From IMG/VR virus record IMGVR_UViG_3300030503_000128, positions 1-46,977 of that record: a stretch of DNA of 46,977 nt. One strand, written 5' to 3'. Below are positions 1 to 46,977 of the stretch, piece after piece (the stretch's first letter is position 1; each line of letters begins with the position of its first letter). This stretch comes from a virus. The notes beneath the pieces are model-generated. The model did no database searches. It was not told where the DNA came from and saw only the letters and a program-made list of their open reading frames with translations. Made by a program: the position numbers and the translations under genes.

Positions 1-166
1 CGTCGGCGTCGTCGGCGTCGGCGTAGGCGGCGGCGGCGTCGGCGGCGGCGGCACTTGCTGCGGCGGCGGCGGCGGCGGCGGCGTCGGCGGCGTAGGCGTA
101 GGCGTCGGCGGCGGCGGCGGCGGCGTCGGCGGCGTAGGCGTAGGCGTCGGCGGCGGCTGTCGACCT
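1..166. repeat. GGC/GTC/GTA trinucleotide repeat tract at the left window end
   Basis: Almost every triplet is GGC, GTC or GTA on the plus strand, read as GCC, GAC or TAC (Ala, Asp, Tyr) on the minus strand. Inside it a 42-base unit is tandemly repeated: the block starting at 83 recurs at 125, a period of 14 codons. The tract lies wholly inside the alanine-rich gene, and all length changes in units of three keep the frame. Bases 1-72 match the last 72 bases of the window at 69 of 72 positions. Confidence 0.95.
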
Positions 167-607
167 AGCATGTTGCGCTGCTTCCTTGCTGCCTTCCTGT
201 TCACAACGAACCGCTGCCGCTTCGAGTTTATCCGCGTGCGCGCTATTGCGCTTTTTGGCGATGCGCAATGCACGCGGGACGATCTGACGTATCGTCTGCT
301 CGACGACGATACGCACAAATAATGCTTGATCGATGCTATCTGAGCCGAGCTGTGCGATCGCCAGCTTGCGCAGTCCCGACGTTCGGGCAGCATCGCTGCT
401 CCATTGTGCGTCGTTAATGCGTATCTTGTACCTACGCACCGCCGACCCGACGCACGACGGTTGATCGGAATGTGGCAAACCCATGGCATAGCACACCGCC
501 GCCTCGACGCACATACCGCCGAGCTTGGGCTGGCCGAGCCCCTTGACGAGTCCGGCATCGACCGTGTCCAGAACGCGGCGGGCGAGTGTTTCATTCAATT
601 CTTGCAT
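1..607 (-). CDS. Alanine-rich trinucleotide-repeat phage protein, N-terminal part (gene continues across the contig junction)
   Basis: The ATG is at 607-605 and the minus frame stays open to base 1. It begins MQELNETLARRVLDTVDAG, contains GMCVEAAVCYAMGLPH and LRKLAIAQLGSDSIDQ, and from about residue 147 becomes a low-complexity run of Ala with Asp and Tyr (ADAYAYAADAAAAA type). Joined to 46977-46655 in the same codon phase it makes 310 codons including the stop, or 24 fewer if the 72-base end overlap is collapsed. I recall similar unnamed phage and bacterial proteins: a conserved N-terminal domain, an Ala/Asp/Tyr linker and a C-terminus like ELKSPGCAFLYLTETE. Function is unknown. The start has an ACGGACACGCC leader like the AAGGAnnnnGCC sites of neighbours. 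It lies downstream of the zinc protein and polymerase in the leftward replication block. Confidence 0.85.
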   Translation of the reverse strand, partial: MQELNETLARRVLDTVDAGLVKGLGQPKLGGMCVEAAVCYAMGLPHSDQPSCVGSAVRRYKIRINDAQWSSDAARTSGLRKLAIAQLGSDSIDQALFVRIVVEQTIRQIVPRALRIAKKRNSAHADKLEAAAVRCEQEGSKEAAQHARSTAAADAYAYAADAAAAAADAYAYAADAAAAAAAAASAAAADAAAAYADADDAD

Positions 608-636
608 GGCGTGTCCGTTGCATGGTTGATGTGTCC

Positions 637-664
637 ACATTACCACGCGTAAGCACAATGTCAA
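637..664 (-). promoter_or_regulatory. Possible sigma70-like promoter before the alanine-repeat gene
   Basis: On the minus strand a perfect TTGACA (664-659) lies 16 bases before TAATGT (642-637), which matches the -10 consensus poorly. It is placed about 30 bases before the ATG at 607, in the gap after the zinc protein gene. The block GTAAGCACAATGT here also occurs near the promoter at 40293. The -10 element is the weak part of the call. Confidence 0.4.
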
Positions 665-668
665 CACT

Positions 669-932
669 TTATCGCAAACTATTTACCAATACGCGACGAT
701 ACGTACCGGGCGCTCCTACGAACTCTCCGCACAGCGGGCACTCCAAACAGTCATGAAAATCGTTGCAATCGTCGCACCAGTGACCTGAAACACCGTCCGC
801 GTGCACGATCCACGCAGCACCTTGTGACCACGCACCGCAATCAGGGCAAAGTAATAAATCGTCGGTCGATGACGGCGGCGCCGGTGCGAAACTGTTGCAG
901 TTGTCCAGCAACTGCTTAAGTGTTGTGATCAT
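669..932 (-). CDS. Small zinc-ribbon protein
   Basis: 87 residues from ATG 932-930, beginning MITTLKQLLDNCNSFAP. It carries CPDCG near the middle and then a dense cysteine cluster in the second half (CDDCNDFHDCLECPLCGE), typical of one or two zinc-binding ribbons. The ATG shares one base with the polymerase stop (TGATG), so the two are probably translationally coupled; an upstream extension inside the polymerase gene exists but lacks support. Function is not known. Position directly after the polymerase suggests a replication or nucleic-acid accessory role, which is inference only. Confidence 0.75.
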   Translation of the reverse strand: MITTLKQLLDNCNSFAPAPPSSTDDLLLCPDCGAWSQGAAWIVHADGVSGHWCDDCNDFHDCLECPLCGEFVGAPGTYRRVLVNSLR

Positions 933-2896
933 CAGTCCTTGCCCCACCGGTCGGACACGGCACCATCGGCGTCCAGCGGCAAGCCTGGCGCCCACGTCGG
1001 CGCGATGCGCATGCGGGCCAGCAGCTGCTCTTTGCGTTGCTCCGCGCGCTCGCGCGGCACCTCAAGGATCGCCTCGTCGTAGACGCGGTGCACGATCTGC
1101 TCGATCGGTGCGACGTCCTTGAGAATCTCCCAAAAGAAATCGCGCGCGAGCCCTTGCGTGAGGTTGTTGCTTAGCACCTTGCGGTCCAAATGCTCGAAAT
1201 ACCCCTCCGGTTTGCGGTACATCGCCACCGGCACCGTCGCGCCCGGCTCCATCATCAACTGCGCGTCGTGGTAGCTGATATCGCGCCCGGATGGCAGGCA
1301 CATGCGCAGCGCCATGCCTTCGCGTACGAACGTGATCTTGCTGCAGCCGCCGCGGCCGATCGGTACGTCGACCGCCTTGCCAGGCGCATCAAGCGCGATC
1401 ATCGCGGCGTACTCCAGCATCGCCCACCAGCGCTCGAACGCCGGCCGCGCCGCACGCCAAGCGTCGACGCTATCAATAGCTGCATCTTCGGTAATGGCCA
1501 CACCGTAGTTACCCGCACCGGCAACCACCGCGCCGGCGCCGCCGCCGTACTGGCCGAGCAGAACGATCACTTTGCCGACTTGTCGCATGTCTTTGGTCAC
1601 TTCGTCGTAAGACACGCCGTATATGCCCATCGCCGACACTTTGTACACGTCGATACCGGCCTCGTAGGCGGCCAGCAGCTCTTCATCGTTGGCCAGCCAC
1701 GGCGCCATGCGCGCTTCGATGCCCGACAGGTCGGCGGCGATCAGCGTGTGCCAGAGCGACGTGGCACAGAACAACTGGCGCTGCGCGTCAGCCATCGCGG
1801 CCAGCGCCGGGCCGACGTCGGGCTGCGACAAATACACCTTGTCGCGTGCCTTGATGGCGGCCATGATCTTTTCACAATCCTCGCGCGACTTGCCCGGGCG
1901 CGGCCGGGCGACGTTGAGCAGCTGCACGTCACCGCAACCCATTGCCGTGTCGCGACCGGTCAGCGCGCCATGGAATACGATGGCATGCGTCATCCGGCCA
2001 TCGACGTGCGCACGCAGGATCGCACCGTGCTTTTTAGGCGCGCGCGAGGCGTCCAGGCGCAGGTTAAGGATCTCGCGCAGCTCGGCGGTCACCGTGTCTT
2101 TACCCAACAACGTTTTCAGCGACTCGCGCCCGGCGTCGGTCAGCTCCGACCCCATGTCGCTCGCCAGATCCTTGATCTTTTCTATCTCGCTGGCCGCCAT
2201 CACGGCGCCGTCGGTCAGCACAGTGATCTTGTAGTCGATCAGCGCCTGCTCGTACTCGGCCAGGTCGGCCATGGCTTGCGCCGCCTGTACGTCCACACCC
2301 AGCCCGCGCTCGTTGATTTGCATGTCGAGCACGTAGAACGCCTGCTCACGCGCCGGCAGCGGCCTTGTGGCGTTCCATAGCCCGATCATCGCGTCAACGT
2401 CCGTGATGTTGTAGGCGCTCTGCACCGCAAACTCGTTCGGGTGCGTCTTGGGTGTCCACTCGGGATGTGTGGCCAGCTGCATCATCACCTTACCGCCCTC
2501 GGTATCCTTGCGAATGGGCAGGTTCGCTGCCTCGCAAGCGCGTTCGAGACTACCGGGCAGGCCGTTGTACCGGGCGCGCGCGGCGCTGCAGCGCATCTGC
2601 TCGCGTGCCATCGGCGTGATTGCTTTGTAGTCACGCACAATGCAATGGTTCCAGATGGCGTAATCGAACGCCGCGTTGTGGGCGACGATTGGCGTGCGAT
2701 TGGCCACGTGATGAATGACGGCGCCGGGCAACGGGTCGCCGATCAGCCAGAGCTGCGTTTCGCTTTCGCCAGGTAGGCGATAGGCGAAACTGTTCGCCCG
2801 CGTTGACGGATCGCGCAGGTAGCGCCCGAGCCCATGCAGCTTCAATTCGCAGTTCGACGTCGTCTCGAAGTCAAGAAATAGCTCGTTGTGGGTCAT
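932..2896 (-). CDS. Family A DNA polymerase with 3'-5' exonuclease domain
   Basis: 654 residues. The N-terminal DEDDy-type exonuclease shows motif I D9-x-E11 (FLDFETTS), motif II N74AAFD78 and motif III Y162NITD166. The C-terminal PolA palm and fingers show motif A at D389 (DLSGIEARMAP), motif B R438, K442 and Y450-G451, and motif C around VYDE at 605-608, where the usual His of HDE is Tyr. It should be the phage replicative polymerase. Its ATG overlaps the helicase stop by four bases (ATGA, 2893-2896) and its stop overlaps the next gene, so helicase, polymerase and zinc protein form a tight translational unit. Length fits phage exo-polA enzymes lacking the 5' nuclease domain. Confidence 0.95.
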   Translation of the reverse strand: MTHNELFLDFETTSNCELKLHGLGRYLRDPSTRANSFAYRLPGESETQLWLIGDPLPGAVIHHVANRTPIVAHNAAFDYAIWNHCIVRDYKAITPMAREQMRCSAARARYNGLPGSLERACEAANLPIRKDTEGGKVMMQLATHPEWTPKTHPNEFAVQSAYNITDVDAMIGLWNATRPLPAREQAFYVLDMQINERGLGVDVQAAQAMADLAEYEQALIDYKITVLTDGAVMAASEIEKIKDLASDMGSELTDAGRESLKTLLGKDTVTAELREILNLRLDASRAPKKHGAILRAHVDGRMTHAIVFHGALTGRDTAMGCGDVQLLNVARPRPGKSREDCEKIMAAIKARDKVYLSQPDVGPALAAMADAQRQLFCATSLWHTLIAADLSGIEARMAPWLANDEELLAAYEAGIDVYKVSAMGIYGVSYDEVTKDMRQVGKVIVLLGQYGGGAGAVVAGAGNYGVAITEDAAIDSVDAWRAARPAFERWWAMLEYAAMIALDAPGKAVDVPIGRGGCSKITFVREGMALRMCLPSGRDISYHDAQLMMEPGATVPVAMYRKPEGYFEHLDRKVLSNNLTQGLARDFFWEILKDVAPIEQIVHRVYDEAILEVPRERAEQRKEQLLARMRIAPTWAPGLPLDADGAVSDRWGKD

Positions 2897-4809
2897 GCTT
2901 TGTACTCGGGGTCATAGCGGAACGCGCGCAGCTCGCCATCGCGCAGGAAACGTATTGTCGTGATGAATACGGCGTTATCTTGGTATTTTGTAAGCGTAAT
3001 GTCAACCGGCTTATCAATCAGATCACGCATGAGCAACGCGCGATGCGCCTCGCCGGGCAGCTTGCGCCCGGTGGCTAGTTCAAAGAATTTGCGCGTGTAG
3101 GCATAGAACGCCCCATCTTGCGCCGTGCGGTCAAAGTCCAGGCGCAGCTTGCATGGGCCCAGCTCGGTCGAGTAGTCGATACGCAGCTGCGAGTTGCCCA
3201 GCGGCGTCAGCACCATGTCTTCGACCGTCGTGGTCATCGTCTGCGCGCAGACCTCGTCCACCAGCGTGACGTCTTCCTCGTTGTGCAGTAAGTAGCTGTC
3301 GTCGTCACCGATCAGGTTTTGCGCGCCGCGGGCGTGCTTTTGCACCACGTAGAGATAGCCTTGGCGCGGGCGACCACACTGCCGACACGTCAGGTGTTCA
3401 GGGTCATTCCAGTAGCTGCACGGTTCGGGCTTGTACGTCGTGCCATCGTCATCCGCGGTGAACCCGTCAAGCTTCAACACCATGCGTAAATCCACCTCAT
3501 CGGGCGGCGAGTGCATCGGGAAACGGATCGCCGAACGCTCGCGCGAGGGCAACGCACTCCCGTCCTTGGCCCGCGGTGCGTTCGGGTTGATCGTGAGCTG
3601 ATCCGAGCACGCCCACATGCCTTTGCGGCTGTCGCCGTTGTCGCGATCCTCGTTGAGCGCGCCATGACGGGAAAAGTTGCCACCGGCATCGAGCGCCAGG
3701 CAGTCCACCTTGCCCTCGTACACGCGAAAGCCGCGCCCGACGATCTGGCGCCACAGCACCAGCGAACGCGTCGGGCGCAGGCACACCAGGCAATCGACAA
3801 ACCGTGCGTTAAAGCCCGTGGTGAGCATCGCCACGGACACGATGTGCCGGTGTGCGCGTTGCAGGTACGCCGCGATGCCATCGACGCGTTCGCTCTTGTC
3901 CAGCTCACCGTGGATGATCACCGAGGACTCACCGCGCTGTTCGAGCGCGGCGTGGATCATCTTGGCATGCGCGATGTTCACCGCGAACCACATGAAGTGC
4001 TTGCGCTCGGCCGCGACGTCAAGCGCGACCTCGACCGCCTCCTCGGTGACCTGCATAGCACGCAGCGCCAGCTCGTCCTCGTCGTAGTCGCCGCCTTTGG
4101 TCTTGATGCCGTCCAGGTTGATCTGTGGGAAGCGCACTGGTGGGGCGTTGATCCGTGCAATCACACCCTCGCGCACCAGGCGGTTGAAATTGCGCCCCGA
4201 CGTGTAATCGCACACCTTCACGTTGAACAGGCCGCACTGCGACAGCGGCACGACGCGCAGGCCCTGCATGCGAAAGTCCGTGCCGGTAAGCGCAATAAAC
4301 CGAACGCGCGGGTTTTTTTCCTTGAGCACGTCGACGATCTTGCGCGCCGTCTTGGTCGACAGATCGAACGCGTGCGCCTCGTCGACGATCACCAGATCAA
4401 AATGGGCAAAGTGCCGGGCCTGATTGACGAAACTCTGCGGCGTGGCGAACGTGATCTGTTCGGTGCGCTGTTTCATGCCCAACCCGGCGCAATACACGCC
4501 GATGCGTGAGGCTAGCGCCGGCGCCAGATAGCCGGCCGCCTCGGCCGTATTCTGGCCGACCAACTCCATCGACGGGGCCAGCACCAGCACGCGGAACGTG
4601 GGCCAGCGCTGAATCGCCGCCTCGGCAATCAGCGTGGCTACCAGCGACTTGCCGCCGCCGGTGACGATCGCAGCGATCGGATGCGTATTCTCCGCCTGCA
4701 CCAGCGCATCCATCACACGTGCGCACGCCTCGGCCTGAAACCAGTACGGCACCAAACGTGCTTTAAGCGGCGTGTGTGCTGACACCGTGCCTGACTCCCC
4801 GAAACCCAT
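2893..4809 (-). CDS. Superfamily 2 DEAH-box DNA helicase
   Basis: 638 residues. Seen: Walker A TGGGKS at 50-55, Walker B DEAH at 143-146, motif III-like TGT at 175-177, motif VI QIVGRGFR at 355-362, and a later cysteine pair CRQCGRP near 475-480 with C464 that could bind zinc. This is the ResIII/Ssl2-like layout of phage replication or recombination helicases; ATP hydrolysis and DNA unwinding are expected from the family. The ATG at 4809 follows the previous stop by three bases and has AAGGCG upstream. It lies just before the polymerase in the same operon, supporting a replication-fork role. Confidence 0.92.
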   Translation of the reverse strand: MGFGESGTVSAHTPLKARLVPYWFQAEACARVMDALVQAENTHPIAAIVTGGGKSLVATLIAEAAIQRWPTFRVLVLAPSMELVGQNTAEAAGYLAPALASRIGVYCAGLGMKQRTEQITFATPQSFVNQARHFAHFDLVIVDEAHAFDLSTKTARKIVDVLKEKNPRVRFIALTGTDFRMQGLRVVPLSQCGLFNVKVCDYTSGRNFNRLVREGVIARINAPPVRFPQINLDGIKTKGGDYDEDELALRAMQVTEEAVEVALDVAAERKHFMWFAVNIAHAKMIHAALEQRGESSVIIHGELDKSERVDGIAAYLQRAHRHIVSVAMLTTGFNARFVDCLVCLRPTRSLVLWRQIVGRGFRVYEGKVDCLALDAGGNFSRHGALNEDRDNGDSRKGMWACSDQLTINPNAPRAKDGSALPSRERSAIRFPMHSPPDEVDLRMVLKLDGFTADDDGTTYKPEPCSYWNDPEHLTCRQCGRPRQGYLYVVQKHARGAQNLIGDDDSYLLHNEEDVTLVDEVCAQTMTTTVEDMVLTPLGNSQLRIDYSTELGPCKLRLDFDRTAQDGAFYAYTRKFFELATGRKLPGEAHRALLMRDLIDKPVDITLTKYQDNAVFITTIRFLRDGELRAFRYDPEYKA

Positions 4810-4812
4810 AGA

Positions 4813-5136
4813 TTACGCCTTGGGCACGAAGTCGCGGACGGTCGGGTTCAAGTGGAACACTTCCAGAATGACCGCCTTGGTGTAAGCGCGCTCGGTGGGC
4901 CACCGCTTGCCGAACACCGGCTTGTCGTAGCAGGCGATCTGCTTGATGCGGCAGTACAGGCTCGCGTCCTTGCCCAGCTGCTGCAGCACCGGCAACGGCA
5001 CGGGCTGCTGACAGGTGAGAAAACGCGAAGCCTCCTCGACGGTGAAATACTCGGCCAGGTTGACCGTCGAGGGGTCAAGCGTGGGCGTCGGTATCGCGGG
5101 CGTAGAGAACGTGGGTGTGCGCTTAACAATCGTCAT
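4813..5136 (-). CDS. Hypothetical protein in the replication operon
   Basis: 107 residues with an AAGGAGTCACACGCC leader directly before the ATG, an excellent ribosome site. The first 27 residues are Thr/Pro rich (TFSTPAIPTPTLDPSTV) and probably flexible; the rest has a helical segment EYFTVEEASRFL, which might begin a small helix-turn-helix, and a C-terminal part with ERAYTKAVILEVFHLNP. I do not recognise the family. It has its own sigma70-like promoter (5165-5193) and precedes the helicase by three bases. Confidence 0.8.
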   Translation of the reverse strand: MTIVKRTPTFSTPAIPTPTLDPSTVNLAEYFTVEEASRFLTCQQPVPLPVLQQLGKDASLYCRIKQIACYDKPVFGKRWPTERAYTKAVILEVFHLNPTVRDFVPKA

Positions 5137-5164
5137 GGCGTGTGACTCCTTGGGCGTAAGCTAA

Positions 5165-5193
5165 AGTTTAAGGCTTGGTCAGCGTATCGTCAA
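5165..5193 (-). promoter_or_regulatory. Sigma70-like promoter, internal to the replication block
   Basis: On the minus strand TTGACG (5193-5188), a 17-base spacer, then TAAACT (5170-5165). The ATG at 5136 lies about 30 bases downstream with a strong AAGGAG site between. The -35 overlaps the stop codon of the gene at 5190-5471. It would allow helicase and polymerase to be read independently of the primase-helicase. Confidence 0.6.
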
Positions 5194-5471
5194 TCTATTT
5201 CGCCGGGTAGCATAGGACGTTTAATAGGAAAAAACGCGGGCGGGTCCGATACCGTTTCGTGCAGTATTTGTTGGCCCATCACGAATGGGCCGGCGACAAA
5301 GTATGTCCAGTCGCGGCACGCTAAAACGGCTTGCTCTTTGGTGGGGTAAACGCCGCTCACCTCCCACGCCTGGTGCGGACCGTCAAAACCGGTAACCGGC
5401 TTGTATATCGCGCGAATTTGACCGACGAGCCACACGTGGCCACCATTTTGATACTGTAAAAAACTGTTCAC
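5190..5471 (-). CDS. Small hypothetical protein
   Basis: 93 residues starting at a GTG (5471-5469) preceded by AGGAGAACGTC, so the start is well supported. The sequence has many aromatic residues (HVWLVGQIRAIYKP, ACRDWTYFVAGPFVMGQQ) and ends MLPGEID; no membrane span or known motif is clear. It may be a small compact beta-rich protein. It follows the primase-helicase stop by nine bases. Function unknown. Confidence 0.7.
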   Translation of the reverse strand: MNSFLQYQNGGHVWLVGQIRAIYKPVTGFDGPHQAWEVSGVYPTKEQAVLACRDWTYFVAGPFVMGQQILHETVSDPPAFFPIKRPMLPGEID

Positions 5472-5480
5472 GACGTTCTC

Positions 5481-7988
5481 CTAGTGCACCTTAGCGACAG
5501 CATGCGCGGCAAACGGATTGATAGCTTGCGTCAATGGATCAGGACTATCGTTATCACCACGGCTATCGAGCGGCACATAGTCGATCGGTGGGTAATACAC
5601 GTTGCCGTTGTATTTTTTCTCGGACGTCCAGCCACGGCTGCGCGCCCACTCGGCGACCTTTTTGGGCTGAATGTCGCGGTTGAGTCCCGACTGCTTGATC
5701 TGCGCCAGCACGTGCGCACTGCGCACCTTTTGCGTGTCGCTAGCCAGTAAGCGATCGAAGATGGGTAGCAGCCACTCATCCAGGCCGTCGGTCGGCGTGC
5801 CGAACCCGCGGCGCATCTGTTCCTTGGTGAACGCGTCCACCGCGCGCGCTGCGGTCGCCGCCAGCAGGCCGTACGTGTCCTCGTTTTCGCAGAACCGTTC
5901 CTTGGCCTCGGCCAGCAACTGCGGCACCTCGACCGTCCAGGTGTGATCTATCTCGTGCGTCACCATCACCGGCATGAACCGGCGGTTGCCTGTACTGTCG
6001 TTGTTGAGTTCGTGCTTGTTGGCCGTGCCGATCAGTACGAACCGGCGCGGGTGCGGCGCCGCGCTGACCTCGTACAGGTCGCGGTAGACGTCGTCGCTGT
6101 TGGTGGCCCATGTCTTGACCGCTTCCACGTCGCGCTTGGCGTGTCCCGACATCTCGGCCAGCTCGGCGACCATCGAGGTGCGTGCCAGCAGGGACATTTT
6201 CACCGGGTCGGCAAACTCGATAGCCGGTGTGGCCGGGCAGCCTACCGCGGCGGCAAGTGCTTTGACGAAATGGCGCGACTTGCCCCAGCCTTGCGTTTCG
6301 CTGATCAGCACTGGCACCACGTCATGTGACGCGCCTGGCGCCAGCTGGCGACGCACCAGGCCGGCGAACAGGTACTGACCGGTGGCCGTGAGCGCGGGGG
6401 ACGGCGGTGCGCCGCATACGTCCTCGAACACGGTATCGAGTCGCGACACACGGTCCCACGCGGGCAACGCGTCGACAAAATCGCGCCACGGGTCGTAACT
6501 GTTGGAAAAAATGACCGTCGCCATCGCCGCCTTCACCCCCGCGTCGGTCATCCCGAGACACCCCAGCCGCGGCATCGCGAGCAGTATCTTGCCCGATTCG
6601 GCCTTGCTGACGTCGTTGGCGGTCGAGGTGGCCGCGTTGTAGCGCAGCGGTCGGCCCAGTTCGTCGTTTAGCGCGGCGAGCGCTGTGACGGCATTGGATT
6701 GGGGTGTCGAGCCTTTGCCCATGCGCTCGGGGTAGTCAATGGCGCCGTCCAGCCGGATCGCCGCGCGCGTCCACCGGTCCACCGCCGGCGCGGACTGTTC
6801 CTGAAACACGTAGAACGTCTGGTCCTTGTACGAGAAAATGCCGCGCTTGCTGCTGCGCGTGGTGAGCACGGCTTTCGTGAAATGCAGGGGCGTCAGGTCG
6901 TCGCGTAGCGCGTCATCGGGCGCGGCGCACGGATCGCCGGCGATGGCCTCCCACTGCGTCAGAATGTCGCCCACGGAGCGCAAACCGCCGTGCTCGAAGG
7001 CGATCAGCATGTCGCGCGGCAGCTGCTGTGCATCGCGCGCCTGAATCGCTGCGGTGGCCATCCGCTCGGCCGTCTCGTTGTCCCACCCCTGCGCCGAGGC
7101 GCGGGCCAGGTGCCAGCGGAAGGCGGCGCGGTTGGCCTCGGGTTTGCTGTGCTGCTTGGCCAGGCTGCGCATCGTCTCGACCTGGCGCAGCTGCAGCGTT
7201 TTCAGTGGCGCCAGCCGCGCGACGTTGATCATGCCATTTTCGGCGTGACCGGGCGGGCGTCCCATCGCGACGCTGCGCGGACGAATCACCCATTGCTGAT
7301 CGTCGGGCACGCGGCGCACGACGCCCTCATGCAATATCGGCGCGGCCTCGAACAGGATGCGTTGTGTCTGGTAGATCGAGGCATCGGACAGCTGGCGCAC
7401 CAGCAGCGCGCCGCTGCGACTGATCTTGATGTAACCCCGCCCACCAAGCCACTGATCGTCCTGCAGCCGCTTGGCCAGTTCGGGAATCTTCTGGCCGTCG
7501 GTCGCGGCGAGATAGACGTGCACCCCACGTAGTGCCCGACCGTGCACGTAGGATGAGGCCGAGGGGCGCGCGACGCGTAGCGCGTCCTTGATCCACGGCG
7601 AGCACGATTCGAGGGCGTCCAGCACGGCGTCGACGCTACGGAACTCCGAACCTTCATCGACGTCGACGTCGATGGGAAACAGCGCCTCGCCATAGGGCCA
7701 GGTGAATGCGCTACCGATGCGCGGGGTGCCGGGGTCGCCGTTCTCGGCGGCGCGGCGCGTGGTCAACGCGGTGTCGCCGTGCACGTTCAGGCCGCAGCAC
7801 AACGCATCTTCGGCGGTGAGCAGCGGCATCACCGAGCGCAGTTGGGTGACGTCTTCGATCTGCAGTTTCTTGGAGAAGCCGGTCGCCATGTTGGCGATCG
7901 TGCCGGGTATCAGGGTGCCGTCGACCAGACGGAATTCCTTGGTCAGCGCACAGTTCGTCGAGGTCAGTACCGTGAAGGAAATACTCAT
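5481..7988 (-). CDS. Primase-helicase (AEP-like primase plus VirE/VapE-type ATPase)
   Basis: 835 residues from ATG 7988-7986. The N-terminal half resembles an archaeo-eukaryotic-type primase: IDVDVD (D107, D109, D111) followed by SSYVHG at 145-150 and GVHVYL. The C-terminal half carries Walker A QGWGKS at 566-571, Walker B MVAELAEM at 606-613, a GTANKHELN sensor segment and TGNRRFMPV, the pattern of VirE/VapE and D5-like superfamily 3 helicases. It should prime and help open DNA at the origin. A GTG-started upstream extension is rejected because it runs through a hairpin; instead the ATG overlaps the stop of a 12-codon leader (ATGA). It is the first large gene leftward from the AT-rich control region. 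Confidence 0.9.
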   Translation of the reverse strand: MSISFTVLTSTNCALTKEFRLVDGTLIPGTIANMATGFSKKLQIEDVTQLRSVMPLLTAEDALCCGLNVHGDTALTTRRAAENGDPGTPRIGSAFTWPYGEALFPIDVDVDEGSEFRSVDAVLDALESCSPWIKDALRVARPSASSYVHGRALRGVHVYLAATDGQKIPELAKRLQDDQWLGGRGYIKISRSGALLVRQLSDASIYQTQRILFEAAPILHEGVVRRVPDDQQWVIRPRSVAMGRPPGHAENGMINVARLAPLKTLQLRQVETMRSLAKQHSKPEANRAAFRWHLARASAQGWDNETAERMATAAIQARDAQQLPRDMLIAFEHGGLRSVGDILTQWEAIAGDPCAAPDDALRDDLTPLHFTKAVLTTRSSKRGIFSYKDQTFYVFQEQSAPAVDRWTRAAIRLDGAIDYPERMGKGSTPQSNAVTALAALNDELGRPLRYNAATSTANDVSKAESGKILLAMPRLGCLGMTDAGVKAAMATVIFSNSYDPWRDFVDALPAWDRVSRLDTVFEDVCGAPPSPALTATGQYLFAGLVRRQLAPGASHDVVPVLISETQGWGKSRHFVKALAAAVGCPATPAIEFADPVKMSLLARTSMVAELAEMSGHAKRDVEAVKTWATNSDDVYRDLYEVSAAPHPRRFVLIGTANKHELNNDSTGNRRFMPVMVTHEIDHTWTVEVPQLLAEAKERFCENEDTYGLLAATAARAVDAFTKEQMRRGFGTPTDGLDEWLLPIFDRLLASDTQKVRSAHVLAQIKQSGLNRDIQPKKVAEWARSRGWTSEKKYNGNVYYPPIDYVPLDSRGDNDSPDPLTQAINPFAAHAVAKVH

Positions 7989-8023
7989 AGCCGATAGACA
8001 CCGGCAATGGTGGGTGATAGCAT
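7985..8023 (-). CDS. Twelve-codon leader peptide coupled to the primase-helicase
   Basis: On the minus strand AAGGAATTCGCCGCC precedes ATG 8023-8021, which opens a 12-residue frame MLSPTIAGVYRL ending in TGA at 7987-7985. The stop overlaps the primase ATG as ATGA. The primase ATG has no good ribosome site of its own, while the leader does, so the leader probably delivers ribosomes by termination-reinitiation. Everything but the function is read directly; expression is not proven. Confidence 0.6.
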   Translation of the reverse strand: MLSPTIAGVYRL

Positions 8024-8051
8024 GGCGGCGAATTCCTTGGTGTGTTTTCTT

Positions 8052-8083
8052 AACGCCGCGCCTCACTCGCGCGGCGTTTCTTT
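8052..8083. promoter_or_regulatory. Perfect 10-bp stem hairpin in the primase 5' leader
   Basis: AACGCCGCGC (8052-8061) and GCGCGGCGTT (8069-8078) form a perfect stem with a 7-base loop, followed on the plus strand by TTTCTTTGTG. In plus orientation it looks like a terminator, but no plus gene reads into it. On the minus strand it lies in the untranslated leader just upstream of the 12-codon peptide, where it could affect RNA stability or translation. Confidence 0.55.
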
Positions 8084-8496
8084 GTGCGCGTTCGGTAGAC
8101 GCTACGTGAAACCGCGTGTGATGTCAAATATCACGGGTAGTTCGCAAACGCCCTGACGCATGCCTTTGGTAAGCTATCAGTAAGGGTGCGACAGTAAGGC
8201 TATATTATGCTTACATTTTACACAACTTGTAGTTAACACCCCTTTATTAAACTACTATATTCTATTTACTCCTTACCTTATGACTCTAATTCTATAATCT
8301 AAAGGGAAGAGTTAAAGTATAAAAAGTAAAGAGTAATACTTAATTATTATTCGTACATAGGTGGTTACCAGATCACGTGGGTAAGGTCAGTTCAGTAAGG
8401 TTATAGCGTACTGATGGGTTTACTATTACATTTAACCGACGAATCGCCGAGGGTTGCTGATTGACGCCGCGTTGACGGCGCGCTAACGTCAGCGCC
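8084..8496. other. AT-rich intergenic control region, candidate replication origin
   Basis: About 410 bases without a convincing gene lie between the leftward replication block and the rightward late block. The part 8200-8350 is strikingly AT-rich against a GC-rich genome. CAGTAAGG occurs three times in the same orientation (8178-8185, 8192-8199, 8393-8400), with related GTAAGG at 8381 and its complement CCTTACC at 8271. A palindrome GTGAT-N7-ATCAC lies at 8118-8134. AT-rich DNA, short direct repeats and the adjacent primase-helicase make an origin plus divergent promoters the best reading, but this is inference. Confidence 0.5.
8099..8134 (-). promoter_or_regulatory. Candidate leftward promoter with overlapping palindromic operator
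   Basis: On the minus strand TTGACA (8127-8122), 17 bases, then TAGCGT (8104-8099), a weak -10. The -35 lies inside the palindrome GTGAT-N7-ATCAC (8118-8134), so a dimeric repressor or activator bound there would control leftward transcription into the leader and primase-helicase. Confidence 0.4.
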
Positions 8497-8883
8497 ATGG
8501 ATACGTGCGCTCTCGATACGCGGCTGTGGGACCTGGATTGTGATTCTGCAGGCAACTGGCGTACCGTGGGCGACGCTACCGGCAGCGGCAACAGTCCCAC
8601 TGGGCCCGGCATGCGCCTTGCGCAGGACGCCGCGACGCGGTGCCTCAGCTTCGCCGGTGAGGTGTACTACGACACGACGCAGGGCGTCGGTTACACGCAG
8701 ATCCTCGGCGGGCCGCCGAACATGGCCGTGGTCAACAACGCTTACCAGTCCGAGGCACTCAAGGTGCCCGGTGCCGCGCAAGCCCTGTCCAACCTCACGT
8801 TCACCGCCGGCAGCCAACGCAAGGTCACCGGCGCACTCACCGTGACCGACATCACCGGCAATGGCGGCGTCGTCGCGGTATGA
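8497..8883 (+). CDS. Baseplate protein, gp25/W-like
   Basis: 128 residues. The core MRLAQDAATRCLSFAGEVYYD followed by TTQGVGYTQILGG and a C-terminal beta segment (RKVTGALTVTD) matches the compact gp25/W-like baseplate wedge proteins of contractile tails, which join sheath to baseplate. This is recalled from family pattern, not searched. It is the first gene of the late rightward tail block and overlaps the next gene by four bases (8880-8883). The ATG at 8497 has only a weak ribosome site. Confidence 0.65.
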   Translation: MDTCALDTRLWDLDCDSAGNWRTVGDATGSGNSPTGPGMRLAQDAATRCLSFAGEVYYDTTQGVGYTQILGGPPNMAVVNNAYQSEALKVPGAAQALSNLTFTAGSQRKVTGALTVTDITGNGGVVAV

Positions 8884-9203
8884 GCTACCAGATCATCCCG
8901 CTACCGGTCCAGGCCAACTGCGCGCTCTCGGCGGTGCTGGACGGCCTCGACGCGCAAATCGTGCTCACGACGACCGACTACGGGCTGTTTGCCGACGTGG
9001 TCTACAACGGTATCCCGGTCAGCAGCGGCCGGCTGTGTCTGGACCGGGTCGACATCAACCCGAACCGCTACAACGGCATGCCGCAAGCGCTGTTCTTTGC
9101 CGACTTGCAAGGCACCACCGATCCGGTGTGGAGCGGCTTCAACACGCGCTACGCGCTCTGCTACGGCGAACCCGCCACCAACGGTGGGACGACGACCGCG
9201 TGA
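8880..9203 (+). CDS. Baseplate plug-like protein (Pam3 gp18/DUF6983-like)
   Basis: 107 residues. The pattern SYQIIPLPVQANCALSAVLDG, then FADVVYNGIPVSSGRLCLDRVDINP and ending in a short RYALCYGEP strand, resembles small all-beta baseplate plug proteins described for minimal myovirus baseplates. ATGA coupling to the gp25-like gene supports a baseplate job. A tail fibre attachment protein is an alternative. The 64 bases after its stop hold no clear gene. Confidence 0.55.
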   Translation: MSYQIIPLPVQANCALSAVLDGLDAQIVLTTTDYGLFADVVYNGIPVSSGRLCLDRVDINPNRYNGMPQALFFADLQGTTDPVWSGFNTRYALCYGEPATNGGTTTA

Positions 9204-9267
9204 GCCACCACGGCCCGCACAGAGCGGCTCAGGAGCATTCCGTACTAGCAGCGGGCGGCTGACGTGC

Positions 9268-9816
9268 ATGCTCAAGTCGCTCACCGTGACCCTCATCGGC
9301 GCCGATCGTGGTACGGCCATCACACTGACCGAGCTGTCCGCGATGGACGCCGACCGACACGCACGCACCGCGCTGGCCGCTATCGGCGAGGCACCCGATG
9401 GCGGCATTGTCGACCTGGCGCTGGTCCATCTCGAACGCGTGCGCGCGCTCGGCCCGCGCGGCCTGGCGCTGCTGCAGCCGTTCCTCGGTGAGGCGCAGCA
9501 TCAGGCGCTAAACGACTGGCGCAGCGTGCGCCAGCTGCAGAATGCCGCGCTACTGTTGCACGTCGGGTTCCTCACGACCCGGGCGCCGATCGAGGTGCCG
9601 GTGCGCATCCAGGCATTGATGATCGAACGCGCCGGCGACGTACAGACCGCCTCATTCTGCTGCGCCCAAATAGCCACCGTGCTACTCTCCGGCAAAGCCA
9701 CGTACCGCGAGGTCGAGACGGTGCTTTCGACCGAGGACGTGTACAACATCGTCGAGCTGCTCAACCTTGACGCGCTTCGTCGTCTGCTGGACGCCGAACG
9801 CCCGCCAAAACGCTAA
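9268..9816 (+). CDS. Hypothetical tail-module protein, possible tail assembly chaperone
   Basis: 182 residues from ATG 9268 (MLKSLTVTLIGADRGTAITL). An earlier in-frame start would overlap the plug gene almost wholly in another frame and is rejected. The protein has a beta-like start, then long helices (QPFLGEAQHQALNDWRSV, ERAGDVQTASFCCAQIATVLL). Position two genes before the tape measure and just before a second helical protein is that of tail assembly chaperones, but no frameshift join is evident. Confidence 0.55.
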   Translation: MLKSLTVTLIGADRGTAITLTELSAMDADRHARTALAAIGEAPDGGIVDLALVHLERVRALGPRGLALLQPFLGEAQHQALNDWRSVRQLQNAALLLHVGFLTTRAPIEVPVRIQALMIERAGDVQTASFCCAQIATVLLSGKATYREVETVLSTEDVYNIVELLNLDALRRLLDAERPPKR

Positions 9817-9841
9817 CCGTACCACCAGGGACCGCCAACCC

Positions 9842-10243
9842 ATGACCGACGCACACGCACTGACCGACGTTTACGGCCTCGGCCGCGACACGGGCAAAAC
9901 CTATCGCATCGCGCGTATCGACGCGCTCACCGTCGCCGGTTACGTGTTGCGACTGGTCGCCGCGCTGCGGGTAGACTCCTACGAGGGGCTACTGGCCGAG
10001 ATTCAGTCCAGTGTCGAGAAACAGGAAGCGCCGATCGACACGATCATGACCGTGCTGCAGGGGTGTGACCCCGTCGCCATTCACGGCCTGATCAAGGATC
10101 TGCTCACCCACGTGCTGATCAGCCCCGACCCGCAGCACCCGAGCGCCAACCGCGCCATGCAGGGCAACGAGATTGAGGACATCAAGACACTCGGCGCCAT
10201 CCTGATGACGCTGTCCTCGCTCTATTTCGGCCCCGCAGGCTAA
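9842..10243 (+). CDS. Putative tail assembly chaperone
   Basis: 133 residues from ATG 9842, with AGGGACCGCCAACCC upstream. It is a mostly helical acidic protein (VEKQEAPIDTIMTVLQGCDP, GNEIEDIKTLGAILMTLSSLYFG) lying two genes ahead of the tape measure, the classical place for chaperones that coat it during tail assembly. The role rests on position and helical composition. Confidence 0.5.
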   Translation: MTDAHALTDVYGLGRDTGKTYRIARIDALTVAGYVLRLVAALRVDSYEGLLAEIQSSVEKQEAPIDTIMTVLQGCDPVAIHGLIKDLLTHVLISPDPQHPSANRAMQGNEIEDIKTLGAILMTLSSLYFGPAG

Positions 10244-10246
10244 CCG

Positions 10247-10876
10247 GTGTCCGTGCCGGCCGACGCGATCAGCCTGCCCACGCTGCCCACGGTGGTGGCG
10301 CTCAACGCGCTGTCGCTGGTAGCCTCGGCGCTGCCCTCGCTCAACCCGCCGACACCCATCTACGCCATCGTGGCCAGCGACACGTTCATCCCGCTGACGC
10401 TGCCCGACTCGTGGGGCGAGTTTTCCTACCGCTACGAGACGGCACTTAGCGACTACCCGCAGGAGCAGGGCGCCTTCCAGCCGTACAACAAAGTGACCCG
10501 GCCAGTCGGCCTCACCGCGACGCTGATCAAGACCGGCAGCGACCTGGCCCGTCTGACGTGGCTACTAGCCATCCAGCAGCAGGAAAGCCAGAACCCGACG
10601 CAGCTGTACACGCTGATCAGCCCGCAGGGCATTTACACCGACTACGTGATCGAGGGCATCGCCTATAACACCCGCAAGGAACGCGGTTCGAACATGCTGT
10701 ATCTGGAAATCGCCTTTCTGCAGATTCCGCAGATCATCTCGACCGACGGCTCGTTTGCCAACACGCTGGCGCCCAAAAGCTCCCCGGTCGCGCAGGTGGG
10801 CCGCGTGTTCACGCAGGGTGCCACGATGGCGCAGACGGGTCTGATCAACGCCAGCAGCGTCATCACCGGGGGTTGA
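10247..10876 (+). CDS. Dit-like tail/baseplate protein
   Basis: 209 residues from a GTG at 10247, four bases after the previous stop. The central part DSWGEFSYRYETALSDYPQEQGAF and the strand-rich LYTLISPQGIYTDYVIEGIAYNT resemble the N-terminal fold of Dit-like distal tail proteins seen next to tape measure genes in myoviruses. Residues 1-50 are hydrophobic and Pro rich. It ends four bases before the tape measure ATG. A baseplate hub subunit is the likely role; assignment is by recalled pattern. Confidence 0.55.
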   Translation: MSVPADAISLPTLPTVVALNALSLVASALPSLNPPTPIYAIVASDTFIPLTLPDSWGEFSYRYETALSDYPQEQGAFQPYNKVTRPVGLTATLIKTGSDLARLTWLLAIQQQESQNPTQLYTLISPQGIYTDYVIEGIAYNTRKERGSNMLYLEIAFLQIPQIISTDGSFANTLAPKSSPVAQVGRVFTQGATMAQTGLINASSVITGG

Positions 10877-10879
10877 GCC

Positions 10880-12694
10880 ATGGCTAACGAACAGGTCGTC
10901 GACGAGCTCGTCGTCAAGCTTACCCTCGATGACAGCCAGTACAAGCAGGCCGACAAGGCAAAAAACAAGCTCATCGACGGCACCGAAAAAAAAGAGCGCA
11001 GTGCCGACGCTGCGCGCGACAAGCGCAACAAGAACCGCAAAAAAAGCGACGTCGATGAAAAGCGCTCCGAGGGCGACCGGCAGAAGCGGCTGGGCCAGAC
11101 GGAGAAAGCGGTCAAGCAGCTCGGTTCGACGCTCAAGGTATTCGCGCTGACGACCGCGGCCGTGTTCGGCATCGGTGCAGGTGTCGGCGGCATCGTAAAC
11201 GCGATTACCAACCTGGCCGGCTTCGAGACGGGGCTGCGTCGCGCGGCGGTGAGCACCGGCATGTCCAATCGCGAAATGCAGGCATGGGGGGCGACGGCCA
11301 AGCGCCTGGGTGCCGACGCCGATAGCGGCGCGGCCGCGATCGCGGCGCTCGCACGGGAACAGAAGCAGTTCAACATCACCGGCGCCGGGCCGACCATGCA
11401 GGCGCTGCAGCGCATGGGCGTCAACATCACCCCGAACACCAAGCCCGAGGATGCGTTAGAGCAGGCGCAGGCGATCTACAAGCGTGCGCCACCGGCACAA
11501 CAGCAGCAGATGGAAGCGCAACTGTCCGCGCAGGGCGTCAGCGACGACTTGATCGTGATGATCAAGCAGGGAACCGACGTTCTCGAAACGTACAACCGAT
11601 CGTTGGCCGACTCGACCGAGGAAAACAAAGCCTCGATGGCGGCGCTTAACGACGCGTTTACCTCGCTTAAGCAAGCGTCCATCGCGCTGGGCGGCGTGCT
11701 GGCGACGGTCGCGACGCCCTACATCAAGGAATTCGGTGACTGGGTACACAGCATCGCCAGCGACCCGCACCAGATTGACGCGTGGATATCCAAGACGTCC
11801 GCCGCATTCACCGAGTTGGTCAAGGATGCCGGCATACTGGCCGACGGCATGAAAGCCGCGTGGGCGACGGTCAACGACATTGCGCACCCGGTGAACCAGG
11901 CGAGCCACGCCGTGGCGGGGTTCTTCGCAGGGACGGCGAATAGCATCCACGCGGCCAACCCCGACAATAAGGGCACACCGGGCGCGTTGATGCTGCGTCG
12001 CATGCTGCATAGCATGGGTATCGGTGATAATCCCGATATCAACGGCTTGAGCGCACCGCGCAGTAGCTACGCTGACAGTTTGACCGATACGCCCGTCGCG
12101 CCTGGCAGTGGAAACGCGCCTGGCAGCACAGGCTCTGTCTCGGTATCGGACTTCGCGCAGATGCTGACGCAACGCGGCATGACCCCGGCGCAGGCCGCGG
12201 CCGCTGCGGCCAACGCAGCGCGCGAAGCGGGCGATGGTCACGGCGGCATCAATCCGGCAGCACTGAACCCTAGTGGCGGCGCGTCGGGCGTTTTCCAGTG
12301 GCTCGGGCCACGCAAGGATGCGTTCCATGCACAGTACGGTGTTGATCCGAACCAGGCGCCGTTGTCGCAGCAGCTCGACTTCCTGTTCAACAACCCGGCC
12401 GAGAAAGCCCGCATGCAGAAAGCGTTCGCCGGTGGCGGCGATGCGCAGGCGCTGGGCACGCGTTGGTCGCAGCTGTTCGAGGCGCACGGCAACCAGGCTG
12501 AAGACATCAAGCGCGGCCAGCTCGCCGGGCAGCTCGCTGGTGGACCGAACGCACCCAGCGGCACGCCAACCGACGCGACGACGCAGATCAACTTGAACGG
12601 TCCTATCACGGTCAAGGCCGATAATCCCGGCGACTTCGTGTCCGGCATCACGCGCATCGCGTCCGTGCAGAACTACCAATCGGCGAACCGATAA
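10880..12694 (+). CDS. Tail tape measure protein with C-terminal lysozyme-like domain
   Basis: 604 residues. The first 85 are highly charged and probably coiled coil (KKERSADAARDKRNKNRKK); a hydrophobic stretch at about 87-110 follows, then helical repeats to about 350. Residues about 425-540 (AAREAGDGHGGINPAALNPSGGASGVFQWLG and later QLDFLFNN) look like the phage tail lysozyme domain that opens peptidoglycan during DNA entry; it is quoted here only in part. The C-terminus is beta-like. A tape measure of this length would suggest a short to medium tail. Confidence 0.88.
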   Translation: MANEQVVDELVVKLTLDDSQYKQADKAKNKLIDGTEKKERSADAARDKRNKNRKKSDVDEKRSEGDRQKRLGQTEKAVKQLGSTLKVFALTTAAVFGIGAGVGGIVNAITNLAGFETGLRRAAVSTGMSNREMQAWGATAKRLGADADSGAAAIAALAREQKQFNITGAGPTMQALQRMGVNITPNTKPEDALEQAQAIYKRAPPAQQQQMEAQLSAQGVSDDLIVMIKQGTDVLETYNRSLADSTEENKASMAALNDAFTSLKQASIALGGVLATVATPYIKEFGDWVHSIASDPHQIDAWISKTSAAFTELVKDAGILADGMKAAWATVNDIAHPVNQASHAVAGFFAGTANSIHAANPDNKGTPGALMLRRMLHSMGIGDNPDINGLSAPRSSYADSLTDTPVAPGSGNAPGSTGSVSVSDFAQMLTQRGMTPAQAAAAAANAAREAGDGHGGINPAALNPSGGASGVFQWLGPRKDAFHAQYGVDPNQAPLSQQLDFLFNNPAEKARMQKAFAGGGDAQALGTRWSQLFEAHGNQAEDIKRGQLAGQLAGGPNAPSGTPTDATTQINLNGPITVKADNPGDFVSGITRIASVQNYQSANR

Positions 12695-12703
12695 AGGATC
12701 ACT

Positions 12704-12985
12704 ATGAACGCCAACCCTTTTTTTAATATCCCACGCGTGAATGAAGTCACCAAGCAGACGCCGTGCGGGACGTATCTAATCACACGGGACGCCGAACCCA
12801 ACGCCGTGCAGATTATGCGTGTGTGCAATAGTCTCGACGGGGCGAATCGTTTGACGCACCGCGAACTGCGGAAAATACAAGAACAAGGGTTTGTACTGCG
12901 CAGCGAGGATTATCTTGATGTCGATTCGAATCCGGTGCTAATCGACAAAACGTACTACAGCGCGATTTTTGACCACGTACGATGA
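12704..12985 (+). CDS. Small hypothetical protein between tape measure and baseplate hub
   Basis: 93 residues, ATG preceded by AAAGGATCACT, a strong ribosome site. The DNA is visibly richer in A and T than its neighbours. The protein contains NIPRVNEVTKQTPCGTYLI and LTHRELRKIQEQGFVL, with no membrane segment or motif I know. It overlaps the hub gene by ATGA (12982-12985). Composition unlike the surrounding structural genes suggests a recently acquired accessory gene. Confidence 0.7.
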   Translation: MNANPFFNIPRVNEVTKQTPCGTYLITRDAEPNAVQIMRVCNSLDGANRLTHRELRKIQEQGFVLRSEDYLDVDSNPVLIDKTYYSAIFDHVR

Positions 12986-13905
12986 CTGGCGCGGCCTTTC
13001 CCGATCGCATCCTGCAGGTCGTCGTGAGCGTCGACCGCCCCGATACGTCCGCCGGCGCGGCGCCCGGGGCGACGAAGACCACGACCTACACCTGGCAGCT
13101 CAACCGCATACGCGTGTCCATCCGCTACGGCGGGGCGCAGTTCGGCAACGCGCACATCACCGTGTATGGCGTGCCGCTGCAGGACATGAACAACATCGCC
13201 CGGTTGTGGCTGGAAACGATGACGCCGCAGACCACCGACAGCGTGACGGTCAACGTGTGGAATGGCCAATCCTTTTCCCCGCTGTTCTACGGCACGATCA
13301 CGTGGTCGTCGGTGGACGCCTCGGCCATGCCGGCGGTCGCGCTGGTCCTCGACGCCAACTCCGGGTTCAAGGCGGCCAGCACGCCCGCGGCACCGTACGC
13401 CAGTAGTGGGCCGGTATCGCTCAAGGACGCGCTTACCACGATCGCCACGCAGGCCGGTTACACGGTGAATTACGCGGCCAGCGCGCCGAACTACATGGTG
13501 ACTACGCGCGTGACGGGCTCGGCGCTCGACCAGATCGCCGCGCTGATGCGCCACTTCCCGGATTTAACGTGGGTGCCAGTACAGCAACAGATCCTCGTGC
13601 GCGCCGCGCTTGCGCCGCAATTCACCGATCCGGTGCGCATCGCGGTCGATACCGGCATGCAGGGCGCCCCGGTGTATTCCACCAGCGGCCTGCAGATCGC
13701 GACGCTGTTCAATCCGTTGATCATTCCCGGTACGGCGCTCAACGTCGTCACGGCTTTCGACTTCGTCAACCGGACGCAATGGGTCGCGCACGTGCTCGCG
13801 CACGAGCTCGACGCCAACATGCCCGGCGGCCAGTGGACCACCAGCATCGCCGCCAACGCGTTCGGCGCCAACGGGAACAACAATGGCAACGCCCCCGCCG
13901 TCTAA
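12982..13905 (+). CDS. Baseplate hub protein (gp27/gpD-like)
   Basis: 307 residues. The N-terminal half (DRILQVVVSVDR, NRIRVSIRYGG, AHITVYGVPLQDMN) is rich in beta strands and, with the later segment LDQIAALMRHFPDLTWVPVQQQILV, matches the tail-tube-like hub proteins on which the central spike sits. The next gene is the spike, overlapping by 23 bases, which supports the assignment. The reading frame follows ATGA from the small gene before it. Confidence 0.75.
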   Translation: MTGAAFPDRILQVVVSVDRPDTSAGAAPGATKTTTYTWQLNRIRVSIRYGGAQFGNAHITVYGVPLQDMNNIARLWLETMTPQTTDSVTVNVWNGQSFSPLFYGTITWSSVDASAMPAVALVLDANSGFKAASTPAAPYASSGPVSLKDALTTIATQAGYTVNYAASAPNYMVTTRVTGSALDQIAALMRHFPDLTWVPVQQQILVRAALAPQFTDPVRIAVDTGMQGAPVYSTSGLQIATLFNPLIIPGTALNVVTAFDFVNRTQWVAHVLAHELDANMPGGQWTTSIAANAFGANGNNNGNAPAV

Positions 13906-14599
13906 ATACAATCCCGAATTCGCCGCGCAGTTCGACAAGGACCAGGCGCTCGATTACGTGATCCGCAAGCTGCTGCGCGGCATGCACACGGCCGATCTGG
14001 TGCAGGTGCTGGCCGTCACCACCGGCACCACGGCGGTCGGCTTTCTGACGGTCCAGCCCGTCGTGCTGGATCAGGACACCAACGGCTACGTGCTGACGCA
14101 GACACCGATCTACAACGTGCCGTTCATGCGCTACCAGTCCGGCGCCTCGGCGATCTTTATGGACCCGGACAAGGGCGACGTCGGGCTGTGTCTGTTCACC
14201 GAGCGCGACACGTCCGGTGCCAAGGCGCGGGCTATCGCCGGTCAGCCATTGCCGGGCGCCGCTCCCACCGACCGCACACACTCTTCGGCGGATGCGTTTT
14301 ACATCGGCGGCGTGCTCAACGGCGCGGCGACGCAGTGGATCAAGTTCAAGCCGAACGGCGCCGGTATCGACATCACCTCGCCTGGCGCGATCACGATGGA
14401 AGCGCCAAGCAGCAACATTACACTTACCGCGCAGGCGGTCGTGATCAACGCACCGACGCAGATCAACAGCACGCTGACTACGACCGGCAACATCACCGCA
14501 CCGGACATTCTGCTAGGGCCGTCGCAGTTCAGCATTCTTAACCACGTGCATACCGGCGGCACGCTGGCGGGCGGTCTGACCGGTCCACTACAGGGATAG
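13883..14599 (+). CDS. Baseplate central spike protein (gp138/gpV-like)
   Basis: 238 residues. The N-terminal region (IRKLLRGMHTADLVQVLAV) and the OB-like middle with DPDKGDVGLCLFTERDTS match the Gp138/gpV spike family. Residues about 165-205 are a repetitive beta segment (ITMEAPSSNITLTAQAVVINAP), the trimeric beta-helix. Near the tip are H221-x-H223 in NHVHTGG, like the iron-binding HxH apex of P2 gpV. The spike pierces the outer membrane. It starts inside the hub gene. Confidence 0.82.
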   Translation: MATPPPSKYNPEFAAQFDKDQALDYVIRKLLRGMHTADLVQVLAVTTGTTAVGFLTVQPVVLDQDTNGYVLTQTPIYNVPFMRYQSGASAIFMDPDKGDVGLCLFTERDTSGAKARAIAGQPLPGAAPTDRTHSSADAFYIGGVLNGAATQWIKFKPNGAGIDITSPGAITMEAPSSNITLTAQAVVINAPTQINSTLTTTGNITAPDILLGPSQFSILNHVHTGGTLAGGLTGPLQG

Positions 14600-14663
14600 C
14601 TACCGGCGAACGGGCGCGTATAAATCCCTAACACAACGTTCACTTAATCGGTAAACTTGCCCC
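14600..14663 (+). other. Intergenic gap before the J-like gene
   Basis: The only gap of note in the baseplate block. It contains GCGTATAAATCCC and TTCACTTAATCGGTAAACTTG, AT-richer than its surroundings, which could hold a weak promoter or RNA processing site. No hairpin terminator is seen. Confidence 0.3.
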
Positions 14664-15944
14664 ATGCCCACGACGCCGACCACCAACGTTCCGCTGCCCG
14701 TCTTCACCACGACGGGCCTGCAGATCAACAGCGAGCAGTCGATTCTCACCGGCGTGCTAGCCGATTACGTCCAGGCGTTCGCCACGACGGGCAAGAGCCT
14801 CACGACCGCGCTGACCACGCCGCAGGGGCAGCTCGCCTCGGCGCAGTCCTACATGGTGGCCAACTTCCAGGCGCTGCTCGCTTCGTTCATCGCGCAGGTG
14901 GACCCGCTGACGAGCTACGGCGCGTTTCAGGACGCGCTGGGGCGTATCTACTTTCTGACCCGTCAGGCCGCGACGTTCGCGACCGTGTCGGCGATCGTGT
15001 TCGGCACACCCGGCGCCACGCTGCCGGCCGGTTCGCAGGCGGTGAGCAGCGTCGATAACTCCGTGTGGGTGACGCAGACGGCGGCTGTCTACAACTCGCT
15101 CAGTCAGGCGCCGGTGACCTTCGTAGCGACCATGGCCGGCCCCGGCCCGACGGTCGCGGCCAACACGCTGGCCATCTACCAGCAGGTGCCCAACTGGACC
15201 GGCATCACCAACGCGGGGGCCAATACGCCCGGCCTGCCGGTGGAGACGCGCCAGAATTTCGAGACGCGCCGCGCCGCGTCGGTGCAGATCGGTGGCGTCG
15301 GCCAGGCCGTCAACGTGCGCGCCGCGCTGGCCAATGTACCCGGCGTCACGGATGTCTATGTTTACAACAACGGCGGCAACACGCCGATCACCTACGGTGC
15401 GACGAACTACCCCATCCCGGCGCACTCGGTCGCCATCAACGTCACGGCGCCGGGCGTCAGCGCGGCCACGATCGCTGCGGCGATCAATTCGAAGCTTGAC
15501 TGCGGCTGCGGCATGTCGAGCCAGTCGTGCGTGACGGCGACGATTCAGGACACCGTAAACTACGCGGCGCCCTACCCGACGTACACGTACAGCTTCATGC
15601 TCAATCAGCCGCCGACGCCGCTTTACATGACGGTCAACGTCGCCAACCTGTCGACGCTGCCGGCCGGCTACGTCGCGGCCATCCAGAACGCCGTCGCGCA
15701 AGCCTTTCTGTTGGGCTGGGTGTCGCAGGATGGCACCATCACCGTGCCGCGGGCGCGTATCGGCGGCCAGATCGTCGCCAGCGAGTACGCCGCGCCCCTG
15801 CTGGCGCTGGGCAACATCACGCCGGTATCCATCTTCATCGGCACCAGCGCGGCGCCCACGGCCGGTACGTCGGTCACGATGGGTATTGATCAGCAGCCGC
15901 AGCTCTTGGCCGCGAACGTGTCCGTAAACGCTGTGACGGTGTAA
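14664..15944 (+). CDS. Baseplate J-like protein (gp47 family)
   Basis: 426 residues. The layout is that of J-like wedge proteins: helical N-terminus (QAFATTGKSLTTALTTP), then a conserved middle with GTPGATLPAGSQA, the hallmark GLPVETRQNFETRRAASVQ, and NVPGVTDVYVYNNGG, followed by a mixed C-terminal domain. With the preceding spike and the following DUF2612 protein it forms the standard baseplate wedge order. It should form the ring that changes shape on host contact. Confidence 0.88.
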   Translation: MPTTPTTNVPLPVFTTTGLQINSEQSILTGVLADYVQAFATTGKSLTTALTTPQGQLASAQSYMVANFQALLASFIAQVDPLTSYGAFQDALGRIYFLTRQAATFATVSAIVFGTPGATLPAGSQAVSSVDNSVWVTQTAAVYNSLSQAPVTFVATMAGPGPTVAANTLAIYQQVPNWTGITNAGANTPGLPVETRQNFETRRAASVQIGGVGQAVNVRAALANVPGVTDVYVYNNGGNTPITYGATNYPIPAHSVAINVTAPGVSAATIAAAINSKLDCGCGMSSQSCVTATIQDTVNYAAPYPTYTYSFMLNQPPTPLYMTVNVANLSTLPAGYVAAIQNAVAQAFLLGWVSQDGTITVPRARIGGQIVASEYAAPLLALGNITPVSIFIGTSAAPTAGTSVTMGIDQQPQLLAANVSVNAVTV

Positions 15945-15953
15945 GGCCGTCGC

Positions 15954-16880
15954 ATGAGCAGTTATCTCGGAAACGTCGTCCAAAAGGAGTACAGCAACTC
16001 GACGACGTTGCTTGAGTTGCTGGCGTTCGCCGATCAGTGGATTGACCCGGCGCAGTTCGGCGCGACGTTCTTGGCGAACGTGTGGAACATCAATACCGCC
16101 GTCGGGTTCGGCCTCGACATATGGGGCCGCATCCTTGGCGTGAGCCGTTACCTGCTGGTGAACCAGCCGACCGCCGGCAATTATTTTGGCTTCAACACGG
16201 CCCCCACGGCGGCGAACGTGAAGCTGGGCACCGGCAATGGTGTTACGGTGACATTCGGCATCGTCGGTGTGAGCGGTACGCCGGTCACGCCGCTGGCCGG
16301 CGCGGTGTTCACGATCAACGGCGTACCGACCGCACCCGCTTTGCAGACTGGCACCAACGTCACGTTCGCGCCCGCGCCCGCGAATGGCGCCGTGATCCAT
16401 TTCATCGGCACCTACAACCAGACCGGCACCAACTGGCAACCGTGGGGCCAAGCGCCGTTCTACAGTGGGCCGGCCAACGACGTCGTGTCGTACGCGCTAC
16501 CCGATCAGTATTATCGCCAGCTGCTGCTGGTCAAGGCGGCGGCGAACATCGCCCGGTGCGACTGCCCGAGCATCAACGCGCTGATGCGCGCGATGTTCGG
16601 CACACGAGGCGCCTGCTACGTCGGGTTCGATCCGGGCAACCCGATGAACATCGCCTATCACTACGGCTTTTTTCCTACACCGGTCGAGCTGGCGATCATT
16701 CAATCCGGGCTGTTCCCGCAGCCGGCCGGCACGATAGCGACCTACGTTTATGCGACACTAAGCTATGTGCCGTTCGGGTTCTCGCCGGCCGACCGCGGCG
16801 CCAGCCCGACATTCGTCAAGGCGTGGAGTGTGCCCGGTTCGCCGTTCTACATGCCTGCCAACGCTACACCCCTACCGTGA
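15954..16880 (+). CDS. DUF2612 baseplate/tail protein (gpI-like position)
   Basis: 308 residues. The start SSYLGNVVQKEYSNSTTLLEL, then FLANVWNINTAVGFGLDIWGRILGVSR, is the DUF2612 signature, and GNYFGF follows. The C-terminal part has SINALMRAMFGTRG and many aromatic residues. Members sit between J-like proteins and receptor-binding fibres and are thought to connect them. It begins nine bases after the J-like stop. Confidence 0.82.
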   Translation: MSSYLGNVVQKEYSNSTTLLELLAFADQWIDPAQFGATFLANVWNINTAVGFGLDIWGRILGVSRYLLVNQPTAGNYFGFNTAPTAANVKLGTGNGVTVTFGIVGVSGTPVTPLAGAVFTINGVPTAPALQTGTNVTFAPAPANGAVIHFIGTYNQTGTNWQPWGQAPFYSGPANDVVSYALPDQYYRQLLLVKAAANIARCDCPSINALMRAMFGTRGACYVGFDPGNPMNIAYHYGFFPTPVELAIIQSGLFPQPAGTIATYVYATLSYVPFGFSPADRGASPTFVKAWSVPGSPFYMPANATPLP

Positions 16881-16889
16881 GGTCGCCCC

Positions 16890-18293
16890 ATGCTCGTCGC
16901 TAACGCACCGCTTAAATTCCTCGCGCCATGGGCGTCACAGAACACGAACATATTCGAGTTGCCGCAGACTACGGCTGACCCGACGCGCGCCAGCCAAGCG
17001 CTCGGCTTTCCGCCCGAGACGATGCTGCCGCCCGAGTCTGGCGGTGTGCCGCCGCAGGGCATCGACTTCAACGCCGGCCTGTATCAGGTCGCGCGCATCA
17101 CGTGGTGGCTGATGTATGGCGGCCCATTCGCCTACGACGCGACATTTGCCACGAATGCAGCGATCAGTGGCTACCCGCAGGGGGCGGAAGTGGCCTCAAG
17201 CGATTACGCCGGGCAGTGGCTCAGCACCGCCGACAACAACCAGGTGAACCCCGATACGGTCGGCACCAACTGGGTGCCCGGTTACACGTACGGTCGCACG
17301 GCCGTCGCGCTGACGAATGCGAACGTGACACTGTCGCCGCTGCAGGCGGCCAAGAAAATCCTTGTGTTCACCGGCACGCTGACGGGCAACGTCGTGGTGA
17401 CGCTACCGGCTTGGATATACGAATGGGACGTGGTCAACAACACGTCGGGCGCGTTCACGCTGACATTGACGACCGCGAGCGGTTCCGGTGCGGTTATGCC
17501 GCAAGGCGGCGCATCGCGCATTCGTGGCGACGGTACAAACATCAATTTCGATGCCGTCAACGTGCCACCCGGTGCAACGCCCAACCAAGCGGCACAGCTG
17601 CAGCAGGTACAACCGCACATCGTGACGCTGTCGGGTAGCGGCAACTGGACCTGTCCGGCCGGCGTCACCGTCGGTTGGCTAAGCGGCTGCGCGGGTGGTG
17701 GTGGAGGCGGTGCGAGCGGCAGCAATAACACAGCGAACGCAGCGGCATCTGGCGGCGGCGGCGGTGGCGCCGGTCAACCGGTGATACGTCAGTCAGTCAC
17801 GCTGGTCCCCGGCACGGTTTACGCGTATGTCGTTGGTGCGGCGGGCCTTGGCGGTGCAGCGCCAGCACAAGGTTCGGCATCGACCTCGGCAAACAACGGC
17901 ACCGCCGGTGGTAATACGACGTTCGGTACGCTACTCACACTCACAGGTGGCGCGGGTGGCACCGCGGGTGCCGCTGGTGCCGCTAGCGGCACCGCTGTGC
18001 CTGGCGGCGGCGGCGGCACGGGCTACCCTGTAGGCGGCACAGCCAGCGATGGCGCGCCCGCGCCAACACTCAGCACCATCCCCGCATGGCCAGGCGTATC
18101 AGGCGCAGGCGCATCGTCGCCGTTTGGTGGTGGTGGTACGCCCACACGTAGTGGAAACGGTGCGAGTAATCACGGATTCGCTGCTTATGGCTTCGGTGCG
18201 GGTGGTAGCGGTGGTGGTGCTCCCTACCTTTCTGGTTCTCCGGGTGCCGTTGGTGGAGCTGGCGCACCCGGCACGTTGATTCTTGAGTATTGA
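16890..18293 (+). CDS. Tail fibre with glycine-rich C-terminal tip
   Basis: 467 residues. The N-terminal 120 residues (NAPLKFLAPWASQNTNIFELP, FNAGLYQVARITWWLMYGG) look like a baseplate attachment domain. From about residue 255 the sequence is dominated by glycine runs (AGGGGGGASG, GGGGGGAG, PGGGGGTGYP) separated by short variable loops, as in glycine-rich adhesin tips such as T4-like gp38. It probably binds the host surface. The stop overlaps the following small gene region. Confidence 0.78.
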   Translation: MLVANAPLKFLAPWASQNTNIFELPQTTADPTRASQALGFPPETMLPPESGGVPPQGIDFNAGLYQVARITWWLMYGGPFAYDATFATNAAISGYPQGAEVASSDYAGQWLSTADNNQVNPDTVGTNWVPGYTYGRTAVALTNANVTLSPLQAAKKILVFTGTLTGNVVVTLPAWIYEWDVVNNTSGAFTLTLTTASGSGAVMPQGGASRIRGDGTNINFDAVNVPPGATPNQAAQLQQVQPHIVTLSGSGNWTCPAGVTVGWLSGCAGGGGGGASGSNNTANAAASGGGGGGAGQPVIRQSVTLVPGTVYAYVVGAAGLGGAAPAQGSASTSANNGTAGGNTTFGTLLTLTGGAGGTAGAAGAASGTAVPGGGGGTGYPVGGTASDGAPAPTLSTIPAWPGVSGAGASSPFGGGGTPTRSGNGASNHGFAAYGFGAGGSGGGAPYLSGSPGAVGGAGAPGTLILEY

Positions 18294-18298
18294 TCGAC

Positions 18299-18610
18299 AT
18301 GCCAAAAGCCAGCGCACTGACATCAATGCAGGGCATCGTCTTTTTGCTCGACAAGCGAGACAAACGCCCAACCGTCGAACTCCTCGATACGATACACAAA
18401 ATCGCCTCTGATGCTATCGCGATATTGACGGAGCCGGACCCTGTTCGACGGCGGATCGGTTTCATTCTTTTGGCCATACAAGAAAGCACCCGATGCGACA
18501 TAAAGATAATCAACAAGAAACGCATCACACGTGTGACCATCCTCGATCACACGATTTACAATTGGGCGCTTGAGGAAGCGCACGCGCTAGCTGTGCGCGC
18601 CGACCCTTAG
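18299..18610 (+). CDS. Small hypothetical protein after the tail fibre
   Basis: 103 residues from ATG 18299; a TTG at 18290 would overlap the fibre stop. The protein is helical and charged (LLDTIHKIASDAIAILTEPDPVRRR, KIINKKRITRVTILD). Composition is more AT-rich than the fibre. A minus-strand frame of 86 codons (18583-18323) also reads plausibly, but it starts with GTG and lacks a ribosome site, so the plus reading, which fits the operon, is preferred. A fibre chaperone is one possibility. Confidence 0.45.
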   Translation: MPKASALTSMQGIVFLLDKRDKRPTVELLDTIHKIASDAIAILTEPDPVRRRIGFILLAIQESTRCDIKIINKKRITRVTILDHTIYNWALEEAHALAVRADP

Positions 18611-18624
18611 CACAGGATGCTCGC

Positions 18625-19035
18625 ATGCCATCGCCTGCCCGCTCCGTCTTCATGGCTTTTCTGGCGCTCTACATCGTCACGTGCGCGTTTGTGCTCGATT
18701 ATCGCGTGGTCGAGGCGATCCTTTCAGGCCACGCCGATGACGTATCGAATAACACGCTACTCGGCGTGCTGCTCAGTGCGTGGAACAGCGCGGCGCTTGG
18801 CGTCATCGTGGGCTTTTTCTACGGCCGTAGCAGCGATAGCGACCGCAAGACCGAGCTAATTGGCGCCAGCACGCCACCGGCGAACGTATCGACCACGACG
18901 ACACCCGGCAAGACGGTCACCGAGTCGACGCCCGCGCCTATGGCGCCGATCGTGGTTGAGACGCCGGTCGCGGTTGCGCCCGTCGTCGCGCCACCCGCAA
19001 GCCCCGCCGCGCCGGCCTCACCGAGGCCAGTATGA
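18625..19035 (+). CDS. Putative holin-like membrane protein
   Basis: 136 residues with two predicted membrane spans, about 8-25 (VFMAFLALYIVTCAFVL) and 45-66 (LLGVLLSAWNSAALGVIVGFF). After a charged turn the C-terminal 60 residues are a Pro/Ala/Thr-rich tail. Two spans, size and place beside a second membrane protein and the endolysin suggest a holin or pinholin, though the long proline-rich tail is unusual. It overlaps the next gene by ATGA. Confidence 0.55.
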   Translation: MPSPARSVFMAFLALYIVTCAFVLDYRVVEAILSGHADDVSNNTLLGVLLSAWNSAALGVIVGFFYGRSSDSDRKTELIGASTPPANVSTTTTPGKTVTESTPAPMAPIVVETPVAVAPVVAPPASPAAPASPRPV

Positions 19036-19274
19036 GTGACGACCCGCTCAAGCCCGTCGTCACCAAGTACACCAAGCGCGAAGGGTTGCTGCTGACGCTG
19101 CTGGTGTCACTGGCCGGACTCGCCGCGAACCAGCTGCACCAGAGTGACAAGAACAGTAGTGAAGACGAGATGCAGCACATGCGCGAGCGCGCGGCTGACG
19201 CGAACCACCACGCCACCGAGCGCTACGAGGATCTGATGCGGGCGTGCGGGTTGCCAGCAACGCCGAATCGTTGA
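19032..19274 (+). CDS. Small membrane-anchored protein, possible spanin or antiholin
   Basis: 80 residues: a short cytoplasmic start, one span about 18-34 (GLLLTLLVSLAGLAANQL), then a charged helical tail (SEDEMQHMRERAADANHHATERYEDLM). This is the topology of an inner-membrane spanin, although shorter than most Rz proteins, and no separate outer-membrane partner is coupled to it. ATGA overlap with the putative holin indicates joint translation. Confidence 0.5.
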   Translation: MSDDPLKPVVTKYTKREGLLLTLLVSLAGLAANQLHQSDKNSSEDEMQHMRERAADANHHATERYEDLMRACGLPATPNR

Positions 19275-19280
19275 CTGGCG

Positions 19281-20021
19281 TCAAGCCGCCGCGTAGGCCG
19301 CGGCGAGTTTCCCGTTGTAGTTGTTCGCCGCATAGTTAGCGCCGTTGTACAGCTTGGCCACGTTGTCCCAATCGAGCAGCGTCAGCGCGTCGTGCAGTTC
19401 GTCGTTGTGCGTGATGAACTCACCGAGCAACATCACTTGGGTGTCCTCGTCGCGGGCCATCTGCAGCGCAAACGCCGCCGGTGTCAGCAGGAACGTCGCC
19501 GCGTTGTCGCCCATGATCTGCGCGATGCCCCACGAACACGACCGAACGGCCAGGTTGATATCGACCGCAGCGACCCGGTCAAACCGTGACCACTCACCGA
19601 GCCCGCCGACGTAACCGCCTGGCGTCGGGTTGCAGATGTCAGCCGTCAGCTCGGCTCGTTGCGCTGGGGTGGCCAGCCGGTAGACGTAATGGCGTTCAAG
19701 CAGGATTTTCGGCAGACCGTTGGCGTAGAACCCGTGCCCGACCGTCTCGACCGTCAGCAACGCCTGCAGGGCTTTCGGGTCGATGGCGAGGGTACCGGCC
19801 ACGGTGTTCACCGCGTCGGCGCTCAGTGTCGTGAGCGCGGCGTTCGTGAGCGGACCATACACGCCGTCGGCGACCAGACCCGCGGCAGACTGCCAGCGCT
19901 GTAGCGCCTCGTGCGTCACAGCGTCAAAGACGCCCGACACGGTGGCACCGAGCCGAGACTGCAGAAAGGTCACGGGACGGCCAGACGCGCCAAGCACCAG
20001 CGGAGTATTGGCGTAGTTCAT
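19281..20021 (-). CDS. Endolysin: peptidoglycan-binding plus N-acetylmuramidase (DUF3380)
   Basis: 246 residues. Residues 1-65 are a peptidoglycan-binding domain (VTFLQSRLGATVSGVFDAVTHEALQRWQ in part, GLVADGVYGP). The rest is the DUF3380 muramidase fold, with likely catalytic E92 in LLTVETVGHGF, and RSCSWGIAQIMG further on. It cleaves the glycan backbone at lysis. No signal peptide, so a holin is needed. It lies on the minus strand, convergent with the holin-like genes and six bases from them, and is the last gene of the SSB/RusA block. Confidence 0.88.
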   Translation of the reverse strand: MNYANTPLVLGASGRPVTFLQSRLGATVSGVFDAVTHEALQRWQSAAGLVADGVYGPLTNAALTTLSADAVNTVAGTLAIDPKALQALLTVETVGHGFYANGLPKILLERHYVYRLATPAQRAELTADICNPTPGGYVGGLGEWSRFDRVAAVDINLAVRSCSWGIAQIMGDNAATFLLTPAAFALQMARDEDTQVMLLGEFITHNDELHDALTLLDWDNVAKLYNGANYAANNYNGKLAAAYAAA

Positions 20022-20248
20022 CGGACGGTTCCCGGTTCGATTACAGTGACTATGCGCAAGATGTGCGTGCGCATAGTATGGAACATACGATCAAGTGTAT
20101 TGGCCACATTATCGTGCATGTACGCACCGCGCCAGGCACGCTCGACGAGCTCTGCGTAACGCCAGGCTGTTGCTAGCTGCGTCTCGGTCTTGCAACTAAA
20201 AAACACGTTGACGGCTTTAGCTAGTGCTTGCTCTTTGTTGACTTGCAT
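20018..20248 (-). CDS. Small hypothetical protein upstream of the endolysin
   Basis: 76 residues, overlapping the endolysin start by ATGA. Helical and basic (KEQALAKAVNVFFSCKTETQLATAWRYAELVERAW), with a C-terminal LDRMFHTMRTHILRIV. No motif recognised. It starts four bases after the upstream gene stop, so it is part of the same transcript. Confidence 0.65.
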   Translation of the reverse strand: MQVNKEQALAKAVNVFFSCKTETQLATAWRYAELVERAWRGAYMHDNVANTLDRMFHTMRTHILRIVTVIEPGTVR

Positions 20249-20252
20249 GGCG

Positions 20253-20933
20253 TCAGTGCTGCGCGTCGTCGGCGAGCAGGTCGGCTTTCGACACCAGCAC
20301 CGGCTCGGGCTGTGGATCGGTTGCCGGCTCGACTGATGCGGTTGGAGGCTGCGTGATCGGCGTCGCGGTCAGCGGCTCGGTCGCAGCGGCCTGGGCTTCG
20401 TGGCCAAGCGCCCCATTCACGACGTCCTCGATAACCGGCTCGGCGATGGCGACAATCGGTGCCGCCTCGGGGTGCGCGATGTCGACAGCAGCTGCGGCAA
20501 CGTTAAGCGTAGCGTCTACAACCTCAACCGGTTCGCTAGCGGCCGTGTCGCTAGCGGCCGAGCTGTTAGCCGGTACGCCGGTCAGTGCAGCCTGCACCGT
20601 GGCATTCAGCTGGCCGATGACGGGCTTGAATTTGTCTGGCAGGTGCGCTGCGGCAAACGCGATGGCGGCACTCTGCATCGACATCATGAACGCGTGCAGC
20701 GCAAAGTCGGCGTAGTTCGGCGCCGCTTCCGTGCCGGGCGGCTTGCCGATGGTATTGGACACGGCCGCGGCGACGTTCAGCAGTTCACTGGCGCTGTTCG
20801 TCTCGCTGACATCGTTGCCGGCCTGGGCGAGCGTGTTGGCAAACTGCGCATGGATGCCGGCCACAGCAGAGTGGAAATTGGCGAGCGTATTAGGCGTGAC
20901 GAGCGCGTTGGATGTTTCGGTGGTAGCGTTCAT
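20253..20933 (-). CDS. Hypothetical Ala-rich protein
   Basis: 226 residues from ATG 20933, which has AAGGACACCATTC before it; a longer frame upstream lacks a better start. The first 125 residues are helical (NTLANFHSAVAGIHAQFANTL), then an Ala/Pro/Thr/Glu-rich tail (EPVEVVDATLNVAAAAVD, ATEPLTATPITQPPTASVEP). It may be a structural or DNA-associated protein with a disordered C-terminus. Function unknown. Confidence 0.65.
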   Translation of the reverse strand: MNATTETSNALVTPNTLANFHSAVAGIHAQFANTLAQAGNDVSETNSASELLNVAAAVSNTIGKPPGTEAAPNYADFALHAFMMSMQSAAIAFAAAHLPDKFKPVIGQLNATVQAALTGVPANSSAASDTAASEPVEVVDATLNVAAAAVDIAHPEAAPIVAIAEPVIEDVVNGALGHEAQAAATEPLTATPITQPPTASVEPATDPQPEPVLVSKADLLADDAQH

Positions 20934-21013
20934 GAATGGTGTCCTTGGTGGGTAGAGAACGGCCTGCACGGCCGCAGTTAAAGGGTTGACACGTGGTGTG
21001 TAGCGCGTGGGTT

Positions 21014-21463
21014 TCACGGTGTCGGCTCCGTATGGTAAACGTCGATGCGCACGAACGCACGACCCGTGGCGAACGCCGGCCCACGCACCATAGCGATCCA
21101 GTCGATCTGCGAGTCGTCGCGCCATACCTTGTTCTTGGTCAGCGCGTCGCACAGCAGCTTTTCACGGTTGGCAATATCCCACACGCTATCGCTGATCGAA
21201 CGCGGCGGGCAGAGCAGGATCGTCACGGCCAGTCGCCCGTCGATCGGCGGCGCAATGCGCCCGGTCGGCAACGCCGAGGACACGCTACGGCCATAAGCCC
21301 GCGCCGCGGCAGAAAGCAGCACGCGCTCGCCGAACGCACGCCAGATGCGATTCACCGATAACGGCCAGGGGAGGGCCAATTCGAGCGCGAGTGTGCTGTT
21401 ATCGTCCGTCGGTGCGGGCGTCGCTTTCGCAAACAGCGCGGCATACTGCTTGGCGTCAAACAT
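21014..21463 (-). CDS. rusA: RusA-like Holliday junction endonuclease
   Basis: 149 residues. The family signature is clear: LPWPLSVNRIWRAF near 31-44, then WDIANREKLLCDALTKNKVWRDDSQID at 95-121 in overlapping parts. RusA resolves branched DNA before packaging. In E. coli RusA the active site uses Asp in DLDN and DD; here D96, N99 and D116-D117 are present, but the second Asp of DxD is Ala98. Its start lies inside the next upstream gene (21456-21463), so it is coupled to it. Activity may still be retained, or the metal site may differ. Confidence 0.85.
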   Translation of the reverse strand: MFDAKQYAALFAKATPAPTDDNSTLALELALPWPLSVNRIWRAFGERVLLSAAARAYGRSVSSALPTGRIAPPIDGRLAVTILLCPPRSISDSVWDIANREKLLCDALTKNKVWRDDSQIDWIAMVRGPAFATGRAFVRIDVYHTEPTP

Positions 21464-21665
21464 TTTCGGCGGCGCTTAGGCCGGCTGTGTAACCTTCGTC
21501 GTAGGCGCCCGCCTCGCTAGCGACGCCGTCGTCGTAACCACGTTGGTATACGGCACCGCCGTGTTCTAGACGGTTAATCGCGCTTTCAATAATCGGGCTG
21601 CTTTCTTGCCGACGTAGCAGCGTGACAAACTCATCGTCGGTCAGATTGTCGTGGATAGTGTGCAT
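21456..21665 (-). CDS. Small acidic hypothetical protein
   Basis: 69 residues with many Asp and Glu (DNLTDDEFVTLLRRQ, GYDDGVASEAGAYDEGY). The repeated GYDDG/DEGYTAG pattern resembles short GYxxG-rich phage proteins of unknown role. It overlaps the rusA start by eight bases and follows the DUF6378 gene by two bases. Confidence 0.65.
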   Translation of the reverse strand: MHTIHDNLTDDEFVTLLRRQESSPIIESAINRLEHGGAVYQRGYDDGVASEAGAYDEGYTAGLSAAENV

Positions 21666-21667
21666 AG

Positions 21668-21991
21668 TTAATCCATCACCACGGTGTTGAGAGCTGCAGC
21701 ACAGCGCTGCGTGTCGATCAGGCCGCCCGGTAACCGATCCTCGACGAGTTTCGCGTAACCTTGGATGTCGTGCCAGTTATCGGCATAGTTCGGGTCACCG
21801 GACAGCATCCGTGCGATCTTGTCGGCGATGACCGTCAGCGCCTGCTTATGCATCGCCGGTAACCGGTTCCAGCCCGGCGGCGCGCGCATGGCGTCTTGCA
21901 GTGCTTGGGCGATCGGCGCGTGATCGGCAAAATCGCCGTAGCGTCCGCCACGTTCGGCCAGTGTCTGCTCGACGGTTTGTTCGTTGCTCAT
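21668..21991 (-). CDS. DUF6378 family phage protein
   Basis: 107 residues. The pattern LAERGGRYGDFADHAPIAQAL, then WNRLPAMHKQALTVIADKIAR and NYADNWHDIQGYAKL, is that of DUF6378, a common small phage protein of unknown function usually found among replication and recombination genes. Here it lies between the SSB-like gene and rusA, the same type of context. AGGATTGCCACAGC precedes the ATG. Confidence 0.78.
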   Translation of the reverse strand: MSNEQTVEQTLAERGGRYGDFADHAPIAQALQDAMRAPPGWNRLPAMHKQALTVIADKIARMLSGDPNYADNWHDIQGYAKLVEDRLPGGLIDTQRCAAALNTVVMD

Positions 21992-22087
21992 GCTGTGGCA
22001 ATCCTGAATAATGGCGCTAGGTGCGGATTCTCACCGCCGGTTCGTCAGGGTTGTCGCCCAACTGCGTCGCGCACGCCTCGACCTAGC

Positions 22088-22118
22088 TAAAAGAGCGCCC
22101 GCTAGATCAGCCGGGCGC
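22088..22118 (-). terminator. Rho-independent terminator after the SSB-like gene
   Basis: On the minus strand GCGCCCG, a 10-base loop, CGGGCGC (22118-22095), then TCTTTTAG. It lies eight bases past the SSB-like stop and would reduce reading from SSB into DUF6378 and rusA. From 22012 to 22084 the minus strand also has a short stop-bounded frame without a good start. Confidence 0.75.
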
Positions 22119-22125
22119 GTGGTGC

Positions 22126-22773
22126 TTACTGCTGCGCGAACGGGTTGGCCGTCTGCGACGTCGCGGGTTGCTCGGTCTTGACGCCCGCAAACGGGTTCGA
22201 CGGCTGCGACGTTGCGGGCTGTTCGGTCTTGACGCCCTCAAACGGGTTCAACGTCGACGTGCCCGCCGCGGCATACTTTTGGAACTCGTTGGCGGTCACG
22301 CCATCACCGATGCTAAGGCGCTCACCCGGGCCGGCGTCCATCACACCGGCTAGATTGAACGAGACGCCCTTGCGGTTGGTCGCCTGATGCGCCCACGGGA
22401 ACACCGTCAGCGCGCCACGCACCCGGCGGCCGGGGTAGAACGTCGCCTTGATCGCATCCGCGCCGACAACAGGCTGTCCGGCCGTGTCGACCAACGTGGG
22501 AGCAAACTGCGTCGAGGCGCGCACCAGTAGCCAATCCTGCGGCACGCCCGGGATCGGTTTCTTGACTTGCGAGTGCACATTGACGCCGATTTCCAGACCC
22601 TGCAGATTGCCACCAGGTGCGACCGACTGGACGAGCGCCTGCAGGTCCTGCGTCGCGGATGGCGGGAACGCCAGCTGCACAAAATAGGTCGCTGGCTTGG
22701 TGGGACTCAGACGGTTGACGCGCGGCGCGTCGAGAGAGTTATAGAGCAAAATGCCGATGTGGTCGGTAAGCAT
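22126..22773 (-). CDS. Single-stranded DNA-binding protein (DUF2815-like)
   Basis: 215 residues from ATG 22773, which has GAGGCGTCAAAC before it; an upstream TTG start is not needed. The core contains ATYFVQLAFPPSATQDLQAL, the segment DAIKATFYPGRRVRGALTVFP and KGVSFNLAGVMDAGPGERL, the pattern I associate with DUF2815-type phage SSBs. The C-terminus has two 17-residue repeats beginning NPFEGVKTEQPATSQ and NPFAGVKTEQPATSQ, ending NPFAQQ, a flexible tail that could recruit partners. The repeats are visible in DNA with a 51-base period. Confidence 0.72.
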   Translation of the reverse strand: MLTDHIGILLYNSLDAPRVNRLSPTKPATYFVQLAFPPSATQDLQALVQSVAPGGNLQGLEIGVNVHSQVKKPIPGVPQDWLLVRASTQFAPTLVDTAGQPVVGADAIKATFYPGRRVRGALTVFPWAHQATNRKGVSFNLAGVMDAGPGERLSIGDGVTANEFQKYAAAGTSTLNPFEGVKTEQPATSQPSNPFAGVKTEQPATSQTANPFAQQ

Positions 22774-22865
22774 GTTTGACGCCTCGATAGGTTGTCGTTG
22801 TGTTTCGAAGATGCCCAACTGGGGCGGAGTAAACGTAAACGGTATGACGCTAGAATGTCAAGCTA

Positions 22866-22895
22866 ATTATACGAGCCGTTGCGTTATGCTGTCGC
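22866..22895 (-). promoter_or_regulatory. Candidate promoter for the SSB/RusA block
   Basis: On the minus strand GCGACA (22895-22890), an 18-base spacer, and a perfect TATAAT (22871-22866). A second TTGACA lies at 22861-22856 without a good -10. The same gap must also hold the signals for the divergent tailspike gene. Confidence 0.5.
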
Positions 22896-22917
22896 CATCT
22901 CAACACACTGGCGAACG

Positions 22918-24321
22918 ATGATGGCACTCACGCTTACCGGCGCCGCGGGCGACGGCGTTACCGACGACACCGCCGCCGTCCAGGCGTGGGTTGATAGTTG
23001 CGTCGCCACAGGTCTGGCCGGTTATGTCCCGGCACCCGCGGTCGCTTACATGGTGACGGCACCCATCAATGTCACCGGTGGTTTTACCTGCCTGGGTGAC
23101 GGCTGTGTGCCGTTCGTCGGTGATCTTGCCGCAACAGGTGTCATGCCCCAAGGCATGGGCTCTTGGTTCTATCTCAATCACGCCGGTATTGGCTTCAACG
23201 TACAAGGCGCTGCCAGTATCTCAGGGGTGACGTTCGAGAAAATCGGCACCTATCGCAACCAGCCCCCACCGAACGGCCAAGCCTATACGCCAGGTGCGTT
23301 TGATTTCGACTTCAGCATCAATGAAGCCGATGTGCTCTTTCGCGACATTGTTTTGCTCAATCCGACCAAGGGCATCGACATGCTCACGGCGGGCGATGGG
23401 CGGATCGTGGTCGACAACGTACGTGGCCAGCCGCTGCAGACAGGCATCCAGATAACCGCCTCCCTAGACGCCGGGAAGCTGGACAAAATCCACTTCTGGC
23501 CGTTCTGGAGCAACGACACCGGCGTTCGAACCTATATGAAGACCAACGGTACGGCGATCATCGCCTATCGTTGGGATGACCCCGATATCAGCAACTGCTT
23601 TGCGCTGGGTTATGCCGTGTTCTTACGCTGCTTGTCGAACACGTACGGCGTGATCAATGAGGCGTCAATCGTCAACTGCGACGCTAACGAGGGTGGCTGG
23701 TTCCTGTTGATCGACACGGCGGTCAATGGCGCGGCGCTGCAGATCAGCAACTGTCGCACTATCGCGCAAAACCAAGGTGTCGTTACACCGGTATGCAGCA
23801 GCATCCAGCTCGACGGCACCAATTGCCGCGTGATGATCAGCAATATGGAGATGCAGGTGCCGCAGGTTAGCTGCGTGCGTGTGCAGGGCAGCGGTAACAC
23901 AGTCAGCTGCAGCAACGTCACCCTTGGTGCGTGGAACCAGTCCAACAGCGGTTACTGCGCGGTGGATGCGGCAACTGCGGGAAACACGATCATCATGCAG
24001 GACATCCCCGTCATCAGCCTGGCGCCGACAGGCGGCACGTCACTGTATAACGAGGCGTCCGGTTCGACGGTGCGTGCCACCCTTGCGCGCGGTCAAACGG
24101 TCGTTACACCTGGCAGCAACGGCGTTGCCACGATCACGCACAACGGTGGCGCGATCCCTCGGCGCGCGCTCGTCAACATCGGCGGCACGGCTGGTTATAT
24201 GGTTAACCCTACCAGTATTTTTACCAGCACAACATTCGGCATTCAGGCGCGTCAACTCGTTCCTGGCGGCGCACCAGCGGTGACGGTTGCCGTGCCTATT
24301 TATTGGGAGGTGGGGTTTTAA
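22918..24321 (+). CDS. Tailspike with pectate-lyase-like beta-helix
   Basis: 467 residues from ATG 22918 (MMALTLTGAAGDGVTDDTAAVQ, cut here), the typical start GDGVTDDTAAVQAW of right-handed beta-helix tailspikes and polysaccharide depolymerases. The middle is a series of short strand repeats (ISGVTFEKIGTYRN, VLFRDIVLLNP, LQISNCRTIAQ, VMISNMEM, VSCSNVTLG). Catalytic residues cannot be named from sequence alone. It lies alone on the plus strand between two leftward blocks, about 4.6 kb from the tail fibre, so it is probably a separately acquired receptor-binding module. Confidence 0.82.
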   Translation: MMALTLTGAAGDGVTDDTAAVQAWVDSCVATGLAGYVPAPAVAYMVTAPINVTGGFTCLGDGCVPFVGDLAATGVMPQGMGSWFYLNHAGIGFNVQGAASISGVTFEKIGTYRNQPPPNGQAYTPGAFDFDFSINEADVLFRDIVLLNPTKGIDMLTAGDGRIVVDNVRGQPLQTGIQITASLDAGKLDKIHFWPFWSNDTGVRTYMKTNGTAIIAYRWDDPDISNCFALGYAVFLRCLSNTYGVINEASIVNCDANEGGWFLLIDTAVNGAALQISNCRTIAQNQGVVTPVCSSIQLDGTNCRVMISNMEMQVPQVSCVRVQGSGNTVSCSNVTLGAWNQSNSGYCAVDAATAGNTIIMQDIPVISLAPTGGTSLYNEASGSTVRATLARGQTVVTPGSNGVATITHNGGAIPRRALVNIGGTAGYMVNPTSIFTSTTFGIQARQLVPGGAPAVTVAVPIYWEVGF

Positions 24322-24373
24322 TCTCTACGACCATCACTCTGTTTCCTGCGCGGCCTCCACGCCGCTAATTAGG

Positions 24374-25570
24374 TCATCGTCTGTTATCCCCTTTCACGTA
24401 CTGGCTGAAAATGTCCCGCACGACGTTGGGCGCGGGGTCTTCGAGTAGCGAGATGCGCGTGCTGCCTTGTGACGTGCCGATCAGTTCGTCGGCGATAGCT
24501 GGCGGTAACGCCTTGACGCATTCAGTCAGCGCGCACGGCTGCAGCAGGTCGTGACGGCCAAGGGCCAGCAGCGTCAGCGTGACGGTCTTTGGCTCTTTCC
24601 ACATGCGGCGCCCGGCCTGGATCGTCACCTTGAACCGCTTGTCACCGATCTTGGCCAACCCCCGCACACGCTCGTCGACGTCCTCCATCAACGTCTCCAC
24701 CGCCTTGCGAGCGCTCCACAAGGCGATAATCTCGCGGTCATCCATCGCCAGGATGTTGCGCCCGCCCGCATAGGCGTCGAGCGCCACCTGCAACGCGTTG
24801 TGGACAGCGGGGCACGCACCTTTACCCGGGCAATAGCGGCAGTGCTCGCCTGGCCGTGGCGCGCCCGGGCTCTCGACGGCCAGCACCTCGGCGCGTAGCT
24901 TGTCGCGTTCAACAGCGACCCACGATGGTTCAAGCTTGAGCACCTTGCCGGGCTGACCCAGCGGCACGCGCGGCTGATACACGGCCAGCCACACGCCGCC
25001 GAGTGTCTGCTGTAGGGCTAGCGGCAGCGCCTCGATGCTAGCCACCGCATAGGCGGCGAGCTGCGCGTTTGGGTCGTCCGGCCTGCCGACGTCCACATCA
25101 TGAAACCCGTACTTGTAGTCGACGATGATCAGGATCCGCGCGCGCGGCAACCAGATGCGCAGATCGAGCGTGCCAAATAGCTGCGGGTGGATCGAGTGGA
25201 TGTTCACCGGCGACTCGACGCTGATGAACGCGTCCGGCTCGTTGGCGGGTATCAGCGATCGGATGAACGTCACATAGTCGTGTCCGTGGTCGCGCAGCTG
25301 CTCGTTCCACGCCGCGGGCGGCATGTCACTTGGTACATTCAAACCAAGCGGCACCGCCTGTTCAGGACACGGCACACCGAACGGCTGCAGATTAAACGCC
25401 TGACCGACGCACCACTCGGCGACGGTGTGTGCACACGTACCCTCGGCAGCGGCGGGCGAGCTGGGGCTATCGGCAACGTTCATGCTCAGATGCACGCTCA
25501 ACGGGCAGGCGCGCCAGCGCGCACGCGCCGAGAACGATAGCTTGGAATGTTTCGTAGCGGGGATTGCCAT
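24374..25570 (-). CDS. Cas4/DUF2800-like PD-(D/E)XK exonuclease
   Basis: 398 residues. Nuclease motifs seen are E43 (AAEGTCAH), D136 in GTLDLRIW, and D151-x-K153 in VDYKYG. Cysteines C22 (RACP), C244, C247 and C253 (CRYCPGKGACP) have the spacing of the iron-sulfur cluster of Cas4 and AddB-type nucleases. This matches DUF2800, found in phage recombination modules; it probably trims DNA ends together with the SSB-like protein. The start overlaps the stop of the 64-residue gene upstream (TAATG). Confidence 0.85.
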   Translation of the reverse strand: MAIPATKHSKLSFSARARWRACPLSVHLSMNVADSPSSPAAAEGTCAHTVAEWCVGQAFNLQPFGVPCPEQAVPLGLNVPSDMPPAAWNEQLRDHGHDYVTFIRSLIPANEPDAFISVESPVNIHSIHPQLFGTLDLRIWLPRARILIIVDYKYGFHDVDVGRPDDPNAQLAAYAVASIEALPLALQQTLGGVWLAVYQPRVPLGQPGKVLKLEPSWVAVERDKLRAEVLAVESPGAPRPGEHCRYCPGKGACPAVHNALQVALDAYAGGRNILAMDDREIIALWSARKAVETLMEDVDERVRGLAKIGDKRFKVTIQAGRRMWKEPKTVTLTLLALGRHDLLQPCALTECVKALPPAIADELIGTSQGSTRISLLEDPAPNVVRDIFSQYVKGDNRR

Positions 25571-25764
25571 TAGAAGCCACCTGTGGCGATGTGCGCCGTC
25601 TCTTTTGTGCTTTCTAGATCGTCAACAAGATGTACGAGCGCAAGAATCAACTTGTCGCCAGTGAGGTCGCGCCACGGCGTACCGTAGCGTAGCGCCGTCA
25701 TCGTGCCGTCGTCTTGTTGCAATATTTCATACTTGCCGTCTTCGAGTTTGATCGCTTTCGCCAT
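25570..25764 (-). CDS. Small hypothetical protein coupled to the nuclease
   Basis: 64 residues from ATG 25764 with AAGGAACCGCC directly upstream. The sequence KAIKLEDGKYEILQQDDGTM reads as a small beta hairpin, then ALVHLVDDLESTKETAH as a helix. It shares one base with the nuclease ATG and is preceded by a good promoter. It may be a partner or regulator of the nuclease; no family recognised. Confidence 0.75.
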   Translation of the reverse strand: MAKAIKLEDGKYEILQQDDGTMTALRYGTPWRDLTGDKLILALVHLVDDLESTKETAHIATGGF

Positions 25765-25788
25765 GGCGGTTCCTTGGTTAGTAAACAT

Positions 25789-25817
25789 AATGTAAGTGTT
25801 TTATCATCGGTTGGCAA
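25789..25817 (-). promoter_or_regulatory. Sigma70-like promoter for the nuclease pair
   Basis: On the minus strand TTGCCA (25817-25812), a 17-base spacer and TACATT (25794-25789), 25 bases before the ATG at 25764. The same -10 and spacer length occur at 36677-36705 and 40293-40321. Confidence 0.65.
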
Positions 25818-25887
25818 GCGTGCGGTGCACTATAGGTGTGGGCTATCATGATGGCGTTTTGGATAGACAAACCGATACACTGCCGCC

Positions 25888-26346
25888 ATGGCAGTCGAAC
25901 CCATCAAAGCGTCCCTTGTTGCCGATCTGGTCGGGCTCATTAACGAGAACCTGGGGGCGCTGCTGCACGTTGTCATCGTCTGCTGTCCGGACTGCCGCGG
26001 TTCGGGTGTGACGTTCGTCGGTTCAACGCGTACGGAAATGTCGTGCGAGACGTGTGGCGGTGCGGCGGCGGTGGAACGCTACCAGCTCGACCAGGAAAAG
26101 CTGCGCAGCGAACGCTATGGGCGCCACATCGAGCAGTTCGAATACAAACAGGGTCAGTACGTGCCCAAATTCCGCAGCAAGGATAAAGCGTTTGCGCAGC
26201 TATCGCGGCTACTCGGGCTCGACAAGGCGATCATTGAACTCGGCAACAGTCTACCTCTCTCGGCCACGATCAGCGACGCTGACCGCGCTGCGTACGTGCA
26301 TCAGCTGAAAGAGCTAGCACAGATGGGCTTGCTCGATGGGCAGTGA
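25888..26346 (+). CDS. Putative terminase small subunit with DnaJ-like zinc motif
   Basis: 152 residues. It carries C33-x2-C36 (CPDCRGSG) and C53-x2-C56 (CETCGG), a DnaJ-type zinc knuckle pair, then a basic helical middle (RSERYGRHIEQFEYKQGQ) and KAFAQLSRLLGLDKAI. Its stop lies eleven bases inside the terminase large gene, the normal place of the small subunit that recognises the packaging site. The role is from context; the zinc motif is unusual for the best known TerS proteins. Confidence 0.65.
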   Translation: MAVEPIKASLVADLVGLINENLGALLHVVIVCCPDCRGSGVTFVGSTRTEMSCETCGGAAAVERYQLDQEKLRSERYGRHIEQFEYKQGQYVPKFRSKDKAFAQLSRLLGLDKAIIELGNSLPLSATISDADRAAYVHQLKELAQMGLLDGQ

Positions 26347-27853
26347 ATCGTCAGCACTAGCCGCGCCGCTAGCCGCGCCGGTCGGCCACGTGCCGCTTGA
26401 TCCGGTCGATTTCCTGATACAGGAAGCTCGCACCAACTACGCCGCGTTTATCAGTGCGACGCACCGGCCGGCCTACAAGCACTCGACGTTTTCGGTGAAG
26501 GTCTGCCGGGCCATTGATCAGTTCGTCGATGATCTGATCGCCTGCAAGCGCCCCGTGCTGATGCTCACCGCGCCTCCGCAGCACGGCAAGAGCGCCCTCA
26601 TCTCCAAATGCCTGGCGCCCTACCTGTTCGGGCGGTTGTCCGAGCACCTGCCGGTAACCTACATCGCCGGGGCGACCTATGCGATGACGCTGGGCCGACG
26701 GTTCGCCGGTGGCGTAAAGACCATCATGGGTTCGCCGGTGTACCGGGCAATATTCCCGGCGATGTCGATGATCGACTACAAGGGCAAAAACACCGCGGCC
26801 GACTTTGACGTGCCGAGCCAGGAACCGGGCGTGCCGGGCGGCTTCCAGTTCGTCGGTGTGCGCGGTGGTCTGACCGGCCAGCCCGTGCACGTGCTGTTTA
26901 TCGACGACAGCGTCAAGAACACCACCGAGGCGCTCTCGCCAACGACGCAGGAAAGCAACGAGGCGTGGTTCGACGCAGTCGCCACGACGCGCATGCAGGA
27001 AATGAGCGGCACCGTACTCATCGGCACGCCGTGGTCATCGGGCGACCTGCTCGGGCGTACCCGGGCCAAGTACAAGGATGACCCCCGGTTCACGCTTATA
27101 TCGTTCCCGGCGCTCAACTACCCTGACCAGATCGGTTACCGCGACGACCTGCCGCTCGGGCCGCTCGTGCCGCGGTTGCACTCGGAAACCAAGCTACGCG
27201 AAACCAAGCAGCACATGTCGGAATTTTGGTGGTCGGCGATGTATCAGCAGGTGCCGATGTCCGAGTATGGCGCCATCTTCAACAAGCAGTTCACCCAATA
27301 CTATCGCCAGGCGGACGTTGCCAGGCTCACGTTCAAGCGCGTCGTGATGTCGGTCGATGCGACGTTCAAGGACAAAAAATCGAGCGATTACGTGTGTGTC
27401 GGCGTGTGGGGCCTGACGCTGGACGACCGCGCCTACCTGCTCGACTGGCGCCGCGAAAAGCTGGCCTTCGTCAAGACCGCCAACGCGATCATCGACCTGA
27501 AAGCCAAATGGCCGCGCACCTCGCGCATCTACATCGAAGACGCAGCCAACGGCCCGGCGCTGATCGACATGCTGTCGAAAAAGGTGCTCGGCATCGAGGC
27601 GGTGCCGCCGCTGGGCAGCAAGGAAGCCCGCGCGCATGCCGTGTCGTGGGTGTGGGAGAACATGCAGGTGTTTCTGCCCGATCCGCTGGAGCGCCCCGGT
27701 ATCGTGCCTGTCGTGTCGGAGATTACGACCTTCCCCGATGTCAAGAACGACGACGCGGTCGACATGATGACGATCGCCCTGCATCAGCTGTTCCTCCGTT
27801 CGCCGATCGCCGCCATGATCACGAAAGACATTCTGGACCGCGCCAATGCGTGA
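26336..27853 (+). CDS. terL: Terminase large subunit
   Basis: 505 residues. ATPase: Walker A APPQHGKS at 79-86 and Walker B VLFIDD at 186-191, followed by the coupling segment LIGTPWSSGD. Nuclease: D341 in SVDATFKD, E401-D402 in IEDAANG and D472-D473 in NDDAVDMM, the RNase H-fold acidic set. It drives DNA into the prohead and cuts it. Start ATG 26336 overlaps the small subunit. The circular permutation implied by the window ends would fit headful packaging. Confidence 0.95.
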   Translation: MGSESSALAAPLAAPVGHVPLDPVDFLIQEARTNYAAFISATHRPAYKHSTFSVKVCRAIDQFVDDLIACKRPVLMLTAPPQHGKSALISKCLAPYLFGRLSEHLPVTYIAGATYAMTLGRRFAGGVKTIMGSPVYRAIFPAMSMIDYKGKNTAADFDVPSQEPGVPGGFQFVGVRGGLTGQPVHVLFIDDSVKNTTEALSPTTQESNEAWFDAVATTRMQEMSGTVLIGTPWSSGDLLGRTRAKYKDDPRFTLISFPALNYPDQIGYRDDLPLGPLVPRLHSETKLRETKQHMSEFWWSAMYQQVPMSEYGAIFNKQFTQYYRQADVARLTFKRVVMSVDATFKDKKSSDYVCVGVWGLTLDDRAYLLDWRREKLAFVKTANAIIDLKAKWPRTSRIYIEDAANGPALIDMLSKKVLGIEAVPPLGSKEARAHAVSWVWENMQVFLPDPLERPGIVPVVSEITTFPDVKNDDAVDMMTIALHQLFLRSPIAAMITKDILDRANA

Positions 27854-27885
27854 TAGCCTACACAACGCCACACGGAGCCTTCACC

Positions 27886-29553
27886 ATGCCGTCTAAAAAC
27901 CCTTACCTACGGGCGCAGAACATCCGGGAAACGCCTGACGGTGCGCGCGTGGGGCCAGACGTGACGCCGGTCGCTGCGATACGCGCACGATCCGCGTCGC
28001 TGACGGCGGACCAGAAACGGCAGATGGTGCAGAACGCGCTCGACAACGCGCCGGTGACACCGGACTCGCCGAGTCTGTCCAACGCGGCAAAGTACACGGT
28101 GGACCCCGAGCGCTACGCCAAGGGCGAACGCGCCGCGGCCGAGCATGCGCAGGATTACAACCTGATGGCCGGCAACGCCCTGTCGTTTGTGCAGGCAACG
28201 GGCTTCCCGGGGTTCCCCTCGCTCGCGCTGCTGGGCCAGCTGGCCGAGTACCGTTCGATGCACGAACGCCTCGCTGACGAATGCGTGCGGGCATGGGGCA
28301 AGGTCACCAGCACGGGCGGCGCTGACGACAACAAACTGATCGAGCTGACGGCCGAGCTTAAGCGCATCGACTTGCGCGGCGTCGTGCGCACGCTGATCGT
28401 GCAGGACCAGGCGTTCGGTCGGGCACACGCGCTGATCAAGCTCAAAGACGACGAGAAAAAGCTCGACCTGCCGCTGGTGCTCAAGCCCTATACGATCAAG
28501 AAAGGTTCGCTGGAAGGGCTGCGCACAGTCGAGGCATACTGGGTGACGCCGAACAACTACAACTCGATCGACCCGAGCAAACCGGACTTTTACAAGCCGT
28601 CGAGCTGGTGGATGCTTGGACAGGAAGCCCATTCCACGCGGTTGTACACGATGGTGAGCCGCCCGGTGGCCGACATGCTCAAGCCGGCCTACTCGTTCGC
28701 CGGCGTGTCGATGTCGCAGCTGGCGATGCCGTACGTCGATAACTGGCTGCGCACGCGTCAGAGCGTCAGCGACACGGTGAAACAGTTCAGCGTCTCCGGC
28801 GTGCGTACCGACATGACGCAGATGCTGGCGCCCGGTGGCGTGACCGATCTGGCCAAGCGTGCGCAGCTGATCAACGCCTATCGCGACAACCGCAACTTGC
28901 TGTTCCTCGATATGGCAACCGAGGAGTTTTTCCAGGTCAATACGCCGCTCTCCGGTCTGGCCGAGCTACAAAGCCAGTCGCAGGAACAGATGGCCGCCGT
29001 GTCCCACATCCCGCTCGTCATCCTGCTCGGCCTGTCGCCGGAAGGCTTGAACGCCAGCAGCGCGGGCGAAATCCGCGTGTTCTACGATTACGCGCTCGGC
29101 TATCTCAACGCCGTCATTCTGCCGTTCATCCTGTACGTGATCCAGGTGGCGCAGCTGTCGCTGTTCGGCGAAATAGATAACACGATCGGTTGGGAGTGGT
29201 TGCCGCTGATGCAGGAAACGCCCGCCGAGAAGGCCGAGCGCCAGAACAAGGAAGCGGACACCGACACGAAATACATCGAGGCTGGCGTGGTGCGCACCGA
29301 ACAGGTCGCCGCCAAGCTGGAAGCCGACCCGGGGTCACCGTACGCGCGCCTGATGGCCGAGGAGGACATTACCGACCTCGACAGCACGGACATCGACGGC
29401 ATCACCGAGCACATACTGGCCATGCAGCCACCGAGCGGTGCCCCGCCGCAGATCGCCAGCCAGGCCGGTAGCCCGGTTGCCGAACCGGCCAGCGGATCGA
29501 ACAACCTGGCCACCACGATCACCAAGCCCCGCAACCGGCGCAAGGGAAACTGA
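27886..29553 (+). CDS. Portal protein (DUF1073 family)
   Basis: 555 residues from ATG 27886 with CGGAGCCTTCACC upstream; longer in-frame extensions overlap terL and are rejected. DUF1073-type features are DYNLMAGNALSFVQATGFPGFP (cut here), AYRDNRNLLFLD, then SGLAELQSQSQEQMAAVSHIPLVILLG and the conserved SPEGLNASSAGEIRVFYDY. It forms the dodecameric DNA gate of the head. The C-terminal 60 residues are Pro/Ala rich. Confidence 0.9.
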   Translation: MPSKNPYLRAQNIRETPDGARVGPDVTPVAAIRARSASLTADQKRQMVQNALDNAPVTPDSPSLSNAAKYTVDPERYAKGERAAAEHAQDYNLMAGNALSFVQATGFPGFPSLALLGQLAEYRSMHERLADECVRAWGKVTSTGGADDNKLIELTAELKRIDLRGVVRTLIVQDQAFGRAHALIKLKDDEKKLDLPLVLKPYTIKKGSLEGLRTVEAYWVTPNNYNSIDPSKPDFYKPSSWWMLGQEAHSTRLYTMVSRPVADMLKPAYSFAGVSMSQLAMPYVDNWLRTRQSVSDTVKQFSVSGVRTDMTQMLAPGGVTDLAKRAQLINAYRDNRNLLFLDMATEEFFQVNTPLSGLAELQSQSQEQMAAVSHIPLVILLGLSPEGLNASSAGEIRVFYDYALGYLNAVILPFILYVIQVAQLSLFGEIDNTIGWEWLPLMQETPAEKAERQNKEADTDTKYIEAGVVRTEQVAAKLEADPGSPYARLMAEEDITDLDSTDIDGITEHILAMQPPSGAPPQIASQAGSPVAEPASGSNNLATTITKPRNRRKGN

Positions 29554-29555
29554 CC

Positions 29556-29777
29556 ATGACACGACGACTCGAACCCTGCCCGTTTTGCGACGCCGACGAC
29601 GCTACGCTGGTCCACCAGCAGCGCAAGGTCCGCTGCACACAGTGCGGCGCCGATGGGCCGGTGGGTGAGACGGCCGCGCAGGGCGAGCGGTTGTGGAACG
29701 TACGCGCCACACCACGCTCGCGCACCGTCGAGCGACGCCGGTTCGAGCCGCGCACCTTGCGCAGCCTGCTGGACTGA
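29556..29777 (+). CDS. Lar-like small zinc protein
   Basis: 73 residues. CPFCDADDATLVHQQRKVRCTQCG, cut here to its key parts CPFC and CTQC, is the layout of the Lar/restriction-alleviation type zinc ribbon. The tail is very basic (RSRTVERRRFEPRTLR). In other phages Lar-like proteins modulate type I restriction, but many members with this motif have no shown function. It is set between portal and MuF with short gaps of two and twelve bases. Confidence 0.65.
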   Translation: MTRRLEPCPFCDADDATLVHQQRKVRCTQCGADGPVGETAAQGERLWNVRATPRSRTVERRRFEPRTLRSLLD

Positions 29778-29789
29778 CGGCGCGCACCG

Positions 29790-30725
29790 ATGGAGCTCCG
29801 CGCGCCCGGCGAACATGACATCTTGCTCGCCAACCCGTTGCCGAACGCCGCGACCGAGCGCGTCTATCGCACGCTGATTACGCGCGAGATGAATGCCATG
29901 GGTGCCAGCTATGCGCATTGGGTCGCGCGGGCGTACCGGCGCGTGCTCGCGCGGGCGCAGCGCACCGGTAAGGTCATCGACCCGCTGCTGGCCGCCGATG
30001 CCCGGTCACCGCCCAAGGATCAGACCCGCGCGCTGTTTGTCGAGCTGAAACGGCTGGACGATTACTGGACGGTGCGCGTGAAGCGCTTCGCACAAAAGAC
30101 CGCCACGCGCATGGCGCAGGATTGGCTCCGCGAGAACACGAACGCGTGGCAAATGAAGCTCAAGCGCAAGGGCTTCACGGTGAAGCTGCAGACCACGGCC
30201 AAGCAGCGCACCTTTCTGCAGGTGAAGATCAAGGAAAACGTCTCGCTGATCCGGTCGATACAGGAGCAATACCACAAGAGCATCGAGGGCGTCGTCGCGC
30301 GGGGCTTCCTGTCCGGTCGTGACCTGGCGACTGTGGCGAACGCACTGACCAAGGCGCACGGCGTCACTACGCGCCGCGCGGCGCTGATCGCACGCGACCA
30401 GGCGAACAAGGCCACGGCGCAGCTCAACAGCATGCGCCAGGACGAGCTGGGTATTAAACGCGCGACGTGGATACATTCCAGTGCCGGCAAGGAACCCCGG
30501 CACGAACACGTACGCGCGGGGCGTGAGGGGTGGGAGTTTGATACGCAGGTAGGTATCGACTTTGCCGACGGGTTCGGGTTCGTCAAACCTTCGGAAGCAA
30601 TAAACTGTCGATGCAGTTCCCGAAGTCACATCCCGGCGCTTAAGCGCGGCGGCAATGCCAGTTACAAATTGATGGACCTCGGCAAGTTCAAGGGTGTGCT
30701 TGAACCGGCCGCCAGCGACGGTTAG
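29790..30725 (+). CDS. MuF-like head morphogenesis protein
   Basis: 311 residues. N-terminal helices bind the portal in this family; the C-terminal MuF domain shows TTRRAALIARDQANKATAQL, then WIHSSAGKEPRHEHV and AINCRCSSRSHI, all family hallmarks. It is a minor capsid protein injected or needed for head assembly. No toxin domain follows the MuF domain. Confidence 0.9.
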   Translation: MELRAPGEHDILLANPLPNAATERVYRTLITREMNAMGASYAHWVARAYRRVLARAQRTGKVIDPLLAADARSPPKDQTRALFVELKRLDDYWTVRVKRFAQKTATRMAQDWLRENTNAWQMKLKRKGFTVKLQTTAKQRTFLQVKIKENVSLIRSIQEQYHKSIEGVVARGFLSGRDLATVANALTKAHGVTTRRAALIARDQANKATAQLNSMRQDELGIKRATWIHSSAGKEPRHEHVRAGREGWEFDTQVGIDFADGFGFVKPSEAINCRCSSRSHIPALKRGGNASYKLMDLGKFKGVLEPAASDG

Positions 30726-30836
30726 CCGCGGTTACGCGTGAAGTTCGCGCGATAGGCTGCTGACGTATAACTTAACTCGCACCATAGTTTTCATCTATTG
30801 TTTACAAGGCAATGACGTGCGTTCTAGTATCGCGCC
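30726..30836 (+). promoter_or_regulatory. Intergenic region with a possible promoter before the prohead protease
   Basis: TTTACA followed 18 bases later by TAGTAT, ending six bases before the ATG at 30837. If used, the transcript would be almost leaderless. The ATG has no clear ribosome site. The gap is AT-richer than its neighbours. Confidence 0.35.
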
Positions 30837-32348
30837 ATGACCACGCTGCAGTTCGCTTTTGACAAACAGACGTCGCGCAGCCGCGACGCCGATGGGCGTA
30901 TGCGCGTCAAGAACTGCATTCTGTCAACCGCCGAGGTCAACCCGTACAACGGGCGCGAGATCCCCGGATGGGAAGCCAAGGGGCTCGACCCCGACAAGGT
31001 CTACCATCTGCATCGCACGCCCGAGGCGCTCGCCGCGTCCGTGCCGACGTGGGAAGGTAACCCGCTCATGCTCAAGCATATCCCGAGCACGGCGAATGCG
31101 CCGGCCAAAGAGCACAAGGCCGGTTCGGTGCATTCGATCAAATTCGACGGCAAGCATCTGCGCGGTGACCTGCTCGTCGACGACGGCCAGGCGATTGACC
31201 TGATCGAGTCGGAAAAGCTGTCCGATCTGTCGGGCGGCTACCGCTACAAGCCGAACATGACGCTGGGCGTGACGTCCGACGGCAAAGCCTACGATGGCAC
31301 GATGGACAATATCCAAGGCAACCACGTCGCGCTTGTCGACGACGGCCGCGCCACCGGTGCGCACGTCGCGGACGCTGCGCACAAAACCGTACTACTTGCC
31401 GGGGATGCTGCTGTGGCCAAGAAAGTCCAGGAAAGAGAACAGCAGGATAACCCCGCCTTGAACACCGGCGCAGCACCGGCAGCAAAAACCGCAGCCGCTG
31501 CACCCGGCGCTGCTGCACCAGGCGCAGCCGCATCAAGTGCCGCCCCGGCCGCGGTTGCGGCACCTGATAACGACGCACAGCTGGCGAAGGTGGGCGAAGC
31601 CCTCAAACACATCGCCACCCTTATCGAAGCAATTCAACAACCCCCCGGCGGAGACAACACCATGAGCAAGGCCAACGACAAAAAGACCGTCGAGGATCGC
31701 GAGCGCGCCCACGACGCCGAGTTGCGCAAGCGCTATAGCGAAGACAAGCGCCGCAGTGCTTTCGACAAGGCGCGCGACGAGATGGCCGACGACGCGAAGG
31801 AAGCCGAGGACGCCAAGGGCGCCTTTGACAAAGAGTGCGAAGACCGCAAGGCCGAGGACGCCCGCCGCGAAGCGTATGACGCCGAGCGCGACAAGGACGA
31901 AGCCGAGGACGCCAAGAACGCGTTGCCGGAGAAGGATGCGCAGGAAGGCAATGGCGCCCGCGGCGAGAAAACGCCACACGGTGCGATGGACGCCAAGAGT
32001 GTCGCCACTGCGATCGACGCGGCGGTGACTACGGCCGTGGCCGCCGAGCGCAAGCGCGCCAGTGCGATCGAAACCGCCACCCGCGACGTGCGTGATGTGC
32101 TGGGCGAGGTCTACGGTATGGACTCGGCCGACGCCATCTATCGCGCTGCGCTGGAACAGGCTGGCGTCGACCTGGCGGACATCCCGGCCGGCTCCGAAAA
32201 GGTCGCCTTTACCGCGTATAAGGCCGCAACCGCCAAGGCGGCACGACCGTCCGGCTATGCGCTGGACTCGGCCGCGGCGAACACCGAAAAGACCGGCAAC
32301 CAGACGAACATCACCTCGTTGCTCAATCGCATCTCCGTCAAGGGCTAA
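30837..32348 (+). CDS. Prohead protease-scaffold fusion (DUF2213)
   Basis: 503 residues. The N-terminal part to about 185 is the DUF2213 protease: MLKHIPSTANAP at 78-89, KAGSVHSIKFDGKHLRGDL near 94-112 and LSGGYRYKPNMTLG with likely nucleophile S132, then NHVALVDDGRA. A linker of Ala/Pro follows (190-250), and the last 228 residues are a highly charged helical scaffold. The scaffold part has its own in-frame start (31662). Protease and scaffold from one gene is a known phage arrangement. Confidence 0.88.
   Translation: MTTLQFAFDKQTSRSRDADGRMRVKNCILSTAEVNPYNGREIPGWEAKGLDPDKVYHLHRTPEALAASVPTWEGNPLMLKHIPSTANAPAKEHKAGSVHSIKFDGKHLRGDLLVDDGQAIDLIESEKLSDLSGGYRYKPNMTLGVTSDGKAYDGTMDNIQGNHVALVDDGRATGAHVADAAHKTVLLAGDAAVAKKVQEREQQDNPALNTGAAPAAKTAAAAPGAAAPGAAASSAAPAAVAAPDNDAQLAKVGEALKHIATLIEAIQQPPGGDNTMSKANDKKTVEDRERAHDAELRKRYSEDKRRSAFDKARDEMADDAKEAEDAKGAFDKECEDRKAEDARREAYDAERDKDEAEDAKNALPEKDAQEGNGARGEKTPHGAMDAKSVATAIDAAVTTAVAAERKRASAIETATRDVRDVLGEVYGMDSADAIYRAALEQAGVDLADIPAGSEKVAFTAYKAATAKAARPSGYALDSAAANTEKTGNQTNITSLLNRISVKG
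31662..32348 (+). CDS. Nested scaffold protein, internal in-frame start
   Basis: ATG 31662 is in frame with the gene at 30837 (275 codons in) and is preceded by GGCGGAGACAACACC, a better ribosome site than that of the full-length gene. It gives 228 residues beginning MSKANDKKTVEDRERAHDAE with long charged helices, as expected for a scaffold. This resembles lambda C/Nu3. Expression is inferred. Confidence 0.65.
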   Translation: MSKANDKKTVEDRERAHDAELRKRYSEDKRRSAFDKARDEMADDAKEAEDAKGAFDKECEDRKAEDARREAYDAERDKDEAEDAKNALPEKDAQEGNGARGEKTPHGAMDAKSVATAIDAAVTTAVAAERKRASAIETATRDVRDVLGEVYGMDSADAIYRAALEQAGVDLADIPAGSEKVAFTAYKAATAKAARPSGYALDSAAANTEKTGNQTNITSLLNRISVKG

Positions 32349-32416
32349 GCAACGCCTACCGGCCTCGCTCGCTCTAACGGTACACCTTCACGCTTTACCC
32401 CTTACGGAGATAGCTC

Positions 32417-32929
32417 ATGTTTCAGAATCAGGTTTGGATCAACCCCGCCGCCGCGTTGCCGGGCGACTTCGCATCGAGTAACCCGATGGATTTCAAGGTG
32501 TCCAGCTCGGGCCGTCTCGTTGCGGACGCCGCGGGCGTCACCGTCGGTCATTTCGCGGTCGTCAACAACGGCACCACGACCACCGGCACCGTTACCAGCC
32601 TACCGGCTGCTGCCGTCAACCCCGAACTGATCGTCTTCGTGCACCGTGAAGACAATGCCGGGATCGTGACCTACCTGGCCGAGGCCAGCAACGTCATCCA
32701 GCCGGGCAACCCCGTGTCCGCGTTTCGCACAGGCGATTTCTTCGTCAATGCCGACGTGATCACTGGCACTCCGGTCAACGGCGCCGCCGTATATTGGGAC
32801 ACCGTCACCGGTAACACCATCATCGGTGCGCCGGGCGCCCCGCCTGCTACCACGGTGGCCACCAAGTTTTTCCTTGTCTCGGACGCGGCCACTGTTGGCG
32901 CGACCGTGATCATCTCTGACCAGGCATAA
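32417..32929 (+). CDS. Head decoration/cement protein
   Basis: 170 residues, ATG preceded by ACGGAGATAGCTC. Beta-rich with FKVSSSGRLVADAAGVTVG, SLPAAAVNPELIVFVHRED and TGTPVNGAAVYWDTVTGN, the pattern of DUF2190-like capsid-stabilising proteins. It lies between scaffold and major capsid genes. It probably trims the capsid surface. Confidence 0.7.
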   Translation: MFQNQVWINPAAALPGDFASSNPMDFKVSSSGRLVADAAGVTVGHFAVVNNGTTTTGTVTSLPAAAVNPELIVFVHREDNAGIVTYLAEASNVIQPGNPVSAFRTGDFFVNADVITGTPVNGAAVYWDTVTGNTIIGAPGAPPATTVATKFFLVSDAATVGATVIISDQA

Positions 32930-32993
32930 CCCGCGCGTTCAACCTGACCATTCTGGCCGAGGCCGGCAACGTCTCACTTTTGGAGCTACAACC

Positions 32994-34007
32994 ATGCACG
33001 ACAAGCAGCTGATTGCACAGTTGGCGCGCGCCGGCCTCGTACTGCCGTCTACCGTCACGAACGTCTCTTCGCCCGTTGACCAGTACGCAATGGATGCGGC
33101 GAGCCTCGTCCCGACGCTGGCCGGTGTGCCGAACGCTGGCATCCCGAACTACCTGACCACCTACGTCGACCCCAAGGTGATCGAAGTCACGGTCGCCCCC
33201 ATGGCCGCCGCCGAGCTGATCGGTGAAAGCAAAAAGGGCGACTGGACCACGTTGGTTGCCGCGTTCATCCAGGCCGAGCCGACCACCCGCGTTGCCACCT
33301 ACGGCGATTATTCGTCTGACGGCAGCTCGGATGCCAACATCAACTACCCGCAGCGCCAGAGCTACTTTTTCCAGACGTGGACCCGCTGGGGCGAGCGTCA
33401 GCTAGCCATGGCCGGTGCAGGCCGTGTGGATCTGGCGTCACAGCTCAATTACAGCTCGGCGCTGGGCCTGGCCAAGTTCCTCAACGCCTCGTACCTGTTC
33501 GGTGTCGCGGGCCTGCAGAACTACGGTCTGACCAACGACCCACGCCTGCCGACCCCTGTAGCGGCCGGCACCAGCTGGGCGACGGCTACGCCGGACGTGA
33601 TCTTCAACAGCATCGTGGCGATGTTCAAGCTGCTGGCCGGTCCGACCCAAGCCAATGGCACCATCAAGCAGACCGACGAGCTGCGCGTGGGCCTCGACCC
33701 AACCGCACTGGCTGACATGAACAATGTCAACACGTACGGCCTGTCGGCGGCCAAGCTGATCAAGGACGCGTTCCCCAAGATGCAGTTCGTCATGGTCCCG
33801 GAATACAACACCGCGGCCGGTCGTCTGGTGCAGATGTGGGCGCCCAAGGTCGAAGGCCAGGAAACCGCCACGTGCAGCTTCACCGAGAAAATGCGTGCGC
33901 ACGCGATCGAGCGTTACAGCTCCTACTTCCGGCAGAAAAAGTCAGCCGGCACGTGGGGTGCGGTTATATTTAAGCCTTTCGCCTGTTCGCAGCTTTTGGG
34001 CGTCTAG
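32994..34007 (+). CDS. Major capsid protein (DUF2184)
   Basis: 337 residues, start preceded by CTTTTGGAGCTACAACC. HK97-fold features of DUF2184: TTYVDPKVIEVTVAPMAAAEL, then QTWTRWGERQLAMAGAGRVD, and the C-terminal FTEKMRAHAIERYSSYFRQKKS. The strong ribosome site and following terminator fit the most abundant virion protein. The CTTTTGGAGC ribosome-site block recurs before the tail sheath gene. Confidence 0.92.
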   Translation: MHDKQLIAQLARAGLVLPSTVTNVSSPVDQYAMDAASLVPTLAGVPNAGIPNYLTTYVDPKVIEVTVAPMAAAELIGESKKGDWTTLVAAFIQAEPTTRVATYGDYSSDGSSDANINYPQRQSYFFQTWTRWGERQLAMAGAGRVDLASQLNYSSALGLAKFLNASYLFGVAGLQNYGLTNDPRLPTPVAAGTSWATATPDVIFNSIVAMFKLLAGPTQANGTIKQTDELRVGLDPTALADMNNVNTYGLSAAKLIKDAFPKMQFVMVPEYNTAAGRLVQMWAPKVEGQETATCSFTEKMRAHAIERYSSYFRQKKSAGTWGAVIFKPFACSQLLGV

Positions 34008-34042
34008 CGGTTAAGATTCGTACAGCTAGCGGTATGTAGACT

Positions 34043-34072
34043 AGCCCCACTCTAAACGGTGGGCTTTTCTTT
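34043..34072 (+). terminator. Terminator after the capsid gene
   Basis: CCCAC (34046-34050), an 8-base loop and GTGGG (34059-34063), flanked by AGC/GCT and followed by TTTTCTTTG. It ends the head operon and overlaps the leader of the homing endonuclease gene. Confidence 0.7.
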
Positions 34073-34993
34073 GTGGACATCACGTTCTTTGTGTACCTTC
34101 TGACTTTCGCAAACGGCAAAGTGTACGTGGGCATGAGCCGCACGGACTCAAAAGGTCGTGACACGAACCGGTACTACCAACACGCAAACGCGGCACGAGT
34201 CGGCAAGCAAGGCTTCGTTTATAGCGCGTGGCGCAAGCACGGCCCGCCTGTGCAGACTGTCTTGTCCGCGCACGTCTCGCGCGAACTTTGCGCACTTGCC
34301 GAAATCGACGCGATCCAACAATACGACTCGATGAACCCGGCGGCGGGCTACAACCTAGCGCCCGGTGGCGAAGGCATGCATGCGCCAGTCGGTTCCGCCA
34401 TGTACGAGCTAATGCGCGCGAAGGTGTGGAACAACCCGGAAACACGCAGCAAGATATCGGCTGCGCTGAAAGGTCGCCCACTACCGGACGCTACGCGTGA
34501 GGCGCAGCTGAAGTGGTGTCGTAGCGACGCCGGGAAGGCCTTTATACGCGGTGTGACAGCCCGGCCGGAAGTGCGTTCGCAGCTGTCTGCGAGCATGACT
34601 GAGCGGCTTGCGAACGGGTATCGTGAATATCTCGGCGACGTACAGCGCGGCAAGCCACGGAAGTTCACAGAGAAAGGCTGGGCGGCACGCCAAGCGAAGC
34701 GACTCGCGTGGCTCGATAGCGAGGTAGGCAAAGCTGCGCTGCGCGCCGGTTGTATCGCCATGCGGGCTAACCCCGATAACGAAGCCAAGCGAAAAGCAGC
34801 CGCCGCACTCTACTCGAATTCCGCCACCAACAAAGTGCACTGCGCCGAGATGGGGGCGAAGTCTCGCAAAGCAGTCAAAGACCTCGCCACTGGTGAAATG
34901 TTTGAATCCCGCACAGCAGCGGCTAAGGCGCGCGGTGTGACAGGTCCGACTATCGGCTATTGGGTGAAGCAAGGGCGATTTGTCTACGTTTGA
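34073..34993 (+). CDS. GIY-YIG homing endonuclease
   Basis: 306 residues from GTG 34073. GIY-YIG parts: VYLL with Y8, KVYVG with Y18 and G20, likely catalytic E77 in ALAEIDAIQQYD and N94 in GYNLAPGGEG. Two spaced KxSxAxxGRP-type segments follow (KISAALKGRPLPD), as in NUMOD3-like DNA-binding modules, and a C-terminal helix-turn-helix (RTAAAKARGVTGPTIGYWVKQG). A free-standing selfish endonuclease set directly after the capsid terminator. It should cut capsid-region DNA of related phages. Confidence 0.88.
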   Translation: MDITFFVYLLTFANGKVYVGMSRTDSKGRDTNRYYQHANAARVGKQGFVYSAWRKHGPPVQTVLSAHVSRELCALAEIDAIQQYDSMNPAAGYNLAPGGEGMHAPVGSAMYELMRAKVWNNPETRSKISAALKGRPLPDATREAQLKWCRSDAGKAFIRGVTARPEVRSQLSASMTERLANGYREYLGDVQRGKPRKFTEKGWAARQAKRLAWLDSEVGKAALRAGCIAMRANPDNEAKRKAAAALYSNSATNKVHCAEMGAKSRKAVKDLATGEMFESRTAAAKARGVTGPTIGYWVKQGRFVYV

Positions 34994-35096
34994 TCGTCTG
35001 CGCAAGTGACACCACCGCGCATTCTGCTGCTATGCTCGCGCCCGTGGGCACCGATTCACCGGTGCCAAACAGTGGCGCACACGGATGTGATTCAGA

Positions 35097-35120
35097 GCCC
35101 GGCTAGTCCGGGCTTTGTTT
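35097..35120 (+). terminator. Plus-strand terminator after the GIY-YIG gene
   Basis: GCCCGG, CTAGT, CCGGGC, then TTTGTTT. It overlaps the 3' end of the leftward gene at 35103. A second hairpin GGCACCG-N6-CGGTGCC lies about 35 bases upstream without a T-run. The 109-base gap between the endonuclease and this terminator holds no gene. Confidence 0.75.
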
Positions 35121-35600
35121 CGTTTGTACGTTGCCGGTGCCGTTACAATAGGCGCAGTACGTCGTCGCGCGCGCTCGGCCACCGGACACGACACGTGTGC
35201 CCAGACCGTTGCATACGGGGCAATCACTGCCTAATGGCGAAGGTACGTTCGCCGCCTGTATCGACTGCGCAGTTTGTCGCTCTAGCTGCAGCGCCACCAA
35301 CACGCGAATGGCATAAACCGTGTCGATGGGTTCTATATCGTACTCACGCATGCGCGCTTCGTCGCGATGTAGCCTTGTAAGCAGTTCGCTTAAGTCGTTT
35401 GTCAGCTCATCGCCGCCGACAGACGGCGTCTGCGCGGCTTGCCATGCCGCCCACGCGTGACGCGCAAAGCCGGCCAGATACTCGCTGTGCTTGTCCAAAC
35501 CCCATCCGATAGTGACGCCATCGGGTGCGAGACGGGCATTGTAGAACGCTTCCATGCGCAGCTGTTCGGCGGTTTTAGGTTTCGCGTCTTTGTGGCTCAT
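35103..35600 (-). CDS. Hypothetical protein with C-terminal DnaJ-like zinc motif (paralogue A)
   Basis: 165 residues. The first two thirds are helical (KHSEYLAGFARHAWAAWQAAQ, LHRDEARMREYDIEP). The C-terminus has QSIQAANVP, then CPVCNGLG and CAYCNGTG, a DnaJ-type zinc pair. The gene two places upstream (35760-36161) has the same QSIQAA-spacer-CxxCxGxG ending, so the two look like diverged copies. The start overlaps the stop of the 57-residue gene by ATGA. Function unknown. Confidence 0.75.
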   Translation of the reverse strand: MSHKDAKPKTAEQLRMEAFYNARLAPDGVTIGWGLDKHSEYLAGFARHAWAAWQAAQTPSVGGDELTNDLSELLTRLHRDEARMREYDIEPIDTVYAIRVLVALQLERQTAQSIQAANVPSPLGSDCPVCNGLGTRVVSGGRARATTYCAYCNGTGNVQTKQSPD

Positions 35601-35770
35601 GGCACAAGAAACGATGGCTTAGGCAGATGCAGCACTACGGTGCGGTTGTCGCGCGTGAAGTAGAGATTGCCGTCTTTCGCCGTGACTTCCACCAACTCCA
35701 TAGTACCCCACGGCACGTCGAGATGTTTTAACGCGTTCTTAAAGTCCTCATAAAAAACATCAGCGTTCAT
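35597..35770 (-). CDS. 57-residue hypothetical protein
   Basis: Minus-strand frame from ATG 35770 to TGA 35597, beginning MNADVFYEDFKNALKHLD, with LVEVTAKDGNLYFTRDNRTV and ending KPSFLVP. It overlaps the upstream gene by eleven bases and the downstream gene by ATGA, filling exactly the gap between the two zinc paralogues. That tight fit and the amphipathic start support a real gene. No family recognised. Confidence 0.7.
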   Translation of the reverse strand: MNADVFYEDFKNALKHLDVPWGTMELVEVTAKDGNLYFTRDNRTVVLHLPKPSFLVP

Positions 35771-36161
35771 AGCCGTCGCCCGTGCCGTTGCACGCCATAC
35801 AAACTAGCGGACAGTCGCTTGGATTTAACAATGATCGGGCCGGCACTCTTCCTATGCCGTAGCACATATCACAGAGACTGCCTTGTAATGGGGTCGCGGA
35901 CGCCGCCTGTATCGACTGCAGGAACGCGCGCAACGCCGCGTCCGACACACCATTGCGCAACACCGCGCCCGCGTAGGCGTCTAGATCACGACCGTCGGCT
36001 GTTGCGAGATTCATGTCGGGCTGTTTATCCGCAATCAACCGGATGGCATCCAGAAACAATTTGGCATGATCCTCCGGCGGCACAATACCTGTACCGCCTA
36101 CGAGTTGCTGCAAGCCGTAAATAACACGGCCGCGCTCTAACAGGTCGGCGAATTTGCTCAT
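35760..36161 (-). CDS. Hypothetical protein with C-terminal DnaJ-like zinc motif (paralogue B)
   Basis: 133 residues from ATG 36161, with GAGGTGGATC directly upstream; a much longer upstream extension is rejected because it overlaps the mini membrane gene. Start SKFADLLERGRVIYGLQQLVGG, C-terminus QSIQAASATPLQGS, then CDMCYGIG and CMACNGTG. The ending parallels the 165-residue neighbour. Possible nucleic-acid binding; otherwise unknown. Confidence 0.72.
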   Translation of the reverse strand: MSKFADLLERGRVIYGLQQLVGGTGIVPPEDHAKLFLDAIRLIADKQPDMNLATADGRDLDAYAGAVLRNGVSDAALRAFLQSIQAASATPLQGSLCDMCYGIGRVPARSLLNPSDCPLVCMACNGTGDGYER

Positions 36162-36286
36162 GATCCACCTCGCACACGTACCCACACCAGATACAGGCCC
36201 ATCAGCACGAGCGCCGCGTAAACGCCAATGGCCAGCAGCGACGCGGACAGGCTGTAGCCGCGCCGGCGCAACGTTTGACGACTCAT
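36158..36286 (-). CDS. 42-residue single-span membrane protein
   Basis: From ATG 36286 to TGA 36158: a basic start SRQTLRRRGYS, a hydrophobic span about 12-37 (LSASLLAIGVYAALVLMGLYL) and a basic end RVRGGS. It is joined by ATGA overlaps on both sides. Positive charges at both ends leave orientation open. Such mini membrane proteins of phages can act in host takeover, lysis control or exclusion. Confidence 0.7.
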   Translation of the reverse strand: MSRQTLRRRGYSLSASLLAIGVYAALVLMGLYLVWVRVRGGS

Positions 36287-36468
36287 GGCAGCACCCGACC
36301 GCACTGCGCACGATGCGCCGCCAGTTTCGTTTCGAGATACGCCTGGAGCTCGTCGTCAGACAGCGCTAGCGTGTCGACGATGGCCTCGGGCTTGCCGTCG
36401 TGCAGCAGACAGGCCAGCGCGCGCTGTTCGACACTACGCGTGGCATCCGCCCAGTAGTGATCGTTCAT
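36283..36468 (-). CDS. 61-residue hypothetical protein
   Basis: From ATG 36468: MNDHYWADATRSVEQRALAC and DDELQAYLETKLAAHRAQCG. Helical and acidic. ATGA overlaps link it to the genes before and after. No known motif. Confidence 0.65.
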   Translation of the reverse strand: MNDHYWADATRSVEQRALACLLHDGKPEAIVDTLALSDDELQAYLETKLAAHRAQCGRVLP

Positions 36469-36647
36469 GCCGGCGGTCCTCCATACGGCATATCGAGCGT
36501 CAGCAGCGCAGCCAGCACGAACAACCCGACGATGACTGCCGTGGCAACCCATTGCCATTTGTCAAATGACGGTGGCCCGAGCGCGCGTTCCGCATCGGCT
36601 TCGCGCTGCAGCTCTTGGTACTGTTCGATAGGCTTCTTCATAGTCAT
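36465..36647 (-). CDS. 60-residue membrane protein, first gene of the small-gene island
   Basis: From ATG 36647 (MTMKKPIEQYQELQREADAE), with AGGAGAACGGCGGGACA upstream; the only earlier start is TTG. A charged helix of about 32 residues precedes one span (WVATAVIVGLFVLAALLTL), and it ends PYGGPPA. A promoter lies just upstream. Its ATGA overlap starts a chain of six coupled small genes. Confidence 0.7.
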   Translation of the reverse strand: MTMKKPIEQYQELQREADAERALGPPSFDKWQWVATAVIVGLFVLAALLTLDMPYGGPPA

Positions 36648-36676
36648 TGTCCCGCCGTTCTCCTGTTGGTAAGTCA

Positions 36677-36705
36677 AATGTAAGCGTTAGTTGTGTGCGT
36701 GTCAA
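36677..36705 (-). promoter_or_regulatory. Sigma70-like promoter for the six-gene island
   Basis: On the minus strand TTGACA (36705-36700), 17 bases, TACATT (36682-36677), 30 bases before the ATG at 36647. On the plus strand the same gap holds TACAAT at about 36720, a possible -10 for the rightward gene at 36762. Confidence 0.7.
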
Positions 36706-36761
36706 CACTTTTTAGCATTACAATCGTGTCGCACCGCCAACTCATCCAAAGGACTCGCCAA

Positions 36762-37235
36762 ATGGTCGCTAAGTCGTCACCCGCAGTAAAGTCCGGCAGC
36801 ACATCGGGCATCAAGCGCGCTGCGCAATTCGTCACCGTTGCCTGCAAGCTGCCGCAGGGCATCCGCATTCACGTCGAGGGCCGCGAAGCGCCGTACCACT
36901 TCCACGGCACCAAGTCGCCGTTCGCTCGGTTCGGCTACGGCATGACCGACGTCCCGGCCGAGGTGTGGGAACAGATCACCAAACAGTACGGCCAGCGCAA
37001 GGGCCACGACCGCAACGGCAAGCCCTGCCTGATCCCCGAGGCGACCTGGCTGGCTAATCGCATCGTATTCGCCGCCAGTGCACCGGAAGATGTCAACGCC
37101 GAGGCCAAGGATCGCGAAAAGCTCAAGGTGGGCTTTGAAGCGGTGGATCCGAAGAAGCCCGAAGATACGCCTGGGGCATCGATCATTCAGCGCGAAGGCG
37201 CGGAAGATCCCGGCCTGCCCGCAGGGATGGAGTAA
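36762..37235 (+). CDS. Hypothetical head-region structural protein
   Basis: 157 residues from ATG 36762 (MVAKSSPAVKSGSTSGIKRA). Basic N-terminus, then RAAQFVTVACKLPQGIRIHVEG with mixed strands and AEVWEQITKQYGQRKGHDRN. Position between capsid and connector genes suggests a structural or head-completion role. I do not recognise the family. Confidence 0.7.
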   Translation: MVAKSSPAVKSGSTSGIKRAAQFVTVACKLPQGIRIHVEGREAPYHFHGTKSPFARFGYGMTDVPAEVWEQITKQYGQRKGHDRNGKPCLIPEATWLANRIVFAASAPEDVNAEAKDREKLKVGFEAVDPKKPEDTPGASIIQREGAEDPGLPAGME

Positions 37236-37237
37236 TC

Positions 37238-37729
37238 GTGGGCGCGGTCGTCACTTTCGATCCGGCGGCATTCATCGTGCTATTCCCGGAGTTTGCGACG
37301 GTGCCGCCCGCGCGCCTCACGCTGCTGTTTACCCTCGCGCAGACCATGCTCGACAACACGGGCGCCGGGCCGGTCAATGATCCGACGCAGCAGACCACGT
37401 TTTTTCAGCTACTCGTCGCGCACCTGCTGACGATGTTCGGCCCATCGGTCACCACGGGCGGCCTCGGCGGTGGTGTCGCTAGCCTACCTAACGCACCAGT
37501 GGGGCGCCTGTCGCAGGCGACCGAGGGCACGGTGACCGCGTCCTACGACTACCCCGTCGTGCCGGGCAATCCGTCGCAGGCGTGGTATTTACAGACCAAG
37601 TACGGCGCGATGTACTGGACGGCCACGGCGCGCTATCGCTCGGCACAATACATGGTCACCGTGTCGCCCGGCACGGGTTACTCGCAGGATGCTATCGCCG
37701 CGCCGATCTACGTGCCTGGCGGCGTCTAG
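37238..37729 (+). CDS. DUF4054 head-tail connector
   Basis: 163 residues from GTG 37238. The start VVTFDPAAFIVLFPEFATVPPARL, cut here, followed by LLFTLAQTMLDNTGAGP and QLLVAHLLTMFG, is the DUF4054 pattern, the helical adaptor that binds below the portal. The C-terminal part SQAWYLQTKYGAMYWTAT and APIYVPGGV fits too. Confidence 0.82.
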   Translation: MGAVVTFDPAAFIVLFPEFATVPPARLTLLFTLAQTMLDNTGAGPVNDPTQQTTFFQLLVAHLLTMFGPSVTTGGLGGGVASLPNAPVGRLSQATEGTVTASYDYPVVPGNPSQAWYLQTKYGAMYWTATARYRSAQYMVTVSPGTGYSQDAIAAPIYVPGGV

Positions 37730-37737
37730 GCGCGCTC

Positions 37738-38202
37738 GTGAGCGTCAGCCGCAAAACCATCCCGGTCAAGCGCCAATACCGCAGCATGAGCGTCAAGGCA
37801 GGCGTGCTGGCCGGCTCGACGTACCCCGCGGACGAGTACACGAACCACAAGACCAAAGCAACCGTACAGGACAACCGCGGCGGCATGCCGACGGCCGTTA
37901 TCGCGATGGCGCTTGAATACGGCAGTCGGCAGCGCGTCGCCCGACCGTTTATGCACTGGACCGTCGCCGAGAAACAGAAAACCTGGGTGCGCGATCTGCG
38001 CAAACTCATTCAGTCCGGCATGAGCCCGCCCGAGGCGTTTGCCACGCTCGGGCAGATCATGAAAGAAGACCTCCAGCACACCATCTCCACCTGGCCGGCG
38101 GACAACTCGACCGAGTGGGCCGAGATTAAAGGTTACAATCACGGGCTCCTCATGACGAGCCACTTGCTCAATTCGATCGAATTCGAGGTGTCTAATGGTT
38201 GA
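37738..38202 (+). CDS. Neck / minor head protein (HK97 gp10-like place)
   Basis: 154 residues from GTG 37738 (SVSRKTIPVKRQYRSMSV), nine bases after the connector. Contains AVIAMALEYGSRQRVARPFMH, the typical look of tail-completion proteins (a glycine turn followed by RPFM), and a C-terminal helix LLMTSHLLNSIEFEV. It probably closes the head-tail joint. Its stop lies inside the start of the HNH gene. Confidence 0.72.
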   Translation: MSVSRKTIPVKRQYRSMSVKAGVLAGSTYPADEYTNHKTKATVQDNRGGMPTAVIAMALEYGSRQRVARPFMHWTVAEKQKTWVRDLRKLIQSGMSPPEAFATLGQIMKEDLQHTISTWPADNSTEWAEIKGYNHGLLMTSHLLNSIEFEVSNG

Positions 38203-38749
38203 GGGATGGCGTCCGGTCGTCGGCTTTGAAGGCCAATACGATGTTAGCGATCTAGGACGCGTGCGACGCTGCGCGCGGCTTGTTGACCGTTCAAATGGGC
38301 ACGCTTACCGCGTCGCAGAATTGGTTATTGCGCAGGTAGATTCGCCGCGCGGCTATAAATATGTCGGTTTCAAAGTTGCTCGAAATACCAACCGAATTTT
38401 TCTTGTGCACCGGTTGGTCGCGCAGGCTTTCGTGGCAAACCCAAATAGCTATCCCGACGTTAATCACATCGACCTAAACAAACTCAACAACGCACCCGCG
38501 AATCTTGAGTGGTGCACCAAGGCGTACAACACTGAGCACGCAACCGTCGGCGGTCGTTTTCACGGCCGCAGCAACCCTAACGCGCGATTTAAATTGCAGC
38601 CCGAAGACGTCGACATAATACTGTCCCGTCTAGCCGCGGGGGACCGCCAACACGCCATAGCCGACGATTACGGTGTGTCGCAGTCGCTCGTGAGCATGAT
38701 AAAGTGCAAACGTTGCTGGCTTGCGCCGCCAGCGGAAGCGCGCACATGA
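38195..38749 (+). CDS. NUMOD4-HNH homing endonuclease
   Basis: 184 residues. NUMOD4 start EGWRPVVGFEGQYDVSDLGRV; HNH core from H72 (VHRLVAQAF) to VNHIDLNKLNNAPANLEWC with N90-H91-x-D93 and N103; C-terminal helix-turn-helix at about 140-170 (AIADDYGVSQSLVSMI). It overlaps the gene before by eight bases and the gene after by ATGA, so it is wedged into the neck operon without breaking it. AT-richer than its neighbours, a sign of transfer. Confidence 0.9.
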   Translation: MVEGWRPVVGFEGQYDVSDLGRVRRCARLVDRSNGHAYRVAELVIAQVDSPRGYKYVGFKVARNTNRIFLVHRLVAQAFVANPNSYPDVNHIDLNKLNNAPANLEWCTKAYNTEHATVGGRFHGRSNPNARFKLQPEDVDIILSRLAAGDRQHAIADDYGVSQSLVSMIKCKRCWLAPPAEART

Positions 38750-39183
38750 CTTTGAACCTGCACGATTGCGTTCGCGGCGCCATTCAGGGCGTCGTCGAGG
38801 ACGTGCCCGGCACGGTGTACACCAGCTCGGGCTCAACCATCGTGCGCGGCATCGCGCAGCCCTCCTTTAGCAGTGCGCCGGCCATGCTGCAGCTGCAGGC
38901 ACTGTCCAAGTCGCGCTTGCAGCATCTCAACGGCGCCAGCTACTCGGAAAGCCGGGAGACGATCTACGCCTACGGCAACCTCAATGATCTGGATCGCCCT
39001 GACCAAGTGGGTTCCGGCGTGGTGCAGATCACGGCCACCGGGCAGTGGTTCATGATCCTGCAGGTCGTCGAGTGGTGGCCCGGCTGGTGTCAGCTGGAAG
39101 TGACACGCCAGCTTAACGCCGCGAGCGTGCAGGCACTGATTGCGCAGATCACCAACGGGCAGAACCCGCCGGTGACGCCATGA
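38746..39183 (+). CDS. Neck protein, hypothetical
   Basis: 145 residues from ATG 38746, with GGAAGCGCGCAC upstream inside the HNH gene. Contains RLQHLNGASYSESRETIYAYG and VVQITATGQWFMILQVVEWWPG, a beta-rich protein. Members at this place between tail-completion and terminator proteins are virion neck parts. It overlaps the next gene by ATGA. Specific family not certain. Confidence 0.65.
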   Translation: MTLNLHDCVRGAIQGVVEDVPGTVYTSSGSTIVRGIAQPSFSSAPAMLQLQALSKSRLQHLNGASYSESRETIYAYGNLNDLDRPDQVGSGVVQITATGQWFMILQVVEWWPGWCQLEVTRQLNAASVQALIAQITNGQNPPVTP

Positions 39184-39770
39184 GCGTGACGATTACCCCG
39201 AACGAGGATCAGATTTTCGATACCGTGTGGGCATTCATCGCCTCGCTGTTTGATCCTTCGCTGGCCGGGCAGATCACCAAGGCGTCACAGAATTTCACAC
39301 CGACGCCGCTCAACACCTACTGCATCATCCAGCCCGGTGTGAAAATGCGCACCGACCAGGCCGTGCACGGCTACACGCCTGGCGCATTCTCCGGCGGCAA
39401 CGCCTTTGGCACGCAAGACGTTTCACGTGGAACACAGTACAGCTACCAGTTCGACTGTTACGGGCCGTCGGCGCCCGATTGGGCAGACATCATCGCGATC
39501 GCCTGGCGCTCGATGTGGGCGGCGGACTTTCTCGCGTACGGCTTCGACCTCAACGGCATCGCGCTCGCCGCGCAGGGCCTGGCCCCTCTGTTCGCCGACG
39601 AACCGCAGCAGCTGACGATCACGAACGCCGAGCAGCAATACGAGCAGCGATTCATGGGCCGGCTGTATCTGCAGGCGCACCAGGTCGTCAGCCTGCCGCA
39701 AGGCTTTTTCAACACCGTTCCGGGCGTGGTCATCGAGCCACCCTCGAACATGCTGGGCGAGGTCAGTTAA
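39180..39770 (+). CDS. Neck/tail terminator protein (gp12-like)
   Basis: 196 residues. SVTITPNEDQIFDTVWAFIASLF at the start and a middle with GTQYSYQFDCYGPSAPDWADI, then LYLQAHQVVSLPQGFF, resemble phage neck terminator proteins that cap the tail tube. The next plus-strand genes are sheath and tube, which fits. Its stop codon TAA shares bases with the stop of the convergent methyltransferase (TTAA). Confidence 0.72.
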   Translation: MSVTITPNEDQIFDTVWAFIASLFDPSLAGQITKASQNFTPTPLNTYCIIQPGVKMRTDQAVHGYTPGAFSGGNAFGTQDVSRGTQYSYQFDCYGPSAPDWADIIAIAWRSMWAADFLAYGFDLNGIALAAQGLAPLFADEPQQLTITNAEQQYEQRFMGRLYLQAHQVVSLPQGFFNTVPGVVIEPPSNMLGEVS

Positions 39771-40261
39771 CGCAATTTGATAAACGCGCCTGGCAGTTTG
39801 CACGCGCCTAATTGCGTTTCGTCGTCTTTACCGTAAGCGATCAACACCATAGGGCCGCCGCTGTTTCCCTTTGCGCGTGTACCGTCCGGGTAGTGAAAAT
39901 GCGGCCGGTACGCCAAGAACAATAACGCGGACGCGCGAGGCCACACGTAACGCATGAACATTTGCGTTTCAGTGCGTGCAAATACTAGCGCCGTGCCACA
40001 CCCGTGCTCGGCCATCTTTTTCAGCCACAACGCCGCGTGCTTACCGTAAGGCGGGTTTAGCCACACGCGGTTAAACCACGGTAATGTGAGTCCGTTTTGT
40101 TCAGGCAGTGCATAATGATATAGCGCCGTCGGCCAGGGTCGTTCGTGTTCCGGTTGTGCGCACGGATCTAACGAAAAAACGCCCAACGCTTTTATAATTT
40201 CGGGCGGTGTGAGCCATACGTGCGTAGCCGCTTTGGGTCGCGCTTTGTACGGGTGCGGCAT
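39767..40261 (-). CDS. DNA N6-adenine methyltransferase (phage Dam-like)
   Basis: 164 residues from ATG 40261. Start PHPYKARPKAATHVWLTPPE; FSLDPCA at 29-35 and the catalytic-type NPPYGK at 69-74 (VWLNPPYGK) define the phage N-6-adenine methyltransferase family (DNA_N_6-adenine). A FxGxG SAM motif is not obvious, as usual in this short family. It lies alone on the minus strand among neck and sheath genes with its own promoter, so it is a self-contained accessory gene, probably protecting phage DNA from restriction. Confidence 0.85.
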   Translation of the reverse strand: MPHPYKARPKAATHVWLTPPEIIKALGVFSLDPCAQPEHERPWPTALYHYALPEQNGLTLPWFNRVWLNPPYGKHAALWLKKMAEHGCGTALVFARTETQMFMRYVWPRASALLFLAYRPHFHYPDGTRAKGNSGGPMVLIAYGKDDETQLGACKLPGAFIKLR

Positions 40262-40292
40262 GGCGCTATCTCGTGCTGTTGTCGGTAAGCAC

Positions 40293-40321
40293 AATGTAAA
40301 TATATCTTGTGTACGTGTCAA
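40293..40321 (-). promoter_or_regulatory. Sigma70-like promoter for the methyltransferase
   Basis: On the minus strand TTGACA (40321-40316), 17 bases, TACATT (40298-40293), 32 bases before the ATG. The -35, spacing and -10 are identical to those at 36677-36705. Confidence 0.72.
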
Positions 40322-40436
40322 GCGTCACGTATCGCGCTAATGTAAATATCATTACTGCTTCACGCCCCATAAGCTAGCGCCTACCGCGCCTGTTTGCGTC
40401 GGCACCGCTGCTACACCCTTTTGGAGCCCATCCATC

Positions 40437-41942
40437 GTGACCACGCAAACGACGATACCGCTTAACCATTTTGTGTCGATGTCGCCGGGCGTGATTGGCG
40501 CCGGTGGCACCCCCGGACTGCTCACTGGCGTCGTGCTGACGTCCGACCCGTCCGTACCGCCGGGCTTTCTGCTGACCTCGTTTGCGACCGGCACCGCCTC
40601 GGCGTGGTTCGGCCCGACCGCACCGGAAACGGTCGCGGAGAACAACTACTTCCCTGGCATCCTCAACGGCGGCCAGCTGCCGTACCAGCTCGTTTACGCC
40701 GCGTTCGCTGCAGCCGCAACGCAGGCTGGTTCTTACGGCGCCCAACTGACGGGCCTGACGCTGGCACAGCTAAACGCCTTCGCCGCTGGCACGCTGATCG
40801 TGACCGTCAATGGCACGCTCTACACGTCCGCGTCGATCAGCCTGGCCGCCGCGACCTCGTTCGCCAACGCCGCGACGCTGATGACGGCCGGCTTCACCTC
40901 TCCGCCATTCGCCATCACCTACGACACGCAGCGTAATCGCTTCCTGCTGCTCAGCACGCTTACCGGCACCGGTGCGACGTCCTCGGACGTCTCCGGTACG
41001 CTGGCCGCGAACGTGGGCCTGTCGAACGCGTCCGGTGCGTTTATTGCCGAGGCCGGTGTGCCGATTGATACCCCGGCCTCGGCGATGGCCCGTCTGACCT
41101 CGCTGACGACCAATTTCGGCACGTTCACGACCGCACTGACGCAGGCGCTGTCCGTGCGCCAAGCGTTCGCCGCGTGGAACACGCTGCAGAATTTCAATTA
41201 CGCCTACATCGCGTGGGACACTGACGCGGCCGACCTGACGGTGAACAACGCCGCCTCGTTCGGTGCGATCGCCTTTGCACAGCCGTATCAGGGCACCGCA
41301 CCGGTGTATGGCGGCATCGATACCGCGTCAGCGATCATGGGTTACGCCGCCTCGATCAACTACAACATCATCAATGGCCGCACCACGCTGGCTTTCCGGC
41401 AGTTCCTCGCCGGCACGGCGGCGACCTGCTCGACGCTAGCTGCCGCGGCGGCGCTCGAATCGAATAACTACAGCTATATCGGCTCAGCGGCCAACTCGGC
41501 GAACCAGTGGACCATCGCCTACCCCGGCAAGGTATCCGGCGCATTCCTATGGCTCGATACCTACCTCGACCAGATATGGCTGAACAAGTCGGTCCAGCTG
41601 GCACTCTTCACGGCGATGCTGGCTTACAACTCGCTGCCGTACAACCAGGATGGCTACACCAAACTGTACAGCGCCGTCGCCGGTGTGATGGTCGCCGGTG
41701 TGAATGCCGGTGTGATCGTCCCGGGCGTCACGCTGTCGCTCAGCCAGGCGCAGCAGGTCGACAATGCGGCGGGCCGGATCATCTCGACCAACCTGCAGGC
41801 GCGCGGCTGGTATGTCCTCATTTCCGAAACCTCGGCACCGGCACAGACGCGCGCCGCGCGCCAGTCGCCGCAGTGCACGGTCTTTTGGATGGATGGCGGC
41901 AGCATTCAGCAGTTGACCGTCCAATCTCTCGCGATCATCTAA
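40437..41942 (+). CDS. Tail sheath protein (DUF3383)
   Basis: 501 residues from GTG 40437, preceded by CTTTTGGAGCCC as before the capsid gene. DUF3383 features: VSMSPGVIGAGGTPG and a first domain with ENNYFPGILNGG; the C-terminal half with GYAASINYNIINGRTTLAFRQ (cut here) and YLDQIWLNKSVQLALFTAM is the conserved sheath core, followed by the typical SLSQAQQVDNAAGR. It contracts on infection. The tube gene follows by 12 bases. Confidence 0.9.
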   Translation: MTTQTTIPLNHFVSMSPGVIGAGGTPGLLTGVVLTSDPSVPPGFLLTSFATGTASAWFGPTAPETVAENNYFPGILNGGQLPYQLVYAAFAAAATQAGSYGAQLTGLTLAQLNAFAAGTLIVTVNGTLYTSASISLAAATSFANAATLMTAGFTSPPFAITYDTQRNRFLLLSTLTGTGATSSDVSGTLAANVGLSNASGAFIAEAGVPIDTPASAMARLTSLTTNFGTFTTALTQALSVRQAFAAWNTLQNFNYAYIAWDTDAADLTVNNAASFGAIAFAQPYQGTAPVYGGIDTASAIMGYAASINYNIINGRTTLAFRQFLAGTAATCSTLAAAAALESNNYSYIGSAANSANQWTIAYPGKVSGAFLWLDTYLDQIWLNKSVQLALFTAMLAYNSLPYNQDGYTKLYSAVAGVMVAGVNAGVIVPGVTLSLSQAQQVDNAAGRIISTNLQARGWYVLISETSAPAQTRAARQSPQCTVFWMDGGSIQQLTVQSLAII

Positions 41943-41954
41943 GGACTGACGACA

Positions 41955-42386
41955 ATGGCAGGCACACTTACCACCGCTAATGCCGTCATGGCCGCGACCG
42001 TCGAGGCGCTATACCCCTCGGCCACCAGCCTGCAGGGTTGGGCGGCCGATGACGCGTGGGATCCTGAGGCCGTCGAGAACGGCGAATACAGCTATGGCAT
42101 CGACGGCAAGCTGTCGGCCGGCTTCGTGTTCAACGAGGTTCCACTGGCCATCATGCTGCAGGCGGATTCTGCGTCCCTCGTCACGTTCGAGAACGTGTGG
42201 GGCTACGAGTTCACCAACCGCACGAAGCTCGGATGGGACATCGTCATCACAGCGACTGCGCTGGGTCGGCGTTACGAATACAAGGGCGGCTTCATGCGCT
42301 CCTACAAGGCACCGGCCGGCAAAAAGACTCTGCAGCCGGGCGTCGCCAACTTCGTGTTCGCCCAACTGCAGATTTCCAACCTCTAA
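41955..42386 (+). CDS. Tail tube protein (DUF3277)
   Basis: 143 residues. Start AGTLTTANAVMAATV, then GFVFNEVPLAIMLQADSASL, WDIVITATALGRRYEYKGGF and PGVANFVFAQLQISNL, the DUF3277 tube pattern. It forms the inner tail tube under the sheath. Ends four bases before the Nudix gene. Confidence 0.88.
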   Translation: MAGTLTTANAVMAATVEALYPSATSLQGWAADDAWDPEAVENGEYSYGIDGKLSAGFVFNEVPLAIMLQADSASLVTFENVWGYEFTNRTKLGWDIVITATALGRRYEYKGGFMRSYKAPAGKKTLQPGVANFVFAQLQISNL

Positions 42387-42389
42387 GCC

Positions 42390-42773
42390 ATGGCACACGC
42401 GGCCGGCATTTTGTTTATGCACAAGGGCCGCGTGCTGCTGCTCAAGCGGAGCCCGCTGGCCGCTGATGCGCCGAACACGTGGGGCTTGCCGGGTGGTCAC
42501 ATCGAACCGGGCGAGTCGCCCGAGCAGGCCGCGCGGCGCGAGACGTGGGAGGAAACCGGCAAGCGTCACGCCGGCACACTGCACCACCTGCTGACCTCGT
42601 CCGACGGCTTCGTGTGCTACGGCGCGGCGCTAGCCAAGTCGTTTGTGCCACGCCTCAACGACGAACACACGGCTGCCCGCTGGGCGCTGATCAACAAACT
42701 TCCGTCCGGCATGCATCCTATGTTCTTGGAGCTGCCGACCTTGTTGCCCACCACGAAAGGAACGCCACCATGA
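42390..42773 (+). CDS. Nudix hydrolase
   Basis: 127 residues. The complete Nudix box is present: G36-x5-E42-x7-R50-E51-x2-E54-E55-x-G57 in GHIEPGESPEQAARRETWEE. Substrate cannot be told; phage members act on (d)NTPs, NAD-related or nucleotide-sugar compounds, and some counter NAD-based defence. It lies directly after the tube gene and overlaps the lipoprotein gene by ATGA, the first of a four-gene accessory cassette. Confidence 0.88.
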   Translation: MAHAAGILFMHKGRVLLLKRSPLAADAPNTWGLPGGHIEPGESPEQAARRETWEETGKRHAGTLHHLLTSSDGFVCYGAALAKSFVPRLNDEHTAARWALINKLPSGMHPMFLELPTLLPTTKGTPP

Positions 42774-43273
42774 AACATACCGTCACCGGTGCCAACCGCC
42801 AGATGTTTACCGTTTTCCTCGTCGTCTGCATGGCCGTACTGCTCGCCGGCTGCAGCACCATCAAACCCGCGTCAGCCGCGACACCGGCGCAGATCGCCGC
42901 GGCCGTGTGCCCGGTCGTGCAGAACGACATCGCCACGTACCAGGTGATCTTTGCCACCAGTTTGCCGGCGTCGAACCTGGCCAAAGTCAGCGCCGACCTA
43001 TCCAAGGCTGCGCCGGTAATCGCCGCGCTTTGTAGTGGCACATCGACGGTCAGCACCGCCAGCGTGCAGGCGTTCATCACCACCGGCTTACCCGCCTTGG
43101 CTGACACCATCAACTATTTACCGTTGTCCGCCTCGCAGAAAGCCAAGGTGACGCAGGATCTGCTCATCGCCGAGCTAGCCGTCGGTGTCGTGGGCGTGGT
43201 CGAGTCGCAGCTGCAGGCACCGGCCGCGGCCAGCTCGGCGCCAATCGTGCCATTGCCTACACTTGCCAAGTAA
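42770..43273 (+). CDS. Putative lipoprotein
   Basis: 167 residues from ATG 42770 with AAAGGAACGCCACC upstream. Signal sequence FTVFLVVCMAVLLAGC with lipobox LAGC at 25-28 (C28). The mature part is Ala/Ser/Thr-rich and helical with two more cysteines in AAVCPVVQNDIATYQ and AALCSGTST, which could form a disulfide in the periplasm. Too long for an outer spanin; a superinfection-exclusion or envelope-protecting lipoprotein is possible. Family unknown. Confidence 0.75.
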   Translation: MKHTVTGANRQMFTVFLVVCMAVLLAGCSTIKPASAATPAQIAAAVCPVVQNDIATYQVIFATSLPASNLAKVSADLSKAAPVIAALCSGTSTVSTASVQAFITTGLPALADTINYLPLSASQKAKVTQDLLIAELAVGVVGVVESQLQAPAAASSAPIVPLPTLAK

Positions 43274-43308
43274 TACGCTGACCCTTCCCGCCACTCTCAG
43301 GAACGCGC

Positions 43309-43824
43309 ATGTCTGACGAACCCGAAACCAACACCCCGGCCGCAGTCGTGACCGAAACCCCGACCGAGCCGGTGACCGAGCCCGTGACGGATACGACCGT
43401 CCTCGACGAGCCTGCCCACGACGAACCGGCTGCACTGCCCGCACTCGTGCACGGCGTTATCGTGCGTGACAATGCGGCCGTTGACGGCGTCAGCAGCGGC
43501 CCGTTCGGCCACATGGATGCGGTTGTCGGCACCGGTGGTGCGGATGCCGCGACCGATGCGGCGGCAACGCCCGCACCCGGCGGCACCGAGGCGGCCGCGG
43601 CAGCGATTGCGACCGGTACGCTGGTTGTTGAGCCGGCGGGCGTGGTGGACGCGACCACGGGCGACGAAGTGGACCCGGCGACCGTGCCGGCCAATACCAC
43701 CGTTGACCCCGTGCTGCCCGATACCGCAGACGACGCGCATACCACGCTGACTGAGACGCCGGCTATCGAGCCGGACATCGTGACGCCCGCCGGTACGCCG
43801 GTCGCCAGCGAGCCTGCTGAGTAA
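43309..43824 (+). CDS. Acidic Thr/Pro/Ala-rich hypothetical protein
   Basis: 171 residues, very rich in Asp, Glu, Thr, Pro and Ala (TETPTEPVTEPVTDTTVLDEP, GDEVDPATVPANTTVDPVLPD). Only one short segment, ALPALVHGVIVRDNAAVDG, looks foldable; the rest is probably disordered. No signal peptide. It may be a DNA mimic or linker-like partner of its neighbours, but nothing shows this directly. ATG preceded by CAGGAACGCGC. Confidence 0.65.
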   Translation: MSDEPETNTPAAVVTETPTEPVTEPVTDTTVLDEPAHDEPAALPALVHGVIVRDNAAVDGVSSGPFGHMDAVVGTGGADAATDAAATPAPGGTEAAAAAIATGTLVVEPAGVVDATTGDEVDPATVPANTTVDPVLPDTADDAHTTLTETPAIEPDIVTPAGTPVASEPAE

Positions 43825-43830
43825 CCGGAC

Positions 43831-44439
43831 GTGCAGCCCGTCGACTACGCCCGGCTCGCACAGCGGGCCTACGCCGATGCCCCGACCGTAGGGCAGTCGG
43901 TCAGCGCTTCGCGTATGCACGCCTATGCCATTCCGGACACTACCGACGTCGTGCACGTCTTCCGGGGTACTGATGACTTTCAATCCCTGCTCGCGGACGG
44001 GGACATCACGACGACCTACGTCGAAGGGTTGGGCCACGTGCATGCCGGGTTCTACCGTGCGCTCGCCGTGATCCTGCCAGCTTGCCTGGCGCTACCGCGG
44101 CCAGCAGCCGTCGCGGGGCACAGCCTTGGCGCGGCCATGGCTATCCTCTACGCGGGCGTGCTGGCGCTGGTGAGCGGCCCGGACGTGGCGCCGGTGCCGG
44201 TGTATGCGTTCGAACCGCCACGGGTGTCTGCCGACGACACGCTAAGCAAGCTGCTCATCGCCAAAGCGGTGCCATGGTTCGCCTGTCGCAATGGTCGGGA
44301 CATCATCCCGCAAATACCGCCAACACTAGCCCACGCCGGGCCCGTGACGGCGATCGGTACGGCCGTGCTGCCGTTCGACAATATCGAGGACCATCAAATC
44401 GCGCGCGTCGTTGCGGCGCTCGCTGGCGCCGTCGTCTGA
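43831..44439 (+). CDS. Lipase class 3-like alpha/beta hydrolase
   Basis: 202 residues from GTG 43831. HVFRGTDD at 42-49 (the oxyanion-side segment of class 3 lipases), VHAGFY, nucleophile S98 in AGHSLGAAMA, D157 in CRNGRDIIPQIPP and H188 in NIEDHQI form the expected Ser-Asp-His set. No signal peptide, so it acts in the cytoplasm or is released at lysis. Phage lipases of this type may attack lipids or ester-bearing surface glycans. Last gene of the late cassette; the stop is part of a terminator-associated repeat. Confidence 0.82.
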   Translation: MQPVDYARLAQRAYADAPTVGQSVSASRMHAYAIPDTTDVVHVFRGTDDFQSLLADGDITTTYVEGLGHVHAGFYRALAVILPACLALPRPAAVAGHSLGAAMAILYAGVLALVSGPDVAPVPVYAFEPPRVSADDTLSKLLIAKAVPWFACRNGRDIIPQIPPTLAHAGPVTAIGTAVLPFDNIEDHQIARVVAALAGAVV

Positions 44440-44468
44440 CAAAAAGAAACCCACCGGTTAAAGTGGGT
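44440..44468 (-). terminator. Minus-strand terminator, distal
   Basis: On the minus strand ACCCAC (44468-44463), loop of eight, GTGGGT (44454-44449), followed by TTCTTTTTG. It protects the lipase gene from antisense reading. Confidence 0.75.
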
Positions 44469-44619
44469 GTTCGATCGGGTAGTGAGCCCTCCCGCGCCAA
44501 CTCGCGCACATATCGGCGGTCTATGCGGTTCCCTTCCAGCCTTTAACGTCGGCGCTTGCTATCTACGCCATGCGCGGTGCGTTCACGTCAGCGGACTTAG
44601 CCGGCCGCAGCTCCGGTGA

Positions 44620-44650
44620 CAAAAAGAAACTGCCGGTGGGGTGCCGGCAG
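44620..44650 (-). terminator. Minus-strand terminator, proximal
   Basis: On the minus strand CTGCCGG (44650-44644), 7-base loop, CCGGCAG (44636-44630), then TTTCTTTTTGTC. A strong terminator that ends the leftward replication block 43 bases past the last gene. Confidence 0.82.
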
Positions 44651-44692
44651 TGAGAAACGCTACCGCACCTCACGGTGGGGTCGTCACGTTGT

Positions 44693-45022
44693 CTATTTTC
44701 CTGTTGTTTTGTCGACCGTTACGCATGCATCGCGAAATACACAAGGCGGCCCAGTACTCCCGCCTCCACCACTGAATATCGCCGTATGCGCCGTTTGGGT
44801 GGCATCTGGTGTTTTTGCCGGCGGCACGTGCACCACGCGTTCGCGATTGCGCCGTGCGGTACGTGCTGCAGCATAGCGTACGCACCAGGTGCAGGCGCGC
44901 CATACGGACACCAGCAGCGTGAACAGCCAGCTGCCGATATACAGGCAGCTGGCTACCAGCACCGCGAGCGCGGCGAGTACAAACAGGACGTTAAACTCGG
45001 CAATGAAATAGTCAAGTGTCAT
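44693..45022 (-). CDS. Small membrane protein at the end of the replication block
   Basis: 109 residues. Residues about 8-46 are strongly hydrophobic (FNVLFVLAALAVLVASCLYIG, WLFTLLVSVW), one long or two close spans; then a basic part (RTARRNRERVVHVPPAK) and a Gly/Ser tail ending in the cytoplasm or periplasm. Two bases after the upstream stop. Could be an early membrane effector; no family recognised. Confidence 0.65.
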   Translation of the reverse strand: MTLDYFIAEFNVLFVLAALAVLVASCLYIGSWLFTLLVSVWRACTWCVRYAAARTARRNRERVVHVPPAKTPDATQTAHTAIFSGGGGSTGPPCVFRDACVTVDKTTGK

Positions 45023-45024
45023 GA

Positions 45025-45675
45025 TCAGGCTGCCGCAAGCGCGTCGAGTGCTTTCACGTGGTTCGCACGGTCGGCATCGGTGAACGCCATGATGTTCTTG
45101 CCCTCAAGCCCGGCCGCCGCAAAGCTCTTTTCGTACGTGCCAACACCGTGCAGGGCAATGAAATTGCGGCAGAGTTTCAGGTGCTCGACGTCCGACGGTG
45201 CGGCACTGGACGCAGTAGGCGTGGTGGGTGTCTCGGGCTTGAGGTTGTCGAGTGGCTGCGGGTCGGCGACCACGGACGCTACGCGCTCGGCCTGGGTGTC
45301 GGCGTTCGAGTGGTCAAACGTCACTGGTGGTTCGCCCGTGCCGCTAGCACCACCCTGACTACCGCCCGCGGCCGCGGCCGCCTCGGCGTCTTTCTCGGCC
45401 TTGGTTTTGCGCGGCTTACGGCCGCCGGTAGGTGCAGGTGTATCGGTGCTCTTAGCTTCCGGCTCGTCCGCGTTGTCTTGCGGCGAAGTGCCACCGCCTG
45501 CACCCACGACCGACTCGGCGCTCTCGTGCGACGCCCGCCCGTGTACCAAAAGTTGCGCGTCAAGCAGCACACCCGTCGCGGGTTGCGGTTCAGGCTGGCT
45601 ACCCACGTTGCGCGTGGTAAAAAGAAAATGCACAAACTCTTCGAGTTCGGTGATCGAATTAAATTCAAATTTCAT
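45025..45675 (-). CDS. Hypothetical acidic protein with a conserved-looking C-terminus
   Basis: 216 residues from ATG 45675 (MKFEFNSITELEEFVHFLFT), with AGGATCGCCAAACC upstream. The first 22 residues look like a short folded helix, the middle 120 residues are disordered (Lys/Ala/Pro/Gly-rich, RKPRKTKAEKDAEAAAAAG), and the last 55 (HLKLCRNFIALHGVGTYEK, DRANHVKALDALAAA) are helical and compact. The layout of two ordered ends with a long linker suggests a bridging protein in the replication block. Family unknown. Confidence 0.65.
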   Translation of the reverse strand: MKFEFNSITELEEFVHFLFTTRNVGSQPEPQPATGVLLDAQLLVHGRASHESAESVVGAGGGTSPQDNADEPEAKSTDTPAPTGGRKPRKTKAEKDAEAAAAAGGSQGGASGTGEPPVTFDHSNADTQAERVASVVADPQPLDNLKPETPTTPTASSAAPSDVEHLKLCRNFIALHGVGTYEKSFAAAGLEGKNIMAFTDADRANHVKALDALAAA

Positions 45676-45716
45676 GGTTTGGCGATCCTGTTGATGCGTT
45701 AAAGCGTGGGAAGTGA

Positions 45717-45992
45717 TCAGGCGCGCGCGGCGGCGGCCCGGTTGAATTGGGCGTTGCGGATCACGGTCAGCTGGCGCCGATGATGCTCTTCGTTCGCCCG
45801 CACGGCGTCGATCAGGCGCATCGTGCGCTCCACATGCAACACGTTCGTGTTGCGGATGGTGTATATCGCCCGCAGCGACGTTTTCAAAATCTCCGCCGAC
45901 TTGACTACCGTCAGTGCGTCGGTCAGATCGGTCACCGTCCACTCTTCGAGCGGGAGTGTGGAATAGTCGGAAGGTCTGCGCACGGTGTTCAT
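45717..45992 (-). CDS. Small possible DNA-binding protein
   Basis: 91 residues. The segment ALTVVKSAEILKTSLRAIYTIRNTN could be a helix-turn-helix, followed by a basic helix (RTMRLIDAVRANEEHHRRQLTVIRNAQ). ATG preceded by AGAGATATAAGAAA. If the reading is right it may regulate the replication block; otherwise unknown. An AT-rich 83-base gap lies upstream, with TTGCGT and TACGCT 17 bases apart. Confidence 0.6.
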   Translation of the reverse strand: MNTVRRPSDYSTLPLEEWTVTDLTDALTVVKSAEILKTSLRAIYTIRNTNVLHVERTMRLIDAVRANEEHHRRQLTVIRNAQFNRAAAARA

Positions 45993-46075
45993 TTTCTTAT
46001 ATCTCTGTAAAGGGATGTGCAGTGGAGCGTAACGTTAAATGATGATTGACGCAACCTATCGCTAACGCGCAGACG

Positions 46076-46648
46076 CTATTTGGTGCCGACGATGGCATTC
46101 ACCTCGGCGACCAGGCTGACCGGCACCATCGCGCGCACCGGCGGATCAAACGCCGGGAACCATTTCTTGCCCGCCGGCCACGTCTCTTGCAGCTGTTTGT
46201 CGGTCGTGACACTGGCCAGCAGCGTGATCAACTTGCTACGCAAAGCCCGGCGCTCGTTTTCAAGTTCAATGTCGGTCGTTGCTAGCGCCTTGGCGCGGTC
46301 ATACAGCGGGTGTGCCTTGTCGACCGTCACGTCGGGCTTGTGCAACGGCCAGGGCTGTGACTTGGTCATCTTGAAACGTGCTGACGCCTCGGGTGGTGTG
46401 TCCAGGCCAAGCGTCGAGTAGCGGTTACGGTGCGTGAAGTCCGGGTGTTTGATAGACAATTCGCTGTAATAGTTCACCCATCCATCGGGTAGTTTGGCGA
46501 CCAGCGCGGCGACCTTGCCATACTCACGCGTGTAGAGCGCGTCGGCTAGCTTGGTGCGCGCCGCAGCAAGTGCCGCCGTCCGTTTGGCAAACGTGTCCTT
46601 GACGCATTTGTCGATGATGTCTTGCCGCATTTCGTTCGTGATGCGCAT
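46076..46648 (-). CDS. Nmad5-like (nucleotide-modification-associated domain) protein
   Basis: 190 residues. The start RITNEMRQDIIDKCVKDTFAKR, then LADALYTREYGKVAALVAKLPDGW, and a later strand region with KMTKSQPWPLHKP match my recollection of the Nmad5 family, phage proteins found near DNA-modification genes. Biochemical role is unknown. The C-terminus is helical with basic residues (LENERRALRSKLITLL). It begins six bases after the alanine-repeat gene stop, so the two are co-translated, and the genome also has an adenine methyltransferase. Confidence 0.55.
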   Translation of the reverse strand: MRITNEMRQDIIDKCVKDTFAKRTAALAAARTKLADALYTREYGKVAALVAKLPDGWVNYYSELSIKHPDFTHRNRYSTLGLDTPPEASARFKMTKSQPWPLHKPDVTVDKAHPLYDRAKALATTDIELENERRALRSKLITLLASVTTDKQLQETWPAGKKWFPAFDPPVRAMVPVSLVAEVNAIVGTK

Positions 46649-46654
46649 GGCGTG

Positions 46655-46977
<323 letters not shown>

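Follow-up and report, generated by a model that had tools for sequence, protein, structure and literature searches.

A codon repeat that differs in length among members of a widespread phage protein family

Introduction

The window analysed here is the whole of a 46,977-nucleotide viral contig (IMG/VR record IMGVR_UViG_3300030503_000128), and its first bases fall inside a stretch that reads, on the reverse strand, almost entirely as GCC, GAC and TAC codons. An array of this kind raises the question of which protein carries it, how its length is changed, and whether the change is of use to the phage. A preliminary description of the DNA had proposed a protein with unique ends and a hypervariable Ala/Asp/Tyr spacer.

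Results

The contig opens within one gene

DNA similarity and the gene order primase-helicase-DNA polymerase identified the window as a Naesvirus/Bcep781-like myophage contig. The Burkholderia phages Bcep43 and Bcep781 and the XapPhi Xanthomonas phages showed ~67% DNA identity to its first 8 kb, with 53% of that segment aligned. By the DNA-identity test, the window would represent a lineage that is related to Naesvirus and belongs to a different genus.

The repeat gene lies on the minus strand, where it starts with the ATG at 607-605 and leaves the contig at position 1 inside the repeat; the remainder extends from 46977 to the stop at 46655 (Table 1). The two contig ends are two halves of one gene. 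As the repeat continues in frame into the matching tail at the far end, the window is a circular or circularly permuted genome that was opened within this gene. Direct joining of the ends preserves the frame (1 + 2 bases). The ends have a stretch of ~70 nt in common, with few differences, among them Ser/Trp and Tyr/Asp codons, and no exact overlap between them was found; the shared stretch thus represents either a longer unit present twice or one copy in two (population) variants. On the minus strand, the repeat interrupts an early operon of primase, helicase, DNA polymerase, repeat gene and Nmad5, with the small ORF lying between the polymerase and the repeat gene.

At the contig ends, runs made only of GCC, GAC and TAC (reverse strand, any frame) were up to 67, 32 and 17 codons long, and the longest run was five codons both in the window interior and in 20 shuffles. 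Tandem Repeats Finder reported a 42-nt (14-codon) period at 1-157, with 3.8 copies and 82% matches, and the repeat unit reads ADAYAYAADAAAAA. These two analyses confirmed the near-exclusive GCC/GAC/TAC composition and the 14-codon unit of the earlier account. The repeat it had placed at 1-166 is real, but that interval contains only half of the array, the remaining ~75 codons being at the opposite contig end. One interruption was observed on each side of the array (GCA GCA AGT and GCA GCA TGG), and past the array come the unique C-terminal tail, EFLNLACSIALAALIELKSPGCAFLYLTETE, and the stop codon. Elsewhere in the window, a 51-nt tandem repeat was located at 22135-22253 (2.3 copies, 86% matches).

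Table 1. Coordinates of the repeat gene and its neighbours in the window
Feature	Position	Strand	Evidence
Conserved N-terminal domain, 149 aa from ATG 607-605	161..607	-	pattern GMCVEAAVC...LPH.D.P.CV...R....ND..W invariant
Ala/Asp/Tyr codon repeat, first visible half, 42-nt unit	1..160	-	repeat and codon-run analysis
Codon repeat, second visible half (~75 codons)	46751..46977	-	at far contig end
Conserved C-terminal tail, 31 aa and stop, ALIELKSPGC.FLYL	46655..46750	-	tail profile match, E=1.8e-17
Nmad5 (PF18757), next gene downstream	46076..46648	-	profile match, 9.6e-24; 6 nt past repeat-gene stop
Small ORF between DNA polymerase and repeat gene	669..995	-	no family match
DNA polymerase, upstream in same early operon	932..2896	-	annotation of neighbours

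The repeat gene belongs to a phage protein family

A search with the N-domain only detected 147 coding stretches in IMG/VR, 13 in GTDB bacterial genomes and one in the cultured phage Cr30; 80 of the IMG/VR stretches were kept. Numbers with the prefix L denote individual loci. The family architecture comprises an N-domain of ~140 aa and a tail of ~35 aa, which usually flank an Ala-X codon repeat. Invariant residues of the N-domain include a Gly, Cys33, Glu35, Cys39, His46, Asp48, Pro50, Cys52, Arg58 and Asn65. The window gene carries the invariant patterns G.MCVEAAVC...H.D.P.CV and LND..W, and its closest relatives, L002 and L003, are 78% identical to it. The C-terminal tail profile, in which the window's own tail is one of 30 rows and is 29-65% identical to the others, matched the window at 46658-46756(-) with E=1.8e-17, in frame past the repeat. 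The proposal of one protein with unique ends was thus borne out, and by these shared sequence features the window gene can be placed in a widespread, so far unnamed phage family. The dN/dS of the N-domain was ~0.13 against both L002 and L004, a rough value given that dS is saturated, which suggests that the domain is under purifying selection.

Searches of the repeat gene against Pfam, PHROGs, NCBIfam, PADLOC and PDB sequences gave no convincing match, and no known defence or anti-defence family matched it in PADLOC, Pfam or NCBIfam. Literature on a family with this N-domain, repeat and tail was not found under the terms used. The plasmids searched contained no member of the phage family. A core bacterial gene was considered and rejected, as only one of 398 genomes of the Devosia phylum carried the gene, and that copy was the Devosia prophage itself.

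The hypothetical protein AGS80886.1 of Caulobacter phage Cr30, a large phage unrelated to the window phage, is a true homologue with the N-domain, the Ala/Asp/Tyr repeat and the tail. A weaker superfamily with a G.C..E...SD.P.C...ND motif includes proteins of gut phage MT835534, Nonomuraea, Methylobacterium and a Streptomyces plasmid. It shares the N-terminal motif with the repeat family, and the gut-phage member and the viral loci L105-L107 are also Ala-rich at their C-termini. However, identity is only ~30%, the Nonomuraea, Methylobacterium and Streptomyces members are without a pure repeat, and the C-terminal tail of the family is not recognisable there. The distant N-domain homologue on Streptomyces plasmid pFRL5 (L110, 2986-3525), which has no repeat, was located among phosphate-transporter, ArsR-like, phosphatase and oxidoreductase genes, a neighbourhood that resembles an arsenic-resistance cluster.

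Predicted structure of the conserved core

Structure prediction of the 222-aa protein of L002, a complete gene with a short insert, gave a single all-helical protein (pLDDT 87, pTM 0.87). For L004, which has a longer insert, the core and tail were predicted mostly at pLDDT 80-98 and the repeat, residues 161-206, at ~35-58 (pTM 0.79). The models are best read as a single helical core built from the N-domain and the tail, out of which the repeat extends between two helices as a loosely constrained, mostly helical excursion. The earlier picture of a spacer between two folded ends is not upheld by these models, where the repeat loops out of the core. Foldseek returned no match for the repeat protein against the PDB at E<=0.001. 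One structural match was obtained among viral models, a protein of 236 aa with 45% identity, which is probably the Cr30 homologue.

Composition and homogenisation of the insert

Insert statistics were derived from 55 complete distinct genes. Ala made up 63% of the spacer, and the non-Ala residues were 25% Tyr, 22% Asp and 12% Ser; Pro accounted for 2 of the 1254 non-Ala residues, and Gln and Met were absent. Tyr lies two base changes from GCC yet is common, whereas Pro lies one change away yet is rare, which indicates that the composition is filtered at the protein level. The third-base entropy was 0.52 bits in the spacer as compared to 1.93 in the N-domain, and the Ala-codon entropy was 0.24 as compared to 1.84. 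The dominant spacer Ala codon was GCC in 40 genes and GCA, GCG or GCT in five genes each. Such codon uniformity within genes, with codon differences between genes, is the mark to be expected of repeated local duplication and homogenisation.

The best DNA period was a multiple of three in all 55 complete genes, with a range of 6-87 nt. A phase-variable locus that is switched on and off was rejected on this ground, as no frame shift would occur. In L140 and L141 (match from 2501) the Ala-rich insert is replaced by (Gly-Val/Phe)n, written in GGC GTT/TTT or GGC GTC/TTC codons, and the spacers of L142 and L094 are short and without repeats. Because Gly-Val/Phe or nearly absent inserts occur, the insert is tolerated rather than essential.

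Length differences and assembly breaks

Lengths were found to differ among relatives and also between loci with identical flanks; one and the same length throughout related phages, the outcome that would have spoken against the preliminary description, was not observed. L050 and L052 share 5.0 kb of identical flank and differ solely by one 78-nt in-frame block in the repeat; L004 and L005 share 3.9 kb of identical flank and differ solely by one 96-nt in-frame block, again in the repeat. The length variants all come from short-read metagenome assemblies, in which collapse of a codon repeat also yields in-frame differences, and these two cases are only suggestive of reversible length change within a clonal population. 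Length change in whole codons, as had been predicted from the window, was seen between relatives and in these two sets of loci with 100% identical flanks, and the data give good support to slippage by multiples of three. In the pairs L013/L015 and L076/L079, the N-domains are 96-98% identical and the arrays have been remade in codon and residue order and in composition. At least L013 and L015 sit in otherwise unrelated flanking DNA, which indicates that the gene also moves between phages. Equal repeat lengths were observed in five of the six near-identical loci L004-L009 and within the pairs L002/L003, L031/L047, L042/L045 and L136/L137; hence, the rate of length change is not extreme.

The contigs of 18 of the 80 relatives run off inside the repeat gene, and in four of these 18 the tail was found at the opposite end of the same contig. 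Contig ends within 450 nt of the N-domain were counted 20 times downstream and three times upstream (p=2.4e-4). The assembly break seen in the window thus recurs at this gene in relatives, but since any repeat longer than the reads breaks an assembly, such breaks are weak evidence for the population length variation that had been read from them. The L072 contig (42111 bases) has the C-terminal tail at both ends (46-150 and 42014-42109), which points to a circular genome whose ends, inside the repeat gene, were left unmerged.

Gene neighbourhood

The 102 proteins flanking the relatives include repressors, CII-like regulators, Erf/Sak4/RecE recombination genes, helicases and DNA methylases. No tail family was present among the 25 most frequent families of this set, and terminase gave one match. 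The copy in the Devosia prophage is located between a CI-like repressor and exonuclease/RecT/NinB genes. With neighbours of replication, recombination, repressor and methylase type, the repeat protein does not qualify as a conventional host-range protein, and the context and mobility of the gene point to an early accessory role in host takeover or counter-defence. The proposal that spacer variation is a way to vary a phage protein went further than these results support as far as adaptive variation is concerned; the neighbours are not tail or receptor genes.

An all-against-all blastp comparison revealed no constant partner gene outside near-identical loci, with few recurrent families, each at no more than five loci. 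Nmad5, a DNA-modification enzyme in whose gene Tmn-escape mutations arise (PMC11846954), was rejected as a functional partner, as it stands beside the gene in one of 50 records, the window itself. The sole match of the window's Nmad5 in the annotated phage collection was in Bordetella phage PY223 (36% identity). DUF6948 and its (GY/GD)n neighbour were likewise rejected (3 of 50 records).

A second codon-repeat protein, with (Gly-Tyr/Gly-Asp)n or Ser/Asp/Tyr-Gly repeats, was observed at L007:5360-5705 (also in L005, L006, L008 and L009) and at L012:4949-5170. In the L007 phage it directly follows the DUF6948 gene, and the L012 contig also has DUF6948. It resembles the repeat gene of the same phage in its dipeptide codon repeat with Tyr/Asp alternation, but is a separate gene with Gly in place of Ala.

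Discussion

The explanation that we favour, with moderate confidence, is that the window carries one gene of a widespread, unnamed family of early accessory phage proteins, in which the array changes length by slippage or unequal recombination. Slippage during replication, or unequal recombination among the direct repeats, would lengthen or shorten the array, and with a repeat period that is always a multiple of three the frame would not be lost. Selection would then hold the frame and a small-residue, proline-free composition and would hardly control length, so that the insert may be regarded as a tolerated, tunable protrusion. The core, with its conserved Cys, Glu, His and Asp residues, most probably works in the cytoplasm during early infection, in host takeover or counter-defence, given that the gene sits among repressor, recombination, replication and methylase genes and that highly similar copies occur in phages with little else in common. 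The repeat itself could be incidental to this function. A more specific reading, for which we see a small chance, is that of a new, widespread host-takeover or counter-defence family whose conserved catalytic or metal-binding helical core displays an Ala-X/Gly-X insert that is rapidly lengthened, shortened and swapped by slippage; as part of the same doubtful reading, such an insert would diversify length by a route other than phase variation or diversity-generating retroelements.

Other explanations share part of this evidence. The locus may be an adaptive contingency locus, in which selection favours differences in spacer length or sequence between phages, for instance in escaping or matching a host factor, and maintains a high rate of slippage for that purpose. 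Both ends do stay conserved where arrays have been remade, even in genes that are 96-98% identical, the choice of residues is not mutationally neutral and insert lengths span a wide range. We nevertheless consider this unlikely: the gene has no receptor or tail context and no phenotype, some members carry Gly-Val/Phe repeats in place of the insert or have hardly any insert left, the same length is found again in several near-identical loci, and neutral slippage under loose constraint accounts for the same data. We give an equally low weight to an assembly artefact, in which limits of read length and k-mer collapse at a low-complexity tract would imitate variation, with little of it truly present within a population. 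Every variant locus is a metagenome contig, repeats exceeding the read length break any assembly, and the 78- and 96-nt blocks lie wholly within repetitive DNA. However, collapse cannot produce the differences in codon and residue order, beyond copy number, that separate L013 from L015 and L076 from L079, and the length spread across the family is wide.

The notion of a DNA-level element, such as a packaging or replication site or a recombination hot spot that is translated by chance, draws on the position of a G+C-rich tandem repeat beside replication genes and on the many contigs that terminate at the repeat. It is very improbable, as similar inserts are encoded by GCA, GCG, GCT, GCC and GGC with the frame always kept. 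Codons vary while the kind of insert and the frame are retained, so what is conserved is the protein and not a DNA word; the breaks, moreover, fall in the repeats of unrelated phages. Length-variable, stalk-like spacers are familiar in phage fibres, and a virion or tail-associated protein with a variable stalk would fit the array by this analogy. We regard such a protein as scarcely credible, because the 102 flanking proteins belong to replication, recombination, regulation and methylation, with the single terminase match, and because of the position of the Devosia copy among repressor and recombination genes. Adjacency to structural genes was seen neither in the window nor in the relatives nor in Devosia.

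The family has consequences for phage annotation. It is unnamed, is absent from the four profile libraries and from the collection of solved structures that were searched, and is carried by unrelated phages and by prophages of several phyla. Short-read assemblies break at the gene, with the result that phage genomes containing it are described as linear fragments in which it is cut short or overlooked. Were the variation in length adaptive, the array would offer a simple mutational means of diversifying a phage protein inside the cell.

Comparison with known systems

The locus resembles the simple-sequence contingency loci of bacteria in that an intragenic tandem repeat is present and a change in copy number is the step of variation. 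It differs from them in that all periods are multiples of three, so that only length and composition are changed and there is no on/off switch. A survey of low-complexity regions (LCRs) in prokaryotes and phages reported Ala to be among the most enriched residues of phage LCRs and GCC to be a favoured LCR codon, named slippage and recombination as origins, and found aromatic residues to be strongly under-represented (PMC6821194). The repeat family shares the Ala richness and the use of GCC with the surveyed regions, but differs in having Tyr as its commonest non-Ala residue, and here the LCR is an insert within one conserved, widespread phage family.
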